From assembly GCA_913060875.1 (NCBI GenBank), contig CAJXSL010000001.1, positions 62,001 to 126,000 on the forward strand: a stretch of DNA of 64,000 bases. Direction: 5' to 3'. The translations under genes were made by a program, and so were the position numbers. Origin of the DNA: an uncultured Desulfobacteraceae bacterium. Its GTDB lineage: Bacteria; Desulfobacterota; Desulfobacteria; Desulfobacterales; UBA5852. The notes beneath the pieces were generated by a model that made no database searches, was not told where the DNA came from, and saw only the letters and a program-made list of their open reading frames with translations. Every line of letters starts with the position of its first letter. The first letter of the stretch is position 1. Positions 1 through 64,000 of the stretch are shown here, piece after piece.

Positions 1-2
1 GG

Positions 3-1091
3 GGCTATTTCGAAGTCGGTCCGGGCATGCACATCGGCAAATTGCGCCAGGCACTGGCCCCCCATAAGGCGCTTTTGCCCGTGTTCCCGGGCAGCGAACC
101 GGTGGCCACTATCGGCGGTTCCATTGCGGTGAACACCAGCGCCCATGCCGTGGACGCGACGTTGTGCAAACCGGGTGACTACGTGCTGGGGTTGGAGGTC
201 GTACTCCCCGACGGCCAGATTCTCAACACCGGCACGGAGTCCACCCGTAAACCGGCCGGCATCGAAGCCACCAAATTCCTGGTGGGCTCCGAGGGCCTGC
301 TGTGCGTCATCACCCGCATTCGCATGCGGTTGATACCCCTGCCCCGGACGGCCAACATCGTGGCCTACTACAAACGTACCGAAGACATTCTTGATGTCGT
401 CATGGCCATGTATCGCCAGGGGCTGCCCACACCGCTGTTCTTCGAATACCTGGATGAAACCTCCTCGCGGATCGGCTTCGAAGCCGTGGGGCTGGCACCG
501 CCGGTTGGAGCGGTGGCCATGATGAGCATGGGGTCGGCCACGCCGGAAGGCTGCCGGGCCAAAGCGGAGCTGTTTCTCGACTTCCTGGCCGGCGGCAATC
601 CCATCGAGGCGCATATCGTGGAAGATAACGATGAATGGGGCAAGATATGGAGCAGCCGGGCCGAAGCCGGCAATTACTGCTACCGCCGTGGCTCCACCTT
701 TGGCAGTGAAGTCACGCCGCGGGTGGACTGCCTGAAAACCGCATTTCTGGAAACCCGCGATGTCATCCTGAATCTCGACAGCTACCAGGGCAATGAATTC
801 TATTCCTTCGGCCACATTGGTGCCCCCACAATACACGGGTATGCCTTCATCCCCTCCAAGGACATTCCCAACGAGGTCAAACAGGCCATCACCCTGGAGG
901 TCCGGGAAAAAACAGAGGCCATCAACGTGAAATACGGCGGCTGCGGGGGGGAGTGGGGCCTAACGGCCCAACGGGCCGGGTTTCTGCAGAAGAAATACGG
1001 CCCGGTATACTATGATTTTCTCATGAAGCTAAAGAAGACCTTCGATCCCAACAATATTCTCAACCGGGGCAACCTGGAGGGCTGGCTGTGA
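3..1091 (+). CDS. FAD-linked oxidase (GlcD/D-lactate dehydrogenase family), 5' truncated by the window edge
   Basis: Catalytic flavoprotein subunit of a 2-hydroxyacid (glycolate or D-lactate type) oxidoreductase. The frame is open from base 3 and the first in-frame ATG (27) lies inside the conserved PCMH FAD-binding domain, so the true start is upstream of the window. Visible marks are the FAD-binding segment with FPGSEPVATIGG followed by AVNTSAHAVD, the long FAD-oxidase C-terminal domain, and the usual family ending DPNNILNRGN. The stop overlaps the GTG start of the next gene (GTGA), so the three genes here are translationally coupled. The partners (a small ferredoxin-like protein and a CCG-domain protein) indicate electron transfer through Fe-S centres to the membrane or to ETF. 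The substrate cannot be read from sequence; lactate or glycolate is an inference from the family. Confidence 0.88.
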   Translation, partial: GYFEVGPGMHIGKLRQALAPHKALLPVFPGSEPVATIGGSIAVNTSAHAVDATLCKPGDYVLGLEVVLPDGQILNTGTESTRKPAGIEATKFLVGSEGLLCVITRIRMRLIPLPRTANIVAYYKRTEDILDVVMAMYRQGLPTPLFFEYLDETSSRIGFEAVGLAPPVGAVAMMSMGSATPEGCRAKAELFLDFLAGGNPIEAHIVEDNDEWGKIWSSRAEAGNYCYRRGSTFGSEVTPRVDCLKTAFLETRDVILNLDSYQGNEFYSFGHIGAPTIHGYAFIPSKDIPNEVKQAITLEVREKTEAINVKYGGCGGEWGLTAQRAGFLQKKYGPVYYDFLMKLKKTFDPNNILNRGNLEGWL

Positions 1092-1429
1092 GGGACGACC
1101 AACAAATCCGCACCGACCTGCTGAAAGAGATCGCCAAATGCCGTGCCTGCCGGTTTTGCGTGGACGTCTGCCCGACCTACCAGGCCTCGGAGGGGGTCGA
1201 GAGCCTGTCCTCCTACGGCCGGTTGCAGATTACCAAATACCTGCTGAACGGCATGCTGGCTTTTGACGATCCGCTGACCTATTGCCTGTATAGCTGCCTG
1301 CAGTGCCGCCGCTGTGAAAGGATGTGCCACAGCAAGGGACAGGCCATCGACATCTGTGCGTTGATCCAGGCGGGGCGCGAGTTGCTGTCCGCCCGTCTGG
1401 CTGAAGGAGGCTCGCATGCAGCACTCTAA
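1088..1429 (+). CDS. Small 4Fe-4S ferredoxin-type subunit (GlcF/HdrC-like)
   Basis: A 113-residue iron-sulfur protein that probably relays electrons from the flavoprotein encoded upstream. Two cysteine clusters are visible: CRACRFCVDVCP near residue 18-29 (CxxCxxCxxxCP, a classical 4Fe-4S binder) and CLYSCLQCRRCERMC around residue 60-75. This corresponds to the N-terminal ferredoxin half of GlcF/HdrD proteins, here encoded as a separate gene. The start is a GTG overlapping the upstream stop; the end overlaps the next start by 14 bp, so all three genes are one transcription and translation unit. Confidence 0.85.
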   Translation: MRDDQQIRTDLLKEIAKCRACRFCVDVCPTYQASEGVESLSSYGRLQITKYLLNGMLAFDDPLTYCLYSCLQCRRCERMCHSKGQAIDICALIQAGRELLSARLAEGGSHAAL

Positions 1430-2426
1430 ACTGCTGGTTTCCCAGGCCCTGCGAACCCTGTGCGGCAACCTGGATCGCACCGGCGACCCCCTGGGCTTGA
1501 AACGCCCCTATTGGCACGATTGGGCCGATGGTTTCAATCTGCCGGCTCGGGGCGAAAATTTGCTGTTCACGGCCCGCATGTACCCCATGCTGCCTTACGT
1601 GGTGCAGGCCACCGAAATGACCGCGGCCGCCCGGCCCCTGTTACCGGCCTTGGGGGTCAAGGCCCTGGCCCGTCTGGCGGAAGTCGTCACGGCGCTGGCG
1701 GCCGAGCCGCTGCTGCGGATCAAGGCCCGCAAGGCCCAGGATATTCGCCGACGGGCCACCGACGCTCTGACCGGCATGGCCGCCGCCCTCCAGCGGAGCG
1801 GGCAGCATGTGGCTTATCTGGGGGAAGAGGAGCCCTACAGTGGTGTCCTCCTTTACGATCTGGGCATGGCCGAGGCGGTTCAGCCGGTTATCCGGAAAAC
1901 GGGTGAACGTCTTGCGGCCAGCGGGGCCCGCACCATCATCACCACCGACCCGCACACCACCTTCATGCTGAAGGAAATTTATCCTCAGCACCTTCCCGGA
2001 TTCACCCCCGAGGTCCGGCACTATCTGGAGGTCCTGGCCGAAACGGATTTAACCGTTGATGAAAAGGTCGCCTCCCGTTTGCCCCGGAAGGTGGTCCTGC
2101 ACGATTCGTGCGTCATGACACGGGATCTGGGCATCATCGATGCGGTGCGCACCGTTCTTGCGCGTCTTGGCATCGAGGTTGTCGAACCCCGCAATGCCAA
2201 AAACGACACCGCCTGTTGCGGCGGACCGGTGGAATATGCCTATCCGGCCTTGAGCCGCTCGGTGGCAGCCATCCGCAGCCGGGAGCTCGCCGAGTTTGCG
2301 GAGAATGTGGTGGTGACCTGCCCCATCTGCCTGATCAACCTGATGAAGCATGAAGCGGACACCGGCATGCGGGTCTGGGATGCCGGGGAAATTTTGTTTC
2401 AAGCTTTTGGGAGGAATGGCGCCTGA
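1416..2426 (+). CDS. CCG-domain (HdrB/GlcF C-terminal-like) iron-sulfur subunit
   Basis: A 336-residue cysteine-rich CCG-domain protein, completing a split GlcF/HdrD-like electron-transfer arm with the preceding ferredoxin. A GGAGG Shine-Dalgarno lies six bases before the ATG. The C-terminal half has a complete CCG motif: a leading Cys in VLHDSC, then ACCGGPVEY, then VTCPICL. The first repeat is degenerate: the place of its CCG reads YSG, and the downstream CPxC reads DPHT, so this copy cannot carry a cluster. Family knowledge: CCG domains bind non-cubane 4Fe-4S clusters or act at disulfide/quinone sites. Separate ferredoxin and CCG genes resemble HdrC/HdrB more than the single-chain GlcF. 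Confidence 0.85.
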   Translation: MQHSKLLVSQALRTLCGNLDRTGDPLGLKRPYWHDWADGFNLPARGENLLFTARMYPMLPYVVQATEMTAAARPLLPALGVKALARLAEVVTALAAEPLLRIKARKAQDIRRRATDALTGMAAALQRSGQHVAYLGEEEPYSGVLLYDLGMAEAVQPVIRKTGERLAASGARTIITTDPHTTFMLKEIYPQHLPGFTPEVRHYLEVLAETDLTVDEKVASRLPRKVVLHDSCVMTRDLGIIDAVRTVLARLGIEVVEPRNAKNDTACCGGPVEYAYPALSRSVAAIRSRELAEFAENVVVTCPICLINLMKHEADTGMRVWDAGEILFQAFGRNGA

Positions 2427-2479
2427 GATGTCCCTGATTCCATGGGACGTGCCCACAATGGGTAAAACAGACTTAACTG

Positions 2480-2690
2480 GTGTCCGTCCATAAATGGTAG
2501 ATTTTGGTTTCTGGCAAGGCCCGAGCGCGTTTTCCCGCTATGCGGGATATGATCCCGCTTGACGGGACTTCCCATCTGATCGATTCCGGTCGGTGGGTGT
2601 CAACCGGAGGAATAGCGCGCTATTGCGAGGATTGAAAACGAGCGAGAACGCCGCCAGGGGCCGAAAGATGCCATTTATGGATGGGCACTA
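2480..2690. repeat. Dispersed repeat family A, full copy with terminal inverted repeats
   Basis: About 211 bp between two convergent genes. The ends are inverted repeats built on TCCATAAATGG (2487-2497) and CCATTTATGGA (2671-2681). Inside are short palindromes around CCCGCTATGCGGG and CCCGCTTGACGGG. The right half (about 2595-2670) matches a second partial copy at 15965-16110, sharing GGTGGGTGTCAACCGGAGG and GAAAACGAGCGAGAACGCC. No ORF is supported. It looks like a MITE-like or structured intergenic element and ends beside the stop codon of the EtfA fusion gene. Confidence 0.7.
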
Positions 2691-2691
2691 A

Positions 2692-4317
2692 CTATATCGT
2701 ATACAACACCACCAGACAGCGGGTGGGGTCGCCGGACAGGCTTTTCAGGCGGTGGGGAATGTAGGAGTTGAAGTGGATGTGCTCGCCGGCTTTGAGAACA
2801 TGGGCCTTCCGGTCCAGGGTCAATTCCAGTTCGCCAGCCATGACGAAGATGAACTCTTCCCCCTCGTGTTTGTAGGCCACCGGCTTGTGGGCCCTGTGGG
2901 GTTCGATGGTCACCATAAAGGCCCGCAGGTGGTCGGCTTCACTGCCTTCGGTGAGGGTTTGGTAGGCGTAATCCTGGGTGCGTCGGACATAGGCTTCCAG
3001 CCGGCGGTCGCGGATGGCCACCTGTTCTTCCTTGCGCAGGAAGGTGCCCGGATCGACGTCGAGAGCGGTGGCCAGGCGTAGCAGGAAGCCGACCGGCGGA
3101 GAGATGGCATTGGCTTCCACCTGCTGAATGAAGTCGGGTGTCTGGCCGGTAGCCTCAGCCAGGGCCTCGATGCTCCAGGCATGCCCCTCCCTTAATTTGC
3201 GGATGCGGGTGCCGAAGGCGTCATCATGCTCGCCTTCGATTTCGGCCTCGCAGAGGACATCGGCCAACTGCCGCATGACGGCCTGGCGGGCGCGTTCGAT
3301 CAGAACCGGCAGGAAGTCATGTGCGTCGGCCACGATGGCCACATCCGCCATCTGAAATATGGCGGCCCCCGGGTCGCGGTTGACGGCCACGATGATATCG
3401 GCCTCCATGATGCCGGCTGTGTACTGGCTGGCGCCGGACGTGCCGATGGAAATGAGCAGGCGGGGCGCCACGCTTTTGCCGGTCTGCCCGATCATGCGGG
3501 CCCCCTCCACCCAGTGCTGGAGCACCGGTGGCCGGGTGGCCCCCACTTCGCCCCCCAGGACGGCGGCCAACTCCCGGACGCTGCGAAAAGCCTTGACGCT
3601 GCCCAGACCGGCACCGCCCACAACGACAATTTCGGCATTTTCCAGTTGCCGCTGGGAATCGGGTGCCGGACGGGAATCCACCAGGCGAAGGGCCGGGGTC
3701 TCGGGCAGGTGATCGACGGTGGCACGCCGGATGTCGGTGGCCGGTGTTTCAACGGGCTTGGCCTGGCAGCAGTGGGGCTGAACTGTGGCAAATCCGGTTC
3801 CCCAGCCTTCTGCAAATGTAATTTCGGAGACAATGGTGCCGCCCCAGGCCGGGCATGCTCCGATGATGCGGCCGTTTGCATCGGCGTAAAGATCCTGGCA
3901 GTCGGCTATCAGACCGGCTTGGCACCGCAGGGCCGCACGGGCTGCCATTTCACGGCCGAAATCGGTCAGGGCCAAAAGGACGAGGCCGGGTTTTTCGTTC
4001 CGGACGGCTTCGGCCAGGGCTTCGGCAAAAAGATCGGCCCGGGGGAGCGAAAACTGATCGTGTTCCAGCACCTGCACCTGATCGGCACCGTGGGCCAGGC
4101 AGGCCGTTTCGACGGAGGTTGCCAGGCCGCAGGCATCCCCTTCGGCAGCCGTCAAATGGACACCCCCCGACGGGGCCAGCAGGCAGGCCACCGTTTGCCC
4201 TCCCAGGGCGACAGCCAGTTCACGTGCTTTCGCGAGGATATTGAGCGAGTAGCCGAACAGGCGGTTGCTGCGGCAATCCATGAACACCCAGATGCTATTT
4301 GTCGTTTGGGCCGGCAT
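2692..4317 (-). CDS. etfA: EtfA (electron transfer flavoprotein alpha) fused to XRE HTH and cupin domains
   Basis: The 541-residue protein starts at the ATG overlapping the etfB stop (TGATG at 4315-4319); a longer in-frame extension is inside etfB and unlikely. Residues about 1-320 are EtfA: an N-terminal Rossmann-like part and the FAD-binding C-terminal part with GQTGKSVAPRL, SIGTSGASQYTAGI and the IVAVNRDPGAAIFQMAD segment. Residues about 367-427 are an XRE-type helix-turn-helix (RIRKLREGHAWSIEALAEA, then IQQVEANAISPP). Residues about 465-541 are a cupin with HEGEEFIFVMAGELEL and GEHIHFNSYIPHR. XRE-cupin regulators commonly sit beside CoA-ester genes; having one covalently joined to EtfA is unusual. 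ETF function with the neighbouring acyl-CoA dehydrogenase is expected; what the regulator half binds is unknown. Confidence 0.88.
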   Translation of the reverse strand: MPAQTTNSIWVFMDCRSNRLFGYSLNILAKARELAVALGGQTVACLLAPSGGVHLTAAEGDACGLATSVETACLAHGADQVQVLEHDQFSLPRADLFAEALAEAVRNEKPGLVLLALTDFGREMAARAALRCQAGLIADCQDLYADANGRIIGACPAWGGTIVSEITFAEGWGTGFATVQPHCCQAKPVETPATDIRRATVDHLPETPALRLVDSRPAPDSQRQLENAEIVVVGGAGLGSVKAFRSVRELAAVLGGEVGATRPPVLQHWVEGARMIGQTGKSVAPRLLISIGTSGASQYTAGIMEADIIVAVNRDPGAAIFQMADVAIVADAHDFLPVLIERARQAVMRQLADVLCEAEIEGEHDDAFGTRIRKLREGHAWSIEALAEATGQTPDFIQQVEANAISPPVGFLLRLATALDVDPGTFLRKEEQVAIRDRRLEAYVRRTQDYAYQTLTEGSEADHLRAFMVTIEPHRAHKPVAYKHEGEEFIFVMAGELELTLDRKAHVLKAGEHIHFNSYIPHRLKSLSGDPTRCLVVLYTI

Positions 4318-5093
4318 CAGTCGAGCAACCCTTTCTCCGTCCATTGCTGGATCAACTGGTCGGTGATAGCGGCCGGCTCCCCTTCGAGGAACTGGCATTG
4401 GCGCTCACGCTTGCAGGGCTTCAGGGAAACCACACGGGTGGGGGAGCCCGTTTCGCCGATTTCTTCCGGCGTCAGATCAAGGTCGGCCAGCCCGAGGGTT
4501 TCCACCGCCTGGTCGTCGAAGGCCTGGGCCAGTCCCGCCAGCTCGATGTCCCGGGGCGGGCAGATGTCCGGCCGGACAGTCAGCGCGGCCGGGAAATCGA
4601 TCTCGAAAGATTCCACCAGATGATCCATGGTGCGTTCCACCTGCAGGTGATTGTCGGCGGGCCGGAAGGCGTGGACCCCGGTCACCAGGGGCAAGTCCAG
4701 GGCCACCGCTGTTTGCGGTCCCACCTGGCCGGTATCGCTGTCCGCCGTGCGGGTGCCGTAAAGCACCAGATGATAGGGAGCCAGTTTCCGAATGGCGGCT
4801 GCCAGAGTTGTAGAAGTGGCCAGGGTGTCGGCGCCGGCCAGGGCCGGATCGCTGGCCAGCACGGCGCGATCGGCGCCCATGGCCAGGGCCTCGGCCAGGA
4901 TGACACGGCCGGTGGGGGGACCCATGGATAAAACGGTCACACTGCCGCCATAGTGAGCCTTCAACTGCAAGGCCGTTTCCAGGGCCGGCAGGTCGAACGG
5001 ATTGAAGCGATTGTTGGCCGTCGAGCGCACGATCCGGCCCCGGGGGGCCTGGGCCACGACGGCTTTGATACAGACGATTGTGTGGAACGTCAT
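4317..5093 (-). CDS. etfB: Electron transfer flavoprotein beta subunit EtfB
   Basis: The 258-residue EtfB carries the typical NxFNPFDLPALE, VLSMGPPTGRVILAEALAMG, ADRAVLASD and TADSDTGQVGP signatures of the nucleotide-binding domain. The start is placed at the ATG of MTFHTIVCIK (5093), preceded by GAAGGAAAG; the frame stays open upstream but runs into a dispersed repeat fragment. It forms the heterodimer with the downstream EtfA fusion (stop/start overlap TGATG) and receives electrons from the acyl-CoA dehydrogenase encoded upstream in the same operon. Cytoplasmic, delivering electrons to ETF:quinone oxidoreductase or, if confurcating, to a lactate-type dehydrogenase. Confidence 0.92.
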   Translation of the reverse strand: MTFHTIVCIKAVVAQAPRGRIVRSTANNRFNPFDLPALETALQLKAHYGGSVTVLSMGPPTGRVILAEALAMGADRAVLASDPALAGADTLATSTTLAAAIRKLAPYHLVLYGTRTADSDTGQVGPQTAVALDLPLVTGVHAFRPADNHLQVERTMDHLVESFEIDFPAALTVRPDICPPRDIELAGLAQAFDDQAVETLGLADLDLTPEEIGETGSPTRVVSLKPCKRERQCQFLEGEPAAITDQLIQQWTEKGLLD

Positions 5094-5114
5094 CGCCAGC
5101 TTTCCTTCGTTTGG

Positions 5115-5170
5115 ATCTAAACCCCCTTGGCGAGGGCGGTATGAGGCTTTCCGCTTTGCGGGAGGCGCCT
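5115..5170. repeat. Fragment of dispersed repeat family B
   Basis: In the 135-bp gap between the acyl-CoA dehydrogenase and etfB, the stretch with CCCCCTTGGCGAGGGCGG and TTCCGCTTTGCGGGAGGCG resembles the right half of the elements at 49681-49795 and 57270-57382. It probably forms a small hairpin in the operon leader. Confidence 0.45.
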
Positions 5171-5228
5171 CACAAACGGTTGCCAAACCCGACCGAATGG
5201 CTCCCGCGTCGCTTTTTCCCGTTGTGGA

Positions 5229-6377
5229 TCATCCCATCGATTGCAATACGGATCGGGCGATGACCATTTTGTGAACCTCCGAGGTGCCTTCGTAAATCCG
5301 GGTGACCCGGGCATCCCGGTAGAAACGCTCCACGGCATAGGCTTTGGAATAACCATACCCGCCATGAATCTGTACGGCCGCGTCCGTCACCTGGCAGGCG
5401 ATTTCGGAAGCGAAGAGCTTGGCCATGGCCGATTCCTGGCCAAACGGCGCGTTTTTATCTTTCAATTCGGCGGCGCGGTAGACCATGAGCCGGGCGGCCT
5501 GAATTTGGGTGGCCATGTCGGCGATCATCATTTGCACGGCCTGGTGGTTTTCGATAGGAGTGCCGAAAGTCCGGCGCTGCCGGGCATACTGCACGGCTTC
5601 CTCCAGGGCGCCCTGGGCTATCCCCACCGCCTGGGCGGCGATGCCCATGCGGCCGGTATCCAGGGCGGCCATGCCGATTTGCAGACCCTGTCCCGCCCGG
5701 CCAATCAAATGATCACGGGGCACCCGGCAGTCGTAAAGCCGGATGGAACTGACCGGATTGGCGCGCATGCCGCACAGGTTCTCCAGGTCGCCCACCACGA
5801 AACCCGGCAGGCCCCGCTCCGCCACCACCACGCTGATGCCCTTGCGGCCGGCGGCCGGGTCGGTGCGGGCAAAGATCAGGCAGATATCAGCCACACCGCC
5901 GTTGGTGACGAACACCTTGTTGGCATTGAGGATATAATCGTCACCGTCGGCAATGGCTGTGGCGCTGACGGCGCCGGCATCGGAGCCGGCATTGGGTTCG
6001 GTCAGGCAGAAGGCGCCGATTTTTTCGCCCCGGGCCATGGGGCGGACCCAACGCTCTTTTTGACGATCGGTGCCGAAGGCCATCAGGGGATACACCGCCA
6101 CGCTGTTGTGCACCGTGACGCACAACCCCATGGCCGCGCAGACCCGTGAAATTTCTTCGATGATGATGGCATAACTGACAGCATCCAGGCCGGCCCCGTC
6201 CATGGTCCGGGGAACCTGGATGCCGAAATAGCCCAGCCCGGCCATTTTTTCCACGATATCCCAGGGGAACCGGGCTTCCTGGTCGATCTCGGCTGCAATG
6301 GGGCGCAGTTCGCGTTCACAGAAGGTCCGTACACTGCGCCTTACGGCAATATGTTTGTCGGCCAGAAGCTTATCCAT
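5229..6377 (-). CDS. Acyl-CoA dehydrogenase
   Basis: A 382-residue FAD-dependent acyl-CoA dehydrogenase catalysing alpha,beta-oxidation of an acyl-CoA thioester and passing electrons to EtfAB encoded downstream. Visible features: the FAD/substrate segment CLTEPNAGSDAGAVSATA, VTNGGVADICLIFART, the helix with RTFGTPIENHQAVQ, the QIHGGYGYSKAYAVERFYRDAR stretch (split for reading) and the active-site loop IYEGTSEVHK with the catalytic Glu. Length is typical for short/medium-chain members. The ATG at 6377 (MDKLLADKH) is chosen because it has CAGGA upstream and begins the family's N-terminal helix; the upstream 16 residues of open frame are not family-like. Likely first gene of an acd-etfB-etfA operon. 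Confidence 0.93.
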   Translation of the reverse strand: MDKLLADKHIAVRRSVRTFCERELRPIAAEIDQEARFPWDIVEKMAGLGYFGIQVPRTMDGAGLDAVSYAIIIEEISRVCAAMGLCVTVHNSVAVYPLMAFGTDRQKERWVRPMARGEKIGAFCLTEPNAGSDAGAVSATAIADGDDYILNANKVFVTNGGVADICLIFARTDPAAGRKGISVVVAERGLPGFVVGDLENLCGMRANPVSSIRLYDCRVPRDHLIGRAGQGLQIGMAALDTGRMGIAAQAVGIAQGALEEAVQYARQRRTFGTPIENHQAVQMMIADMATQIQAARLMVYRAAELKDKNAPFGQESAMAKLFASEIACQVTDAAVQIHGGYGYSKAYAVERFYRDARVTRIYEGTSEVHKMVIARSVLQSMG

Positions 6378-6744
6378 TGACGTATCCTGTGGAACGGGCT
6401 GGGAGCAGACCAAATGCCCGTGCACCCGATTGTCGAAAGGGTGCAGATATCAATATTTCAACGACACGTCAAATCCGCTGAACCGCGCGAGGGACAGAAC
6501 ACCCCTGTCATTTCGAAATACCTGGCGTATGGGAAACCGGATACTCATTGATAATGAATGCTTTTCCCTGGTTTGGGCGAATTTTTTGGCCTTTCGAGGG
6601 GCGGTCATTATCGCCGCGCTACAGCGGAAAAAAATTATCTAAAAAAATAATGGTGTGTTGGGGCGGAAGGCATGTTGTCAGTGGTGTGGATGGCACTGCT
6701 TTTGCTTTACTTTCAGAACGTTGGTGTTGGAAAGGAGATCCGCA
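6378..6744. other. Divergent intergenic region with leaders of both flanking units
   Basis: These 367 bp separate the leftward acyl-CoA dehydrogenase operon from the rightward PEP-CTERM-like gene. Besides the sigma-54 promoter near its right end (listed separately) I see no gene. It is clearly more AT-rich than the neighbouring genes. Confidence 0.5.
6691..6706 (+). promoter_or_regulatory. Sigma-54 (-24/-12) promoter
   Basis: TGGCACTGCTTTTGCT matches the RpoN consensus TGGCACG-N4-TTGCW at every invariant position, with the GG and GC dinucleotides at the required 10-bp spacing. The predicted start is about 12 bp downstream of the GC (near 6717), giving a leader of about 28 nt before the ATG at 6745. 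No activator gene is adjacent; the only sigma-54 activator in the window is at 31201-32583. Confidence 0.72.
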
Positions 6745-6951
6745 ATGCGCTTTGCTGTGGTTTTACCGGCCTTATTGCTCATGATATTGCCTCGGGCAAT
6801 GGGGGTCGCCATGGCAGCTGATCCCGCCTGGAGGATGCTTTCGTCAAGCCACCCGGCATGGTTGAGCATTGAGTCGCCAATGCTCATCATGCTGGGATGC
6901 GGCCTGCTGGGCCTGGCCGGCCTGGGGCGGAAAGCGTTGCGTAACGATTAA
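6745..6951 (+). CDS. Small exported protein with PEP-CTERM-like C-terminal sorting signal
   Basis: A 68-residue protein with a strong ribosome-binding site (AAAGGAGAT) 5 bases before the ATG. It has an N-terminal signal peptide (MRFAVVLPALLLMILPRAMG, cleavage probably after VAMAA), a mature part of only about 20 residues, then ESP followed by the hydrophobic MLIMLGCGLLGLAGLGRK and a basic tail. That tripartite end is the layout of PEP-CTERM exosortase signals, although the PEP box is replaced by ESP. The sigma-54 promoter upstream fits known control of exosortase/exopolysaccharide loci by RpoN-dependent PrsR regulators. Exosortase itself is not in the window. Function is unknown; it could be a matrix or envelope peptide. 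Confidence 0.7.
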   Translation: MRFAVVLPALLLMILPRAMGVAMAADPAWRMLSSSHPAWLSIESPMLIMLGCGLLGLAGLGRKALRND

Positions 6952-6963
6952 ACAGGGATCATC

Positions 6964-7158
6964 ATGCCCACGGAAACCCACGACAACGAAACGGAACGGC
7001 GATCGGGTATCGATCGTCGCCAATTTACCTACGCCCTGCATATCCCGGAGCGCAGGATTCGCAAAGAACGCCGCCGTCGATGGCGCAAGCGTTCCCGGCG
7101 TCTGCCGGAAGCCATGGCGCTTGAAGCATTGGAAACCCCTCCGACAAATGCCGGTTGA
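6964..7158 (+). CDS. Small basic conserved hypothetical protein
   Basis: A 64-residue, very Arg-rich protein starting 12 bp after the PEP-CTERM-like gene with AGGGATC upstream. It contains ERRSGIDRRQFTYALHIPER followed by an arginine-rich helix RIRKERRRRWRKRSRR. I recall similar 'RRSGIDRRQF' small proteins from Desulfobacterota but no function. The charge suggests nucleic acid or polyanion binding. Probably co-transcribed from the sigma-54 promoter. Confidence 0.62.
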   Translation: MPTETHDNETERRSGIDRRQFTYALHIPERRIRKERRRRWRKRSRRLPEAMALEALETPPTNAG

Positions 7159-7275
7159 ATTTTCCTGATTCTGCGAGCAATCCACCCTAATTCCAATCGT
7201 AATATTTCACCTCGGGAGGAAGCCCCAGAGAGGTTGTACCGCTAAGGTGCGACTAATTTCTTTCTCTCTTTTTTT

Positions 7276-7357
7276 CCCGGAGAAGGAAAAGAATCAATCA
7301 CGCCTTTGCTGAAAACGGTGTGACAGGCTTCAACCGTCCGTGTCCCGCTTCACCCTG
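7276..7357. repeat. Dispersed repeat family C, copy 1
   Basis: Aligns with 49352-49440. Shared blocks are an AT-rich hairpin around CCCGGAGAAGGAAAAG, then AATCACGCC..., CTGAAAACGG and GTGACAGGCTTCA. The segment CACGCC...GGTGTG can form a 6-bp stem here (with one G-T wobble) and CACGCC...GGCGTG in the other copy. It lies between convergent genes and may act as a bidirectional terminator. Confidence 0.55.
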
Positions 7358-7361
7358 AGTG

Positions 7362-8807
7362 TCAGCGGGATGACTTTTTGATGATACGGATGACGTCCCC
7401 GGGATAGATCAGGTCCGGGTCATGAATGCGGCTGAGACGCGCCAGTTCCGGATATTGGAAAGGGTCGCCGAGGTAGTGCGCGGCAATATCCCAGAGGGTG
7501 TCGCCGGCCACGACCACATGGGTGATTTCGGAATGCGTCGTCGGATACGGTTGTGGGGCCTGGGGGCTGGTTTTCGTTGGCTTGGTGGACGGGCGTTCGA
7601 CCATCAAGGTGAATGTTTCCGTTTCCAGCCGCAGGACTTCCCGGGGTGAAGACATGGTCGCCTCCGGGGTGGGGTCCGGCGGTTTTTTTGCGGCCAGCGG
7701 CTGGCGAGGGTGGGGCTCTGTTTGGATATCAGAAGGTTCGTCCGGCTGCGAAGAGGAAGGTACTTTTTGGGGGGGCGGTGCCGAAAGGCCGTTCGAATCC
7801 GAGGCGAGCGTGTCGTCGTTTTCGGTCTTTTTGGGGGCCGGCAAGGAGGTGACCGTCGTCACCGCGGGTTCCGGCGGTTTTGGTTTCACGATGGGGGCCG
7901 GGGGTAAGGGGGCCGCGTCGCCCAAATCCCGGTCGAGGTCGCGCAGGCGCCCTTTGATCAGCCAAGCCGAGCTGAAGACCACCACGAGTAACAGCACCAA
8001 CATGGCGGTCAAGGCCAAGGCATAACGTCGGGCGCGCCGGGAGGGCGTTTGGAACCGCACGGGGAGGGCAGGCTTCGCTCCCCTGGTCCGGGGTCGCAGT
8101 GGCCGGGCCTGGGGTTCGAGGGATGCCGGTGGACCGGCAGCAGCTGAACGGGGCGGAGGGGCTTTTTCCGGCAAGACAGGTGCCGGTCCCTCGGATGCGG
8201 TGTTTTCTGGTGGGGTGATCTTGCGGCCGTCCCCTTCCTCAGGGAGGGGGGGAACCACGGAACCTTTTTGGGGATTCGTGTCGTCTTCAGCGCCACTGTG
8301 CTGATCTGGTTCTTCCACCTCGACTGCCAGACGTTCCAGTGTTTTCAAATCCGGGCTGGGGAAAGGCGTATCTTGGGCCTGTTCGATGCGGTCAAAGCGT
8401 GTGTGCAACAGAACCTGATCGTCCCGCAGCATAAAGGCATCAAAAAGATCCACGGTGCTGTGCGGGCTCAGGGGGTGCGGCACGAGGCGGGCGGCCGGCA
8501 CAACATCCATCACTTCGTCCACCAGAAAAGCGGTCGGGCCGGCGGGCAGGCGGGTCAGAATCAACTGGCCCTCGGTCTTGGGCGGGCCGGTTTCGAGCCC
8601 GAGCTTGCGGCGCAGGGAAACCACTCGATAAATCTGCCCCCGGTGGTTGATGACACCGATGATGGCGGGGGGGGCTTGGGGCAGCCGGCTTATGGGCGGC
8701 ACCATGATAAACCGCTCCACTTCTCCGGTGGGGGCGCAAAAAGTGTAAGGGGCCACCTTGAATATGACCAGATGGCGGTCGCTGCGGGATGACGGGGTAA
8801 TGCTCAT
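7362..8807 (-). CDS. CheW-like domain / transmembrane / LysM fusion protein
   Basis: A 481-residue protein (a GTG three codons upstream at 8816 is an alternative start). Residues about 10-145 form a CheW-like fold (VIFKVAPYTFCAPTGEVERF, INHRGQIYRVVSLRRKLGL, AFLVDEVMDVV), then a long Pro/Glu-rich linker, a basic stretch and one membrane helix at about 260-284 (ALALTAMLVLLLVVVFSSAW), a second Pro/Ser/Thr-rich linker, and a C-terminal LysM domain (VVAGDTLWDIAAHYLG ... LIYPGDVIRII). Positive-inside topology puts CheW in the cytoplasm and LysM on the periplasmic peptidoglycan. Not obviously chemotaxis: no other che gene is nearby. It may tether a signalling scaffold to the cell wall; that role is inference. 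Confidence 0.82.
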   Translation of the reverse strand: MSITPSSRSDRHLVIFKVAPYTFCAPTGEVERFIMVPPISRLPQAPPAIIGVINHRGQIYRVVSLRRKLGLETGPPKTEGQLILTRLPAGPTAFLVDEVMDVVPAARLVPHPLSPHSTVDLFDAFMLRDDQVLLHTRFDRIEQAQDTPFPSPDLKTLERLAVEVEEPDQHSGAEDDTNPQKGSVVPPLPEEGDGRKITPPENTASEGPAPVLPEKAPPPRSAAAGPPASLEPQARPLRPRTRGAKPALPVRFQTPSRRARRYALALTAMLVLLLVVVFSSAWLIKGRLRDLDRDLGDAAPLPPAPIVKPKPPEPAVTTVTSLPAPKKTENDDTLASDSNGLSAPPPQKVPSSSQPDEPSDIQTEPHPRQPLAAKKPPDPTPEATMSSPREVLRLETETFTLMVERPSTKPTKTSPQAPQPYPTTHSEITHVVVAGDTLWDIAAHYLGDPFQYPELARLSRIHDPDLIYPGDVIRIIKKSSR

Positions 8808-8908
8808 GGGCGGCACCGTAGCGGAACGGTAAGGAAACGATGGCGTTATCGTAGGGTTGTCCTTCAGCTTTTGTCAATCGGCAGGCTGGAATTTTAAGGC
8901 TGACAGGC

Positions 8909-8940
8909 GGCACCCGCCGGCGATTGGACCGGCGGGTGCC
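8909..8940. terminator. Strong GC hairpin after the ABC/DUF4340 operon
   Basis: Perfect 12-bp stem GGCACCCGCCGG / CCGGCGGGTGCC with an 8-nt loop, immediately after the DUF4340 stop codon on the minus strand. No uridine run follows, so it may be a weak or Rho-assisted terminator or an mRNA-stabilising hairpin separating the operon from the CheW-LysM gene. Confidence 0.6.
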
Positions 8941-8946
8941 AACGCA

Positions 8947-9924
8947 TCAAGGCGTTGTCTTGTCTTCACTGCCATCCAGGGCGGAAAGGAATTCTTTGAC
9001 CGGATCGACGTCGAAGTCGGCCAGGGTGAAGGGATCATTGCGCAGTGAAGAGCGGGCCGGCATCTCGGTGGCGGTGTCATCCTCCGGCGCGAAAACTTCC
9101 AAAAGGGCGGTTTCGCCGCTGTCGATGCGAATAAGGTAGGTCGGATCCTTAAAGTCGGCTTTGGCGCGATCGGTCAGATAGGCACGACACTTCAGACCAG
9201 ACAGGTCGGAGAGGAGCCGTTCCACCGTTTCTTTGGCCACGGTCTGGCCATCGGCTGTTGTCCATTGAACGTCTTCGGCTTTTTCCGATCCGGCTTCTGC
9301 CGGGGCCGCATCGTCCTTCGCTGGCGGGGTTGGGCTGCCTTTGCGGAGCACGATCTTCCGGTCGCCCGTTTCGATGAGGAATTCCGTCACATCTTCGTTT
9401 TTGAACGCCAGTACGGTTTTGTCCCTCAGGCTTTCCACCGATTGATCAAAATCCTGCCGGAAGTTACCCCGGGCATGGTAGACATTGGGATCGTCGGCCA
9501 GCCTGATGTGGGTGTGGCGCCAGGTGTCGGCGGCCTTGCCGATCAGAAAGGTGCGCACGGCGCTGTCGCCCTTGTAGGCCGATACCCGGATTTGCTGGTT
9601 TTCATCAAGTTCGTAGCGGGCATAGTTGCGACTTTCCGACACCAGGGCGGTGACGTGCAGTTCGGCCAGGGCATCGAGCATGGGGGTTATCCGACCGACG
9701 TCGGCCGGGTAGTCCCCCGGGGACACCTGCCAGCCATCGCCCTCTCGGGTCAGCACGGCACGCTGATCACCCTTCTGGATTTCGAGTTTGGTCAGGTCTT
9801 CGGTTTTCACGGCCGGAAGGTCGGGCAGGGTATAGGTGGCCCGGTCGGTATCCCGGAGAAACAGATAGAGACCCAGGGCAACAATGACAATCAGCAGAAT
9901 CGCGTATTCGATTTTTACCTTCAT
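8947..9924 (-). CDS. DUF4340 domain protein
   Basis: A 325-residue protein with an N-terminal membrane anchor (YAILLIVIVALGLYLFL) and a periplasmic body, matching the DUF4340 family that follows GldG-like proteins in bacterial ABC export operons. Repeated beta-rich modules are visible (TYTLPDLPAVKTEDLTKLEI, RTFLIGKAADTWRHTHIRL). The ATG at 9924 (MKVKIEY) with GAAGGAGCGAAAC upstream is preferred over a longer frame that overlaps the upstream gene. Last gene of the four-gene operon. Biochemical role unknown. Confidence 0.85.
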   Translation of the reverse strand: MKVKIEYAILLIVIVALGLYLFLRDTDRATYTLPDLPAVKTEDLTKLEIQKGDQRAVLTREGDGWQVSPGDYPADVGRITPMLDALAELHVTALVSESRNYARYELDENQQIRVSAYKGDSAVRTFLIGKAADTWRHTHIRLADDPNVYHARGNFRQDFDQSVESLRDKTVLAFKNEDVTEFLIETGDRKIVLRKGSPTPPAKDDAAPAEAGSEKAEDVQWTTADGQTVAKETVERLLSDLSGLKCRAYLTDRAKADFKDPTYLIRIDSGETALLEVFAPEDDTATEMPARSSLRNDPFTLADFDVDPVKEFLSALDGSEDKTTP

Positions 9925-9941
9925 GGGGAGTTTCGCTCCTT

Positions 9942-12128
9942 CTATGATTCCTGGAACATGGCCTGAATCCGCTTTTTGCGGGCGAGGCGACGCAGCCACA
10001 CCCCCAGTCCGAACAGTACCACCAGGATCGGCAGGCCAATCATGTTGAAGGCCTTGGTCATGGTCCGGGTGGCGGGCGAGGGATCCTCAAGCGGGTTGAA
10101 GCGCTGCTCTTTGCTGCGCATCACGGCCACGTCGACACGATTGTTGAGATAGTCAATGACATTCATCATGAACATGGAGTTGGGGGTGCGGCCGTCGGCT
10201 TCCAGCACACTGTCCTGGATGAGTTCCGCCGAGCCCACCAGCAGGATTTTGGCCGGAACGCCTTTGTCCCGGCGATTGGACGAGCTGGCGAAACCGGAGA
10301 GATCCTTGGACGCCGGCTTGGCGGCATCGATATCGGTTTCCTCAACCCCTTCGGCTGCTGGCGCGGGGTCCGCCGGTTTTTCCGGAATCGGTTGGCCGGC
10401 GAAGTGGCTGGGGAATTCACCCTCGATGACATACGCCAGCGGGTAGGCGGTCAGATCTTCGGCCGGCGGCGGGGATCCGATCATCATGGGATCCAGGGTA
10501 ATGCGGTCTTTCATTTCCCATGACTGCTCCGAAGACGAAAACAGGCGTATGGCCTTCAGGCCGTTTTGGTCGATGCGTTCCGGGTCGATTTCCACGGGAG
10601 ACATTTTCAGGGCGATCAATCCCCGGATGTCTTTCATGAACGGCAGATCCTGGTTGATATGGGCGCTTTTGATCAGGGGGGCGAAGTAAATGGGGCGCTC
10701 CCCGCCGCCCATTTCCTGGGGGAGCCGCTGCTTGTAGCAGTTTTCGTCCAGCACCATCGACGGCGTGATCTTGACGCCGTAGGTGGCCAGCAGTTTCTCC
10801 AGACCGGTATCGATGGGTTGGAAAGTGGGGCCGGGCGGCAGCATGGCGCGTTGGGGACTGGGTGCCCGTTCCACGAAAGCATCCAGGAGCAGGGCGAGGT
10901 TGGTGCCATGCATGAGGGCCTGATCGATCTGGTAAAGCTCATAGTCTGAAAAAGGTTCCGTGGGGCGCGCAATCACCAGGCTTTGCAGGCCCTCTTGAGT
11001 GAAGCCTTCTTTCAGGTCGATGCGTTTGAGGGAGTAGCTGTCGGCCACCAGGGTTGAGAAGCTGCGCAGGGTCGCGGCATTGCGTTGACCCGGCGCCTGA
11101 TCCAGTGCCAGGGTGCCGTTGCTGACCAGGTAGCCCAGGTTTTCGTTGATATCCACCAGGGCTTCCAGATTGTCGTTGAGCAGGTTCTCCATTTCGTCGA
11201 TGCTCACCATCTGGTACTGGGTGCCGATGATCGGGATTCGCAGTACGTTGATCAGCGGCATGGTGACGGTTTTTTCGCCATAGCGCATGACCAGTCCGAT
11301 AACCCCTTTGCCTTCAGCGATGTTGGCTTCCGGAATGGCCGGCCAGTTGAGTTTCATGATGCTGTATTGGCCGGCCAGCGTTTCACCGTCGGGATCTTTG
11401 GACGGGTCGACATGCCGGTAAGCCAGCTTGTCGTAGGTTTTGGTGTTGAGCCGTGCGACAATGGCCTCGAGTCCTTGGGCAAAAGTGGGTAGTTCATCCA
11501 GCCCCATATAGGGGGCAACACCTTTAAGGGACGAGGACAGGAAGAGCGTGACCTGGATTTTTTCCTTCAGATTGAGGAATGCGCTGGTCTTGTTGTTCAG
11601 TTTCTGAATCGCGGTGGTCAGTTTGTATTCCAGCCCGTCGATGGACGTGATGGTGGGGATTTTTTCGACCACATCGCCATGGATCAGCGCCAGGCCCATA
11701 TAGGCCCGCTTGAATTTGACTTCGTCTTCCTCGATGGCCTGGATCTGAACCGGGTTGATGCCGTAGTCGGTGGCCTGCTGCTGGTTTTCACTGGCTTGCA
11801 GACCGACATCGCCTTCCTGGGGGCTTACATCGTAGAAGCGATAATTGAAATTGCGGTTGGCGTGCAGGGCGTATTCTTCCAGCAGGTCATGCAGGTAGCG
11901 TTCGGTGTTGTTGTGCGGGGCCGGGAGGTTCTTGGTGAAGAACACCTTGATGGTCAGGGGTTCCTTCAGGGTGGCCACCACCCGCTGGCTGGTTTCGGAA
12001 AGGGAATAGATGCGGTTGGCGGTCAGGTCCCACCGGAAAAACAGGGTCAGTCCTGCAATATTCAGCAGAACCAGCACCACGAGGTAAATGGCGAATTTGA
12101 TATATTTTTCATAGGTGCGCGTTGCCAT
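9942..12128 (-). CDS. GldG-like ABC-system component
   Basis: A 728-residue GldG-family protein of an ABC-2 type export system. It has an N-terminal membrane segment (FAIYLVVLVLLNIAGLTLFF), a large extracytoplasmic region beginning with the family hallmark DLTANRIYSLSETSQRVVATL, and a C-terminal membrane segment (IGLPILVVLFGLGVWL) with a basic tail. The start at 12128 (MATRTYEKY) has AAGGAG seven bases upstream. It sits between the permease and DUF4340 in the order ATPase-permease-GldG-DUF4340. In Bacteroidota GldAFG is linked to gliding; in this lineage the cargo is unknown. Confidence 0.88.
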   Translation of the reverse strand: MATRTYEKYIKFAIYLVVLVLLNIAGLTLFFRWDLTANRIYSLSETSQRVVATLKEPLTIKVFFTKNLPAPHNNTERYLHDLLEEYALHANRNFNYRFYDVSPQEGDVGLQASENQQQATDYGINPVQIQAIEEDEVKFKRAYMGLALIHGDVVEKIPTITSIDGLEYKLTTAIQKLNNKTSAFLNLKEKIQVTLFLSSSLKGVAPYMGLDELPTFAQGLEAIVARLNTKTYDKLAYRHVDPSKDPDGETLAGQYSIMKLNWPAIPEANIAEGKGVIGLVMRYGEKTVTMPLINVLRIPIIGTQYQMVSIDEMENLLNDNLEALVDINENLGYLVSNGTLALDQAPGQRNAATLRSFSTLVADSYSLKRIDLKEGFTQEGLQSLVIARPTEPFSDYELYQIDQALMHGTNLALLLDAFVERAPSPQRAMLPPGPTFQPIDTGLEKLLATYGVKITPSMVLDENCYKQRLPQEMGGGERPIYFAPLIKSAHINQDLPFMKDIRGLIALKMSPVEIDPERIDQNGLKAIRLFSSSEQSWEMKDRITLDPMMIGSPPPAEDLTAYPLAYVIEGEFPSHFAGQPIPEKPADPAPAAEGVEETDIDAAKPASKDLSGFASSSNRRDKGVPAKILLVGSAELIQDSVLEADGRTPNSMFMMNVIDYLNNRVDVAVMRSKEQRFNPLEDPSPATRTMTKAFNMIGLPILVVLFGLGVWLRRLARKKRIQAMFQES

Positions 12129-12138
12129 GCCCGACTCC

Positions 12139-12843
12139 TTATTTCTTTTCCTGCATTGCAAGGTGTGCTGCGTACAATCCTAAAAAGACCAGGCTCAGAA
12201 AGTAGAGAATGTCCCGCGAGTCGATAATCCCCTTGGCGACATTCTGGAAATGGGAGCTGGCCCCGAGGTAGTTGACAACGTTGAGCACGGGGGAAGGGAA
12301 GAAGAACAGCATACGGTCCATCGTGGTCAGGCCAAAACAAATCACGGCCCCCGTGATGAAGGCGATGATCTGGTTGCGGGTCAGGGCCGAGGCGAACAGG
12401 CCGATGGCGGTAAAGGCCGCCCCCATCATGACGGCACCTGCATAACCGCCGATGACCGGCCCCCAGTCCAGTTCCCCCATCAGGGCGATGAACACCGGGT
12501 AGGCCAGGGTCGGCACGAGAATGGCCGCTACGAAAACCACGCCGGCCAGGAATTTACCGACAATGATATCCCGAAAGGTGACCGGCAGGGTCAGGAGGGT
12601 TTCATAGGACCCCGTGTTCAACTCCTCGGCAAAGAGCCGCATGGTGATCGCCGGCACGACAAAGGCGAACGTCATGGGGAGCAGGTTGAAGAAATTGCGC
12701 ATATCGGCCTGGTTGAAGACGAAGAAGGTCGAGAAGAACAACCAGCCCGTCACCAGCAGAAAGACCGCGATAACGATATAGGCGATGGGCGAGATGAAAA
12801 AGTCTTTCAGCTCTTTGCCCATGATATGGGACACCTGGTGCAT
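12139..12843 (-). CDS. ABC-2 type permease (GldF-like)
   Basis: A 234-residue, roughly six-helix integral membrane permease. It begins MHQVSHIMGKELKDFFISP, typical of ABC-2/NosY-GldF permeases, and has LLPMTFAFVVPAITMRLFAEE followed by the TGSYETLLTLPV segment characteristic of the group. One base separates it from the ATPase upstream and 10 bp from the GldG-like gene downstream, so it is the membrane channel of this exporter. Confidence 0.9.
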   Translation of the reverse strand: MHQVSHIMGKELKDFFISPIAYIVIAVFLLVTGWLFFSTFFVFNQADMRNFFNLLPMTFAFVVPAITMRLFAEELNTGSYETLLTLPVTFRDIIVGKFLAGVVFVAAILVPTLAYPVFIALMGELDWGPVIGGYAGAVMMGAAFTAIGLFASALTRNQIIAFITGAVICFGLTTMDRMLFFFPSPVLNVVNYLGASSHFQNVAKGIIDSRDILYFLSLVFLGLYAAHLAMQEKK

Positions 12844-12844
12844 G

Positions 12845-13783
12845 TCAGTTCTCCTTGGTCAGTTCTCTGAAAATGGTTTCCAGGTTCTTGGTTTGCTGGA
12901 CGAATTCCACCATGATCCAGTCCGTGGCCTTGACGGCGGCATAGACATCGGGCCGCGGATCCTGGCTGCCCCGGAAGGTCAGGGCCAGGTTCACGGTGGC
13001 ATTGCCGTTGGCGGGCCGGATGTCGACCGCCGTGATGCCGTCGATGCCGGTCAGGGTCGCGCGGGCGGTTTCGGGATCGGCGTTTTGCAAGCCCAAATGA
13101 ATTCGTTGTGACTGGCCGCCGGAGTGTTTCAGGTTCTCGGTGCGGTCGTCCGCCACGATGCGGCCCTTGTGGATGATGACGATACGGTCGCAGGTGGCTT
13201 CGGCCTCGCTCAGGATGTGCGTGGACAGGATGACGGTTTTTTCCCGGCCGATCTCCCGGATGATGTCCCGGATTTCGACGATCTGGTTGGGGTCCAGACC
13301 CGAGGTGGGTTCATCCAGAATGAGAATTTCGGGATCGCTCATCATGGCATGGGCCAGTCCCACCCGTTGTTTCAGCCCCTTGGACAATTCGCCGATGGTT
13401 TTGTGCATGATGCCCTGCAGCCCGCAGAGGGTCACCAGACGCTCGATGCGCCCGGTTTTGGCATCACCGGTCAGGTTGCGGATGTTGGCCACATAGTCCA
13501 GGTAGTCATAAACCAGCATACCGGGATACAGGGGGGCGGATTCGGGCAGATAGCCGATCAGCTGCTTGATGGCCACCATATCATCCCGGACGTCCAGGTC
13601 CTTGATCCTGACCTGGCCGGCCGTGGGTTGGAAATAGCCGGTCAACATGCGCAAGGTCGTGGTTTTACCGGCGCCATTGGGGCCCAGGAGCCCGATGATT
13701 TCACCCTTTTGGATGTCGAGGTCGATACGATCCACGGCGCAGAGATCGTCATAGTATTTGGTCAACCCTTCGACTTGAATCAT
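12845..13783 (-). CDS. ABC transporter ATP-binding protein (GldA-like)
   Basis: A 312-residue ATPase: Walker A GLLGPNGAGKTTT, Q-loop region YLPESAPLYPG, signature LSKGLKQRVGLAHA, Walker B EILILDEPTSGLDP and switch His in LSTHILSEAEATC. A C-terminal extension of about 80 residues matches that of GldA/NosF-type exporters. It is the first gene of the operon and energises the permease and GldG-like partner. GAGAGAACGC precedes the ATG. Confidence 0.93.
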   Translation of the reverse strand: MIQVEGLTKYYDDLCAVDRIDLDIQKGEIIGLLGPNGAGKTTTLRMLTGYFQPTAGQVRIKDLDVRDDMVAIKQLIGYLPESAPLYPGMLVYDYLDYVANIRNLTGDAKTGRIERLVTLCGLQGIMHKTIGELSKGLKQRVGLAHAMMSDPEILILDEPTSGLDPNQIVEIRDIIREIGREKTVILSTHILSEAEATCDRIVIIHKGRIVADDRTENLKHSGGQSQRIHLGLQNADPETARATLTGIDGITAVDIRPANGNATVNLALTFRGSQDPRPDVYAAVKATDWIMVEFVQQTKNLETIFRELTKEN

Positions 13784-14303
13784 GCGTTCTCTCCTTAACT
13801 TAATAATGGCATGGGAACCGCCCGGAATTCGGTGATGCTTTTTCCGTCCGCTTTCCCATCATGGTCGGTTGCATTCGTCCGCACATGGCCGGTTGCAAAA
13901 ATCAATATTTTCACCGCTGGATCGCAAAAGCCGGCCATGTGAGCGGGCTTGCTGTATCATGGATCGTGTCCGGCTGCAAATCCCAACCGATTTCCGCAAT
14001 ATTACAGCAGGTTAAAATGATTCCAAGGCTGCTGCCCGGACAGCGAAATGATCTTTTGGGCAGGGTCATCACCGGGTTTCGTTAATGACCGGCCGGTGAA
14101 AGACATGCAATCATGGCAATCAGGGATATCGGATGGGGTTGGAACGCAGACGATAGGCCAATGGACGGTTGCAGATGATGGCATTGGGCGTCATGGTTGG
14201 GATAGATGGCGTTCTTTTAGATGTAATAGTGGTTTACAGTCAAACTTTACATTTGGCTAACACGCTGGTAATTCATGAAATACTAAGTAATTTTTGTAAT
14301 CTG
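13784..14303. other. Long intergenic region upstream of the ABC operon
   Basis: About 520 bp with no convincing gene; a 74-codon open frame at 13861 lacks a ribosome-binding site and codon structure. It contains an 11-bp perfect inverted repeat CACATGGCCGG (13882-13892) / CCGGCCATGTG (13931-13941) that could be an operator or leader hairpin. The right part is AT-rich and probably holds promoters. Confidence 0.45.
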
Positions 14304-14540
14304 TCAAGTCCCTTCAACGCTGCTGTCGGCCGGTTTGCCCTGCTCTCCGTCGCGCCGGATAACAGCCCGTTGAACGATGAATTCCCACTCCCGGATAAGT
14401 TGCTGCCGGTGGTCGATGATCCATTGTTTGCCATTCATCCGCATCAGCTCTTCGATGCGCGTGCCGAGAACGGCCAGTTCCTCGGGCGTTCCGGGCAGGT
14501 CTTCCTTATCCAGCAGGGCGGTGATGATTTCGATCTGCAT
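14304..14540 (-). CDS. Small conserved hypothetical protein
   Basis: A 78-residue, acidic-helical, probably cytoplasmic protein. GGAAGGAG lies about 9 bases before the ATG at 14540 (MQIEIITALL), preferred over an in-frame start 9 codons upstream. The sequence (LPGTPEELAVLGTRIEELMR, then NGKQWIIDHRQQLIREWEFI) looks like two helices. No family is recognised. It lies just downstream, in the same direction, of the small membrane protein gene at 14658. Confidence 0.55.
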   Translation of the reverse strand: MQIEIITALLDKEDLPGTPEELAVLGTRIEELMRMNGKQWIIDHRQQLIREWEFIVQRAVIRRDGEQGKPADSSVEGT

Positions 14541-14657
14541 CGGCGGTGGCTCCTTCCGGTTCTCCAAACTTTAGGGGATCGGGAAATACGGCCATCGGGG
14601 CAAATTGTGTGAATTTCACTGGCGTTCGAGGTGGCGTCCGGCTTCGATAGTGTCGGT

Positions 14658-14969
14658 TCAGTTGTCCGGGTCTTGATCCAGATGGTTTTGAATATGCTGC
14701 AAGCGATGGTTGGTTTCGCCCAATGTCATTTGAATTTGTTGCAAGGCCGACAGGACGTCTTCATCGCTGTCCGTTGGTGCTTGTCGGCCGGAACCGAGCT
14801 GCCGGGCGATATCGTCCAGGCGGATACCGAGGGTGACGATAAAGTACAACAGCAGCATGAACATGTAGTCGTCTTTGCGCCAGTTCAGTTGAAGAAAGCC
14901 GAAAATCAGCAGAATGAGAAAAATGGCGCTGGTGATGGCGTAGGGGTGCTGAGTCAGTAATTTTTTCAT
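14658..14969 (-). CDS. Small membrane protein with coiled tail
   Basis: A 103-residue protein with two predicted membrane helices (YAITSAIFLILLIFGFLQL and YMFMLLLYFIVTLGI), then a cytoplasmic acidic tail whose last 40 residues form an amphipathic helix (VLSALQQIQMTLGETNHRLQ). Codon usage matches neighbours and TAGGAAT precedes the ATG. Function unknown; no homologous family recognised. Confidence 0.55.
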   Translation of the reverse strand: MKKLLTQHPYAITSAIFLILLIFGFLQLNWRKDDYMFMLLLYFIVTLGIRLDDIARQLGSGRQAPTDSDEDVLSALQQIQMTLGETNHRLQHIQNHLDQDPDN

Positions 14970-15182
14970 GCCGATTCCTAGCAGCAGATTATAAGCGTTC
15001 CATCACCATAGGTGAAACCGTCTCAAAAATCAATCGACCGTCGGCCGTGTCAATTTTCAGCTTTTCTGGCGACCAATTGACAATCCGTGGCTTGGTAGAC
15101 ATTTTGATCCATTGATTGTGAAAATGCCCATAACATGGGGAGGAGACCCTTGGCGATTGCCGCAGGACAGGAGCGCAACCTG

Positions 15183-15947
15183 ATGAAACTGCTAAGCCGA
15201 TTTCTGATGCTGACCATCTGTATTACGGGGAGCGGTTGGTTTCACGGTCCGCCACCCCTTCACGCCGTTGGAGCGGCTGTTGATCACCACATGTTTGCGG
15301 ACCTTTTACAGAAGTTTGTGGACGACGGTGTCGTCGATTATCGCGGCTTCAAGAAAGAGGAAGCGCGGCTCGACCGCTATCTTGAGTACCTGGCCGGCAT
15401 TCAGCCGGATACGCTGAACGACAAGGAGCGCTTTGCCTTTTTCGCCAACGCCTACAATGCCTGGACCCTTAAGTTGATTCTGGAGCATTATCCCGGTATC
15501 CGGTCCATCAAGGATGCCGGCAGCTTGTGGCGAAGCCCATGGAAGCAAAAAATCGCCCGGATCGATGGCCGCCTTCTGACCCTGGATGAAATCGAACACG
15601 ATATCCTGCGAGCCCAGTTCGGCGACCCGCGGGTTCATTTTGCCGTCAACTGCGCCTCGAAAGGGTGTCCTCCGCTGTGGCGCGAGCCGTTCAGCGGACA
15701 AACCCTGGATCGTCAGCTCGATCAGGCCACCCGGGCCTTCATCAACGACCCGGCCCGCTATCGACTGGACGGCAATACCCTGTATGTCAGCCGGATCTTC
15801 AAGTGGTTTGCCGAAGATTTCAATGACGACCCCATCGAATTTTTTCAACAATATGCCGAAAACGGGCTGCGCAAGGAATTGGAGCGACGCGCGAAGGATT
15901 TGCGCGTGAAATACCTGGATTACGACTGGTCCCTCAACGGCGTCTGA
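15183..15947 (+). CDS. DUF547 domain-containing exported protein
   Basis: A 254-residue protein starting at the ATG 15183 with GGAGCGCAACCTG upstream, a signal peptide (MKLLSRFLMLTICITGSGWF...) and a DUF547 domain: FVDDGVVDYRGFKKEE, FFANAYNAWTLKLIL, HFAVNCASKGCPPLWREPF and SRIFKWFAEDF. DUF547 resembles a transglutaminase-like fold (conserved Cys in NCASKGCP), but its activity is unestablished. In several bacteria DUF547 genes accompany TVP38 and rSAM/selenodomain-associated transferase genes, as here, so I group it with the following cluster. Confidence 0.87.
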   Translation: MKLLSRFLMLTICITGSGWFHGPPPLHAVGAAVDHHMFADLLQKFVDDGVVDYRGFKKEEARLDRYLEYLAGIQPDTLNDKERFAFFANAYNAWTLKLILEHYPGIRSIKDAGSLWRSPWKQKIARIDGRLLTLDEIEHDILRAQFGDPRVHFAVNCASKGCPPLWREPFSGQTLDRQLDQATRAFINDPARYRLDGNTLYVSRIFKWFAEDFNDDPIEFFQQYAENGLRKELERRAKDLRVKYLDYDWSLNGV

Positions 15948-15964
15948 CCCCAGGGGCCCAAGCT

Positions 15965-16110
15965 AGCTTTCCCGCTTGACGGGATATTATCCCGTTAGAC
16001 GGGACTTCCCGTTTAGTCTATTCTGAACGGTGGGTGTCAACCGGAGGAATAGCAGGCTATTTCGCCGATTGAAAACGAGCGAGAACGCCGCCAGGGACCG
16101 AAAGATGCCG
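15965..16110. repeat. Dispersed repeat family A, partial copy
   Basis: Matches the right two-thirds of the 2480-2690 element: CCCGCTTGACGGG palindrome, GGTGGGTGTCAACCGGAGG, then GAAAACGAGCGAGAACGCC and CCGAAAGATGCC. The left inverted terminus is missing. It lies between the DUF547 gene and the flavoprotein gene. Confidence 0.7.
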
Positions 16111-16139
16111 TTTTCGATGGGCAAGACAGGGGGGTGTGC

Positions 16140-17633
16140 ATGGCACAATATGACTACGACATTGGCATTATCGGAGGGGGGGCGGCCGGATTGACCGTGG
16201 CGTCCGGCGCCGCCCAATTGGGCGCTAAAACCCTTTTGATCGAACGGGAGCCCGCCCTGGGAGGGGATTGCCTGCACTATGGATGCGTTCCCAGTAAGAC
16301 CCTGATCAAGTCGGCCCAGGTGTATCATGCCATCCAAAACGCGGAAGCCTATGGCCTGCCCGCTATGGATGTGCCGCCGGTGGATTTCCGCAAGGTGGCC
16401 GACCGGATTCGCTCTGTGGTGGCGACCATTCAGAAACACGACTCCGTGGAGCGGTTCTGCGGCCTGGGGGCCCGGGTGGAATTCGGGGACGCCCGTTTCA
16501 AGGATGGCCATGCCGTGGCGCTCGAGGGCCGCACGTTTACGGCAAAAAACTGGGTGATTGCCACCGGGTCCTCACCCATTGTGCCGCCCATCGAAGGCCT
16601 GCGGGAAACGCCGCATCTCACCAACCGGGAGATTTTTTACATGGACACCCTGCCGGCCTCCATGACCATCCTGGGGGGCGGGCCCATCGGTATCGAGATG
16701 GCTCAGGCCTTCAGCCGGCTCGGTACCCGGGTGACGGTGGTGGACATGAGCCACCAGATCCTCGGCAAGGAAGACAAGGACATGGCCGATGCGGTGATGG
16801 CCGTTCTCCAGAGCGAGGGTGTCCGGTTTCATCTCGATGCCACGGTGGTGCGTGTCCGTGAGGAAGGGGCACGCAAGGTAGTGGCTATCCAACCTTCCGA
16901 AGGGGCTGAACAGGAACTGCAGTCCGAGGCGATTTTGGTGGCCATCGGCCGCACCCCCAACGTCAACGGGCTCGGTCTGGAAACGATCGGGGTGGATTTC
17001 AACCGCGGGGGCATCGTGGTGGACAACCGCCTGCGGACCTCCCGCAAGCATATCTATGCCGCCGGCGACATCAACGGTGGCTACCAGTTCACCCACGCGG
17101 CCGGCTACGAGGGCGGCATCGTTATCGCCAACGCCATTTTTCGCCTGCCCCGTAAAGCCGACTACACCTATTTGCCCTGGTGCACCTATACGGATCCGGA
17201 ACTGGCCAGCATCGGCATGAACGAGAAGGCCGCCCAGGCCCAGGGCCTCGACTACACAGTCTGGACCGAAGCCTTCAAGGACAATGACCGCAGCCTGGCC
17301 GAGGGGAAGCGCACCGGGCGGGTCAAAATGCTGCTCAACGGGAAGGAAAAACCCATCGGCGTCCAGATCCTGGGGCCCCACGCCGGCGATCTGATGAGTG
17401 AATGGGTGGCGGTTTTGAACGGGAAGACCAAACTGTCCACCCTGGCGTCGTCGGTGCATCCCTATCCGACCCTGGGGGAGATCAACAAGCGGGTGTCGGG
17501 GAACTATCTGGCCCCGAAAATTTTTTCCGAGCGGATCCGGAAAGGGCTCAAATTGTTCTTCAACCTCAAGGGCCGGGCCTGCGGCCACCCCCAGGAGAAG
17601 TGCCGCCAGGATTGTGAAATGGAGGGATCGTGA
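16140..17633 (+). CDS. Mercuric reductase-like FAD/NAD(P) disulfide oxidoreductase
   Basis: A 497-residue class I pyridine nucleotide-disulfide oxidoreductase. N-terminal FAD fold DIGIIGGGAAGLTVASGAAQ, redox disulfide GGDCLHYGCVPSKT (CxxxxC), NAD(P) fold MTILGGGPIGIEMAQAFSRL, second FAD motif IYAAGDI, and a C-terminal dimerisation domain with SVHPYPTLGEI. The tail adds a Cys-containing extension (ACGHPQEKCRQDC). No N-terminal HMA metal domain and no mer genes are nearby, so Hg(II) reduction is not implied; the substrate disulfide is unknown. The ATG at 16140 is favoured over an in-frame GTG two codons upstream. The stop overlaps the TVP38 gene start. Confidence 0.88.
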   Translation: MAQYDYDIGIIGGGAAGLTVASGAAQLGAKTLLIEREPALGGDCLHYGCVPSKTLIKSAQVYHAIQNAEAYGLPAMDVPPVDFRKVADRIRSVVATIQKHDSVERFCGLGARVEFGDARFKDGHAVALEGRTFTAKNWVIATGSSPIVPPIEGLRETPHLTNREIFYMDTLPASMTILGGGPIGIEMAQAFSRLGTRVTVVDMSHQILGKEDKDMADAVMAVLQSEGVRFHLDATVVRVREEGARKVVAIQPSEGAEQELQSEAILVAIGRTPNVNGLGLETIGVDFNRGGIVVDNRLRTSRKHIYAAGDINGGYQFTHAAGYEGGIVIANAIFRLPRKADYTYLPWCTYTDPELASIGMNEKAAQAQGLDYTVWTEAFKDNDRSLAEGKRTGRVKMLLNGKEKPIGVQILGPHAGDLMSEWVAVLNGKTKLSTLASSVHPYPTLGEINKRVSGNYLAPKIFSERIRKGLKLFFNLKGRACGHPQEKCRQDCEMEGS

Positions 17634-18427
17634 TGACCCATCACCACGATGCCTGTATGGATGCGCCGCATCGTCTGGCCTGCCGTAGAGTGGTGTCCGT
17701 ATTCGAGAATGCCGAGGAGAAGAAAGCCATGGAAGAGAACACCCGACCGCATGCCCGCAATCGGCGCAACGCCATTCTGAAGGCGGGGGCCTTCCTGCTG
17801 TTCATTGTCGCGGCCGTCGGTCTGGTCCGCTATTCTCCGGTGAAAGATTACCTTACGGCCGAAGCGCTGCAGCAGTTTTTGAATCAGTCCGGCCTGTGGG
17901 CGCCGGTGGTTTTCATACTCGTCTATACCGCCGGGGTGTGCCTGTTCGTGCCGGGAACCCTGCTCACAGGGTTGGGGGCGGCCATCTTCGGGGCCTACTG
18001 GGGCTTTGTATACGTCTGGGTGGGGGCCATGCTGGGGGCCAGCCTGGCATTTTTCATCGGGCGGACCCTGGGGCGTGACTTTGCCGCCGCCCTCATCGGG
18101 GACAAGCTCAGAAGATATGACGACGCGATCCGCCGCAACGGTTTTGCCACGGTCCTTTACCTGCGTCTGGTCTATTTCCCCTTTACCCCGATGAACTTCG
18201 GGATGGGGCTGACCAGCGTCAACTTTCGGGACTATCTCTTCGGCACCGGTCTGGGGATCCTCGTGGGCACCTTTATCTTTACGTTTTTCATCGGAACGCT
18301 GAAGGACGTCTGGGTTTCCGGCGACTGGGGGCAGCTGCTGTCCTTCAAAGTCTTTTTTTCCATTGCCCTGTTTGTCTTTTCCTTTTTTATCCCGAAGCTG
18401 ATCAAACGCTTTCGCGGTGAAGCCTGA
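17633..18427 (+). CDS. TVP38/TMEM64 (DedA-like) membrane protein
   Basis: A 264-residue polytopic membrane protein of the SNARE-associated/VTT family. The core is visible: YTAGVCLFVPGTLLTGLGAA, then FGAYWGFVYVWVGAMLGAS, LRLVYFPFTPMNFGMGLT and C-terminal helices. Start is placed at the ATG overlapping the upstream stop (TGATG, with GGAGGGATC), but an in-frame ATG at 17729 with GAGGAGAAGAAAGCC upstream is an alternative giving a shorter N-terminus. VTT proteins are linked to lipid scrambling or transport. E. coli ydjX/ydjZ, which precede ynjABCD, are the same family, matching the gene order here. Confidence 0.85.
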   Translation: MTHHHDACMDAPHRLACRRVVSVFENAEEKKAMEENTRPHARNRRNAILKAGAFLLFIVAAVGLVRYSPVKDYLTAEALQQFLNQSGLWAPVVFILVYTAGVCLFVPGTLLTGLGAAIFGAYWGFVYVWVGAMLGASLAFFIGRTLGRDFAAALIGDKLRRYDDAIRRNGFATVLYLRLVYFPFTPMNFGMGLTSVNFRDYLFGTGLGILVGTFIFTFFIGTLKDVWVSGDWGQLLSFKVFFSIALFVFSFFIPKLIKRFRGEA

Positions 18428-18566
18428 GCGTTCGCCAACTTGACAAATGCGTGGGCCTCACGTTAACACTCGTGCCACTCCCCGCACGAACAACCGGTTT
18501 TCCCAACGGTTTGGTTTCTCATAGCCCCGAATGCTTCATTGCTCATTGCCCAAAGGGAGCGCCTCG

Positions 18567-19802
18567 ATGAAAAGAAATTCAATTTCCGTTGCTGTTCTGT
18601 TGATGCTGGCTGCCTTTGCCCTTGCGGCGCCGTCCCATGCTGCCACCCAGACACCGGTTGCCAATAGTTGGGACGCGGTCGTCGCGGAAGCCCGCGGCCA
18701 GACCGTGGACTGGTTCATGTACGGTGGAATGCCCTCCGCCAATGCCTATGTCAACGGCTACGTAGCCCCACAGGTGAAGGCGAAATATGACATCACCCTG
18801 CGCCAGGGGCCGGTCAAGGACATCGCCGAGGTGGTTGGCAAAATGGTGATCGAAAAACAGGCCGGCAAAGCCAGCGGCGGCCATGTGGATCTCATGTGGA
18901 TCAACGGGGAGAACTTCCGGACCTGCAAACGCAACGGCCTGCTCTACGGCCCGTTTGCCGACCGCCTGCCCAACCAGCAGTACGTGAACTGGGAGAAGCC
19001 TTCGGTTTACAATGATTTCGGCGAGCCGGTGGATGGGCTGGAATCCCCTTGGGGCGCCGCCCAGGTGGTCATGATCTACGATACGGCACGGGTCGCCCAG
19101 CCCCCTCGAACGGTGGGGGATCTGCTGACCTGGATCAAAGCCCATCCGGGGCGTTTTGCCTATCCGGCCCCGCCGGATTTTACCGGATCGGTGTTCGTGC
19201 GCCACATTTTTTACCATGTGGCGGGCGATGTCGCCCGCTGGCAGGGGCCTTTCCAGCCCGCCGCATTGGACCAGGCGGCTTCCGAGACCTATCGGGTTCT
19301 GGGTGACTTGGCGCCTTACCTCTGGCGCCAGGGCAAAACGTACCCGGAGTCCCCGGTGCGGCTGAACACGCTGTTTGCCGACGGGGAGGTGGATTTCTCC
19401 TTTTCCTATCACCAGGCCGAAGCCTCCCGCAATATCATCGACGGGCTTTTCCCCGATACGGTCCGGACCTACGTGTTCGATGAAGGCACCATTGCCAACA
19501 CCCACTTTGTGGCGATTCCGTTCAATGCCGCCGATACGGCCGGTGCGATGGTGGTGGCCAATTTTCTGCTCTCGCCCGAGGCCCAGCTCAAAAAAGCCGA
19601 TCCGGATGTCTGGGGGGATTTTCCGGCCATCGATCCGGCGCGCCTGCCGGCCGAGTGGCGGGAACGGTTTGAAGCCCAGCCCCGTGGCCCGGCAACCTTG
19701 AGCGATGCCGAACTGCAATCCCATCAACTTCCCGAACCGCCCTCGAAGATTCTCATCAAGCTGGAGAAAGGGTGGCAGCAGCACGTGCTGAAAGGCCGCT
19801 GA
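18567..19802 (+). CDS. ynjB: YnjB-like ABC transporter substrate-binding protein
   Basis: A 411-residue periplasmic binding protein. A signal peptide (ISVAVLLMLAAFALAAPSHA) is followed by the YnjB-type fold: AEARGQTVDWFMYGGMPSAN, DLMWINGENFRTCKRNGLLY, VMIYDTARVAQPPRTVGDLL and TGSVFVRHIFYHVAG. Start at the second in-frame Met (18567), which has AAAGGGAGCG upstream; a longer frame begins at 18531. The stop overlaps the permease start (ATGA). Substrate unknown; the E. coli ynjBCD importer is also unassigned. Confidence 0.85.
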   Translation: MKRNSISVAVLLMLAAFALAAPSHAATQTPVANSWDAVVAEARGQTVDWFMYGGMPSANAYVNGYVAPQVKAKYDITLRQGPVKDIAEVVGKMVIEKQAGKASGGHVDLMWINGENFRTCKRNGLLYGPFADRLPNQQYVNWEKPSVYNDFGEPVDGLESPWGAAQVVMIYDTARVAQPPRTVGDLLTWIKAHPGRFAYPAPPDFTGSVFVRHIFYHVAGDVARWQGPFQPAALDQAASETYRVLGDLAPYLWRQGKTYPESPVRLNTLFADGEVDFSFSYHQAEASRNIIDGLFPDTVRTYVFDEGTIANTHFVAIPFNAADTAGAMVVANFLLSPEAQLKKADPDVWGDFPAIDPARLPAEWRERFEAQPRGPATLSDAELQSHQLPEPPSKILIKLEKGWQQHVLKGR

Positions 19803-20716
19803 TGACATCACCGCTCACGACCGGCGCCGACGCCCGCACCCGCAAAGGTCCGGGGGGCGTCGCGCTGTCCCTGGCACTCTTGCCGGCCCTGGCAGTGGTA
19901 TTGATCCTGTTCGGGGGGGGCTTCGCGCTGGGCATCGTGCAGGCCCTGGGTTATCTTCCCGGCGCCGGATTGGGAGAATGGTCCCTGGCGCATTTCGCGC
20001 GTGTATTGTCCGACCCGGATTTCCTGCACAGTTTTCTGCTCACCCTCTATATCGCCGGGGCATCAACCGTCATCGCGGCCGGTATCAGCATCCCGGCCGC
20101 CCTCGGGCTGGCGTCTTTATCGAAACGCTCCCGTGTGATTCACTTCATTTTCCAGATGCCTTTGACCGTGCCGCACCTGGTCATTGCCATCGCGGTGATG
20201 TTCATGCTGGCCCCGGCCGGGCTCCTTTCGCGTGCCGCCACGGGGGCCGGTTGGATCGCATCGCCTGCGGATTTTCCGCTGCTGATCAACGACGCCTGGG
20301 GCATAGGCATTATCCTGACCTATGTCTGGAAGGAAATTCCCTTTATCACCCTGATGCTCCTCGCCGTTCTGCGACACACCGGCCGGGACCTATTGGATGT
20401 GGGGCGCACCCTCAAGGCCGATGCCTGGCAGCGGTTTCGCTATATCACCCTGCCCATCATTTTTCCGGCCCTGGGGGCGGCCAGCCTCATTGTTTTCGCC
20501 TATACCTTCGGAGCTTTCGAAGTGCCCTTTCTGCTGGGGCAGACCTACCCCATGACCCTGCCGGTGTGGGCCTATAAACACTACAGCGACATCGATCTCA
20601 TGGCGCGTCCGGAAGGCATTGCCACCGGGATCGTGATCGCTTTGGTGGTTATGGCGGCCGTTATACTGGCCCAGGTTCTGACCAAAGCGGCACGCAAACG
20701 GGGCCTGATCGCATGA
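19802..20716 (+). CDS. ABC transporter permease (N-terminal half of YnjC equivalent)
   Basis: A 304-residue inner-membrane permease with about six helices and the EAA-type loop region TGRDLLDVGRTLKADAWQRF. The start overlaps the ynjB-like stop. Together with the next gene it corresponds to the single, double-length YnjC of E. coli, so the translocation pore is a heterodimer here. Confidence 0.88.
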   Translation: MTSPLTTGADARTRKGPGGVALSLALLPALAVVLILFGGGFALGIVQALGYLPGAGLGEWSLAHFARVLSDPDFLHSFLLTLYIAGASTVIAAGISIPAALGLASLSKRSRVIHFIFQMPLTVPHLVIAIAVMFMLAPAGLLSRAATGAGWIASPADFPLLINDAWGIGIILTYVWKEIPFITLMLLAVLRHTGRDLLDVGRTLKADAWQRFRYITLPIIFPALGAASLIVFAYTFGAFEVPFLLGQTYPMTLPVWAYKHYSDIDLMARPEGIATGIVIALVVMAAVILAQVLTKAARKRGLIA

Positions 20717-21507
20717 AAAAGTCTTCCCGCCGGTTCTTCGGATCGATTGTGGGGGCCACCGTGGGGCTGCCGTTTCTATCGCTTGTGTTGTGGTCCTTTG
20801 CGGAGCGCTGGTTTTATCCGGCCCTATGGCCCCAGGCCTGGGGCCTGCGCGCCTGGCGTTATATTACGTCCACGGCCGGCTTTCAGGTCATGACGGCCAT
20901 TGGCCACAGTGTGGTGGTGGCGGCCGTGACAGCGGCCATCGCCGTGGTGATTGCCGTGCCGGCCGGCCGCGCCCTGGGGCAGTACGATTTCAAGGGAAAG
21001 GATCTGGTTTCCGTCCTCCTGACGCTGCCGATTATCGTGCCCCCCCTGTGCGTGGCCATGGGATTGCACCTGTGGTTTATCCGGCTGGGGTTGGCCGAAA
21101 CCTATGCGGGCGTGATCGGGGTACACCTGACCTTTTGTCTGCCCTATGCCATTTTTGTGTTGTGGGGTGTTTTCGCCAATTACAATCCTGATTTCGAAGA
21201 CCAGGCCCGTTCCCTGGGGGCTTCCCGCGCGGTCGTCATGGCGCGCGTCATGCTGCCCATGATCCTGCCGGGCATCAGCGTGGCCGCCCTTTTTGCGTTT
21301 CTGCTTTCGTGGAGCCAGTATTTGAGCACGCTGATCATCGGGGGCGGTCGGGTGACCACGCTGCCCGTCCTGCTGTTCGCCCTGATGGGCAGCGGGGATC
21401 GGCCGGTGGCCGCGGCCGTCAGCCTGGTTTTTGTTGCCCCGGCGTTTATTGCTTTGCTATTCAGTGCCAGGCACCTGGGCAACCGCAGTCTTGCCGGAGT
21501 TCGTTGA
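20713..21507 (+). CDS. ABC transporter permease (C-terminal half of YnjC equivalent)
   Basis: A 264-residue permease starting within the end of the previous gene (ATGA overlap, 4 bp). About six helices and an EAA loop (FEDQARSLGASRAVVMARVM LPMI, read across a space). It pairs with the upstream permease. Its stop overlaps the ATPase start, continuing the tight translational coupling. Confidence 0.88.
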   Translation: MKKSSRRFFGSIVGATVGLPFLSLVLWSFAERWFYPALWPQAWGLRAWRYITSTAGFQVMTAIGHSVVVAAVTAAIAVVIAVPAGRALGQYDFKGKDLVSVLLTLPIIVPPLCVAMGLHLWFIRLGLAETYAGVIGVHLTFCLPYAIFVLWGVFANYNPDFEDQARSLGASRAVVMARVMLPMILPGISVAALFAFLLSWSQYLSTLIIGGGRVTTLPVLLFALMGSGDRPVAAAVSLVFVAPAFIALLFSARHLGNRSLAGVR

Positions 21508-22544
21508 TGGGGGAATTAGACCTTAAAAATTTGAGGATCGATTACGGCGCCCGCATGATCATCCGGGACTTCAACCTGGCGGTGCGCAATGGGGAGATGA
21601 TGTCCCTGCTGGGGCCCAGCGGGGCGGGCAAGACCACCATTCTCAAGGCCATTGCCGGATTGCTGGCGCCTGCCGCCGGCGATATTCTGATCGACGGGCA
21701 ATCGGTGCGGGACGTGCCGCCTGAAAAGCGGGATGCCGTGATGGTGTTCCAGAAGCCGCTGTTATTCCCATTTATGAATGTGGCCCAAAACATCGGATTC
21801 GGGCTTCGTATGCAGGGGCAGCCCGGTCGGGAGGCCCGGCGGCATATCGGCGCTATCCTGGCCCTGACCCAGCTCGAGGGCCTGGAACATCGCAAGGTGC
21901 ACGAGCTGTCCGGCGGCCAGCAGCAACGGGTGGCCCTGGCGCGGGCCCTGGTGCTCAAGCCTTCCGTGCTGCTGCTGGACGAACCCCTCAGCAACCTGGA
22001 TGCCAATCTGCGTCAGCGGATGCGGGAACTTATTCAGACCATTCAATCCGAAACCCGGATGACCATGTTGTTTGTCACCCATGACCAGTCCGAGGCTTTG
22101 ATGATCTCCCATCGGGTGGCCCTTTTGCTGGAGGGACGTCTGCGGCAGGTGGGTGCACCGCGGGAGTTGTTTTATCAGCCGGCAGACCCGGAGGTGGCCC
22201 GGTTTTTCGGCGGCCGGAATTTTTTCCAGGGGCATGTCCGGGACGGCAAGCTGCACTCTGACCTGGGAGTATTTCCCGTCGGGCCGCAAAATGGCAACGG
22301 GCATGTGCGCACCGCCACCATCCGTCCGGAAGATATCCGCATTGCACCCCGGGCGACGGGCCAATCCCGGGGGTTGCGCGGCCGGGTTGTCAAGACCCGT
22401 TTTGAGGGCAGCAGCACCCGGGTCGTGGTGGCCTGCGGCGCCAACGAGGTGATGGTGCTGACGCCCGAGGACGCCTTCCGGCCCGGCCAGGAGGTGGAGA
22501 TTACGGTGCCCCCGGAAAAAATCCGACTTTTTCCCGGGGATTAA
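21507..22544 (+). CDS. ABC transporter ATP-binding protein with TOBE-like C-terminus
   Basis: A 345-residue ATPase. Walker A LLGPSGAGKTTILK, signature LSGGQQQRVALARAL, Walker B VLLLDEPLSNLD, switch His LFVTHDQSEALM. Residues about 240-345 form a TOBE-type regulatory domain, longer than the about 217-residue E. coli YnjD, so it resembles Pot/Fbp-type importer ATPases. The start (MGELDLKNLRID) overlaps the permease stop by one base (TGATG). Confidence 0.9.
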   Translation: MGELDLKNLRIDYGARMIIRDFNLAVRNGEMMSLLGPSGAGKTTILKAIAGLLAPAAGDILIDGQSVRDVPPEKRDAVMVFQKPLLFPFMNVAQNIGFGLRMQGQPGREARRHIGAILALTQLEGLEHRKVHELSGGQQQRVALARALVLKPSVLLLDEPLSNLDANLRQRMRELIQTIQSETRMTMLFVTHDQSEALMISHRVALLLEGRLRQVGAPRELFYQPADPEVARFFGGRNFFQGHVRDGKLHSDLGVFPVGPQNGNGHVRTATIRPEDIRIAPRATGQSRGLRGRVVKTRFEGSSTRVVVACGANEVMVLTPEDAFRPGQEVEITVPPEKIRLFPGD

Positions 22545-22554
22545 GAGGCTCTAC

Positions 22555-23583
22555 GTGAATGATCCCATGACATCCATGCAGGTGCGGGTCGAGGATTACC
22601 TTGCCCGGCACGACTGGTCCGGCGTGCCGGTCATGGCCGGGCGCCCGTTTCAGGTCGCTCCCCTGGCGCGCGGGGAATACAATCTCAACTACCTTGTCTC
22701 CGCCGGTGATCGGAAGGTCGTCTTCCGGGTGAACATGGGCACCCAGATCGATCGCGACGATCAAATTCAATACGAATTCGCCACCCTCGCGCTGCTTGCC
22801 GACAGCGGCGTGACGCCGGTTCCCTACTATGTGGATGACTCCCGCACTTTTTTTGACCGGGGGATCGGCATCATGGCCTACCTGCCCGGGCGGGCCCTGG
22901 ACTACACCACCGACCGGGAGGCCGCTGCCCGGCTGCTGGCCACCGTTCATCAGGTGCCGGTTGCCACCGATCATCACCTGATCCGCGAGGAAGCCCCCCT
23001 GGGCCTCATTTATCAGGAGTGCGCGCAGCTATTGGAAACCTATTTCGGCTCCCCCCTGGCCGATCCCGCCATCCGGACCTTCCTGCAGGAGGTGCTGGCA
23101 TGGGCCGCGGAAGCGCGCGCCGGGGAGCGTTTTTATCAGGAAGACCCCTGGCCCTGCATCGTCAATACCGAGGTCAATTCCGGCAATTTCATCGTCAATC
23201 CGGACCGCGAATCGATCCATCTCGTGGACTGGGAGATGCCCCGCTGGGGAGACCCCTCCCAGGATATCAGCCATTTCTGTTCGCCGCTGACCACGTTGTG
23301 GAAGACATCTTACCGCATGACGCCCTCGGAAAAGGGGCGTTTCCTGGAGGCCTATGCGCATCACATTCGCGATCCCCATCTGCGGAACACCCTGGCGGAA
23401 AGGGTTCGCCTGCGGGATCCGTTTGTCTACCTGCGGGGGATCGCCTGGTCCGCCATGGGGTGGGTGGCCTATCAGACGGAATTTGCCGGGATGCGCAACG
23501 CCAGCACCTGGGCGACCCTGCAACGCTACATGCAGATCGATTTCATCCGTTCCCTTTTCGAGCCCTTTCTCGGCCGGAATTGA
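22555..23583 (+). CDS. Kinase-like phosphotransferase (APH/choline kinase superfamily)
   Basis: A 342-residue protein kinase-like small-molecule phosphotransferase. Visible: N-lobe GEYNLNYLVSAGDRKVVFRV, and the C-lobe catalytic region IVNTEVNSGNFIVNP then HLVDWEMPRWGDPSQDISHF. The usual HxD of the catalytic loop is NTE here, while the metal-binding Asn and the DWE (DFG-equivalent) are kept. A GTG start at 22555 is used; an ATG four codons later is equally possible. It lies 10 bp after the ABC ATPase and just ahead of two sugar-type transferases, which suggests phosphorylation of an imported polar metabolite such as a sugar or amino alcohol (inference). Confidence 0.8.
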   Translation: MNDPMTSMQVRVEDYLARHDWSGVPVMAGRPFQVAPLARGEYNLNYLVSAGDRKVVFRVNMGTQIDRDDQIQYEFATLALLADSGVTPVPYYVDDSRTFFDRGIGIMAYLPGRALDYTTDREAAARLLATVHQVPVATDHHLIREEAPLGLIYQECAQLLETYFGSPLADPAIRTFLQEVLAWAAEARAGERFYQEDPWPCIVNTEVNSGNFIVNPDRESIHLVDWEMPRWGDPSQDISHFCSPLTTLWKTSYRMTPSEKGRFLEAYAHHIRDPHLRNTLAERVRLRDPFVYLRGIAWSAMGWVAYQTEFAGMRNASTWATLQRYMQIDFIRSLFEPFLGRN

Positions 23584-23610
23584 CGGCCGCCACGAAAAAA
23601 AGCTTTTGCC

Positions 23611-24252
23611 ATGCACTATCGTGAATGCTTGATTGTCTTTACCCGCTTCCCTGAGCCGGGCACCACCAAAACCCGCCTCATTCCCCGGCTTGGCTCCCGG
23701 GGCGCGGCGGATCTCCAGCGCCGGATGACCGAACACGTCCTGGCTCAGGCCCGACCGCTCCGGGATGTACGCGGTGCTGACCTGGAGGTGCGGTACGATG
23801 GCGGGAATGCAGCGGGCATGCGCACCTGGCTGGGAGAGGACCTGGCATACGTCCGGCAGGGCGCGGGGGATATCGGCGCCCGCATGGCAAGGGCGCTGCG
23901 GGACGCCATGGCGCAAGGATACGATGCTATGGTTTTGATCGGGTCGGATATTCCGGGGATTTCGACGGCGCTCGTGCAGCGTGCTTTTGAGGCGCTTGCG
24001 GGTGCTCCGGTGGTGCTGGGCCCGGCTTCGGATGGCGGCTATTATCTTATCGGCCTGTCGCGTGACATGAAACAAGCGGATCTGCCGGCGTTGTTTGCCG
24101 GAATGCCCTGGGGTTCCAGTGCCGTTCTGGCGGATACCTGCCGCCGTCTCCGCCGGCTGGGGTGTCCCTACATTCTCCTGGAGACTCTCGACGACGTGGA
24201 CCGCCCGGAAGACCTGCCGGTCTGGGAGCGCTTTAACCCGAATATTGCATGA
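23611..24252 (+). CDS. TIGR04282-type transferase (rSAM/selenodomain-associated, arsenosugar-type glycosyltransferase)
   Basis: A 213-residue nucleotidyl/glycosyltransferase-like protein of the TIGR04282 (CofC-like fold) family: FTRFPEPGTTKTRLIPRLGS at the N-terminus, VLIGSDIPGISTALVQRAFE and LGPASDGGYYLIGLSRDM in the core, ending DDVDRPEDL. These proteins accompany TIGR04283 transferases and, in many genomes, the radical SAM protein ArsS; no ArsS is within the window. The last residues (FNPNIA) and stop codon are contributed by a copy of dispersed repeat D. Confidence 0.87.
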   Translation: MHYRECLIVFTRFPEPGTTKTRLIPRLGSRGAADLQRRMTEHVLAQARPLRDVRGADLEVRYDGGNAAGMRTWLGEDLAYVRQGAGDIGARMARALRDAMAQGYDAMVLIGSDIPGISTALVQRAFEALAGAPVVLGPASDGGYYLIGLSRDMKQADLPALFAGMPWGSSAVLADTCRRLRRLGCPYILLETLDDVDRPEDLPVWERFNPNIA

Positions 24253-24265
24253 AATTTTTTCTACA
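24234..24265 (+). repeat. Dispersed repeat family D, copy 1
   Basis: TAACCCGAATATTGCATGAA followed by a T-rich tract and CTACACA. It provides the stop codon (TGA) of the TIGR04282 gene and reaches the start of the TIGR04283 gene. Related copies are at 25003, 45405 and, inverted, 45647-45664. Confidence 0.65.
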
Positions 24266-24267
24266 CA

Positions 24268-25005
24268 ATGAATTCATCTCGTCGACATCCCGAACTGTCC
24301 GTGATCATTCCGACGCTGAACGAGGCCGCCCATATCGGTGACCTTCTCGATGATGTGTCCCAGGGGGAAGGGCTGGACGTCATCGTCGCGGACGGCGGCA
24401 GCAAGGACGACACGGCGGCGCAGGCCGTGGCTCGCGGGGTGCGCATTTGCCGGGGTCCTGCCGGACGGGCGCGCCAGATGAACCAGGGCGCGTCCCTGGC
24501 CCGGGGGGCGTACTATCTGTTCCTGCATGCTGACAGCCGGCTGCCGGTCCGTTTCGATGAAGTTGTCCGGCGGGTGCTTGGCGATGCCAGGGTGGCGGCG
24601 GGGGCTTTTTCCCTGGGGATCGATGCCGATGCGAAAAAAATTCGTCTGGTGGAATACTGGGCCAATCTCCGCTCCCGCTATCTCGGGCTGCCTTATGGGG
24701 ACCAGGGGCTTTTTCTCAGGGCGGAACGCTTTCACCTATGCGGAGGGTTCTCCGACCTTCCCATCATGGAGGATTTTGCTTTCATCCGGGACCTCAGGCG
24801 CCTTGGGACCATCGTAACGGTCTCGGAGCGCATCCAGACCTCTCCTCGCCGATGGCGACGCATGGGTGTGTTGCGCACCACCCTGATCAACCAGGCCATT
24901 GTCATGGGCTACCTTTTGGGCGTCTCCCCCCACCGGCTTTCCCGTTGGTATCGGCGCTCCCGGGGGATCGACAAGCCCGGCGGTCAGGTTGAAAGTGCTG
25001 ATTAA
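24268..25005 (+). CDS. TIGR04283-type family 2 glycosyltransferase (rSAM/selenodomain-associated)
   Basis: A 245-residue GT-A fold enzyme: LSVIIPTLNEAAHIGDLLDD, VIVADGGSKDDTAAQA (nucleotide-binding DGGS/DD), RARQMNQGASLARGAYYLFL, HADSRLP (DxD-like), YGDQGLFLRAERF and FSDLPIMEDFAFI. This is the standard partner of TIGR04282. Membrane association is suggested by a hydrophobic C-terminal helix. The pair plus the kinase-like gene upstream implies assembly of a glycosylated or phosphorylated small product; an arsenosugar role is only a family-level association. Confidence 0.88.
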   Translation: MNSSRRHPELSVIIPTLNEAAHIGDLLDDVSQGEGLDVIVADGGSKDDTAAQAVARGVRICRGPAGRARQMNQGASLARGAYYLFLHADSRLPVRFDEVVRRVLGDARVAAGAFSLGIDADAKKIRLVEYWANLRSRYLGLPYGDQGLFLRAERFHLCGGFSDLPIMEDFAFIRDLRRLGTIVTVSERIQTSPRRWRRMGVLRTTLINQAIVMGYLLGVSPHRLSRWYRRSRGIDKPGGQVESAD

Positions 25006-25040
25006 CCTGAATATTTCATGAACTTTTTTCTACAAATTAG
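25003..25040 (+). repeat. Dispersed repeat family D, copy 2
   Basis: TAACCTGAATATTTCATGAA plus T-rich tract and CTACA, same orientation as copy 1 one gene upstream. Its first three bases are the TAA stop of the TIGR04283 gene. Confidence 0.65.
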
Positions 25041-25063
25041 ATTCTATGCAAAAGAAAGAAGAA

Positions 25064-26098
25064 AGGGGTCAAGTCTGCCCTTGACGCATTATAGACTCCC
25101 TTAACATTTCGATCTTGCGTGATAACTTTCGATCAGAATGCATGCGGGCTTTAAATCTTTCAATGATACTGCTGACCGTGCTGTAACTGCTGATATCGAA
25201 AGTCTTGCCGATATCATTCAGCGACGCCCCCCTCATATACCGGAATAAATAAATCGCCAAGCTTCTGGCTTCATTTTTCGTACCGCGTTTGGCGAGCAAC
25301 AGTTGCGCCTCGTCCATACCATAGTTCATACATACGGCATTTATGATTCGATCGGCACTTGGGGCCAGGCGTTTGGACTCCGGCACTTCGATATGCCGCT
25401 TGCGCTCGAAGAATTTATCCTTGATCATTCTAACAAAAGCCTGCTCTCCGAGCACGGACGGTAATTTCTTTAAATTCATTTTTTCTAAAAACGATTCGCT
25501 TTCGTTCTCGGCCATAAACGCGCGATACCCTTTTAGCTGCTGTTTTTGATCCTTGGTGATCATCGACAGTATAATTTGCTTATGCAACCAGTCCCACTTA
25601 TTAGCCTTGGATAAATAGCCTTTGTGACTCGACCATTCGTATAGTTCGGCACTCTTCACCATGTCGGCTCGCACGGGATTATTATGGATATACCGAATCA
25701 GTTGCAACAAATAACTGTCTTCACCCACCAATATCGCCTTATAGCGACCGCGAAACAGTTGACCATCCAAACCATGGACAGCATTAAATCGCTGGGTATA
25801 AACGCCGTTGATATGACGCATACAACGAGACAGATTGCTATCCGGTGTTTGGACCAATAGGTGATAATGGTTGGTCATCAGGCAATAGGCACTGATGCGA
25901 AGAGAAAACAGCTCAATGGCTTCATGCAGGATATCTAAAAATAGTTGAAAGTCATCTTTAGACGCAAATACGGACTCCCTGCGCCGGCCACGGTTCATTA
26001 CGTGATACCAAGCATTGGGATATTGGATGCGAAGTGGACGTGACATGAATCGAAAGTATCAAAAACATCGGAATGCGTCAAGGGCAGACTTGACCCCT
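25064..26098. mobile_element. REP-associated Y1 transposase element with perfect 27-bp inverted repeats
   Basis: The transposase gene is bounded by a perfect 27-bp inverted repeat, 25064-25090 and 26072-26098; each arm is itself a hairpin (GTCAAG ... CTTGAC). The left arm contains the transposase stop codon. Right of it is an 18-bp unit (CTTGACCCCTCATCTCAT) repeated twice in tandem at 26089-26124. The element separates the glycosyltransferase cluster from AT-rich remnants at 26129-26633. Subterminal palindromes are what Y1/TnpA-REP enzymes recognise, in contrast to terminal IRs of DDE elements. Confidence 0.8.
25069..26046 (-). CDS. Y1 (IS200-like/RAYT) transposase with DnaA-like C-terminal domain
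   Basis: A 325-residue HUH endonuclease. N-terminal marks: SRPLRIQYPNAWYHVMNRGR, the HUH motif in AYCLMTNHYHLLVQT, RCMRHINGVYTQRFN, and the helix with catalytic Tyr LIRYIHNNPVRA. From about residue 215 the protein resembles the C-terminal DNA-binding part of DnaA (SADRIINAVCMNYGMDEAQL, ARSLAIYLFRYMRGASLNDI), as in the longer RAYT group. Full length and apparently intact. Catalyses single-strand cleavage and joining at palindromic sequences. Confidence 0.9.
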   Translation of the reverse strand: MSRPLRIQYPNAWYHVMNRGRRRESVFASKDDFQLFLDILHEAIELFSLRISAYCLMTNHYHLLVQTPDSNLSRCMRHINGVYTQRFNAVHGLDGQLFRGRYKAILVGEDSYLLQLIRYIHNNPVRADMVKSAELYEWSSHKGYLSKANKWDWLHKQIILSMITKDQKQQLKGYRAFMAENESESFLEKMNLKKLPSVLGEQAFVRMIKDKFFERKRHIEVPESKRLAPSADRIINAVCMNYGMDEAQLLLAKRGTKNEARSLAIYLFRYMRGASLNDIGKTFDISSYSTVSSIIERFKARMHSDRKLSRKIEMLRESIMRQGQT

Positions 26099-26128
26099 CA
26101 TCTCATCTTGACCCCTCATCTCATCTAA

Positions 26129-26380
26129 AGAAGAATTGTAACATCCGGCATTATTAATGTTATTGCTGGTTTGGCAACTGGAGTATATGGTGGGGTTGTT
26201 GCAGGTGCAGCATCAGCTGGACCATTGGGCGGCTTCGGGGCTATACCAGGAGCAGTTGTGGGAGCGATTTCAGGGTTTTCATCTGGCTTAGCCGTCGGGT
26301 TAATATCGCAAACAATTCTTCAATCTTGGAGAGTGCCTGATATGATAGAAAATCGTTTTACTTTTCATCACGGCTTATAA
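26129..26380 (+). pseudogene. Truncated C-terminal tail of a glycine-zipper (polymorphic toxin/RHS-like) protein
   Basis: The frame is open from just after the TAA at 26126 but has no good start; a TTG at 26171 has no Shine-Dalgarno. The translation, about 83 residues, is Gly/Ala-rich (IINVIAGLATGVYGGVVAGA ... IPGAVVGAISGFSSGLAVGL) and ends ENRFTFHHGL. This resembles the glycine-zipper tail segments found at the 3' ends of RHS-type toxin genes. Composition is AT-rich against the surrounding GC-rich genes, and the 5' part appears to have been removed at the transposase element boundary. Confidence 0.55.
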
Positions 26381-26396
26381 TGCGGGGGAAAAAATT

Positions 26397-26633
26397 ATGC
26401 TCTCCCAAAAATACATTTTTGAGAAATGTTCTAAATGTGGAGACTTAACAAGAGTGATAAAAAAAGAAATTATTGGGTTAGGGCTAATACTTACGGTTGT
26501 ATTATTATCGTTTTTTTTAGGCCTAACCATAGGCTCCATTATTTATTTGTTGCTTGGAATTGGGGTCGGAAGTTACTGGATAATTAAAGGTCCATATAAA
26601 GATGTGCTTTGCGACAAATGTAAGGACTAAAAG
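26397..26633 (+). CDS. Small CxxC membrane protein (possible immunity or orphan partner)
   Basis: A 77-78-residue protein with an N-terminal zinc-ribbon-like half (FEKCSKCGDL), two membrane helices (IIGLGLILTVVLLSFFLGLT and IIYLLLGIGVGSYWIIKG) and a closing CDKC. The start codon follows the truncated toxin-like tail by 16 bp in the order toxin-then-immunity typical of polymorphic toxin loci. AT-rich and foreign-looking. The immunity role is an inference from position only. Confidence 0.55.
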
Positions 26634-26639
26634 AAAGAC

Positions 26640-27091
26640 TGGGCAGAATACCTCGGGGGCTTGGGGGTCGGGCCTCGAAAACCAACTGAAAACAAAATAT
26701 ATCACTACTAAAATTTGGTCTAAATTGGCCTTAAACTGCGGTTTTAGTACCCGAAATGAGCGTCTAAGGTAAAAATGGTCTCATCATGGCACGTGCAAAA
26801 CGCTGCCGATATCCTCATCAAACAATCTTTGAAAATCCCCACGAAATCCCCCTCGTGTAAACCAACATAAAGCATCCGCAACCTGACTTTTCGCAATTTC
26901 AGGCCCTTAGTTTTATCATCCCCCGGTCATTTTTTTGATTTTTTTTTCCGGAGAAGAAAAGGAATAGCAAGATAAGGCAACCAGGATCATTAGAGCCCGA
27001 CCTAGTTTTCCACTGGAAGTAGAGGGTTTAGGTCGATACTCAAGAAGGCCCGTTTTGCTATAGGACCTCACTGTTATACGAACAGAACAAC
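26640..27091. other. Intergenic region, no gene seen
   Basis: About 450 bp between the AT-rich remnant and the metallo-beta-lactamase gene. It holds poly-T/pyrimidine tracts and, near 26936-26960, a segment (CCGGAGAAGAAAAGGAAT) resembling the hairpin part of repeat family C. No supported ORF or RNA. Confidence 0.45.
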
Positions 27092-27928
27092 TTAGAAACG
27101 GAAAGTCAATCCGGATTGGCCGCGCACAACCCGTTGCCCCAGCCGGGCTTCCATGGCGTCGGTGGCATGGCTGCCGGTGCAGTGACAGGGAATGATCTTC
27201 TCGACTGCAAAAGTGGTCAAGGCCGTCAGGGTCTGTTCGAGACGCTGGGGGCTTGCGTTCAGCAGGTGCAAGCCGCCGATGATGGCGTGGATACGGGACG
27301 TGCCGCTCTGGCGGCAGGCATGGTTGAGGGTGTTGATCAAACCGGCATGGCAACAGCCGACACAGACCACCAGGCCTTTTTTCGTCCGGATCCACAGGGC
27401 GAGATCATCGTCGATGGTATCGGCCGTGCGGGCCCCCCTGTCGCGGAAAAAGGGCCCACCGGTATCCTCGTAGCTGGTTTCCCGGGGAATGGGGCCGGTC
27501 AGACCAATGGTTTCGGACAACTGAAGGGCTTCGGATGTCCAGTGCATTTTTTTATCGGATACGTGATCGAGGGCGGTCATGGCCGGGGACGGCATCTGAA
27601 TCGCTTTGGGGGTGCCGTTGCGGCGGCTGTAGCGGGGTTGTACCACGCCGGGGTGGCAATACACGTGGGCATGGAGGCTTTTGCTCAGGACATGGGGAAT
27701 GCCGCCGGTGTGGTCGTAGTGTCCGTGGCTCAAAACGAGCCGGTCGGTTTGGCCCAGGTCGATGCCCAAAGCCTGGGCATTGGCGGGTAAGGCCGGCCCC
27801 TGGCCGGTATCGAACAAAATGTGTTGCCCCTCGGTTTCGATCCAGAGCGCCAGGCCATGTTCGGGGGCCAGGCCCGGTTTGGCCTGGTTGTCCACCAGTA
27901 TTGTGATTGCGATTTGATGCGTATCCAT
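27092..27928 (-). CDS. MBL-fold metallo-hydrolase (dihydropterin synthase MptA-like/COG1237 type)
   Basis: A 278-residue metallo-beta-lactamase fold enzyme: ILVDNQAKPGLAPEHGLALW, ILFDTGQGPAL, metal site LVLSHGHYDHTGGIPHVL (HxHxDH), VVCVGCCHAGLINTL and a C-terminal IIPCHCTGSHA with further His ligands. This matches the COG1237 group (7,8-dihydropterin-6-yl-methyl ... synthase-like hydrolases) widespread in anaerobes. It starts 2 bp after the radical SAM stop, so it is the last gene of the leftward operon. True substrate unknown. Confidence 0.88.
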   Translation of the reverse strand: MDTHQIAITILVDNQAKPGLAPEHGLALWIETEGQHILFDTGQGPALPANAQALGIDLGQTDRLVLSHGHYDHTGGIPHVLSKSLHAHVYCHPGVVQPRYSRRNGTPKAIQMPSPAMTALDHVSDKKMHWTSEALQLSETIGLTGPIPRETSYEDTGGPFFRDRGARTADTIDDDLALWIRTKKGLVVCVGCCHAGLINTLNHACRQSGTSRIHAIIGGLHLLNASPQRLEQTLTALTTFAVEKIIPCHCTGSHATDAMEARLGQRVVRGQSGLTFRF

Positions 27929-27930
27929 CT

Positions 27931-28884
27931 TCAGTCCTTCTTCGTGGGGAGGGTGTAAAAAATTTTCTGATCTTTGGCAACCGGTTGCAACCGGCCTGCG
28001 GTGGTCAGGGCCTCGAGGTGTTTGATGGCTTCGTTGACATGGATATTCAGGCCGGCCGCCACATCCCGGGGGGTGCAGGGCCTTCGTTCGAGCAGGGCCA
28101 AAATGTCGGCTTCCCGTGCCTCTCTCGAAGATGTCGCCGCGCCATCGCTTTCCTCCTTGTGGTGCACAATATCCACGGCGCAGGGGAACCGGCCAGCCAG
28201 GGCCTGCAACCGGCCGGCGTCCACGGCCGCAGCCGATGTCTCGGCCGGGGGGCGGCAGACCGTGTTCAATTGAACCCGGGCCGGTTGAATCTGCTCTACA
28301 TACGCGGCGATGTTATCCACTTCTGCGTTGCTGTCCGTCAGTCCGGCGAGCAAGAGGACTTCCAGCCAGATTTGGCCGGTGAAACGGCGGCTGAAATCGG
28401 CCAGTCCGTTCACCATTTGGTCGAAGGACAGGTCCGGGTGCGGCCGGTTGATCCGCTGGAAAAGGGTTGCGCTGCCCGCATCCAGAGACGGCAGGATCAA
28501 ATCGGCGGCCATGAGGGCGTCCTGGACATCGGGGGCCCACAGCAATGCCCCGTTGGTCAACACGGCCACCGGGATGTCGGTCTGCTGTTTGATGCCGCGG
28601 ATGACAGCGCCGAGTTGGCTGTTGAGGGTCGGCTCTCCCGATCCGGCCAGGCTGATAATATCGGGCCTTGCGGTCGTCCCCAGAATTTCCATGCATTCGG
28701 CCACGAGTGCATCGGCCGGCACATAAGGGGCGCGATCCAGGGTCAGGTCGGTGGTTCGCCCCAACTGGCAGTAGACGCAGTCATAAGTGCAGGTTTTAAA
28801 GGGAACGAGATCGATGCCCAGCGACCGGCCCAGGCGCCGCGAGGGCACCGGGCCGTAGACATGCCGCGCGTTATCGGTTTTCAT
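27931..28884 (-). CDS. Radical SAM protein (COG0731-like) with C-terminal winged-helix-like domain
   Basis: A 317-residue radical SAM enzyme. CTYDCVYCQLG (CxxxCxxC) binds the 4Fe-4S cluster, preceded by VYGPVPSRRLGRSLGIDLVP, which is typical of COG0731-related proteins, and SLAGSGEPTLN is the GGE-like SAM motif. From about residue 240 a helix-turn-helix-like domain follows (RRPCTPRDVAAGLNIHVNEA ... IKHLEALTTAGRLQ). The start overlaps the DUF89 stop by 4 bp (ATGA). Its role in this sigma-54 linked operon is unknown; metal-cofactor chemistry is plausible. Confidence 0.87.
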   Translation of the reverse strand: MKTDNARHVYGPVPSRRLGRSLGIDLVPFKTCTYDCVYCQLGRTTDLTLDRAPYVPADALVAECMEILGTTARPDIISLAGSGEPTLNSQLGAVIRGIKQQTDIPVAVLTNGALLWAPDVQDALMAADLILPSLDAGSATLFQRINRPHPDLSFDQMVNGLADFSRRFTGQIWLEVLLLAGLTDSNAEVDNIAAYVEQIQPARVQLNTVCRPPAETSAAAVDAGRLQALAGRFPCAVDIVHHKEESDGAATSSREAREADILALLERRPCTPRDVAAGLNIHVNEAIKHLEALTTAGRLQPVAKDQKIFYTLPTKKD

Positions 28885-29780
28885 GACGAAATAGCCTTCC
28901 TTCCGGTGTCCGGCATGGCCACGGCCGGGCCGCGGGAGCGCATCAGGACATGGGTGCCTACCGGTTTGTCTGTATGTTGCGCCACCACGGCGCATTTGAT
29001 CTTGAACAAAAAAAAGATGTCCTTGGCGCTGCTGCTCAGGGACTCGAAATTTCCCTGACCCTTGGCGATGATCAGGTCGGCCTGCCGAAACGTTTCCCGG
29101 AAGGCGCTGCTGCAGTCATCCAACAGCGTTCCGGGGGCATCGGAACCGTTGTCGATGACGGTGACCATCTTATCCAGGCCGGCGGCCCGGGCATCTTCCC
29201 GTGTAGCGTCATTGATGACCGGGGCACCCCGGACCGCCAGGGTTACCCGTTCGCGGGGGAGTTGGGCTATGAGCAGGCGGTCGAAGACGATTTCCCCGGC
29301 GTTGTCGGCCAAATAAAGGATGGATCGGGCGTCGGCTACCAACTGACAAAAGCTATCGAAATCCGCGTCGAAGGGTTCGGCCAACACCCGGCGAACGGAT
29401 CGTCGCACCTGGGTATCCGTCACTTCCGACGTCGCCCCCAGATCGATCACATTGCCCGCAATGGCCAGACGTGCGGCCGCAGCCAGGGGAGAAGAAGCGC
29501 GGGCGATTTCTTTTTCAAGGTCGGGAAGCAGCCACCAGGCCAGCCGATTCTGGCGTGCCTTGGCGTCGCGATAGGGGTCGGCCGCGCCGGTCATTTGCCG
29601 CAAACGACGGTGGATCTGCTGGGCCAGGACTGGCGGTGACTGGGCAAAATCCATCTGGCTGGCCTGGTGCAGCACGTCTTGCAGGACACGTCGATGCAGG
29701 TCGGGATCGGCAGACTGCAATCGGGCCGCATCGATCGCCTGGCGTACAAGGCAGGGGATGCAATCAAGGGATGTTTTCAT
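28881..29780 (-). CDS. DUF89/ARMT1-like damage-control phosphatase family protein
   Basis: A 299-residue DUF89 protein of the bacterial/archaeal subgroup: N-terminal MKTSLDCIPCLVRQAIDAAR with the CxxC typical of this subgroup, LYLADNAGEIVFDRLLI (D-N metal ligand pair), VRGAPVINDATREDA, ADLIIAKGQGNFESL. Members are metal-dependent phosphatases acting on damaged phosphometabolites. It overlaps the radical SAM gene by 4 bp. A 184-bp gap separates it from the DUF5320 gene, so it may have its own promoter. Confidence 0.88.
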   Translation of the reverse strand: MKTSLDCIPCLVRQAIDAARLQSADPDLHRRVLQDVLHQASQMDFAQSPPVLAQQIHRRLRQMTGAADPYRDAKARQNRLAWWLLPDLEKEIARASSPLAAAARLAIAGNVIDLGATSEVTDTQVRRSVRRVLAEPFDADFDSFCQLVADARSILYLADNAGEIVFDRLLIAQLPRERVTLAVRGAPVINDATREDARAAGLDKMVTVIDNGSDAPGTLLDDCSSAFRETFRQADLIIAKGQGNFESLSSSAKDIFFLFKIKCAVVAQHTDKPVGTHVLMRSRGPAVAMPDTGRKAISS

Positions 29781-29964
29781 GGTCGGTCAACATTCGTTTC
29801 GAAAGTGGTCCAATACCCGGCCGAATGGTTCTGGTGCCATGCGGCTTGGTTCCTGGTCCAGGACCGCCGTGGCGATCCGATTATCCGGCGTGGTGCACCG
29901 CTATTCAGGGGAGCGGCGTGGCGTTGACCGGGCCGCTCCCCTGGCTGAATGCCGCTGGGTTCCA

Positions 29965-30327
29965 TCAATCCTTGGCCGGATCGGATTCGATTTCCGCAAG
30001 GCGGTTCTGGATGGAATCCAACTGGGCCTGCAAGGCCTTGGCCTGGTCGGCCAGGGCCTGCTTTTCAAGATCGGGATCCGGTTGCCCATAGGGCACGGGA
30101 TATCCGTAGGCCGCGCCATAGCCTCCCCCGCGCCGGCCGCCCCAGGGGCCGCCGGACCAGTCCTGGCGCCATCCCCGGCCGCGGCCACCGCCCCGGCCGT
30201 ATCCCATTCCAAAGCCGCCGCCGGCACGATTGGTCCATCCCTGGCCGGCCGATCCGCCGCACGGTCCGGCGCCCCGGCCGGTCATGGGTCCCATTCCATT
30301 CGGGCCTGTTCCATTTCTTCCTGGCAT
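29965..30327 (-). CDS. DUF5320 Gly/Arg-rich protein
   Basis: A 120-residue protein with the DUF5320 layout: MPGRNGTGPNGMGPMTGRGA, a Gly/Arg/Tyr-rich low-complexity middle, and a C-terminal coiled-coil helix (QALADQAKALQAQLDSIQNR). Such proteins accompany NifX/NifB-type 'orange protein' genes in sulfate reducers. AAGGAGGACAATATT gives a strong ribosome-binding site. Confidence 0.85.
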   Translation of the reverse strand: MPGRNGTGPNGMGPMTGRGAGPCGGSAGQGWTNRAGGGFGMGYGRGGGRGRGWRQDWSGGPWGGRRGGGYGAAYGYPVPYGQPDPDLEKQALADQAKALQAQLDSIQNRLAEIESDPAKD

Positions 30328-30371
30328 AATATTGTCCTCCTTACTTAATGATAGATGGGAATGTTCCTATA

Positions 30372-30397
30372 ACCTCTCTCAAATTTGAGAGAGGTTT
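30372..30397. terminator. 26-bp palindrome at the end of the NifX-like gene
   Basis: Perfect palindrome centred on CTCTCTCAAATTTGAGAGAG, overlapping the stop codon of the NifX-like/zinc-ribbon gene and 45 bp upstream of the DUF5320 gene. It could be an intercistronic hairpin attenuating transcription or a dimeric operator; there is no T run. Confidence 0.5.
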
Positions 30398-31016
30398 AAC
30401 CCCTGGTCATGGCCGCCCCGCACTGGGGGCATGTCTGCATGACGCAGGGTTGGCCCCGCTGATGCGGTTCACGCCGCCCGCATTGCGGGCAGACGCAGTC
30501 ACCGGTGTTGTTCGTTGCCGTGTTGTTGCCGCTCGATGCCGGCTGGCGGATGCCGCGTCCCTGACCCCGGCCGCCACCTGATCCCCGGCCGCCCTGGCCC
30601 CGGCCGCCGCGTTTGCCATTGTTCATAACAATTGCCTCCCTGTTGCTAATGGTGCGGCCGTGCAACTGATGACGGCCGCGTCGACAGCATCCCGGCATGG
30701 TGAAATCGTCGCCTTCCAGCGTGCCCTGGCACCAGGCCTGAATGACCTGGTCGGGATTTCCGCTTACATAGGGGATCACCTGGATGCCGTAACCGGACAC
30801 CATGGCGGCCACCGGTCGCGAAATCGCTCCACAGATCAGCGTGTCGACCCCCAGCTCCACCAGCCGCAGGGCCTTCTGCACGGGAAGGTCCCCGGCCAGG
30901 CGTTCTTCCGTATCCGCAACCCGTCGGCCGGACGCGATTTCCACGAGGCGGAGTTCTCGGGCCACGTCGAAGACCGGTGCAATGCGATTGTCCCATATGG
31001 TTAAGGCGATCTTCAT
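30396..31016 (-). CDS. NifX/NifB-type (orange-protein-like) domain fused to Gly-rich zinc-ribbon protein
   Basis: A 206-residue protein. Residues 1-115 are a dinitrogenase Fe-Mo cofactor biosynthesis (COG1433) domain: MKIALTIWDNRIAPVFDVAR, GVDTLICGAISRPVAAMVSG, GIQVIPYVSGNPDQVI. Then CCRRGRHQLHGR, and from residue 131 MNNGKRGGRGQGGRG leads to a zinc ribbon (CPQCGRRE ... CPQCGAA). An ATG at 30626 starts this second part in frame and has a near-ideal GGGAGG 8 bases upstream, so a separate short product is likely. The sigma-54 promoter upstream and the activator next door parallel the orp loci of Desulfovibrio, where ORP binds a Mo-Cu cluster. Confidence 0.82.
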   Translation of the reverse strand: MKIALTIWDNRIAPVFDVARELRLVEIASGRRVADTEERLAGDLPVQKALRLVELGVDTLICGAISRPVAAMVSGYGIQVIPYVSGNPDQVIQAWCQGTLEGDDFTMPGCCRRGRHQLHGRTISNREAIVMNNGKRGGRGQGGRGSGGGRGQGRGIRQPASSGNNTATNNTGDCVCPQCGRREPHQRGQPCVMQTCPQCGAAMTRG

Positions 31017-31053
31017 TGTTGGGTGTCCTCCGGGCAATGCTGACCCTATCCAC

Positions 31054-31069
31054 AGCATAGGGTGTGCCA
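31054..31069 (-). promoter_or_regulatory. Sigma-54 (-24/-12) promoter for the NifX-like operon
   Basis: Read on the minus strand, TGGCACACCCTATGCT matches TGGCACR-N4-TTGCW with a single difference (ATGC for TTGC) and the obligatory GG-GC spacing. It lies about 38 bp upstream of the ATG at 31016 and in the gap after the sigma-54 activator gene, which is its probable regulator. Confidence 0.72.
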
Positions 31070-31200
31070 GAATTGCTTGGAAGGCCGTTTTATTCTTAAC
31101 TTATTGGATTTAAATATAAATTTTCGGATGTGAGATCGGGGGCGGTAATGTGTGGAGTTGCAAAACTGCAACTAAATAGAAAAACATAGTAGCGTTTTTG

Positions 31201-32583
31201 CTACTCATTCTGGCGGGAGGAGCGCCCGTCTGTCCGGGGCGGGGTAATCCCCAGTTTTTTCATGCGGCGGAACAGGGTGGTTTTATGGATGCCCAAGGCC
31301 CGGGCGGCGGCGGTGCGGTTGTTGCGGTTTGCCGAGAGGGCCGTGCGAATGGCCTGGGCGTCCAACAGGTCATGGGCGGCCTTGATACCGGTTTCGGCTG
31401 TCTGGCTGCCGGCCTGGGGCTTGAGGTCGTCGGGCAGGTGCTCGAGGCCGATCAAACCGTCCTGGCAGGTGATAAAAGACCGTTCGACGACATTTTCCAA
31501 CTCCCGCACATTCCCGGGCCAGGCGTAGCCCATCAGCAGGGAAAGGGCGTCGGTGGTCATGCCCTGGAGGGTTTTTTGCTGCAAATGGTTGAAGCGTTCG
31601 ATGAAGCGTTCCACCAGAAGCGGGATGTCCTCCTTGCGCCGGCGCAGGGGGGGCAGTTCCACCCGTACGACATTCACGCGATAGTAAAGATCTTCGCGAA
31701 AGGCGCCCCGGCGCATCTGTTCCCCCAGGTCCTGGTGGGTGGCGACGATGATGCGGGCGGCGGTATGCTCGGAGCGGGTGGCCCCCAGCGGTTCGTATTC
31801 CCGTTCCTGGAGGACCCGCAGGAGTTTCACCTGCAGGACCGGGCTGATTTCGCCGATTTCATCCAGGAAGAGCGTGCCGCTGCCCGCCATGGCAAACCGG
31901 CCGGGTTTGTCTTTGGTGGCGCCGGTAAAGGCGCCGGCCTTATAACCGAAGAGTTCGGATTCCAGGAGCGATTCCGGCAGGGCGCCGCAGTTGACCGCCA
32001 CAAAGGGGGCCTCACGCCGTGGGCTCAGGTCGTGAATGGTCTGGGCGACCAGATCCTTGCCCGTGCCGGTTTCCCCAAGGATCAGAACGGTGCTGGGGCT
32101 GGCGGCAATGGCCGGCAGGGCCTCGAAGATGCGCTGCATCAGCGCGCTGCGGCTCACCAGGTCGCCCACCCGGGCGCGGCCGGCCAGCTCACGCCGCAGG
32201 GCTTCGATCTCACTGAGATCGCGGAAGGTTTCGGCCCCGCCGATCACCCGGCCGTCGCCATCCCGTAACACGGCCGTGGAGATGCTGATGGGGATTCGGT
32301 TGCCGTCGGCATCGATGATGTAGCCCGACTTGCTGATGACGGGTTGGCCGGTTTGCAGGGTTTGCCGCAGGGCGCAGTCGGCGCCGCACATATTGGAGCG
32401 GAGCACTTCTGAACAGCGGCGCCCGATGGCCTCGTCCCGGGGCACGCCCGTAATGGTTTCGGCTGCCCGGTTGAAGGAGGAGATACGCCACTCCAGATCG
32501 ACGGTAAAAACGCCGTCCGAAATACTTTCCAGGATAGCCTCGGTGGGCGTGGGGGCGGTGGCATTATTTTTGGGATTCGTCAT
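31201..32583 (-). CDS. Sigma-54-dependent transcriptional activator (PAS-AAA+-Fis)
   Basis: A 460-residue bacterial enhancer-binding protein. PAS domain about residues 15-125 (AILESISDGVFTVDLEWRIS, with Cys-rich SNMCGADCAL that could sense redox or metal), AAA+ domain about 145-380 with Walker A LGETGTGKDLVAQ, the sigma-54 contact loop AGAFTGA, Walker B GTLFLDEIGEI and the arginine-finger region, and a Fis-type HTH at the end (NRNNRTAAARALGIHKTTLF). No receiver domain, so the signal enters through PAS. Upstream of, and co-directional with, the promoter at 31054-31069. Confidence 0.93.
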   Translation of the reverse strand: MTNPKNNATAPTPTEAILESISDGVFTVDLEWRISSFNRAAETITGVPRDEAIGRRCSEVLRSNMCGADCALRQTLQTGQPVISKSGYIIDADGNRIPISISTAVLRDGDGRVIGGAETFRDLSEIEALRRELAGRARVGDLVSRSALMQRIFEALPAIAASPSTVLILGETGTGKDLVAQTIHDLSPRREAPFVAVNCGALPESLLESELFGYKAGAFTGATKDKPGRFAMAGSGTLFLDEIGEISPVLQVKLLRVLQEREYEPLGATRSEHTAARIIVATHQDLGEQMRRGAFREDLYYRVNVVRVELPPLRRRKEDIPLLVERFIERFNHLQQKTLQGMTTDALSLLMGYAWPGNVRELENVVERSFITCQDGLIGLEHLPDDLKPQAGSQTAETGIKAAHDLLDAQAIRTALSANRNNRTAAARALGIHKTTLFRRMKKLGITPPRTDGRSSRQNE

Positions 32584-33051
32584 GGAATTATCTGGCGCCG
32601 GTTTAGGGGGCGGCTTTGTTGTCAGGCAACCATCGAAATATGACGTCTTGCCGGGATAGAGGATAAGCGAAAACGGATGATAGCGGCATTTGTAAAAAAT
32701 TTCAAATAGGTATCCGGGGCCAAGGAGGGTGTTTCAATGCCTAAGCATAGGAAAAGCATTTCTCAATTTTTATATTAAGTCATCATCATAAATATCTATA
32801 AATATCTATATTTATATTTAAATTCGAAAATAATGAGTATTTGGAATAAAACTTGCTGTTCTACTATGGGTGTAGTAATTGTAGTCATCAATTAAGACAA
32901 ATAGAGTAATACGGCCCAGCGCAGATGATGTTGTCTGCGCGCCTGAGATTTCATATTCGAGCTCATTTTCGGAAATTTTTGTCTGTTCCGCAACAGTGCA
33001 CAGACGCATTCGAGATGTCGATGATACGGACCGTAACTCTCATACCGGTTT
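32584..33051. other. AT-rich intergenic region upstream of the riboswitch
   Basis: About 470 bp with no supported gene, markedly AT-rich around 32760-32830 with repeated AAATATCTAT units. A 7-bp hairpin GCGCAGA/TCTGCGC lies near 32919-32941. The promoter for the riboswitch and adhesin transcript should be here. Confidence 0.45.
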
Positions 33052-33098
33052 AAGCCCCCTTATGCGCACACCGTGCGATTGAGGGGGCTTTTCATTTT
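33052..33098 (+). terminator. Hairpin with T-rich tail directly before the riboswitch
   Basis: AAGCCCCCT (33052-33060) pairs with AGGGGGCTT (33082-33090), enclosing a smaller GCAC/GTGC stem, followed by TTTTCATTTT. It looks like an intrinsic terminator, but it ends only a few bases before the aptamer, leaving no room for a promoter between them; it could also be an upstream leader element whose CCCCC arm competes for the aptamer's GGGGG. Confidence 0.5.
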
Positions 33099-33099
33099 A

Positions 33100-33205
33100 A
33101 GGCCAAACCCTCTGTGAAGAGGGGGCGGAAAGCCGCGGATCTTTCTACCTTCAGGGTCGGGTCAACGACTCGCCTCTCGCCCAAAAAGACAGCCGGGCTG
33201 CCGAG
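33100..33205 (+). promoter_or_regulatory. Cyclic di-GMP-I (GEMM-I) riboswitch aptamer
   Basis: The order of conserved elements matches GEMM-I: GGCCAAACC, then a hairpin CCCTCT-GTGA-AGAGGG with a GNRA tetraloop (33108-33123), then GGCGGAAAGCCGCGG (33124-33138), a variable stem, and the tetraloop-receptor/3' signature ACAGCCGGGCTGCCGAG (33189-33205). It lies about 120 bp upstream of the giant surface adhesin, a standard c-di-GMP target. A terminator hairpin that reuses the 3' part of the aptamer follows. Confidence 0.78.
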
Positions 33206-33246
33206 CGTGACATCGTCAATGTCACCCATGTGCAGGCCGGTTTTTT
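33193..33246 (+). terminator. Expression-platform terminator of the c-di-GMP riboswitch
   Basis: CCGGGCTGC (33193-33201, inside the aptamer's 3' segment) can pair with GCAGGCCGG (33232-33240) with a single mismatch, enclosing a perfect 7-bp inner stem GTGACAT/ATGTCAC (33207-33225), and is followed directly by TTTTTT. Because the 5' arm belongs to the ligand-bound aptamer fold, ligand binding should prevent terminator formation: a genetic ON switch (inference). Confidence 0.65.
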
Positions 33247-33325
33247 CATTTTCTGGGCATGAATGACACATCGTTATAAAGCTGCGTTCCCGATAATTTT
33301 ATTCACCCTTAAACGGAATAAAACA

Positions 33326-36300
33326 ATGCTAAGCGCAAAGCGGTTCAGAAACCTGGGTAAGTGCTCTGCAGTGGCTTCCTTTTTTATCCTCATTTCAATC
33401 ATTCACCCGTCACCGAGTTTCGGTCTTTTGATCACTGAAGATGTGACGGTTTCCAATGAGCGCTACGAAGATCGGGTTGATATTTCGCTGACGCTTGGCG
33501 GCGGTGGCTATACCGATGAGGCCGTTGATCTATATGCCGCCACTATCGGCATCGGAGATATGGATCCCGATAACGAATATATCATCGACAGTCGCACGCT
33601 GAGCGCTATCGCATCCTGCATGCTCGATGATTTCAATATCGATCTGAACCTGGGCGGTGCAACGCATGTTGATGCAACGCTCACCATTACAGCCGATGCT
33701 GCGGGGATTCAAACTGCAAATGGGCCCGCATTTATCGAGAACGCGGGGGGCGCTATCGACGTTTCGGCGGAAGCGGCCATCAGCTCCGGGAGCATATCGC
33801 TCTCCTTTCTGGATGCCTCGAGCACAACCGCAGGTCGAGTGAGCACTGCCGCCGCAACGGGAATAGCAACCGGCCCGACCGATGATGAAATAGCGAATGG
33901 CGGTCACATCCGGGTCAGCGCCAGCGCAGTGACGAGCGTCACCGGTGTTTCCAGTGAATTCGGTGTATCCGAAGGATCAGGAAGTCTGAACGCATCCGTG
34001 TCGGACATTTCAGCGGCGGCAGTGACAACGGGTGTGGGAATAAGCGCTGGTGAAGGCCGGGACAACATTCACACGGACGATCAAAGCGAAATCGCAATAG
34101 TGGTTAATGCCGAAGTCGATGCGGTCGATGTCCAACTGACGATAGCAGGAGACACAACGGGAGGTATCGGCGGGCAGGCGATCAGCGACTCCAGCGCTTT
34201 TGCCGAGGCTGCGGCCACCGGTATTGATGGCGGTGCGGGGGACGACGGTATCGACAACGAGGGCGCTATCCTTGCAGATGTAACGGCCGATGCTACGGGG
34301 GTGGGGGTTGGTGCGAGTGTGGGTATCGTGATTGCCAGGGAAGAAGATGCCGAAGGAAGTGTCACGGCTGCCGCGTTGAGTGACGCCAGTGTGACGGCGA
34401 CATCGGCGGTGACGGGGATAAGCGGTGGCGGCGGGGGCGATGACATCGACAACGCGGGTGACATTGCGCTTTTGGCCAATTCCGCTGCCAGCGGCGTGGC
34501 GGTATCCCTGACCGTAGCCGGAACCATGCAGGGGGATGCGGAAGGGGCTGCGGTAAGTGATGCCAGCGTGACGGCGACATCGGCAGCGACAGGGATAAGC
34601 GGGGGCGATGGGGCTGACGAAGTGGACAACTACGGCGACATCGCGCTTTTGTCCACATCGGATGCGACCGCCGTGAGTGTGGGCCTGACGGTATCGGGCA
34701 GCATGGAGGGCAACGTTTCCGGGGAAGCCTTGAGCGATGGGCGTGCCACCGCCTCGGCCATGGCCACCGGGATCGAAGGCGGCATGGGGCGGGACAGGAT
34801 CGACAATTGGGGTGTTATTTTTGAGGATGTGGATGCCAGTGCCACGACGGTTGCGGTCAGCGCAGACGTGGCGATCGCCATCGAGGAAGGTGGCAATGCC
34901 ACTGGTGCGGCCCTGAGCGATGCGAGTGTTACCGCCGGAGCCGCCGCCAGCGGCATAGATGGCGGGGGGGATTCCGATACCATCGACAACCGGGGAGATA
35001 TCGAGCTTTTGGCCAATTCGGATGCCAGCGGCGTGGCGGTATCCCTGACGGTCGCCGGGACCATGCAGGGGGATGCGGAAGGGGCCGCGGTGAGTGATGC
35101 CAGCGTGACGGCGACATCGACAGCGATGGGGATAAGCGGGGGCGATGAGGCTGACGAAGTGGACAACTACGGCGACATCGCGCTTTTGTCCACATCGGAT
35201 GCGACCGCCGTGAGTGTGGGCCTGACGGTATCGGGCAGCATGGAGGGCAACGTTTCCGGGGAAGCGCTGAGCGATTCCAGTGCCACGGCCGATGCCATGG
35301 CGGTCGGTATTGATGGCGGCGCTGGCGTTGACGAGATCACCAACCGCGGGGCAATCGCGGCCAGCGTTGATGCCGGGGCCACTGCCGTAGGGGTAGGGTT
35401 GGATGTCAATCTCATTGTCGCCAAAGAAGGCGATGTTGAAGGGAATGTCGCGGGCGCTGCTCTGAGTGATGCCAGCATTTCGACGAATGCCGCCGCCACC
35501 GGTATTGCGGGTGGTGCGGATGGTGATCGTATCGACAACCGGGGTGACTTCGCTCTGACGGCGTCCAGCGCCGCCACAGGCGTAGCGGCGTCAGTTGCTG
35601 TCGCCGGCAGTGTCGCGACCAAAGGAAGTGTGGAGGGGGAGATCGAAGGCAAGGCGTTCAGCAACACCAGTACTTCCGCTCTTGCGGTTTCCACGGGAAT
35701 CGATGGGGGGGAAGATAACGATCAAATTACCAATACAGGGGATTTTAGCCTGCTTCAGGCAACGACAAGCGCAACGGGCGTGTCGGCATCGATGGATGTT
35801 TCCGCCGGCGTTGCAGCTAATGGCGATGCCAAGGTGAATATCACGGGCAAGGCCGTGAGCGATGCCCATGTCGCGGCCGAGAGTGCAACTACCGCCATCA
35901 GAGGCGGTGGCGGCGATGATGAGATCATCAATATGGGAGATTTCATTAATTTAGAGTCGGTTTCGGATGCCACGAGTGTTGCGGCCTCGCTGGAGATTTC
36001 AGGGGCGCTCGCCTTCAAGGGTGACGCCGAGGCCAGCAGTTCTGGGTCAGCGTTGAGCGCGGCAAGTGCCAGTGCTTTGACAACGGCGGTGGCAATTGAT
36101 GGTGGTGCCGGAAATGACTTTATCACCAATGCCGGAGATATCATCAACCTCGAATCGGATTCAACTGCCACGGGCGTATCCGCCGGCGCGAATGTTTCTA
36201 CCGTTGTCGCTATCAGAGGAAATGCCGAGGCGGATGTCACCGGAGAGGCAGTCGGCGACAGCCGGGTGATTTCCCGGGCGCGGGCTTTGGGACTCGATGG

Positions 36301-39300
36301 CGGCCTAGGTGATGACTGGATTGACAACGCGGGAGATGTCAGTCTCCTTTGTGCGGCGGATGCAACAGGCGTAACTGCAGAATTGAATGTTTCGGCAGCC
36401 CTCAGTTTCAAAGGTATTTCTACGGCGGATGTCTCCGGTACGGCAGCGAGCAACGCATCGGTCCTGGCCGAAGCTGAAGCGACTGCTATTGGTGGTGGTT
36501 GGGGAGAGGACACGATTCAAAATTCCGGGGATTTGACATTGATGGATGGAGACGGGTTCGATGCCGGTGCATTGGGTGTGTCTGCATCTTTAAACGTATC
36601 GGGTAATGTTGCCATCAAGGGAGTGGCGGAAGGTAGCGTCGCGGGCACGGCGGCGAGCAATGCAACAGTTACGGCCGAGGCGACAGCTACGGGGATTGAT
36701 GGGGGTAGAGACAACGACAGCATCGTCAACAGTGGAACAATAACCCTTCTGCCGGCATCGAGCGCCGAGGGGGTTTCGGCATCTTTGAACGTATCGGGCA
36801 ACATGGCGGGCGAGACCCAAGGCGCATCCATGAGCGATGCCAGCGTTACCGCCCGGTCGACGGCCACCGGCATTGATGGAGGCGAAGGTGATGACGGTAT
36901 TGTCAATGACGGGACTATCAGTCTCATGGAACAAACGGGCGGGGATGGCTCAATCGATGCCGAGGCGCTTGGGGTTGCAGCCGCACTCGATATCAGCGGC
37001 AACCTCAATGGCACGGCAGAGGGGCTGGCACTCAGTAAAGCCACGACCACGGCTGACGCCACGGCCACCGGGATCAGCGGGGCGGGCGGGATAGACACAA
37101 TCCGCAACACGGTTGGTATTGCGGCCGACGTGGTTTCCGATGCCGAAGGGGTGGCCGTCGCTGCAGACATTACAGTTGCCTTGAACGGCTCCGCCGAAGG
37201 TTCATCCCTGAGTGATGTCTCGACAGCGGCATACGCCAGAACTGCCGGTATCGATGCCGGAGAAGATGGCGACGATGTTTACAACCGCGGCGACATTCAG
37301 CTTTTTGCGGATGCCGATGCAACCAGTACAGCCGTTTCGGTAACAATAGCTGGCACCATGCGGGGGCAGGCTGGTGGGGACGCGCTGAGCAACGCCACGA
37401 CCGCGGCCCATGCCACCGCCACAGGGATCAGCGGTGGCGAAGGCTCGGACGGTATTACCAACCTGGGGTTTGTCTCAGCCAACACGGAGGCAACGACAAA
37501 TACGGCAGCCGTGGCTGTGGGCATTACTGTGGCCGAAACCGGGACAGCCGAGGGCGCCGCCGTGAGCGACTCCAGTGCCTCGTCATTGGCACGGTCGACC
37601 GGGATCGATGGCGGCCGGGATGATGACACCATCCACAACGAGGGGGTGATCAGCACGACCTCTTTGGCGGACGCACAGGCAACAGCCGTTAGTGTAGGGC
37701 TGACCGGGGCCATGAAAGGCTTGGCCGAAGGCAAAGCGGTTGCCGACAGCTCCGCCGAAGCGATTTCGCAGAGCATCGGTATATATGGCGATGAAGGCGA
37801 CGACGATCTCTCGTCTTCGACGAACAGGATAACCGCGCATTCCCAATCGCAGGCGGAAGCACAAAGTGTTGCAATTCAATTGGGCGGTGCCGTGGGGGTG
37901 GCCGAGAACGCGGCCGTCGCAGATTCTTCAGCAATCAGTCAAGCGTACTCGGCCGGCCTTGACGGGGGGCAGGGGAATGACACGATCAACAATGAGAGCG
38001 AGATTGAAGCGACCGTCCAATCGGGGGCGGAAGCATCCAGTACTTCGGTCACGGCCACTATAGCGGTCGGCTCAGCCGAGACCATTGGAACGGGCGACTC
38101 CTCCGCCACCGCCAGGGCCAAAGCAACCGGCATCGAAGGGGGTGATGGAGATGATGAAGAAATCACCAACACCGCGGCGATTCGCGTCGGAGGTCTCGAC
38201 AATAGTGGGCCAATGGCAATTGCGCAAGCCGCAGCCACGACGGTCAATGTCGGTCTTGCGGTTGGCTTGAACACCAGCGAAGCCTCATCGAATGGATCAG
38301 CCCTGGCGGAAGTGGATGCCGCCGGCGTTAGCGGCGGTTCGGGGGATGACTGGATCCACAACAGCGGTGACATTACCGTCAGTCCCGATTCGCTCGGAAC
38401 AGGAAGTATGGCGGAGGCCAGGGCTACAAGCACAACGGTTGATGTCAGTGTCACGGTGGGGGCGAGCTTGGGCAAATCCTCCTCCGACACCTCCTCGACC
38501 GCTGTGGTGAACCTTGCGGGGATCAACGGCGGGTCAGGGAACGATGAGGTATACAACAGCGGCACGATTACCACCGGCATCGATCCTGACAGTCCAACAG
38601 CGACCGCCGCCATGGCAACCGCATATGCGGCCAGCGAGACGGTAGACGTCGACATCACTGTCGGCGGGAGTTTCAGCGATGCCGCTTCCAATGCGTCGGC
38701 AACCGCACAGTCCGTCTTGACAGGCATCGAAACGGATGCGGGGCGTGACTTGATCGACAATACCGGTGATATCAATGCTTTTTCGAGTTCCGAAGCTGTG
38801 GGTCTGGGGAGTACAACATCGGCCTCGCTGACGATTGGGGCCGCAGATGGTAACGCACAATCGAATGCGTCATCTTTTGCTGAGGCTTTTGCGTCAGGGA
38901 TTGATAGCGGTGGCGATGCCGACGAAATAGAGACTGAAAGCGATCTGGTTGTCAAGGCGCGCGCTGTCAGCACAACCCTGAGTGAGGCGACAAATTATAA
39001 CATCCTGTCGGTTGGATCGGCTCTCCAGTCAGCCGACGCAAACAGTTCATCGACGGCCGCGGCCACGGTGAAAGGAATTGACGGCGGCCGTGGGGCCGAT
39101 ATCATAACCGCTTCAGGGAATTACGCCCTCAGTGCTGATACCCAGGTGTCCAGCACATCACGTTCCTCAACGGTGACCGGCCTTAGCATCGGGTTGAATG
39201 TGCAGGCGGCGCAATCAACGGCGGGAACCATTTCCGATGCCTTGGCGATCGGAATCGATGGGGGCGAAGGCCGTGACGAGATCAACAGCACTGCGAACCT

Positions 39301-42300
39301 CACGATCACGGCGGTCTCCAATGCGGATACGACCGCCACTTCCTCGAGCAACACCGGGTTCAATATCGCCGGGTCGAGCTCCGGCAATGCTGTGGCCGGT
39401 GCGACAACTGAGGTCACCGCTTCCGGCGTGGGTATAAAAGGTGGTCTTGCGGTTCTTGGTGTCGATGAAAGCGATACCGATGTCATCACCAACGAGGGGT
39501 TTATTTCTGTTACCACCAGGGTGGCCGCTAACACGACTGCAACATCGACCGCGGACAGCATAACCTTTCTTGGCGCAGCCGAAGGAACCGCGGTTTCGGA
39601 TGCATCGGCGACCGTTCTGGCGGACGGCATCGGGATCGATGGCGGTGCAGACGATGATATGATTACGACCCGAAATACGATTTCGGTAACAACGACGGCA
39701 GACGGATCCGTCACGTCGACATCGAATGTGGATGCTTATGCAACCTTCGGCGGTGCGTCGAGTATGGGGGTGTCCGATGCTTCTGCCAATGTATCGGCAG
39801 AAGGCACCGGCATCTCAGGCGGCACGGGTGATGACACCATTAACAGCTTTGCCCTTGTCGCGGTTCAAGCTGAAGCTGTCGGATCGGTAAGCGCAACATC
39901 CGATATCGACGCGGACGTCACTTTTGGGGGCGCCTCGAGCAAGGCTGTTTCCGATGCTTCGGTCATAAAAAAAGGCATCGCTACGGGGATCGATGGCGGT
40001 GCGGGTAGGGATTGGATTATCAATTTCGACCGGCTGGACGTAAGGGCTATTTCCGCCGGCACGGTTAGTTCCACGTCGCGGGCAGCCGCAGACGCCACGT
40101 TCGGGAGCACCTCCAGCCTTACGACGACGGCTGCTGCCCTCGAGGGGGCGGTTGCCACTGCGGGAATCCTTGGCGGCAGTGGAGCGGATAGCATTACGAA
40201 CCTGGGGCGGATAGATTCAATCGCAGATGCCACTCTGCATGTCCGAAATTCTTCGATTGCCACGGCCGACTCGACCTTCGGCAGTTCCGATGCGCGCGCG
40301 TATTCTGTCTCCACAATCCAAGGAAACGCATCGGCCTTGGGCGTCAGCGGAGATGACGGGAATGACGTCATCGAGAATGCCGGGGTTGTCAATACCAGCG
40401 CCATTGCGAACACCACCGTTGACTCAGTGACCGTGGCGATTGCGGATTCGACCTTCGGCAGTGAATACACCGAGGCGGTTTCCTCCAACTTCGCCGCCGG
40501 CGAATCCACTGCCAAGGGACTCATCTCGGGCGCGGGAAGCGATGCCGTGTTGAACTCCGATCTCGTGATGGTCGCGGCAGGTGGGGCGGTGAATATCGCA
40601 TCGGCTGTCTACAGCAGTGACGGACCGGCCAGTTCGGATGCCCGAACAATGGCACTGGCCCACGCCAGCGGAATCGACAGTGGTGCCGAGGACGACAGAG
40701 TCGCGAATACCGGTACGATCTTGGTGACGGCGGCGCCCCGTATCCAATCCGCAACCAGGACTTTCGGCAGCGGCGGAAACGTCGATGGCAACGTTGGTAT
40801 TTTGCTTGAGGCCGATGCCCAGGGGATCGCTGGTGGAGAGGGTGACGACCTGATCAGCAACGATGGCGATCTTATGGTATTCATCGGAGGAGCCGAAACC
40901 GAGTCGACTGTTTCGGCTGCCGCCACGAGCGGGGCAACAACCTTTATCGACGTCAACCGCATCGGCGAAGACGGCGATACCATCATCGGGAAATGGGTTC
41001 GTATCCAAGCGAGTGATGATCGCTATTTTGTCTCGAAGATAGCGGCGTTCGATCCGGCCACCGGTATATTTACCCTGCAGGATCCGATCGAGTATGATTT
41101 GGCGGTAGACGACGATTATATCCTCTACGATTTTGGGGAAAAAACACCCGATATCCAATCGGTACAGGTGACTGTCGGAGGGCGGACCTACGTCGATGCA
41201 TCAACCACCGCCGCGATCCGCGCGACCGGGATCGAAGGGGGCGACGGGAATGACGCGATTCGGAACACGGGGGCAATTGAAGTCAAGGCTAGCAACCTGA
41301 TCAGAACGGTTGGTGTCACCATTGGCAGGAATATCGATGCAGACTCGGATACCGAATCCGCAGTCGATGCCGTCGGTATTGCCGGCGACGGAAACACCGC
41401 GGCTTCGACAGTTACCGCGGACAGTGAAAATGGAACCGCTACCTTTGTCGACACGACACGAATAGGGGCAGACCCGGCCACCGTTTTAGGGAAACGGATT
41501 CGCTTTATTACCGGTGATTCTGCCGACTTCTTTACGGTTGTCGTGGGGTTCGATCCTGTGACGGGGACATTCACCCTGCGCGATTCTCTTCCCGAAAGCG
41601 GCATTTCGATAGGCGATGGGTATGCCCTGGGCGGGGGGCAAAACATTGTCGCAAACGCAGGCGAGATCGGTGTTGAAGCGGATGCCGCCATCGATGCCAG
41701 CGGGTGGGTACTGAATTTTGGCGGCAGCCCTGTAATTGAAAGCGAGGGCCGGGCGCAGGCCCGTTCCGCTGGCCTCCAAGGTGGCGGCTACGACGATGTT
41801 CTCCAAAATTCACGGCAGATCGAGGTTCAGTCGGCAGCCGATGTCAGGTCCGAGCAGCGCGTGACGGCAATTTTCAGCGAAACCGATCAAACATTGGTTT
41901 TCGCGGCACGGAGTGAATCTGTCGGAATTTCCGCCGGTGACGGTGACGATATCGTTGTTAACGCAGAGGATGATGGTGCCGCGCCAGCCGCGATCGATGT
42001 CGATGCCAGCGCGACCGCAAATGTTGATGGTGTGACAACGACATTTACCGGCATTTTTGGCGGAAGCGGTGAAACCAATAACTTTGTCGATGCACGTTCT
42101 GCCGCAACTGCCATGGGACTTGATCTCGGGGCTGGGCAGGACGACGGGTATAACACTAGTCCGATCGAGGTTTCTGCTGCGGCCACCACCACAGCAATCG
42201 CCAGCTCAGACTTCAACTTGTTTGACGAAGCCAACGCGCGGGCCAATGCCGTGGCAACGGCGCGCGCGGCCGGCATCCGTGCTGAGGATGGCGGCGACAT

Positions 42301-44869
42301 GGTGCAAAGCAGTGGGGCAATGACCGTTGGCGCGGGAGCTGCAGCCGACTCTTATGCCCAGGGATCCAACGTTATCGGTGGGGGTGAGAACGATTTCAGT
42401 TCCGCGGTGACCGAGGACAGTTCGAGCGGCTCATGGATGTTTGTCGATGCAGCACTCATCGCGGCGGCTCCGGAAGATATTGTCGGGCAATATGTGCGCT
42501 TTCTTTCAGGTGATAATATAGACATTACCAGACGGGTGAGGGCGTTTGATCGAAGCACAGGGACAATCGCTCTCGATGCTCCGCTCCCCTTTGATTTGAA
42601 CGCAGAAGAGGTGGATGTTAATGGCAATGTGGTTACCCCGGCTGATCAGTACACCATTGCCAATGGTAGGGACGGGGAATCGGGATCCTTTGCCAATGCG
42701 GTTGCTACTGGCATCGACCTAAGCAATGGGTTGGATAACGGCGACACGGTGGTTGAGATGGCGGGAACGCTCAACGTGCGGGCCGATGCGCAAGCGGGCA
42801 GCGAGGCGTATGCATTCTATAACGGAAATGCGAATGCGGGTGCCACTGCCACGGCCGAGGCCCGCGGAATTGCGACGGGTGATGGGAATGATAGCATAAC
42901 GAACATGGGTGAAATTGAGGTTGCGGCTGAGGTAACCACGGAGTCATCTACGGGTGTTACGGCGGAAAGCGCTTTGGCCATAGGGATCGATACCGGGGCA
43001 GGTGATGACACCATCGTGAATAACGGTTCGATTGTCACCAGGATTGTGGTGAACGGCGCTGACCCCGTCGCCGGTGTTGGTATCCTGGCTGGTGCCGGAA
43101 ACGATGCGGTGGCCCTCATGGCGGCATCGGAGACTACCGGGAGCGTGGATCTCGGCGAGGGTGACGACCGCTTGAACCTCGTGGAAGATGCCGCACTAAA
43201 CGGTGATGCAGCCGGCGGGGATGGAAGAGACGCGATCGCCTTCTTCGGTGAGGGGACTTATGGCGGTGCGATTACCGGCTTTGAAACCGCGGCCAAATAC
43301 GACGCCGGCACCTACGACTTGGACGGCGGCCTGCCGACCATGAACGACCTGTCGGTTTATGAGGGTATCCTCCAAACCCAGGGGGGCTACACCTTCGACG
43401 AGAACGGTTCGGCCCTCATGCGCATTCACTTGGACGGATTCGGCCAGCTCCAGGTCGCCGACACGGTGGAACTCGGCGGCGCCTTGTCGGTGCTGGCCGA
43501 ACCGCGCGCATTCTATAACGGGCAGATCTTCCCCATCATCCAGTCCGGGGAACTTCTGAATACGTTCGACGAGGTCAGTTTGCCTGAAACCAGGCCGTTG
43601 CTCGGTTTCGCGCTGAATTACAATTTTGACGACGAACAGGTGGAAGTCATCTCCAGCACGCGCCCCTTCCGGACGGTGGCTCGGAATGCCAACGAACGGG
43701 CGATCGCCGACTACCTGGACCGGATAGCGCCCGGCGCCGCCGGCGAGATGTCCCGGGTGCTGGGGGAATTCCAGATGCTGCAGGAGAACCAGCACGGCCA
43801 GGCGTTTGCCGGTATGAGTCCGGCGGCCTACGGGGGATCGACGGGTGCGGCGCTCCAAACAGCCCGACAATACACCCAGGTGGTGTCCAACCGGATGCAG
43901 TCCCTGCAGGCGGGCGCCCCCGCACCTAAAGCTGAGGCCTCTGCCTACGGCCTGGAGGGTATCCTGCTGGCCTACAACGGCCCGAACGCCTCCCTGGGGG
44001 ATGTCGTCGGCCGGCAGGAGCAGACGGATGCCCGGCGCCGCTGGGGGGCCTGGGCCAATGTCTACGGCAAGTGGGCCAGCCAGGATGCCGACGACGGTTT
44101 CGTGGGCTACGACAGCGATACCTACGGTGCCGTTTTGGGCATGGACTACGCCCTTTCGGAAAACTGGCTGGCCGGGGCCAGCTTCGGTTATTCCACGAAT
44201 GACATCAGTTTTGACGAAAATGCCGGGGACGGGGATATCGACAGTTACTTCGGATCCCTTTACACGGGTTGGTATGCGGACGCCTTCTACCTGGAATCCG
44301 TTCTTACCTACGGCAGCCAGGAATTCGACAACAAACGCAATGTGGTGGTGGGCGCCATCCGGAATACGGCCCGGAGCGATCACGATGGGAACCTTTACAG
44401 CGCCTATCTGGGAAGCGGCTATAATTTTGGTGACGATGCATGGCAGATCGGCCCCTTTGTGTCTCTGCAATACCTCTATCTGGACGAAGACGGTTTCGAG
44501 GAAACCGGGGCCGGCGTTTTGAACCTGATCGTGGACGACCGCCAGACCGACGCCCTGATATCCCAGCTGGGGGTGCGCACCGGCGGCATTATCGAAACCG
44601 GTGTGGGCGCTTTGGTTCCCGAGCTGAGCCTGGCCTGGCTGTACGATTTTGATATCGACGACCGGGTGATCACGTCATCGTTCGCCGGGGCATCGGGGGA
44701 CGCTTTTTCCATCACCGGTCAGGAGGTGGAGCAAAACGGTTTCGTCATCGGCGCGGCCCTGACCCTGATGCAGGCCAGCGGTTTCGAGTCGTCCCTGGCC
44801 TACAGCGGCGAATTCCGTGACGGCTACGACGCCCATGCCCTGATCGGCCAGATCCGCTTCGAATTCTGA
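33326..44869 (+). CDS. Giant repeat-rich autotransporter adhesin
   Basis: About 3847 residues from the ATG at 33326 (weak GGA upstream); an in-frame ATG at 33263 would add 21 residues. N-terminal signal peptide (GKCSAVASFFILISIIHPSP). The passenger, to about 43260, is built of imperfect 60-95 residue repeats each with an RTX-like nonapeptide such as DGGAGDDGIDN followed by a beta-rich Ser/Thr/Ala segment. Three related about 65-residue inserts interrupt it near 40936, 41441 and 42436. 43260-44030 resembles an autochaperone/linker (ADTVELGGALSVLAEPRAFY, MSPAAYGGSTGAALQTARQY). The last about 280 residues (from 44031, RRRWGAWANVYGKW) form an autotransporter beta-barrel ending RFEF with terminal Phe. 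Type Va secretion to the outer membrane is expected. Preceded by a c-di-GMP riboswitch, so it is likely a biofilm adhesin. Confidence 0.9.
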   Translation: MLSAKRFRNLGKCSAVASFFILISIIHPSPSFGLLITEDVTVSNERYEDRVDISLTLGGGGYTDEAVDLYAATIGIGDMDPDNEYIIDSRTLSAIASCMLDDFNIDLNLGGATHVDATLTITADAAGIQTANGPAFIENAGGAIDVSAEAAISSGSISLSFLDASSTTAGRVSTAAATGIATGPTDDEIANGGHIRVSASAVTSVTGVSSEFGVSEGSGSLNASVSDISAAAVTTGVGISAGEGRDNIHTDDQSEIAIVVNAEVDAVDVQLTIAGDTTGGIGGQAISDSSAFAEAAATGIDGGAGDDGIDNEGAILADVTADATGVGVGASVGIVIAREEDAEGSVTAAALSDASVTATSAVTGISGGGGGDDIDNAGDIALLANSAASGVAVSLTVAGTMQGDAEGAAVSDASVTATSAATGISGGDGADEVDNYGDIALLSTSDATAVSVGLTVSGSMEGNVSGEALSDGRATASAMATGIEGGMGRDRIDNWGVIFEDVDASATTVAVSADVAIAIEEGGNATGAALSDASVTAGAAASGIDGGGDSDTIDNRGDIELLANSDASGVAVSLTVAGTMQGDAEGAAVSDASVTATSTAMGISGGDEADEVDNYGDIALLSTSDATAVSVGLTVSGSMEGNVSGEALSDSSATADAMAVGIDGGAGVDEITNRGAIAASVDAGATAVGVGLDVNLIVAKEGDVEGNVAGAALSDASISTNAAATGIAGGADGDRIDNRGDFALTASSAATGVAASVAVAGSVATKGSVEGEIEGKAFSNTSTSALAVSTGIDGGEDNDQITNTGDFSLLQATTSATGVSASMDVSAGVAANGDAKVNITGKAVSDAHVAAESATTAIRGGGGDDEIINMGDFINLESVSDATSVAASLEISGALAFKGDAEASSSGSALSAASASALTTAVAIDGGAGNDFITNAGDIINLESDSTATGVSAGANVSTVVAIRGNAEADVTGEAVGDSRVISRARALGLDGGLGDDWIDNAGDVSLLCAADATGVTAELNVSAALSFKGISTADVSGTAASNASVLAEAEATAIGGGWGEDTIQNSGDLTLMDGDGFDAGALGVSASLNVSGNVAIKGVAEGSVAGTAASNATVTAEATATGIDGGRDNDSIVNSGTITLLPASSAEGVSASLNVSGNMAGETQGASMSDASVTARSTATGIDGGEGDDGIVNDGTISLMEQTGGDGSIDAEALGVAAALDISGNLNGTAEGLALSKATTTADATATGISGAGGIDTIRNTVGIAADVVSDAEGVAVAADITVALNGSAEGSSLSDVSTAAYARTAGIDAGEDGDDVYNRGDIQLFADADATSTAVSVTIAGTMRGQAGGDALSNATTAAHATATGISGGEGSDGITNLGFVSANTEATTNTAAVAVGITVAETGTAEGAAVSDSSASSLARSTGIDGGRDDDTIHNEGVISTTSLADAQATAVSVGLTGAMKGLAEGKAVADSSAEAISQSIGIYGDEGDDDLSSSTNRITAHSQSQAEAQSVAIQLGGAVGVAENAAVADSSAISQAYSAGLDGGQGNDTINNESEIEATVQSGAEASSTSVTATIAVGSAETIGTGDSSATARAKATGIEGGDGDDEEITNTAAIRVGGLDNSGPMAIAQAAATTVNVGLAVGLNTSEASSNGSALAEVDAAGVSGGSGDDWIHNSGDITVSPDSLGTGSMAEARATSTTVDVSVTVGASLGKSSSDTSSTAVVNLAGINGGSGNDEVYNSGTITTGIDPDSPTATAAMATAYAASETVDVDITVGGSFSDAASNASATAQSVLTGIETDAGRDLIDNTGDINAFSSSEAVGLGSTTSASLTIGAADGNAQSNASSFAEAFASGIDSGGDADEIETESDLVVKARAVSTTLSEATNYNILSVGSALQSADANSSSTAAATVKGIDGGRGADIITASGNYALSADTQVSSTSRSSTVTGLSIGLNVQAAQSTAGTISDALAIGIDGGEGRDEINSTANLTITAVSNADTTATSSSNTGFNIAGSSSGNAVAGATTEVTASGVGIKGGLAVLGVDESDTDVITNEGFISVTTRVAANTTATSTADSITFLGAAEGTAVSDASATVLADGIGIDGGADDDMITTRNTISVTTTADGSVTSTSNVDAYATFGGASSMGVSDASANVSAEGTGISGGTGDDTINSFALVAVQAEAVGSVSATSDIDADVTFGGASSKAVSDASVIKKGIATGIDGGAGRDWIINFDRLDVRAISAGTVSSTSRAAADATFGSTSSLTTTAAALEGAVATAGILGGSGADSITNLGRIDSIADATLHVRNSSIATADSTFGSSDARAYSVSTIQGNASALGVSGDDGNDVIENAGVVNTSAIANTTVDSVTVAIADSTFGSEYTEAVSSNFAAGESTAKGLISGAGSDAVLNSDLVMVAAGGAVNIASAVYSSDGPASSDARTMALAHASGIDSGAEDDRVANTGTILVTAAPRIQSATRTFGSGGNVDGNVGILLEADAQGIAGGEGDDLISNDGDLMVFIGGAETESTVSAAATSGATTFIDVNRIGEDGDTIIGKWVRIQASDDRYFVSKIAAFDPATGIFTLQDPIEYDLAVDDDYILYDFGEKTPDIQSVQVTVGGRTYVDASTTAAIRATGIEGGDGNDAIRNTGAIEVKASNLIRTVGVTIGRNIDADSDTESAVDAVGIAGDGNTAASTVTADSENGTATFVDTTRIGADPATVLGKRIRFITGDSADFFTVVVGFDPVTGTFTLRDSLPESGISIGDGYALGGGQNIVANAGEIGVEADAAIDASGWVLNFGGSPVIESEGRAQARSAGLQGGGYDDVLQNSRQIEVQSAADVRSEQRVTAIFSETDQTLVFAARSESVGISAGDGDDIVVNAEDDGAAPAAIDVDASATANVDGVTTTFTGIFGGSGETNNFVDARSAATAMGLDLGAGQDDGYNTSPIEVSAAATTTAIASSDFNLFDEANARANAVATARAAGIRAEDGGDMVQSSGAMTVGAGAAADSYAQGSNVIGGGENDFSSAVTEDSSSGSWMFVDAALIAAAPEDIVGQYVRFLSGDNIDITRRVRAFDRSTGTIALDAPLPFDLNAEEVDVNGNVVTPADQYTIANGRDGESGSFANAVATGIDLSNGLDNGDTVVEMAGTLNVRADAQAGSEAYAFYNGNANAGATATAEARGIATGDGNDSITNMGEIEVAAEVTTESSTGVTAESALAIGIDTGAGDDTIVNNGSIVTRIVVNGADPVAGVGILAGAGNDAVALMAASETTGSVDLGEGDDRLNLVEDAALNGDAAGGDGRDAIAFFGEGTYGGAITGFETAAKYDAGTYDLDGGLPTMNDLSVYEGILQTQGGYTFDENGSALMRIHLDGFGQLQVADTVELGGALSVLAEPRAFYNGQIFPIIQSGELLNTFDEVSLPETRPLLGFALNYNFDDEQVEVISSTRPFRTVARNANERAIADYLDRIAPGAAGEMSRVLGEFQMLQENQHGQAFAGMSPAAYGGSTGAALQTARQYTQVVSNRMQSLQAGAPAPKAEASAYGLEGILLAYNGPNASLGDVVGRQEQTDARRRWGAWANVYGKWASQDADDGFVGYDSDTYGAVLGMDYALSENWLAGASFGYSTNDISFDENAGDGDIDSYFGSLYTGWYADAFYLESVLTYGSQEFDNKRNVVVGAIRNTARSDHDGNLYSAYLGSGYNFGDDAWQIGPFVSLQYLYLDEDGFEETGAGVLNLIVDDRQTDALISQLGVRTGGIIETGVGALVPELSLAWLYDFDIDDRVITSSFAGASGDAFSITGQEVEQNGFVIGAALTLMQASGFESSLAYSGEFRDGYDAHALIGQIRFEF
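34440..35266 (+). repeat. Near-identical 537-bp direct duplication within the adhesin gene
   Basis: The blocks starting near 34480 and 35017, and those at 34624-34730 and 35161-35267, are almost identical at the DNA level (offset 537 bp, 179 codons), for example GACAACTACGGCGACATCGC at both. The rest of the passenger repeats are diverged, so this is a recent duplication or gene-conversion event. Confidence 0.75.
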
Positions 44870-44961
44870 TGCCCACAGCGGTGATCGACGGCACACCGAC
44901 GGCATTAATTTCAAAGGAGAACATGAGCGGGTTGCCGCTCCAGCCCGTAATGGAGTAACGG

Positions 44962-45423
44962 TTGCCAATAGAAGTGTTCGTTCAGAAGAGAGTGGCACGG
45001 TATTACTGGCAGGACGACATCAATTGTGCCACCACAACCCTTAAGGTTCTGTCGGAGCACTTCGATGTTTCCCTGGCGGAGCAGGTGACCGATGCGGCTG
45101 TCGGCATGCATGGCGCCGGAGAATACGGCTCCCAGTGTGGCCTGGTGGAAGGCACCCTGATGTTTTTGGGGATATTGGGTCGATTCCGAGCCATTCCCGA
45201 TCATGCCATCGTTTCCGCCTGTCGGGCCTACGCCGAGGCTTTTGAAAAGCGTTTCGAAAGCCTGTCTTGCGCGATATTGCGTCCCGCCGGATTCTCGCCG
45301 CAAAATCCCCCTCATTTGTGTGAAGACATTACCTGCGCGGGGATTGTCTTTGCCATCAAGTTTGTGACGAATTTCATAGAGGCCGGCCGGGCCATCCGGC
45401 CATCTAACCCGAATATTTCATGA
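44962..45423 (+). CDS. C_GCAxxG_C_C family protein
   Basis: A 153-residue protein of the C_GCAxxG_C_C family (redox-type, common in anaerobes): INCATTTLKVL, the central AAVGMHGAGEYGSQCGLVEG motif, SCAILRPAGF and HLCEDITC with the family's spaced cysteines. A stop codon at 44956 excludes an upstream ATG, so the TTG at 44962, with TGGAG seven bases before, is the start. The C-terminal SNPNIS and TGA come from repeat family D. Function unknown; it follows the adhesin gene by 92 bp. Confidence 0.8.
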   Translation: MPIEVFVQKRVARYYWQDDINCATTTLKVLSEHFDVSLAEQVTDAAVGMHGAGEYGSQCGLVEGTLMFLGILGRFRAIPDHAIVSACRAYAEAFEKRFESLSCAILRPAGFSPQNPPHLCEDITCAGIVFAIKFVTNFIEAGRAIRPSNPNIS

Positions 45424-45664
45424 AATTTTTCTGTGAAATAAATTTTATGTAATATATCGGGAATATAAGCACTATTCGAGGCACGATTTGCCGGTGACAG
45501 TTTGTAGCCGGCGCTGATTTCCGGGAACGCAGAAAAAATTCACCCTGCGGGCGCGTCCGGGATGTCCATTGGCTGCGTTATCAAGGGCTTGCGGTAGCAG
45601 AAGTACAGCGGCACCCCTGATGCCTTACCAATGAACATCGCAAACGCGTGAAATATTCGGGCTA
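45405..45664. repeat. MITE-like element with family D sequence as inverted termini
   Basis: TAACCCGAATATTTCATGAA at 45405 and its inverse (CGTGAAATATTCGGGCTA, 45647-45664) bound about 260 bp with no ORF. The left terminus provides the stop of the preceding gene. The interior is of mixed composition. The rest of the 45424-45734 gap carries no gene I can support. Confidence 0.6.
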
Positions 45665-45734
45665 ACAGCCGACAGGCTGATTCCGGAAACGTAATCTCTA
45701 ACCGTCATAGGGGATCACACTCGGCATAACTACA

Positions 45735-46670
45735 ATGGCGAAAATCAATTCTTCCCACAGGGCATCATCCTTTCAGCGCGAAGACGTGCATTTCAAATCT
45801 CCGCAGGGCTGTTGCCGTGCCTGGTGTTTCAAGCCCAAATCGCCCCTCAAGAATCCGAGGCCCTGCATCGTTATGGCCCACGGATTGGGCGGAACCCGCG
45901 ATGCCGGCCTGGAACCCTATGCCAGTCGGTTTGCCGAAGCCGGTTATGTGGTTCTTTTGTTCGACTATCGTCATTTCGGTGCCAGCGATGGAGACCCCCG
46001 GCAGCTGCTGTCCATCCGCCGACAACTGCAGGATTGGGCCGGCGCCATCGCCTTTGCCCGCCAGATGCCCCAGGTGGACCCAGACCGGATTGCCCTCTGG
46101 GGGTCGTCATTTTCCGGCGGGCACGTCATTGTGGCGGCGGCGCGAGACGGGAACATTGCAGCGCTTTCGGCGCAGGGGCCCATGATGGACGGGTGGGCGG
46201 CTTTGCGGAACTATATCCGGTATGCAGGCGTGGCCGATCTCATAAAGCTGGCCTGCCTTGGTATCTGGGATCAACTGCGGGCGCTCGCTGGATGTTCGCC
46301 GGTAACTGTGCCGGTCATTGGCAAACCCGGAGAGCTGGCGGCCATGTCCACGCCCGACGCTTATGCGGGGTATATGGCCATTGCGCCGCCTGGCTGGCAT
46401 AATGAAATAGGCGCCCGTATGGCCCTTACGCTCGGCACCTATCGCCCCATCGCCCTGGCCGGGAAGGTTTCGTGTCCGGCCCTGATCCAGGTATGCCGGC
46501 AGGACAGTGTGGCGCCGGCGGCTGTGGCCATTGAAACCGCCCGTCGCATGGGCGCCCGCGCGGAACTGAAGCAATACGACTGCGGGCATTTCGATATCTA
46601 CACCGGGCAGCATTTCGAACAGGCCGTGCATGACCAGTTGGATTTTTTCAACCGTGTTTTGAATCGGTGA
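45735..46670 (+). CDS. Alpha/beta hydrolase (dienelactone hydrolase-like)
   Basis: A 311-residue serine hydrolase. CIVMAHGLGGTRDAGLEPYA (oxyanion HG), VVLLFDYRHFGASDGDPRQL, nucleophile elbow IALWGSSFSGGHVI (GxSxS/GxG variant with Ser), acid in QVCRQDSVAPA and His in YDCGHFDIYTG. Cytoplasmic, no signal peptide. No clear Shine-Dalgarno precedes the ATG. It stands alone; the substrate cannot be inferred. Confidence 0.85.
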   Translation: MAKINSSHRASSFQREDVHFKSPQGCCRAWCFKPKSPLKNPRPCIVMAHGLGGTRDAGLEPYASRFAEAGYVVLLFDYRHFGASDGDPRQLLSIRRQLQDWAGAIAFARQMPQVDPDRIALWGSSFSGGHVIVAAARDGNIAALSAQGPMMDGWAALRNYIRYAGVADLIKLACLGIWDQLRALAGCSPVTVPVIGKPGELAAMSTPDAYAGYMAIAPPGWHNEIGARMALTLGTYRPIALAGKVSCPALIQVCRQDSVAPAAVAIETARRMGARAELKQYDCGHFDIYTGQHFEQAVHDQLDFFNRVLNR

Positions 46671-46761
46671 GTCAGTTCCTATAGGTTAGATCAAAAATCC
46701 ACTTCTGGTGAAGGCTTCGAAGAGGTTTGACCTATTCCGGATGTTTTCTATGATTTCTTCA

Positions 46762-46783
46762 TTTTCTTTCACGCGAAAGAAAA
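46762..46783. terminator. AT-rich hairpin after the hydrolase gene
   Basis: TTTTCTTTC-ACGC-GAAAGAAAA, a perfect 9-bp stem flanked by T and A runs, giving a bidirectional intrinsic terminator between the convergent hydrolase and acyl-CoA synthetase genes. Its pattern recalls the palindrome at 49350. Confidence 0.6.
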
Positions 46784-46809
46784 GATGGAACCGTAAAAAA
46801 TTTTTTATC

Positions 46810-46882
46810 TGTCATTCCGGACTTGATCCGGAATCTCGAACATCTATCCATCAATAGATTCCGGCTTTCGCCGGAATGACGT
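46810..46882. repeat. Double-hairpin intergenic repeat
   Basis: GTCATTCCGGACTTGATCCG... and ...GATTCCGGCTTTCGCCGGAA form two adjacent hairpins, and the outer GTCATTCCGG/CCGGAATGAC is also an inverted repeat. This is a widespread bacterial intergenic repeat type. Confidence 0.65.
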
Positions 46883-46918
46883 CAAGACGGGAATTACGAC
46901 TTTTTAATGTTCCATTAA

Positions 46919-46931
46919 CCCCTGTCAGGGG
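46919..46931 (-). terminator. Short hairpin after the acyl-CoA synthetase gene
   Basis: CCCCTGTCAGGGG, a 5-bp GC stem 12 bp beyond the stop on the minus strand. Weak; no T run directly follows. Confidence 0.4.
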
Positions 46932-46942
46932 CCGATTTCTTT

Positions 46943-49096
46943 TTACCTCAACGCGGCAGTATCGTCTTTCAAAATAATCCGCACGTCCACCACCTGAAGC
47001 CCCTTTTCATAGGCGATCACCGGGTTGAGGTCGATTTCCAGGATGTCGGGATAGGCCTCCATGACCTCCGAGCAGGTCATCAGCAGGCGCTTGATGGCCC
47101 GTTTGTCCCGGGGCGGGGTGTTGCGGGTGCCGGTCAGCAGGGGGTAGGATTTGATCTCTTCGATCATCCGGCCGGCCGAGAGCAGGGATATGGGCAGTAC
47201 CCGGAAGGCGACATCCTTCAGCACCTCCACCATGATGCCCCCCAGCCCGAACATGATGATGGGGCCGAACTGGTCGTCGTATTTGGTGCCGATGATAAGC
47301 TCGGTGCCCGGGGCGGCCATGGGGGACACCAGGATCCCGCGGATATCGGCCTGGGGGGCATAGGCCTGGGCATTTTGCATGATATCGGCATAGGCGGCGC
47401 GAATGGCCCGGGCGTCGTCCAGGTCGATTTTGACCCCGCCGGCATCGGTTTTGTGCAAGATGTCCGGCGAAACGATTTTTAGGGCCACGGGTCGATCCAC
47501 CAGGGCTGCCGCGGCCACGGCCTCGTCGGCCGTGCGGGCCAGGATATCCCGGGAAACACGGGCGCCGTGTAGTTGGAAGAGTTTCTTGCCCTCATGCTCC
47601 AGGAGGGCTGTGCGGTTTTCGCCACGGGCCTTGTCGATGATGGCCCGGCCTTCCGCAATGGCCTTGCGGCCCCAGTCCATCACGAAATTGAACTTGGGGC
47701 GGTAGGACTTACGGGTTTTACCGTAACGAGCCAACACACTCACGCACTTGCAGGCGATTTCCAGGGAGTCGTAGACCGTGATGCCGTAGTAGCGCAGGAG
47801 ATCCAGGGCATGGGGCTTTTCCGAACTGTACAGGCTGTGGACCACGATGGGCTTGTTACGTTTTTGAACCAGTTTTCCCATCTGGTGGGCGGCATCCTCC
47901 TCCTTGAGGGCCAGCTCTTCGGCAAAGCGGATGCCGTAGCCCCCGAACAGGCCCACCAGCAGAAGACCGCCTACCTGGGGATCGTTCAGGATGATGCGGG
48001 CGCAGTCGGCAAACAGGGAAGGGTCGGCATCGGTGCCGCCGGCTACGTCCACCGGATTGGGCACCGATGCGGCGGCCGGCAGCAGGTTGCGCAAGGCCTC
48101 CTGAGTCTTGTCGCTGAGCCGGGGCAGTTCGAGCCCCAGATCGGTCAGAAAGTCGGCGGCAATCGTGGCGTGGCCGCCCCCGTCCGCCAGGATGGCCACC
48201 TTGTTGTTGCGGACAGGCGGCAGGCTGGACAGGGTTTCCGCGGCCGGAAAGAGCTCGTCCGAGTTTTCGATCACCACGATGCCGGCCCGCTCGAAGGCCC
48301 CCAAGGCTACTTCCGACATGCCGGCCAGGGCCCCGGTGTGGGAACCGGCCGAACGCTTGCCGGTGGCAGAGCGGCCACTCTTTAAGAGAATTACAGGCTT
48401 TTGGGTGGTGGCGTGGTAGGCGGTCTGCAGAAACCGACGCCCGTCCCGCAGCCCTTCGACGTACATGAGGATGGCCCGCGTGGCCGGATCTTCCAGAAAG
48501 TAGCTCAGGTATTCGTCAAAGCGGATATCGGCCTCGTTGCCCACGCCCACGTAGCAGGAAAACCCTTTGCGGCTTTTAAGCCGGGCCTCGGTGATCAGGG
48601 TCAAAGCCATGTTGCCGCTCTGGGAAAGCAGCGCGATGTCGCCCGGGCGCATGTCCTTCAAACCCACCAGGTTCAACCGGCGGTGAGGGTTGATCATGCC
48701 GGATGTATTGGGGCCGATCACGCGGATGTCCTGCCGGCGGGCCGTGGCCGTGACCTGGTCTTCAATGCGACGGCCCTCGGAACCCAGTTCGCCGAAGCCT
48801 CCGGCAATGATGACGGCACCGGCCACCCCTTTTTGGCCGCAGTCTTCCAGAATCCCCTTGATGGTGGCGGCCGGCGTGGTGATGAGGGCCAGATCCACCG
48901 GGCCGGGAATGGCGGATACCGTTGGATAACAGGGCAGCCCCAGAATCTGTTTTTCCTTGGGGTTGACCGGGTAGATGGCGCCCCTGAACTGTTCTTGCTG
49001 GAGGGTCAGGATGGCCTGGTAACCGCGTTTGGTGGGTTGGCGGGAGGCGCCGACAATGGCTACGGATTCGGCATGGAACAGGCGGTCTAGGGACAT
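46943..49096 (-). CDS. ADP-forming acyl-CoA/acetyl-CoA synthetase (fused alpha-beta)
   Basis: A 717-residue NDP-forming acid-CoA ligase that interconverts acyl-CoA + ADP + Pi and acid + CoA + ATP. Domain order: CoA-binding (SVAIVGASRQPTKRGYQAIL, IYPVNPKEKQILGLP), succinyl-CoA synthetase-like domain (ALLSQSGNMALTLI), phosphohistidine loop SATGKRSAGSHTGALAG with the catalytic His, then an ATP-grasp part at the C-terminus (PVALKIVSPDILHKTDAGGV, GTKYDDQFGPIIMFGLGGIM). It supplies substrate-level ATP or activates acids, consistent with the acyl-CoA oxidation genes elsewhere in the window. Confidence 0.92.
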   Translation of the reverse strand: MSLDRLFHAESVAIVGASRQPTKRGYQAILTLQQEQFRGAIYPVNPKEKQILGLPCYPTVSAIPGPVDLALITTPAATIKGILEDCGQKGVAGAVIIAGGFGELGSEGRRIEDQVTATARRQDIRVIGPNTSGMINPHRRLNLVGLKDMRPGDIALLSQSGNMALTLITEARLKSRKGFSCYVGVGNEADIRFDEYLSYFLEDPATRAILMYVEGLRDGRRFLQTAYHATTQKPVILLKSGRSATGKRSAGSHTGALAGMSEVALGAFERAGIVVIENSDELFPAAETLSSLPPVRNNKVAILADGGGHATIAADFLTDLGLELPRLSDKTQEALRNLLPAAASVPNPVDVAGGTDADPSLFADCARIILNDPQVGGLLLVGLFGGYGIRFAEELALKEEDAAHQMGKLVQKRNKPIVVHSLYSSEKPHALDLLRYYGITVYDSLEIACKCVSVLARYGKTRKSYRPKFNFVMDWGRKAIAEGRAIIDKARGENRTALLEHEGKKLFQLHGARVSRDILARTADEAVAAAALVDRPVALKIVSPDILHKTDAGGVKIDLDDARAIRAAYADIMQNAQAYAPQADIRGILVSPMAAPGTELIIGTKYDDQFGPIIMFGLGGIMVEVLKDVAFRVLPISLLSAGRMIEEIKSYPLLTGTRNTPPRDKRAIKRLLMTCSEVMEAYPDILEIDLNPVIAYEKGLQVVDVRIILKDDTAALR

Positions 49097-49349
49097 GATA
49101 TTCTCCTGGGTTGGTCTGGCATGGTTCTATGTCATAATCCATGCGGGAATAAGCTTTGGGGGGCTCTATCCGTCCGATATCGGCATTAAGCATATTGCAT
49201 GTCGCTGCGGTGATAGAATAAATACTTCTCCTTCCCTGGGATTCGCAAGCCGTATCTCGAGCGATTTTCGAAACCGTCCAGCAATTGAAATTTTGTGGGC
49301 TATAGTGGTTTGGTCTGAATGAGGTCCATCCAAAAGATGTTTATTTTTC

Positions 49350-49440
49350 ATTTTCTTCCACGTGGAAGAAAACGAAACAATCACGCCTTGCCTGAAAACG
49401 GCGTGACAGGCTTCAGACACCCCGTGCCCCGCTCAACCCT
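49350..49440. repeat. Dispersed repeat family C, copy 2
   Basis: Begins with the 22-bp perfect palindrome centred on CTTCCACGTGGAAG, then AACAATCACGCC, CTGAAAACGG and CGTGACAGGCTTCA, matching 7276-7357. Second stem CACGCC/GGCGTG is fully paired here. Confidence 0.6.
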
Positions 49441-49680
49441 GCGCGTCGTCCAACCGGCCGATGAAGCGTCGCCTCATGCCGCCATGCGGCGTTATCACGT
49501 TTGCTCGGGTGCTCATCCCGCCGTCAGCGGGACTGCGCGCCTCGCTTCACGTGATGCCTTGCCTGGCAGCATGGTGCTTGCTGCATCGACCGGTTGAAAC
49601 GGCCGGAGCACGCGGAAACTCACCCGCCTACGCTTGGGCTACGGCGGGCTCAGACAGTCCGCGCGCTTTTTCCCGTCCGC

Positions 49681-49795
49681 CCCGCCGATGCTCGGCGCGG
49701 GACAATGGGAAAACCAAAACCAAAAGCCCAAAACCATTTTTAAGTCCCCTTCAAGGGGGCGGCCTGAGGCCTCCTGCTCAGTGGGAGCGTCACTC
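49681..49795. repeat. Dispersed repeat family B, copy 1
   Basis: Aligns with 57270-57382: TGCTCGGCGCGGGACAATGG, AAAACCAAAACCA, ATTTTTAAGTCCCCTTCAAG, CTGAGGCC, GTGGGAGCGTC. No ORF. Confidence 0.6.
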
Positions 49796-49909
49796 ACATG
49801 AAGTCTCCTTGTCGCAGGTGTAAACAAATTCTAATCGATTTCACACCGACCGCAAACGCAGACCGCATAATATCAACCGTTTGGACGAAAGGCTTCGCTG
49901 GCCCCACGC

Positions 49910-50680
49910 TTATGATTTGTCCTTGCGGTGATGGAAGTCTTCCAGAGCCTGGAGACGCTCCCGGGTGGCGACACAGGCCAGGCAGGCTTCGATTTCGAAG
50001 GTCATCAGGGCTTCCAGGCTGATCGGCTCCCGGGCCATGCGCAGGCCCTTCTTGATCATTTTCAGGGAAAAGGCCGCATTGGCGGCGATGGCTTCAGCCA
50101 TGCGGCGGGCGGTGGGCATTAGCTCGGCCAACGGCACACACTGATTGACGAGTCCGATGCGCTCCGCCTCGCGGCCGTCGATGTTCCGGGCGGTAAAGAG
50201 CAGTTCGCTGGCCTTGCCGGGCCCCACCAGATCCTGGAGAAGGCGCAAGGCCCCCCCCGTGACGGAAGAACTGACACGGGCCTCGGGAGACCCGATGGCG
50301 GCCTCTTCGGCCGCGATCCGGATATCGCAGGCCAGGGCCAGTTCGTATCCCGACCCCAGGGCGTATCCATTGATGGCCGCAATGGTGGGTTTCTCAAAGT
50401 GAATGATCCGGCGGGACACCGCCTGCAGGGTCTCCAGGTAATCCCGGTAGGCTTCGGGGGTGCGCGTTTTGGATTCTTTCAGGTCCGCGCCGGAGGAAAA
50501 GGCCCGGCCTGCGCCGGTGATGATGACGACCTTGACGGCCGGATCGAGACGCACCGTTTCCAGGGCATCCTGGAATTCGATCCAGAGCTGGTGGTTCATG
50601 GCATTGAGGACCCGGGGGCGATCAAGGGTGATGACGGCAACGCTGTTTTCCGTTTCGCAGCGGAGGCATTCGTATTCCAT
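49910..50680 (-). CDS. Enoyl-CoA hydratase/isomerase family protein
   Basis: A 256-residue crotonase-fold enzyme hydrating enoyl-CoA. VAVITLDRPRVLNAMNHQLW, oxyanion region FSSGADLKE, and both catalytic glutamates kept: GSGYELALACDIRIA and IGSPEARVSS. The ATG at 50680 (MEYECLRCE) is preferred because GGGAG lies 8 bases upstream; an ATG five codons earlier (50695) is the alternative. Functionally pairs with the acyl-CoA dehydrogenase at 5229. Confidence 0.9.
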   Translation of the reverse strand: MEYECLRCETENSVAVITLDRPRVLNAMNHQLWIEFQDALETVRLDPAVKVVIITGAGRAFSSGADLKESKTRTPEAYRDYLETLQAVSRRIIHFEKPTIAAINGYALGSGYELALACDIRIAAEEAAIGSPEARVSSSVTGGALRLLQDLVGPGKASELLFTARNIDGREAERIGLVNQCVPLAELMPTARRMAEAIAANAAFSLKMIKKGLRMAREPISLEALMTFEIEACLACVATRERLQALEDFHHRKDKS

Positions 50681-50711
50681 GACAATGGCTCCCATTTAAG
50701 GTGGCATTTGT

Positions 50712-51173
50712 TCAGCCGATCTCGGGCATCAGGGTCCAGGCAATGATCCAGCCGCTGGTTTCGGGATGGCGTTTCAAGCAGACGATGCCGCCGTTCTGAA
50801 ACTGGAACACGGGGTTTTCAGCGTCGCCGGTTATCAGCCAGGCGCAGAGGCGCCACATGAACGGCAGGTGCCCCACCAGCATAAGGTTGTCCTTGCTGTC
50901 GATCAGACCGGCCAGGGCCGTGACGTCGTCCATGGGGTTGAGGCCGGATTTGGTGTGCAGACCCTCGGGCGGCACCAGGGCCTTCTCGAAGATTTCGGCC
51001 GTCTGGCGGGCCCGTTTCTTGCCGCTGTGCAGGATGGTGTTCACCGGCACGCCGTAGCCCTTGGCCACACTGGCGATGCGCGTCACTGTCTCGTGTCCTG
51101 CCGGGGTCAGTCCTTTCTCCGGATCGACATCTTTGCCGTGGCATTGTCCGTGCTGAACAAGATAAAGGGCCAT
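50712..51173 (-). CDS. SixA-like histidine phosphatase family protein with QHG instead of RHG
   Basis: A 153-residue member of the branch-1 histidine phosphatase family: MALYLVQHGQCHGKDVDPEK, GLTPAGHETVTRIA, TILHSGKKRARQTAEIF, LMLVGHLPFMWRLCAWLITG. The nucleophile His (QHG), the second Arg region (SGKKRARQTA) and the GH motif are kept, but the usual Arg of RHG is Gln. SixA dephosphorylates phosphohistidine domains; this variant may be altered in activity. The frame is open much further upstream, across the divergent DHH gene, but only the ATG at 51173 begins the family fold. Confidence 0.85.
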   Translation of the reverse strand: MALYLVQHGQCHGKDVDPEKGLTPAGHETVTRIASVAKGYGVPVNTILHSGKKRARQTAEIFEKALVPPEGLHTKSGLNPMDDVTALAGLIDSKDNLMLVGHLPFMWRLCAWLITGDAENPVFQFQNGGIVCLKRHPETSGWIIAWTLMPEIG

Positions 51174-51365
51174 GATACGGATCCTCCTTGTTTTCGGTTC
51201 GACTTGGCGGTAAGATGCCGCCTTTGTTTGCCGGGCCGTTGTGTGTCGGCAGATAAAATATACTGTATCTAATATAAATCCGTTTTTATGCAAGGCCAGT
51301 CGTGTTGGATGGGGCGGATTCACGGTTTGCCGCCCGAAAACGCTGCTGGCGATGGGGGTTTTCAT

Positions 51366-52292
51366 ATGCGCATTGTTACCCGCCCTGATTTTGATGGTGT
51401 GGTCTGTGCGGTGCTTCTGCGTGAAGCGATCGACAAGGCGTTGCCGATACTCTGGGCCGAACCCGGTGACATGCAGCATGGCCGCGTGGATGTCCAAGAC
51501 GGCGATATCGTGGCCAACCTGCCGTTCCACGACCGCTGCCGCATGTGGTTCGATCACCATTATTCCAACACGCCGGCGCGTCCCTTCGAGGGGGTCTTCG
51601 AAATGGCGCCGTCCGCGGCCGGTCTGATTCACCGGTATTATGCCGATCGGTTGCAAAGGGATCATGGGGAGCTGATCCGCCAGACCGACAAGATCGACGC
51701 GGCCGACCTGTCGGAAGACGAAGTGCAGTTTCCCGAGAAATATCCTTATGTGCTGCTTTCCATGACGGTTTCCGGCCGCAACCTCGATGATGAGTCCTAT
51801 TGGAACCGGCTGGTGAATCTTCTCCTGACCGGAACGATCGATGACGTCATGGCCGATGCCGAGGTCAGAAGGCGGTGCGATCAGGTGGTGGCGGAGAACC
51901 GGGCCTACCGCGATTATCTCCGGGAGCATACCACGGTGCACGGGGTGGTGGCCGTGACGGATTTCCGGGCCCTGGATGAGACGCCCCGGGGCAACCGCTT
52001 TCTGGTGTATTCCATGTTTCCCGAAACGGTGGTCCAGATGAAAATCCGCCTGGCGGACCGCGACCGGGAAAAAGTCATCGTCAGTGTGGGGCACAGCATT
52101 TTCAACCGCAATTGCCGCGTCAACGTGGGCATACTCCTGTCCCGCTATCAGGGCGGCGGCCACCCGGGCGCAGGCTCTTGCAGCTTTCATGTCCGCCACG
52201 GCGAAGCCTATATCGGCGCCATCCTGGAAGTTCTCATGCGCAATGAACCCGTCGCGGATACCCGGCCGGCAGGGGAAAGCCCGGCATCATGA
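51366..52292 (+). CDS. DHH-family phosphohydrolase (exopolyphosphatase/NrnA-like)
   Basis: A 308-residue DHH/DHHA1 protein: MRIVTRPDFDGVVCAVLLRE (metal-binding D-x-D region), MWFDHHYSNTPARPF (DHH motif) and the C-terminal DHHA1 signature YQGGGHPGAGSCSFHV. Such enzymes cleave phosphodiester or phosphoanhydride bonds (oligoribonucleotides, pAp, c-di-AMP, or polyphosphate); which one cannot be read off. The start is the ATG at 51366, where the metal motif begins directly. The stop overlaps the next gene (ATGA). Confidence 0.87.
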   Translation: MRIVTRPDFDGVVCAVLLREAIDKALPILWAEPGDMQHGRVDVQDGDIVANLPFHDRCRMWFDHHYSNTPARPFEGVFEMAPSAAGLIHRYYADRLQRDHGELIRQTDKIDAADLSEDEVQFPEKYPYVLLSMTVSGRNLDDESYWNRLVNLLLTGTIDDVMADAEVRRRCDQVVAENRAYRDYLREHTTVHGVVAVTDFRALDETPRGNRFLVYSMFPETVVQMKIRLADRDREKVIVSVGHSIFNRNCRVNVGILLSRYQGGGHPGAGSCSFHVRHGEAYIGAILEVLMRNEPVADTRPAGESPAS

Positions 52293-53200
52293 CATCGGCC
52301 CGGCCGTCGGACAACACCCTGGTTTATGTGAAGCTCCTGCTCATGGCTGTTTTCTGGGGGGGGACCTTCATTGCCGGCAAGATTGCCGCCCAGCGCGTGG
52401 GGCCGTATTCGGCCGCCTTCCTGCGGTTTGCCATTGCTTCGATTTTTCTGAGCCTGACGGCCCTCAAACAGGAGGGGCGCTTCCCCACCCTTCAGCGGCG
52501 CAAGCTTTTCCCTGTTTTCCTGCTCGGGATGACCGGGGTGTTTGCCTACAACGTTTTTTTCTTCAAGGGCCTGAAACTGATCGAAGCCGGGCGCGCCGCC
52601 ATCATTATCGCCAACAATCCCATCTTCATCGCCCTTTTTTCGGCGCTGCTCTTTCGCGAACGCCTGACCCGGCTGCGCCTGGCCGGCATCCTGGTATCCA
52701 TTTCCGGGGCGGTGCTCGTCATTACCCGCGGCGACTGGCACATGATCGGCAGCGGTGCCGTGGGCTGGGGCGAACTGTTCATCCTGTGCTGCGTGGCCAG
52801 TTGGGTGACCTTCTCTCTGCTGGGCAAAGTATTGCTGTCCGAACTATCGCCTTTGGCATCGGTGCTCTATGCGGCCTTGTGCGGAACCCTCTGCCTGGCC
52901 CTGCCGGCCTGGCGGGAAGGGATCCTGACCGACTGGCCCACCTACCTGGCGGCGGACTGGCTGTCCCTCTTCTACCTAGGGTTTTTCGGAACCGTGCTGG
53001 GTTTCGTCTGGTATTACCAGGGCATCCAGCGGATCGGGGCCATGAAGGCGGGCGTGTTCATCAATTTTGTGCCCATCAGCGCCATCATTTTCAGTTTTTT
53101 CATCCTGCAGGAGCCCCTGACCCTGTCCCTGCTGTTCGGGGCGGCCATGGTCCTGTCCGGTGTTTACCTGACCAACCGGGCAACCCGGTCGTCATCATAG
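52289..53200 (+). CDS. EamA/DMT family transporter
   Basis: A 303-residue ten-helix drug/metabolite transporter with two EamA repeats (LLLMAVFWGGTFIAGKIAAQ and GELFILCCVASWVTFSLLGK begin the two halves). Each half has the family's motifs (AAIIIANNPIFIALFSALLF, MKAGVFINFVPISAIIFSFF). The start overlaps the DHH stop by 4 bp, so they are co-expressed. Exports a small metabolite of unknown identity. Confidence 0.9.
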   Translation: MTSARPSDNTLVYVKLLLMAVFWGGTFIAGKIAAQRVGPYSAAFLRFAIASIFLSLTALKQEGRFPTLQRRKLFPVFLLGMTGVFAYNVFFFKGLKLIEAGRAAIIIANNPIFIALFSALLFRERLTRLRLAGILVSISGAVLVITRGDWHMIGSGAVGWGELFILCCVASWVTFSLLGKVLLSELSPLASVLYAALCGTLCLALPAWREGILTDWPTYLAADWLSLFYLGFFGTVLGFVWYYQGIQRIGAMKAGVFINFVPISAIIFSFFILQEPLTLSLLFGAAMVLSGVYLTNRATRSSS

Positions 53201-53402
53201 CTCCCGACGGACTGTTCGTTTTCCTATAATCCCGCCATCGCTGCCTTGCGAGCATTCGGAGAAAGGCTTATCTTCCCCAAGATTAAGCCTGAATCCACCT
53301 TTCTACCACCATTGATGATTCGCCCGGTGCAGGCCAATGGAGATGGTCAGCAGCAGTCCGGACGGCGCTTTTCGCTTCTCTTCACGATATGGATAACGGC
53401 CC

Positions 53403-54389
53403 ATGGCCCTGACCCTGACAATCGCTTTTTCCTCCCACCGCCCGGAGACCCTGCCCGCGGCTGAAAAGCTCATGGCCGACCACGACCATATCGTGATCGA
53501 GGAGCCGCCGACCCCCGAATTCCGGCAGATGCTGGATGGGACGATGTCGGTGGCGGCCTTTTTGCAAACCGCGGATTATGAATTCCCGGTTTTTGCCGAG
53601 GCCTCCTGCCGCATGCTGCGGCGGTTGCACCAGGCCGGCAAGGGCGTTCATCCCTGTGAACCCTTTATGGACCGGTTGGTCCGGATCCACGAAGATTTCG
53701 CCCGTGGCGTCCGGCCGGCCGACCTGCCTGAAAACGGCCGGCGCTGGCCGGTCTACCAGGTGGAAAGGGACGCCACCGGCCGGTTGCTGGCGTTTTACCG
53801 GGCCACCGCGGCCGGGGATTTCGAGGCCATGGTCAAAACGGCCTGCGCGTTCGCTGCTGCCGATGCTGCGCGCTTCGTGTTGCGGGACCGCCTGCGTGCC
53901 GATGCCATCGCAGATTTGCGGGCGGATCTCCATGGCCGGGTCTACGTGGAGGCCGGATATCTGCATCTGCGGCTGCTGCGTGAATTGCGGCGCCGGCTGC
54001 CGACGGGCATTTCCATCGCACCGACGTATCTGCTGGGGGAGGTCTACCGGGCGGCGGGGCATCACAGTCATCTCTACAATCCCGGAGACCTGCTGACCCT
54101 GGCCATGATCTTCGATCGTCCCCCGGCGATGGCGCGTCAGCACCTGCTGGCCGCCCGCAGTCTGGTGTATAACGAGCTGGCTTTCAAGGGCGAAGTGTCT
54201 CCCGACGCGGATTGCTACCCGGATGCCCATGCCGATTTGGCGGCGATCCAATATGTCAACCAGCTGGCCTATGCGGACTGCCGACGCCTGTATGGCCACA
54301 TCGCCGGCCTGGACCCCGGGACTGCCTGGCAGGCCGCCACGGGACTGATTCCTGCCGAATCCAATGAGGCCGGGGGGCGTTTGTTTTAA
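53403..54389 (+). CDS. Conserved protein of unknown function (TraB/ChaN-like resemblance)
   Basis: A 328-residue cytoplasmic protein. The N-terminus ALTLTIAFSSHRPETLPAAE and HIVIEEPPTPEFRQML, then HPCEPFMDRLVRIHEDFARG, ADAARFVLRDRLRADAIADL and GRVYVEAGYLHLRLLREL, suggest a metalloprotease/esterase-like TraB or ChaN fold (early S-H and EExP, late VEAG-xLH), but I cannot assign it firmly. No signal peptide or membrane segment. Stands between the EamA gene (203-bp gap) and the PNPOx-like gene (176-bp gap). Confidence 0.72.
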   Translation: MALTLTIAFSSHRPETLPAAEKLMADHDHIVIEEPPTPEFRQMLDGTMSVAAFLQTADYEFPVFAEASCRMLRRLHQAGKGVHPCEPFMDRLVRIHEDFARGVRPADLPENGRRWPVYQVERDATGRLLAFYRATAAGDFEAMVKTACAFAAADAARFVLRDRLRADAIADLRADLHGRVYVEAGYLHLRLLRELRRRLPTGISIAPTYLLGEVYRAAGHHSHLYNPGDLLTLAMIFDRPPAMARQHLLAARSLVYNELAFKGEVSPDADCYPDAHADLAAIQYVNQLAYADCRRLYGHIAGLDPGTAWQAATGLIPAESNEAGGRLF

Positions 54390-54564
54390 TAAGATCTATT
54401 ACTGAAGGGTTGCCGATCGGGGCTTGATCCGGTATGAATCAACTGACGCTCCGGCCTTGGGGCGAACCCTGCCCGTTCGGTGGGCCGGCGATTGGCGGCA
54501 GTACCATCGGCACCCGTAACTCTGTCTGATTCGACATCTTAGCTTTCAGCGAAGCCTCCGACTT

Positions 54565-55092
54565 GTGCCGATTTACCATTCCGTTGATGAGGGAGAGACC
54601 TTGGACGCTCACGAAACCGTTCGCCGTGATATCGCGCACTTGCTTTCCGAACAACGCCTGGCGACCCTGTCGACCTGCAATGCCCAAGGGCATCCCTATG
54701 CCAGCCTGGTCGCCTTTGATGTCACGCCGGATCTCGCGGGCATCGTTTTTGCCACCTCCCGGGCGACCCGGAAGTTCGCCAACCTGATGGACAACAACCA
54801 CGCGGCCATGCTGGTGGAGAACAGCCGCAACCTCAAGTCCGATATCTATGAAGCCATGGCGGTCACGGCCTTGGGGACCATCTCAGAGCTTTCCGGCACG
54901 TCTCAGGAAACTGCGGTCGCGCACTATATCCGGAAACATCCCCATCTGACAAAATTCATCCAGGCGCCTTCCACGGCGGTGCTGCAGATGGCGGTTGATG
55001 TCTTTTACCTCGTCAATCGCTTCCAGAAAGTGATGGAATATCATGTCGGGAGAAAAGCTGATCCTGCCGCTGGCCGCGATCCGGCCGGATGA
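54565..55092 (+). CDS. Pyridoxamine 5'-phosphate oxidase-like FMN-binding protein
   Basis: A 175-residue split-barrel flavin-binding protein: RRDIAHLLSEQRLATLSTCN, GHPYASLVAFDV, FATSRATRKFANLMDNNHAA (FMN phosphate contacts), AMAVTALGTISEL. The GTG at 54565 is used, but a TTG at 54601 behind GAGGGAGAGACC is a strong alternative. It overlaps the next gene by 50 bp. Probably a flavin reductase or unknown oxidoreductase; PNPOx activity is not implied. Confidence 0.8.
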   Translation: MPIYHSVDEGETLDAHETVRRDIAHLLSEQRLATLSTCNAQGHPYASLVAFDVTPDLAGIVFATSRATRKFANLMDNNHAAMLVENSRNLKSDIYEAMAVTALGTISELSGTSQETAVAHYIRKHPHLTKFIQAPSTAVLQMAVDVFYLVNRFQKVMEYHVGRKADPAAGRDPAG

Positions 55093-57259
55093 CATCGCCC
55101 TGGCCGGCGGGAAAGGGTGCGCCCTGGCCCGCCTGGAACGCGAGGGCATCCGTGTTCCTTTCACCATCGTCGTCACCACCGGCGCCTATCAGCTTTTTGT
55201 CGACACCCATGGCCTGCAGGAGCGCATTTTCCTGGAGCTCAACCGCAAAGCCTTTGCGGACATGCGCTGGGAAGAAATCTGGGACGCGGCCCTGCGCATT
55301 CGCAATCTGTTTCTGACCCATCCGCTGCCCCCCGCCCTCGATCACCAGCTGCAGGATAGCCTCGACCGCCGGTTTGCCGATCGAGCGGCCGTCATCCGCT
55401 CTTCGGCGCCCCAGGAAGACAGTGCGGCCGCCTCTTTTGCCGGTATTCACGAATCCTACGTCAATGTGCGGGGACGGGCGCGCATTGTCGATCATGTCCG
55501 CCGGGTGTGGGCATCCCTGTGGTCGGACGCCGCGCTTCTCTACCGCCAGGAACTGGGCTTGGATCCGGAATCGAGCAGCATGGCGGTGCTGATCCAGGAT
55601 CTGGTGGTGGGCGCTTATTCCGGCGTGATGTTCACGGTGAGCCCCATGCAGGACGGCCATAGCGTGATCGAAGCCGTGCCGGGGTTGAACCAGGGGCTGG
55701 TGGACGGTCTCGTGATGCCGGCCCGCTGGATCCTGGATCGGGATACCCAGGCCGTGGTGTCCCACACCCCGTCGACGCAATCCCAGGCTGTCTTCCCGGC
55801 GGATCAGGGTGTTCGCGTGGCATCCCTTGCGGAGCCTGCCCGGCAAGGGGACACGTTGTCTTCCCGTGAAATCGAATTGATTGCCGAACAGGGGCGCCGG
55901 ATCGAATCCCTGTTCGGTGCGCCCCAGGATGTGGAGTGGACCCTTTTTGACGGTCAGGTCACCGTGCTCCAGGCCCGGCCCGTCACCACCACGGCCGCGG
56001 CCAAAAGCGACAAACGGGGCTGGTACCTCAGTTTGCGCCGCAGTTTCGAAAATCTCCAGCAGTTGCGGTCGCGCATCGAGGACGAATTGATACCGACCAT
56101 GAACCGTGAAGCCGATGAACTGGCGGCTGCGGATCTCGATGTGCTCGATGATGAGGCCCTGGCCGCTGAGGTGCGGCGGCGGGTCGACCGCAATCAGCAC
56201 TGGAGCAATGTCTACTGGACAGACTTTATACCCTATGCCCACGGGGCACGACTTTTCGGTCAGGTTTACAATGACGTTATCAAACCGGATAACCCTTATG
56301 CTTTCGCCGATCTGCTCGCGGATACCCCCATGGAGAGCCTGGCGCGCAACCGGCAGCTGGAAGAACTGGCCGGCATCGTCAGGGCGGTGCCGGCGGTGGC
56401 CGACAATCTTCGCCATGGCCGCCTGGAGCATTTGCCGTCTTCCTTTCACGCGGCCCTCGATGCGTTTGTGGCCCAATACGGGACATTGTCGTCCGGGGTG
56501 ACCGGCGACCGGGAGGGGGGGCTTGCCGACAGCACCCTGGTGCGGTTGGTGATCACTCTGGCTGAGCGTTCGCCGCAGCCGCCGATCCGCAAGAGCGTGG
56601 ATCACGAGGCCCTGGTTCGTGAGTTTGTCGAGGCCTTTCCTGCCGAGGAGCGCGACTGGGCCTGGTCTTTGCTGGACTTGGCGCGATCCAGCTACCGCCT
56701 GCGGGACGACGACAATATCTATCTTGGCCGTATTGAAGCCCAGGCGCGGCGGGCGGTGCGGGCAGCCGCCGCCCGGCTTGCCGGCGGTGGGTCGGAAAAG
56801 GCCGGGGCCGCCCTGCAGGAGGCGCTGGCGCTTATGCCGCTGGAAAAAGCCGCGTCGCCGGATCCCGACCCCGCGATATCCCCCGAATCCAGCCTGCAGG
56901 CCCGCCAGTTGGTGGGCCAGCCGGCCGGTCCGGGTATGGCCCGCGGACGGGCGCGCGTCGTGCGGTCGCCTGGCGATCTCAAGGCATTTCAGTCGGAGGA
57001 GATCCTGGTCTGCGATGCGGTGGATCCGAACATGACCTTCGTGGTGCCGCTGGCCGCGGGGGTGGTGGAGCGGCGCGGCGGCATGCTGATCCACGGGGCC
57101 ATCATCGCTCGGGAATACGGCCTGCCCTGCGTCACCGGTGTGCCGGAGGTGATGCAATTTGTTCGCACGGGGGATCTTATAACGGTGGATGGTTATCTTG
57201 GGATCGTCATCGTCAGTCCGTCATCGCCCGGCGCCGATAGGGCATCTACCTCGGCGTGA
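55043..57259 (+). CDS. PEP/pyruvate-binding domain protein (PEP synthase/rifampin phosphotransferase-like)
   Basis: A 738-residue two-module protein. Residues about 1-320 form the ATP-grasp PPDK N-terminal domain: ALAGGKGCALARLEREGIRV, AAVIRSSAPQEDSAAASFAG (RSS..ED), VEWTLFDGQVTVLQARPVT. Residues about 330-610 form a helical linker. The C-terminal swivel domain has GPGMARGRARV and the phosphoryl-carrying His in GGMLIHGAIIAREYGLPCV. No C-terminal PEP-binding TIM barrel, so it is not a complete PEP synthase; the layout resembles rifampin phosphotransferases and related dikinases of unknown substrate. It is translationally coupled to the PNPOx-like gene. Confidence 0.87.
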   Translation: MSGEKLILPLAAIRPDDIALAGGKGCALARLEREGIRVPFTIVVTTGAYQLFVDTHGLQERIFLELNRKAFADMRWEEIWDAALRIRNLFLTHPLPPALDHQLQDSLDRRFADRAAVIRSSAPQEDSAAASFAGIHESYVNVRGRARIVDHVRRVWASLWSDAALLYRQELGLDPESSSMAVLIQDLVVGAYSGVMFTVSPMQDGHSVIEAVPGLNQGLVDGLVMPARWILDRDTQAVVSHTPSTQSQAVFPADQGVRVASLAEPARQGDTLSSREIELIAEQGRRIESLFGAPQDVEWTLFDGQVTVLQARPVTTTAAAKSDKRGWYLSLRRSFENLQQLRSRIEDELIPTMNREADELAAADLDVLDDEALAAEVRRRVDRNQHWSNVYWTDFIPYAHGARLFGQVYNDVIKPDNPYAFADLLADTPMESLARNRQLEELAGIVRAVPAVADNLRHGRLEHLPSSFHAALDAFVAQYGTLSSGVTGDREGGLADSTLVRLVITLAERSPQPPIRKSVDHEALVREFVEAFPAEERDWAWSLLDLARSSYRLRDDDNIYLGRIEAQARRAVRAAAARLAGGGSEKAGAALQEALALMPLEKAASPDPDPAISPESSLQARQLVGQPAGPGMARGRARVVRSPGDLKAFQSEEILVCDAVDPNMTFVVPLAAGVVERRGGMLIHGAIIAREYGLPCVTGVPEVMQFVRTGDLITVDGYLGIVIVSPSSPGADRASTSA

Positions 57260-57269
57260 GTCTTGTGGG

Positions 57270-57382
57270 CCCCGCAATGCTCGACGCGGGGCAAGTGGAA
57301 AAACAAAACCAAGAACAGTAAACTATTTTTGAGCCTCTATATAAAGGGGTTATCTGAGGCCTTTCGTTCTGCGGGAGGAGTC
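57270..57382. repeat. Dispersed repeat family B, copy 2
   Basis: TGCTCGACGCGGGGCAAGTG, AAAACAAAACCAAGAAC, ATTTTTGAGCC, CTGAGGCCTTTCGTTCTGCG, then GGGAGGAGTC. Aligns with 49681-49795; right-end hairpin related to 5147-5165 and to CTTCCGCTTTGCGGGAAG at 58463-58480. Confidence 0.58.
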
Positions 57383-57418
57383 TAACTTCAGGGGAATTCG
57401 GCCCAAGGGGAGGATTGC

Positions 57419-58369
57419 ATGGAAGCGAAAATCAAACTGGGGATCAGCTCTTGTCTGCTGGGCAACAAGGTTCGCTGGAATGCCGGTCATCAAAGGGATC
57501 GCTATCTTGTCGAGACCTTGGGTCAGTTCGTGGAGTGGGTGCCGGTCTGTCCGGAAGTGGAAGTGGGGCTGGGTATTCCCAGGGAAACCCTGCGCCTGGT
57601 GGGGGATGTGGACAACCCCCGTTTGATCACGACCAAGACCAAAATCGATCACACGGACGCCATGAAAAAATGGGCCCGCGGGCGTTTGAAAGACCTGGCC
57701 CAGGAAAACCTGTGCGGGTTCATATTTAAATGCGATTCGCCCAGCAGCGGCATGGTGCGGGTAAAAGTCTACGGGCCGAAAGGGCAACCGGTGAAAAAAG
57801 GCGTGGGGATTTTTGCCCGGGCCTTCATGGACGCTTTCCCCCTGATCCCGGTGGAAGACGACGGCCGGTTGCACAGTCCCGCCATCCGGGAGAACTTCAT
57901 CGAACAGGTGTTTACCCTCAAGCGCTGGCGGGAAACCCGTGCGCGGCGCTCCTGTGTCGGCAACGTGGTGGATTTTCACTCCCGCAACAAATTGCTCCTC
58001 ATGGCCCACAGCCCGAAACACCTGAAGGTCATGGGGAAACTGGTGGCCGGCGGCAAGGCCAAAGAATGCCGGCCGCTCTATCACGAATACGAAACATTGC
58101 TTCTGGAAACCCTGCGGCTCAAAACCACGACGCGCAAGAACGTCAACGTACTGCAACACATGCTGGGGTATTTCAAAAAGGATTTGTCGGCCGATGAGAA
58201 GCAGGAACTGCTGGACGTTATCCGACAGTACCATCGCCAGTTAATTCCGCTGGTGGTGCCCCTGACCCTTTTTCGCCATTTCGTGCGCAAATATGATCAG
58301 CCCTATTTAAGCCAGCAGACCTATTTGAATCCGCATCCGGTGGAGCTGCAGCTGCATAATCATGTTTAG
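57419..58369 (+). CDS. DUF523-DUF1722 (YbgA-type) protein
   Basis: A 316-residue protein. N-terminal DUF523: LGISSCLLGNKVRWNAGHQR, VPVCPEVEVGLGIPRETLRL, with the conserved cysteines of this proposed Fe-S/thiol domain, CGFIFKCDSPSSGM. C-terminal DUF1722 (from about residue 190): NKLLLMAHSPKHLKVMGKLV, the hydrophobic helical part and YLNPHPVELQLHNHV end. The ATG has GGGGAGGATTGC upstream. Full-length for the family; E. coli ybgA sits next to phrB, and here a photolyase lies 4 kb downstream. Function unresolved. Confidence 0.88.
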   Translation: MEAKIKLGISSCLLGNKVRWNAGHQRDRYLVETLGQFVEWVPVCPEVEVGLGIPRETLRLVGDVDNPRLITTKTKIDHTDAMKKWARGRLKDLAQENLCGFIFKCDSPSSGMVRVKVYGPKGQPVKKGVGIFARAFMDAFPLIPVEDDGRLHSPAIRENFIEQVFTLKRWRETRARRSCVGNVVDFHSRNKLLLMAHSPKHLKVMGKLVAGGKAKECRPLYHEYETLLLETLRLKTTTRKNVNVLQHMLGYFKKDLSADEKQELLDVIRQYHRQLIPLVVPLTLFRHFVRKYDQPYLSQQTYLNPHPVELQLHNHV

Positions 58370-58551
58370 CGGGGCTTGGCGAACCGCTTATGATGGAGGC
58401 TCCGAGAGGCGCTACCGATCTGTTGTTACTGATTTGCTCTATTCCTTATGGATGAATATGGCCTTCCGCTTTGCGGGAAGATATCCAATCCTCATTCGAC
58501 CAAGCTGTGCATAAATAAAGATAGCGCGTAACCGATTCGGGGAGAATAACC

Positions 58552-60075
58552 ATGAACGCTAAACCGATCCTGATGACCGGGGGTACGGGCTATGTGGGCG
58601 GGCGCCTGATACCGCGACTGCTGACGGCCGGGTATCGTGTGCGCGCCATGGCGCGGTCGCCCGAACGTCTTTACTGCCGCCCCTGGGGGCGCCACCCGTC
58701 CCTGGAGATCGTGGCCGGGGACGCTCTGGACCGCGACGCGTTCATCGCGGCCGCACGCGGCTGCGGGGCGGCCTATTACCTCATCCATTCCATGAATGCC
58801 CAGAAAGGCCGGTTCGCCACGGCGGATCGTACCGCCGCCGAAAACATGGTGGCCGCCGCCGAAGCCAGCCACCTGGATCGGATCATCTACCTGGGCGGCC
58901 TGGGTGAAAAAAGCCACGAAGCCCTGAGCAAACATCTCCAGTCCCGGCACGAGGTGGAGCAGATCCTCATGGCCGGAAATGTGCCGGTGACCAATCTGCG
59001 GGCGGCCATGATCCTCGGTTCGGGCAGCGCCTCCTTTGAAATGCTGCGCTACCTGGTGGACCGCCTGCCCGTCATGATTACTCCGCGCTGGGTCCAAACC
59101 CCCTGCCAGCCGATATCCATACGCAATGTCCTGGACTATCTCGCGGGCTGTTTGGAATCCCCCGCCACCATCGGCGAGACCCTCGACATCGGCGGGACCG
59201 ATGTGCTGACCTACCGCGATTTGATCCATATCTATGCCGAAGAAGCCGGTCTCCGGAAGCGGCGCATCATCCCGGTGCCGGTGCTGACGCCCTGGTTGAG
59301 CGCCAAATGGGTGCACCTGGTGACCCCCGTGCCGTCTTCCATTGCCCAGCCCCTGGCCGAGGGACTGAGTATCCCGGTGGTCTGCGGCGATAATCGCATC
59401 CGGGAGATGGTCCCCGTGAAGCTGGCCGGCAGCCGCGAGGCCATCCGCCGGGCGTTGGAGCGCCTGCGGCAGGAGGAGGTGGATACCTGCTGGTTTGACG
59501 GCGGCGGGGTATTGCCGCCGGAATGGACCACTTGCGGTGATGCCGATTACGCCGGCGGAGCGGTTATGCGCGGCGGGCACCGCATCGTGCTGCAATCCTC
59601 GGCGGAAGAGGTCTGGCACACGATCCAGCGAATCGGCGGTCGCAACGGCTGGTATTTTGCCCAGCCGCTCTGGCGGCTGCGGGGCCTGATGGACCGCGCG
59701 GTAGGGGGGCCGGGATTGCGCCGGGGGCGGCGGCATCCGGTGGAATTGCGCATCGGCGACGGCCTTGATTTCTGGCGGGTGGTGGCGGTCGAGCCGCCCC
59801 GCCGGTTGCTGCTCTTAGCCGAAATGAAAGCCCCCGGCGATGCCTTGCTCGAATTCATCATCGCGCCCCGGGGCCCCCGGCAGGTGGCGGTGGACATGGT
59901 GTCCCGCTTTCTGCCCCGCGGCCTGGCCGGTATCGCTTATTGGTATGCCCTGCTGCCGACCCACCAGTGGCTTTTCGAAGGCATGCTGAAATCGGTGGCC
60001 CGGCGCACCGGCAAACCGGTGGTGGAGGGGCCCATGAAAATCACGGTGGAAGATCCGGTGGTCTGCCGGCTATGA
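58552..60075 (+). CDS. NAD(P)-binding SDR protein with DUF2867 C-terminal domain
   Basis: A 507-residue fusion. Residues 1-300 form an atypical extended SDR Rossmann fold (PILMTGGTGYVGGRLIPRLL; TAENMVAAAEASHLDRIIYL; YLAGCLESPATIGETLDIGG). Residues about 340-500 are DUF2867 (START/SRPBCC-like; GRNGWYFAQPLWRLRGLMDR, RFLPRGLAGIAYWYALLPTH). These proteins occur with SRPBCC and photolyase genes, as here. Substrate unknown, perhaps a lipid or isoprenoid bound by the SRPBCC domain. Confidence 0.88.
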   Translation: MNAKPILMTGGTGYVGGRLIPRLLTAGYRVRAMARSPERLYCRPWGRHPSLEIVAGDALDRDAFIAAARGCGAAYYLIHSMNAQKGRFATADRTAAENMVAAAEASHLDRIIYLGGLGEKSHEALSKHLQSRHEVEQILMAGNVPVTNLRAAMILGSGSASFEMLRYLVDRLPVMITPRWVQTPCQPISIRNVLDYLAGCLESPATIGETLDIGGTDVLTYRDLIHIYAEEAGLRKRRIIPVPVLTPWLSAKWVHLVTPVPSSIAQPLAEGLSIPVVCGDNRIREMVPVKLAGSREAIRRALERLRQEEVDTCWFDGGGVLPPEWTTCGDADYAGGAVMRGGHRIVLQSSAEEVWHTIQRIGGRNGWYFAQPLWRLRGLMDRAVGGPGLRRGRRHPVELRIGDGLDFWRVVAVEPPRRLLLLAEMKAPGDALLEFIIAPRGPRQVAVDMVSRFLPRGLAGIAYWYALLPTHQWLFEGMLKSVARRTGKPVVEGPMKITVEDPVVCRL

Positions 60076-60156
60076 AAATTGCGTGCCGCCTGAGAAATAG
60101 CTTCGTGAGAAGTGACTGAAGATAATAACGACTTTTCCCGCGGGTACAGGTAAATC

Positions 60157-60651
60157 TTGAAAACCTACCGCATCCAACGCCGCCAGGTTTTACCGGTCCG
60201 TCTCGACGGGGCCTGGCGGTTTTTCGCCGACCCTGCCAACCTGCGGCTGATCACGCCGCCCTGGCTGGATTTTACCATCACTTCCGCGGTGCCGGAGATG
60301 ATGTATCCCGGGCTGATCCTGACCTACCGCATCCGCCCTTTTGGCGGCATCGCCGTGCCCTGGGTTTCCGAGATCACCCAGGTGCGGGCCCCGCATTATT
60401 TTGTCGATGAGCAGCGCAGCGGGCCTTATCGTTTCTGGCATCACCAGCACCACCTTACCACCGTAGGGGATGGCGTTGCTGTCGAGGATATCGTTCACTA
60501 CCGCCTGCCCTTGGGGATTGTCGGCGTGGCGGCCCACTGGTTGTGGGTGCAGGGCAGACTGGACGAAATTTTCCGTTTTCGCTATCATGCCCTCGCCCGT
60601 CATTTCCAATTGCACCCCAAGAACGATCCGATGAACAGGAGGCCGATTTGA
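60157..60651 (+). CDS. SRPBCC family protein
   Basis: A 164-residue START-like ligand-binding protein: RRQVLPVRLDGAWRFFADPA, NLRLITPPWLDFTI, YFVDEQRSGPYRFWHHQHHL, DIVHYRLPLGIVGVAAHWLW. The frame opens with TTG at 60157 following CAGG; no in-frame ATG lies upstream. Its stop overlaps the cytochrome start (TGATG). Common companion of SDR-DUF2867 and photolyase genes. Confidence 0.85.
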   Translation: MKTYRIQRRQVLPVRLDGAWRFFADPANLRLITPPWLDFTITSAVPEMMYPGLILTYRIRPFGGIAVPWVSEITQVRAPHYFVDEQRSGPYRFWHHQHHLTTVGDGVAVEDIVHYRLPLGIVGVAAHWLWVQGRLDEIFRFRYHALARHFQLHPKNDPMNRRPI

Positions 60652-62174
60652 TGAGACGCTGGATTCCGATGACCCTTCTGGCTTGGGCGCTGATGAGCGC
60701 CGCCGGCTGGTGCCAGGACGCGCCGGTGAGTGACGCCACCCAGGAATGCCTTGATTGCCATGCCATTTTTCACCCCGGTATCGTGGAGGGCTGGCGTTCC
60801 GGCCGCCATGCGGCCACCACCCCTCAAGCGGCTATGGCGGTCGAGGGCTTGGAGCGCAAAGTGTCCAGCACCAGCGTTCCGGAAGAACTCCAGGGCGTCG
60901 TGGTGGGATGTGCCGAATGCCATACCCTGCGACCGGATGCCCATGCCGACACGTTCGAGCACAATGGCTACAACGTGCACGTGGTGGTCAGCCCCGACGA
61001 CTGCAAGACCTGCCATGCCACCGAAGCCGACCAATATTCACGCAATATCATGGCCCACGCCTATGCCAACCTGGCGGACAATGCCCTCTACCGGCAGTTG
61101 CAGCGATCCATCCTGGGAACGCCGACGTTGAAAAACGGCCGACTTGAAACGGCGCCTGAAAACGCGGACACCAAGGCGGATGCCTGCTATTACTGCCATG
61201 GGACGGTGCTCGAAGTCACCGAAACCGAAGTGCGGGATACGGACGCCGGCGAATTGGAGTTCCCGGTTATTGCCGGATGGCCCAACCAGGGGGTCGGCCG
61301 CATCAACCTGGACGGCAGCAAAGGTGCCTGCACCGCCTGCCACCCCCGCCACAGTTTTTCCATGGCGATGGCCCGCAAACCGCATACCTGCAAGGAGTGC
61401 CACGTTGGGCCGGACGTACCGGCCTACAAGGTCTATCTCGCCAGCAAGCACGGTAATATCTATTCTTCCAAACACCAGGAATGGGATTTCGATAAGACCC
61501 CCTGGACCATCGGGACCGATTTCACGGCCCCCACATGTGCCGCCTGTCACATCAGCCTGCTGACAAACACGGATGAGGAGGTCGTCAATGAACGATCCCA
61601 CGAAATGAGCAATCGCCTGGGTTGGCGGATTTTCGGGCTGATCTACGCCCACCCGCAGCCCAAGTCCCCGAATACGACCATCATCCGCAACAATGACGGC
61701 CTGCCGCTGCCGACGGATTTCAACGGGGGCCTCGCCAGGGATTATCTGATATCCGCAGACGAACAGGATGCCCGAACCCGCACCATGCAGGCCACCTGCC
61801 GGGCCTGCCACGACACCTCCTGGGTGCAGGGACACTGGCAGCGTTACACCAACACGATTCGCGAGACCAACAAGGCCACCCAGGCCCTGACCGACATCAT
61901 GAATGAAATCTGGACGCGGGGCTACGCCCGTGGCCCGGGACAGGGGCAGAATCCCTTCGATGAAGCTGTCGAACGGGATTGGAGCGACGCCTGGTTGTTT
62001 TATGCCAACACGGTCCGTTTCGCCTCCGCCATGGCTGGCGGAGGGGACTACGGGGTTTTTGCCGATGGTCGCTACCAGCTGTCCCGCGCCGTGGCGGAAC
62101 TGCATGAATGGCTCGAAAGGCGCCGGGAACTGGAATCATTGGCGACCAGGGTAGGGCCTGGAAAAAAGGAATGA
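60651..62174 (+). CDS. Octaheme c-type cytochrome of the hydroxylamine oxidoreductase superfamily
   Basis: A 507-residue exported multiheme cytochrome. Signal peptide (MRRWIPMTLLAWALMSAAGW), then eight CxxCH sites: CLDCH, CAECH, CKTCH, CYYCH, CTACH, CKECH, CAACH and CRACH. Spacing and the AGWPNQGVGRINLDGSKGAC and HPRHSFSMAMARKPHTCKEC segments match HAO-type octahemes as found in epsilon- and deltaproteobacteria. AGGAGG precedes the ATG, overlapping the SRPBCC stop. Such proteins typically reduce nitrite or hydroxylamine rather than oxidise it in anaerobes; whether the P460-type Tyr cross-link exists cannot be decided here. Its operon with a photolyase is odd. Confidence 0.88.
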   Translation: MRRWIPMTLLAWALMSAAGWCQDAPVSDATQECLDCHAIFHPGIVEGWRSGRHAATTPQAAMAVEGLERKVSSTSVPEELQGVVVGCAECHTLRPDAHADTFEHNGYNVHVVVSPDDCKTCHATEADQYSRNIMAHAYANLADNALYRQLQRSILGTPTLKNGRLETAPENADTKADACYYCHGTVLEVTETEVRDTDAGELEFPVIAGWPNQGVGRINLDGSKGACTACHPRHSFSMAMARKPHTCKECHVGPDVPAYKVYLASKHGNIYSSKHQEWDFDKTPWTIGTDFTAPTCAACHISLLTNTDEEVVNERSHEMSNRLGWRIFGLIYAHPQPKSPNTTIIRNNDGLPLPTDFNGGLARDYLISADEQDARTRTMQATCRACHDTSWVQGHWQRYTNTIRETNKATQALTDIMNEIWTRGYARGPGQGQNPFDEAVERDWSDAWLFYANTVRFASAMAGGGDYGVFADGRYQLSRAVAELHEWLERRRELESLATRVGPGKKE

Positions 62175-63550
62175 CCGAACCGGACACCCGTATAACCGTA
62201 CTGAATGACGGCGAGATCCGCAAAGGGCGCTATGTCCTCTACTGGATGCAGCAATCCCAGCGGGCCGAACACAACGCGGCCCTCGATGTCGCCATCCGGG
62301 AAGCCAACCGGGCCGGGCTGCCCCTCCTGGTGGCGTTCGGCCTGACAGATGCCTATCCCGAGGCCAATCAGCGCCACTTTCAGTTCATGCTGGAAGGGCT
62401 GCAGGAGGTTGCCGCCTCGCTCCGGCAGCGGGGCATTCCCATGGTGGTGCGACTGGGCAGCCCCCCGGATGTCGCCTTGAACCTGGGGCACGATGCCGCC
62501 CTGATCGTATGTGATCTGGGCTACACCCGCCTCCAGCGAGATTGGCGCACCAAGGTGGCCATGGGGGCGGGATGCCGGGTGCTGCAGGTAGAAGCCGACG
62601 CCGTCGTCCCGGTGGCGGTGGCATCCGCCAAGGCCGAGTATGCGGCCCGTACCATCCGCCCCCGCATCACCCGCCACCTGGAACGCTACCTGGTCCTGAA
62701 GCGCTCGCCTCCACTCCGGCACAAGGCCCCGGATTTGCCGATTCCCGGACTGGATCTGACGGATACGGCCCGCATCCTGCGCCGTCTGGACATCGACCGC
62801 CAGTTGCCCCCGGTGGACCGTTTTTTTACGGGCGGTACCCGCCAGGCCAAAAAGCGGCTCCAGCGGTTTATTCGCAAACACCTGGCCCACTACAACGATA
62901 ACCGCAACCAGCCCCAGACCGATGATATCTCCCACATGAGCCCCTACCTGCACTTCGGCCAGATCTCCCCGGTATTCCTGGCGTTGAAGATCCGGGAGGC
63001 CAAAGAAGGGCAGGGGATCGACCGGGCGGCCTACCTGGAAGAACTGATCGTGCGGCGGGAACTGGCGCTCAATTTCGTGTGGTACACACCGGATTATGAC
63101 CGCTACACCTGCCTGCCCGACTGGGCCCGCAAGACCCTGGCCGAGCATGCGGCGGATCCGCGGCCGCACGGCTACGACCGGGAAACACTGGAAGCGGGCG
63201 CCACCCATGACCCTTACTGGAATGCGGCCATGGGGGAGATGCGCGCTACCGGGTTCATGCACAACTACATGCGCATGTACTGGGGCAAGAAAATTCTGGA
63301 GTGGTCGCCATCGCCCGAGGAAGCCTTTGCAACAGCCCTGTATCTCAACAATAAATACTTTCTCGACGGGCGCGACCCGAATTCCTATGCCGGGGTGGCC
63401 TGGATTTTCGGCAAGCATGACCGGGCCTGGTTCGAGCGGCCCATTTTCGGGAAAATTCGCTATATGGCGGCGTCCGGGCTGGAGCGCAAGTGCGATATCA
63501 AGGCCTATGTGGCCAAGGTCGAGGCGCTTATGAAAGAGGCTGCCGCCTGA
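62171..63550 (+). CDS. phrB: Class II-type deoxyribodipyrimidine photolyase
   Basis: A 459-residue photolyase repairing UV-induced cyclobutane dimers with FADH-. N-terminal RKGRYVLYWMQQSQRAEHNA with LVAFGLTDAYPEANQRHFQF, FAD-domain DISHMSPYLHFGQISPVFLA, ELIVRRELALNFVWYTP, and active-site TGFMHNYMRMYWGKKILEWS then YLNNKYFLDGRDPNSYAGVA. The YW-Q---R--N-A start and LNNKYxLDGRDPN signature are class II (CPD photolyase) type. The start overlaps the octaheme stop by 4 bp (ATGA); a longer frame starts inside the upstream gene and is rejected. Confidence 0.92.
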   Translation: MTEPDTRITVLNDGEIRKGRYVLYWMQQSQRAEHNAALDVAIREANRAGLPLLVAFGLTDAYPEANQRHFQFMLEGLQEVAASLRQRGIPMVVRLGSPPDVALNLGHDAALIVCDLGYTRLQRDWRTKVAMGAGCRVLQVEADAVVPVAVASAKAEYAARTIRPRITRHLERYLVLKRSPPLRHKAPDLPIPGLDLTDTARILRRLDIDRQLPPVDRFFTGGTRQAKKRLQRFIRKHLAHYNDNRNQPQTDDISHMSPYLHFGQISPVFLALKIREAKEGQGIDRAAYLEELIVRRELALNFVWYTPDYDRYTCLPDWARKTLAEHAADPRPHGYDRETLEAGATHDPYWNAAMGEMRATGFMHNYMRMYWGKKILEWSPSPEEAFATALYLNNKYFLDGRDPNSYAGVAWIFGKHDRAWFERPIFGKIRYMAASGLERKCDIKAYVAKVEALMKEAAA

Positions 63551-63572
63551 ATTCTGTGGATGGCCACGCGGA

Positions 63573-63700
63573 GTCGAGGATCCAGGGGGGACAAGGTTTC
63601 CAGTGAACGCCAACATCATAAATTCCGGCTGCCGAAAGGTTCTGCAAACGGGTTTGCCGCCGTCAGTCAAACACTTGACCCCCGGAATCCTTGGACGCTT
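63573..63700. repeat. Short element with imperfect inverted termini
   Basis: About 128 bp after the photolyase gene. GAGGATCCAGGGGGGACAAG (63576-63595) and CTTGACCCCCGGAATCCTTG (63674-63693) are imperfect inverse complements, resembling a MITE-like intergenic element; the right end runs into TTTTTTAATA, a possible terminator. Confidence 0.45.
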
Positions 63701-63739
63701 TTTTAATAACCCTATTTGAAGAAAAACGACGGGATAGTT

Positions 63740-64000
63740 ATGGCTCCACCGGAAGAAAAACAACCCCCCATCCAGCAGGCCGCGGAAGACCTGTTCAATT
63801 TCGCCATCGAGCGGGACGATACCAAATGGCTGATGGCCCGGCTGCCGGCCGAGGCCGATGTCAAACCCACGACGGTGGAATACGAGCTGCAGATCCTTAA
63901 GATTATCAGTGTGGGTTGGAGCATTTCCTTTTTCCTGGAAGAATGGCCGGAGAAGAAGCAGCTGGTTGAATTTTTTTGGGAGGCGCTGCGGGAATTTTCC
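63740..64000 (+). CDS. Unknown protein, 3' truncated by the window edge
   Basis: The first 87 residues (MAPPEEKQPPIQQAAEDLFN, then FAIERDDTKWLMARLPAEAD, VEYELQILKIISVGWSISFF) run off the window end without a stop. ACGGGATAGTT precedes the ATG. Acidic, helix-rich, no signal peptide. Not recognised. Confidence 0.65.
   Translation, partial: MAPPEEKQPPIQQAAEDLFNFAIERDDTKWLMARLPAEADVKPTTVEYELQILKIISVGWSISFFLEEWPEKKQLVEFFWEALREFS

Follow-up and report, generated by a model that had tools for sequence, protein, structure and literature searches.

Electron transfer flavoproteins (ETFs) are usually viewed as carriers that are steered by whichever dehydrogenase docks with them, and the extensions known on their alpha subunit, EtfA, for example in CarE and LctC, are N-terminal ferredoxin-like domains. 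In trigger enzymes such as PutA, BirA and NadR, a single polypeptide joins a metabolic protein to a fold that binds DNA, of helix-turn-helix (HTH) or another type. A different pairing is found in HppE, the (S)-2-hydroxypropylphosphonic acid epoxidase, which holds an HTH and a cupin in a single chain and has His/Glu/His as its metal positions.

Within the window, by which we mean the whole stretch of 64,000 nucleotides that was analysed, we find an EtfA protein that resembles each of these and matches none. With the EtfA of A. fermentans (4kpu) and C. difficile (5ol2), CarE (6fah) and LctC (7qh2) it has in common both Pfam domains, the FAD-site residues, an EtfB partner and a dehydrogenase gene in the operon; it differs from them in adding an XRE-cupin module at its C terminus and in having Tyr or Phe at position 299, where most unfused proteins have His. 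Like the trigger enzymes, it combines metabolic and DNA-binding-type folds, but its surface argues against DNA binding, and like HppE it has an HTH and a cupin in one chain, although the sequence match is very weak (E 0.0099) and the fusion operon offers no phosphonate context. The XRE-cupin regulators PsdR, PauR and ErfA, as the available part of their description presents them (PMC7901475), share with it the order of HTH then cupin, and its free relatives, too, adjoin enzyme genes; by contrast with these regulators, the fusion protein has an ETF, has lost a basic stretch and has a more acidic recognition segment, and no shared palindrome has been established for it. In the literature searched, which included few subscription papers, we found no description of an EtfA-XRE-cupin fusion or of a free XRE-cupin/acyl-CoA dehydrogenase pair, and the fusion is not described in the accessible portions of PMC5109826, PMC5373536, PMC7901475, PMC12565409 and PMC5861303. 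ETFs are known, as are XRE-cupin regulators and fusions of enzymes with regulators; it is their combination here for which no description was found.

The fusion gene, its operon and its distribution

Positions 2692-4317 of the window hold a single uninterrupted frame on the reverse strand, 541 codons long plus its stop. The initial annotation had called this gene an EtfA-XRE-cupin triple fusion, and a Pfam search bears this out, placing all the domains it had named (ETF_alpha, HTH_3 and Cupin_2) over the gathering score within the one 541-residue frame: ETF at residues 10-195 (1.4e-19), ETF_alpha at 224-303 (2e-25), HTH_31 at 367-423 (8.9e-10), HTH_3 at 372-424 (8.3e-8) and Cupin_2 at 468-537 (2.2e-15). 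The protein carries PF01012 and PF00766 together, both over the gathering score, as expected of an ETF alpha subunit, and also the XRE HTH followed by Cupin_2 that marks an XRE-cupin regulator.

Read along the protein, and thus backwards along the window, EtfA domain I comprises residues 6-214 (3676-4302; Pfam PF01012 and comparison of model m0bb7292fe68f with 4kpu_A) and the FAD-binding domain II residues 224-345 (3283-3648; Pfam and alignments). A linker that is variable in the alignment (residues 346-366; 3220-3282) leads into the XRE HTH domain, residues 367-430 with five predicted helices (3028-3219; Pfam, the model and a VIA-align match to 3zkc_B), whose recognition helix, PDFIQQVE, is placed by alignment and model at residues 394-401 (3115-3138). 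The Cupin_2 domain, with H484, E488 and H522, closes the chain at residues 447-541 (2695-2979; Pfam and alignments). The predicted structure of the fusion protein (mean pLDDT 83.4, pTM 0.59) shows, in order, EtfA, an HTH of five helices (368-426), a long helix (429-446) and a beta barrel; its EtfA part aligns with the solved EtfA 4kpu_A over 331 residues (Z 32.3, rmsd 5.1) and its barrel with the XRE-regulator cupin 6b8w_A over 93 (Z 15.0, rmsd 1.8). Judged by eye, Met348 is a candidate internal start that may give a free XRE-cupin product.

The gene is the last of an acd-etfB-etfA operon, as had been proposed from the start, with all three genes on the reverse strand: acd, for an acyl-CoA dehydrogenase, at 5229-6377 (Pfam), and etfB, for the ETF beta subunit, at 4317-5093 (Pfam and PDB matches), whose TGA stop overlaps the etfA ATG (TGATG). 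The best acd start is the ATG at 6377, where the starts of acd relatives align, so that 6378-6744 lies upstream of the operon's first gene. The 135-base stretch between acd and etfB (5094-5228) does not fold above its shuffles (z -0.57). Next to the operon, at 1-2426 and on the opposite strand, lie GlcD and Fe-S genes; across the 60 fused loci described below, at E 1e-10, the GlcD gene (1-1091) is matched nowhere and the CCG gene only once (L026), and these genes stand outside the conserved acd-etfB-etfA unit. Between them and the operon, a repeat of about 210 bases (2480-2691) borders directly on the fusion gene's stop codon; it has 48 BLAST matches at about 40 places in its own genome and ends that resemble inverted repeats (GTGTCCGTCCATAAATGG and CCATTTATGGATGGGCAC), and we regard it as a putative MITE-like element.

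The architecture recurs widely. In a scan of one genome per species over 84,980 species, counting as fused any locus whose frame starts ahead of query residue 80 and continues past residue 500, 60 loci in other genomes have the fusion among the best 80 of 132 relatives; two of them, L008 and L040, share one assembled genome, and the 60 represent at most 59 genomes. Most are filed under Desulfobacterales, Desulfobacteraceae or unplaced Deltaproteobacteria, and a few under Syntrophaceae, Smithellaceae, Myxococcota, Fibrobacterota or Proteobacteria. The frame reaches the end of the protein in 57 of the 60, runs off the contig inside the cupin, in frame, in L031 and L040, and is broken near residue 507 in L036. 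The concern that relatives might carry separate reading frames is mostly answered by these counts, and an artefact in which a missed stop or frameshift joins two genes is ruled out by the 57 whole frames together with the two in-frame run-offs. Broken copies of the fusion occur in L036 and in G234 (L156), where either sequencing error or decay may account for the break.

The operon travels with the fusion. Upstream of it, etfB (at least 35% identity) is found in 56 of the 60 loci and acd (>50% identity) in 54; etfB is absent despite room in L051 and L054 and acd in L016, L051, L052 and L054, and in L026 and L028 the contig edge leaves no room for either. L051 and L054 are thus EtfA-XRE-cupin fusions with neither an adjacent etfB nor a fused-type acd.

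Within the window's order the fusion is present in 34 of 242 sampled genomes, in one frame in 33 and in two in G234, the next matches being EtfA-only proteins at about 320 bits vs >700 for fusions. It is present in 18 of 297 genomes sampled across the phylum, judged by frames of 527-578 residues: that sample gave 86 matches, the 40 places retrieved from them comprised 38 free and 2 fused forms, and the remaining long frames were called EtfA fusions by length, or by the order-sample matches in the case of G000 (the window's own genome), G071 and G113. Among the five genomes of the window's genus only G000 has it, which indicates a patchy distribution.

Free XRE-cupin relatives and the origin of the fused part

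Among the matches listed, those closest to the fused part are free XRE-cupin proteins, about 190 residues long. We collected 64 loci of this free form: the phylum sample supplied 38, the first scan 20 and the genus 4, and 2 lie beside unfused operons. Counts of free forms leave aside L063, L065 and L077, which are cut by contig ends. In 54 of the 64, a set that contains near-copies such as L078-L080 and L082, the free gene directly adjoins a same-strand gene for an acyl-CoA dehydrogenase, which lies directly downstream in 46 and directly upstream in 8; the other 10 have it in neither place. Loci that lack such a neighbour are L187-L190 and L192 in the phylum sample (5 of 38) and L067, L068, L070, L071 and L055 in the first scan (5 of 20). 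The window's own genome, of 5.9 Mb, has only 24 such dehydrogenase hits, and the paralogue that comes closest to the window's acd (44%, 370 bits; the next has 297) is the one beside its free XRE-cupin copy, on contig C26. The pair is common in the phylum (L002, L102-L104, L187-L226 and others), and we flag it as a common gene unit; in L002, a 3-hydroxyacyl-CoA dehydrogenase gene precedes the free XRE-cupin gene.

Operons of the same type also occur unfused. We fetched 13 loci with an acd-etfB-etfA operon whose acd is 58-62% identical to that of the window, and in two of them (L142 and L146) a free XRE-cupin and dehydrogenase pair lies divergent to the operon. The existence of free relatives beside dehydrogenase genes, and of operons that lack the fusion, suggests that a dehydrogenase-linked XRE-cupin was captured by EtfA.

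Phylogenies of the separate parts fit more than one history of that capture. A single branch of the XRE-cupin tree (93/80; 92% of 200 bootstraps) has the 61 fused rows all on one of its sides, within free rows that are mostly dehydrogenase-linked. In the EtfA tree, which omits L110-L139, the distant fused loci L061, L062 and L064 (five rows, L205 being the same DNA as L064 and L206 the same as L061) group with 16 unfused rows (0.918). A single fusion with later loss and two separate fusions would both fit these trees. The dehydrogenase tree joins the fused-operon and XRE-cupin-linked enzymes against other paralogues weakly (0.471), with L205 and L206 wrongly labelled as partners of free XRE-cupins. 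Alignment A1 omits L024, L031, L036 and L040.

ETF site, cupin pocket and the surface of the HTH

The ETF part of the fusion protein retains the residues that we take to form the FAD site of EtfA domain II: R262, Q278-T279-G280, S294-G295-A296 and Q298 are invariant in 57 aligned fused rows, and R262, Q278, T279, G280, S294, G295 and Q298 are found in all 64 fused EtfA rows of a larger comparison (62 distinct). Two other positions change with the fusion. Position 299, presumably the equivalent of human alpha-His286, near the flavin, is occupied by Tyr (57 rows) or Phe (7) in the 64 fused rows, whereas it is His in 20 of 24 rows counted as unfused, and His268 is present in all 64 fused rows vs 1 of the 24, which include L156, a broken fused copy; this contrast indicates that the ETF site differs with fusion. 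The best PDB matches of EtfB are bifurcating complexes (5ol2, 7qh2, 6fah, 4kpu and 7koe), with E 8e-41 to 4e-33 for the EtfBs of such complexes and 6e-20 or weaker for all others, values from which the cofactor cannot be read. The XRE-cupin part is attached at the end of domain II, which, according to the accessible part of PMC5861303, is the mobile, alpha-FAD-carrying domain of ETF.

Conservation among the fused rows is uneven. Mean pairwise identity is 0.69 in the cupin (15 of 95 columns invariant) and 0.67 in EtfA domain II (21 of 122), vs 0.53 in the HTH (3 of 64) and 0.38 in EtfA domain I (5 of 209). In the cupin pocket, R446, Y452, Y482, H484, G486, E487 and E488 are invariant across 61 fused and 61 free rows; H522 is present in all 61 free and 58 of the 61 fused rows (the other three being gaps), Y450 in 121 of the 122 (61 and 60) and H463 in 119 (61 and 58). 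Of these, we take H484, E488 and H522 to occupy the metal-ligand positions of cupins (2-His-1-Glu). In 19 other XRE-cupins H484 is kept in 16 and E488 in 19, while R446 occurs in 2, H463 in 4 and Y482 in 4; the near absence of these last three suggests that the pocket is particular to this group.

Such a pocket raises the question of catalysis. The XRE-cupin part might itself be an enzyme, with a mononuclear metal site and the HTH as its lid, as in HppE, acting on an acyl-CoA substrate or product. Consistent with this, the three metal-type positions are kept in fused and free forms, Foldseek places HppE, HEPD, MpnS and Psf4 within its 50 best matches to the XRE-cupin model, and there is the weak sequence match to HppE. 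HppE, an iron enzyme, however, ranks just after the Vibrio regulator 1y9q in the structural search, and 1y9q, a named regulator, is also placed above it where its sequence match is concerned; the two-domain Foldseek matches have a large rmsd (10-17). Moreover, cupins without catalytic activity commonly have His/Glu/His triads, an oxidant is required for HppE-type chemistry, and the fusion has many hosts that belong, we assume, to strictly anaerobic groups. On this evidence we regard a catalytic cupin as improbable. More improbable still is a part that only dimerises the ETF or holds the dehydrogenase and senses nothing: cupins and XRE domains do commonly dimerise, and the overlap of the etfB stop with the etfA start suggests coupled translation, but a scaffold would not need a nearly invariant polar pocket of metal type.

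The HTH, for its part, is retained as a fold and altered at its surface. By VIA-align its model superposes on DNA-bound SinR (3zkc_B) with Z 11.2 and rmsd 1.0 over 62 residues, and on the P22 repressor (2r1j_L) with Z 11.9 and rmsd 1.2 over 65. The recognition segment (residues 393-408), by contrast, has a mean net charge of -3.15 in fused rows (n=61) vs -1.31 in free rows (n=61; Mann-Whitney p 3e-11), and the 16 residues before the HTH (before G369) average +2.03 in free rows vs -1.77 in fused ones (p 3e-18), while the charge of the whole HTH differs modestly (-1.92 fused vs -0.21 free, p 0.02); these are averages over related sequences, and the tests ignore phylogeny. For comparison, 33 HTH_3 domains (of 44 loci) from the window's own and related genomes, found with a profile built from the XRE-cupin family and including the genome's own free XRE-cupin, average +0.21 in this segment, with two as low as -3. 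Some free forms are acidic as well (L022 at -6, L081 at -4). So are the recognition segments of two other XRE-cupins of the same genome, L095 at -3 and L099 at -2 (contigs C14 and C3), and XRE-cupins that do not bind DNA in the usual manner may form a larger group in these bacteria.

We favour, tentatively and at somewhat less than an even chance, the reading that the fusion protein is a working ETF alpha subunit with a captured XRE-cupin whose DNA face is largely lost and which serves as a post-translational sensor gating domain II. The protein would be the active EtfA of a dedicated acyl-CoA dehydrogenase-ETF system, and its C-terminal part would descend from a free XRE-cupin already tied to the same kind of dehydrogenase. 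After fusion, the DNA-binding face, and with it DNA binding, would have been largely lost and the pocket kept. The cupin, probably dimeric and probably metal-bearing, would sense either the redox state or a small pathway metabolite, for instance an acyl or enoyl compound; its ligand or metal state would then set the freedom of the mobile domain II, and through it the flow of electrons between EtfB and the dehydrogenase. We prefer this explanation because conservation of the cupin equals that of the FAD domain and exceeds that of the HTH, because the charge features of DNA binding fade in the fused rows, because free XRE-cupin genes so regularly adjoin dehydrogenase genes, and because the fusion point is the end of the mobile domain, in an ETF whose site differs with fusion. 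The full historical sequence, in which a dehydrogenase-linked transcription regulator was captured by its pathway's ETF, abandoned DNA and turned into a gate on the FAD domain worked by a ligand or metal, we consider rather unlikely when taken as a whole.

If a gate of this kind exists, a widespread and conserved ETF with its own sensor would give anaerobes direct control over a branch point, possibly where acyl-CoA oxidation is critical for energy. One regulator occurs free, adjacent and fused with one kind of enzyme, and this makes the step from regulator of a gene to regulator of a protein testable. Several points weigh against gating of domain II. Decay alone would not be expected to leave the HTH with its complete fold and with stronger conservation than EtfA domain I. 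The charge contrasts are phylogeny-blind averages, small for the whole HTH, and some free forms are acidic too. In addition, an operator-like repeat lies behind the window's promoter-like element, in a set of leaders where palindromic models stand above shuffles at all widths.

The acd leader and the case for DNA binding

The close and main rival, ahead of the catalytic cupin and then the scaffold, is a trigger enzyme. The fused ETF would bind DNA through its HTH and repress its own operon until the cupin met its ligand or the ETF changed its redox state or partner. We hold this to be quite possible, if on balance doubtful. The intact XRE fold, so close to that of DNA-bound SinR, agrees with it, as do the free relatives beside dehydrogenase genes, which fit the local regulators among Pseudomonas XRE-cupins as far as the available part of PMC7901475 portrays them; the more acidic recognition segment and the loss of the basic stretch before the HTH speak against it.

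The acd leader bears on the same question. At 6447-6472, on the reverse strand, it contains TTGACG-N14-TGATAT, an element whose spacing is kept among leaders: TTGAC[GT]-N14-TG[ACG]TA[AGT] occurs in 14 of 49 leaders, the window included, always with 14 bases between the two parts, L017 and L040 being near-copies among the 14. The pattern is promoter-like and reads as a putative -35 box and extended -10 with 17-base spacing. One base after it in the window begins an inverted repeat, TGCACCC-N11-GGGTGCA, at 6421-6445, a candidate operator; this is the only exact copy in the genome. Its position directly behind a conserved promoter-like element shifts weight away from a gate on domain II and towards the trigger enzyme. 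The same repeat is present in none of the 48 other leaders, which counts against a trigger enzyme.

Motif models fitted by EM to 44 of the 49 upstream regions (with that of the window, but omitting L064, which is distant, and four near-duplicates) point in both directions. Palindromic models of widths 14-22 score 40.4, 46.7, 59.2, 63.1 and 65.6, and the best of three shuffles 39.0, 44.2, 51.6, 51.6 and 58.7; the real set exceeds all three shuffles at every width, modestly (at width 20, 63.1 vs 46.2-51.6), in a comparison that favours it through more starts and iterations. Inverted repeats in 45 leaders are likewise somewhat longer than in shuffles, with arms of at least 7 in 24% vs 13%. Both results lean towards the trigger enzyme, but the palindromic gain is modest beside the promoter-like signal, for which unconstrained models of width 30 reach 182 vs 110-114 for shuffles, and the real set was searched harder than the shuffles. 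As they stand, the palindromic models give no clear shared dyad in the 44 leaders, which is not to say that a dyad is absent.

The initial annotation had envisaged an ETF that binds DNA and controls transcription of its own operon. Of that proposal, the kept fold, the regulator-like free relatives and the inverted repeat behind the promoter-like element, inside the 6378-6744 region that the annotation had singled out, stand in its favour; it is weakened by the acidic recognition segment, by the acidic linker that replaces the basic arm and by the want of an established shared operator. Judged by its predicted surface, DNA binding by the fusion protein is possible and not favoured. Other leaders carry different short repeats in the same place: in L010, L018 and L024 the promoter-like element is followed by CTGCAACAGC, in L053 by CTGCAGCAGC and in the window by CTGCACCC. 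No operator has been established as shared across species, and species-specific operators in the acd leaders are possible.
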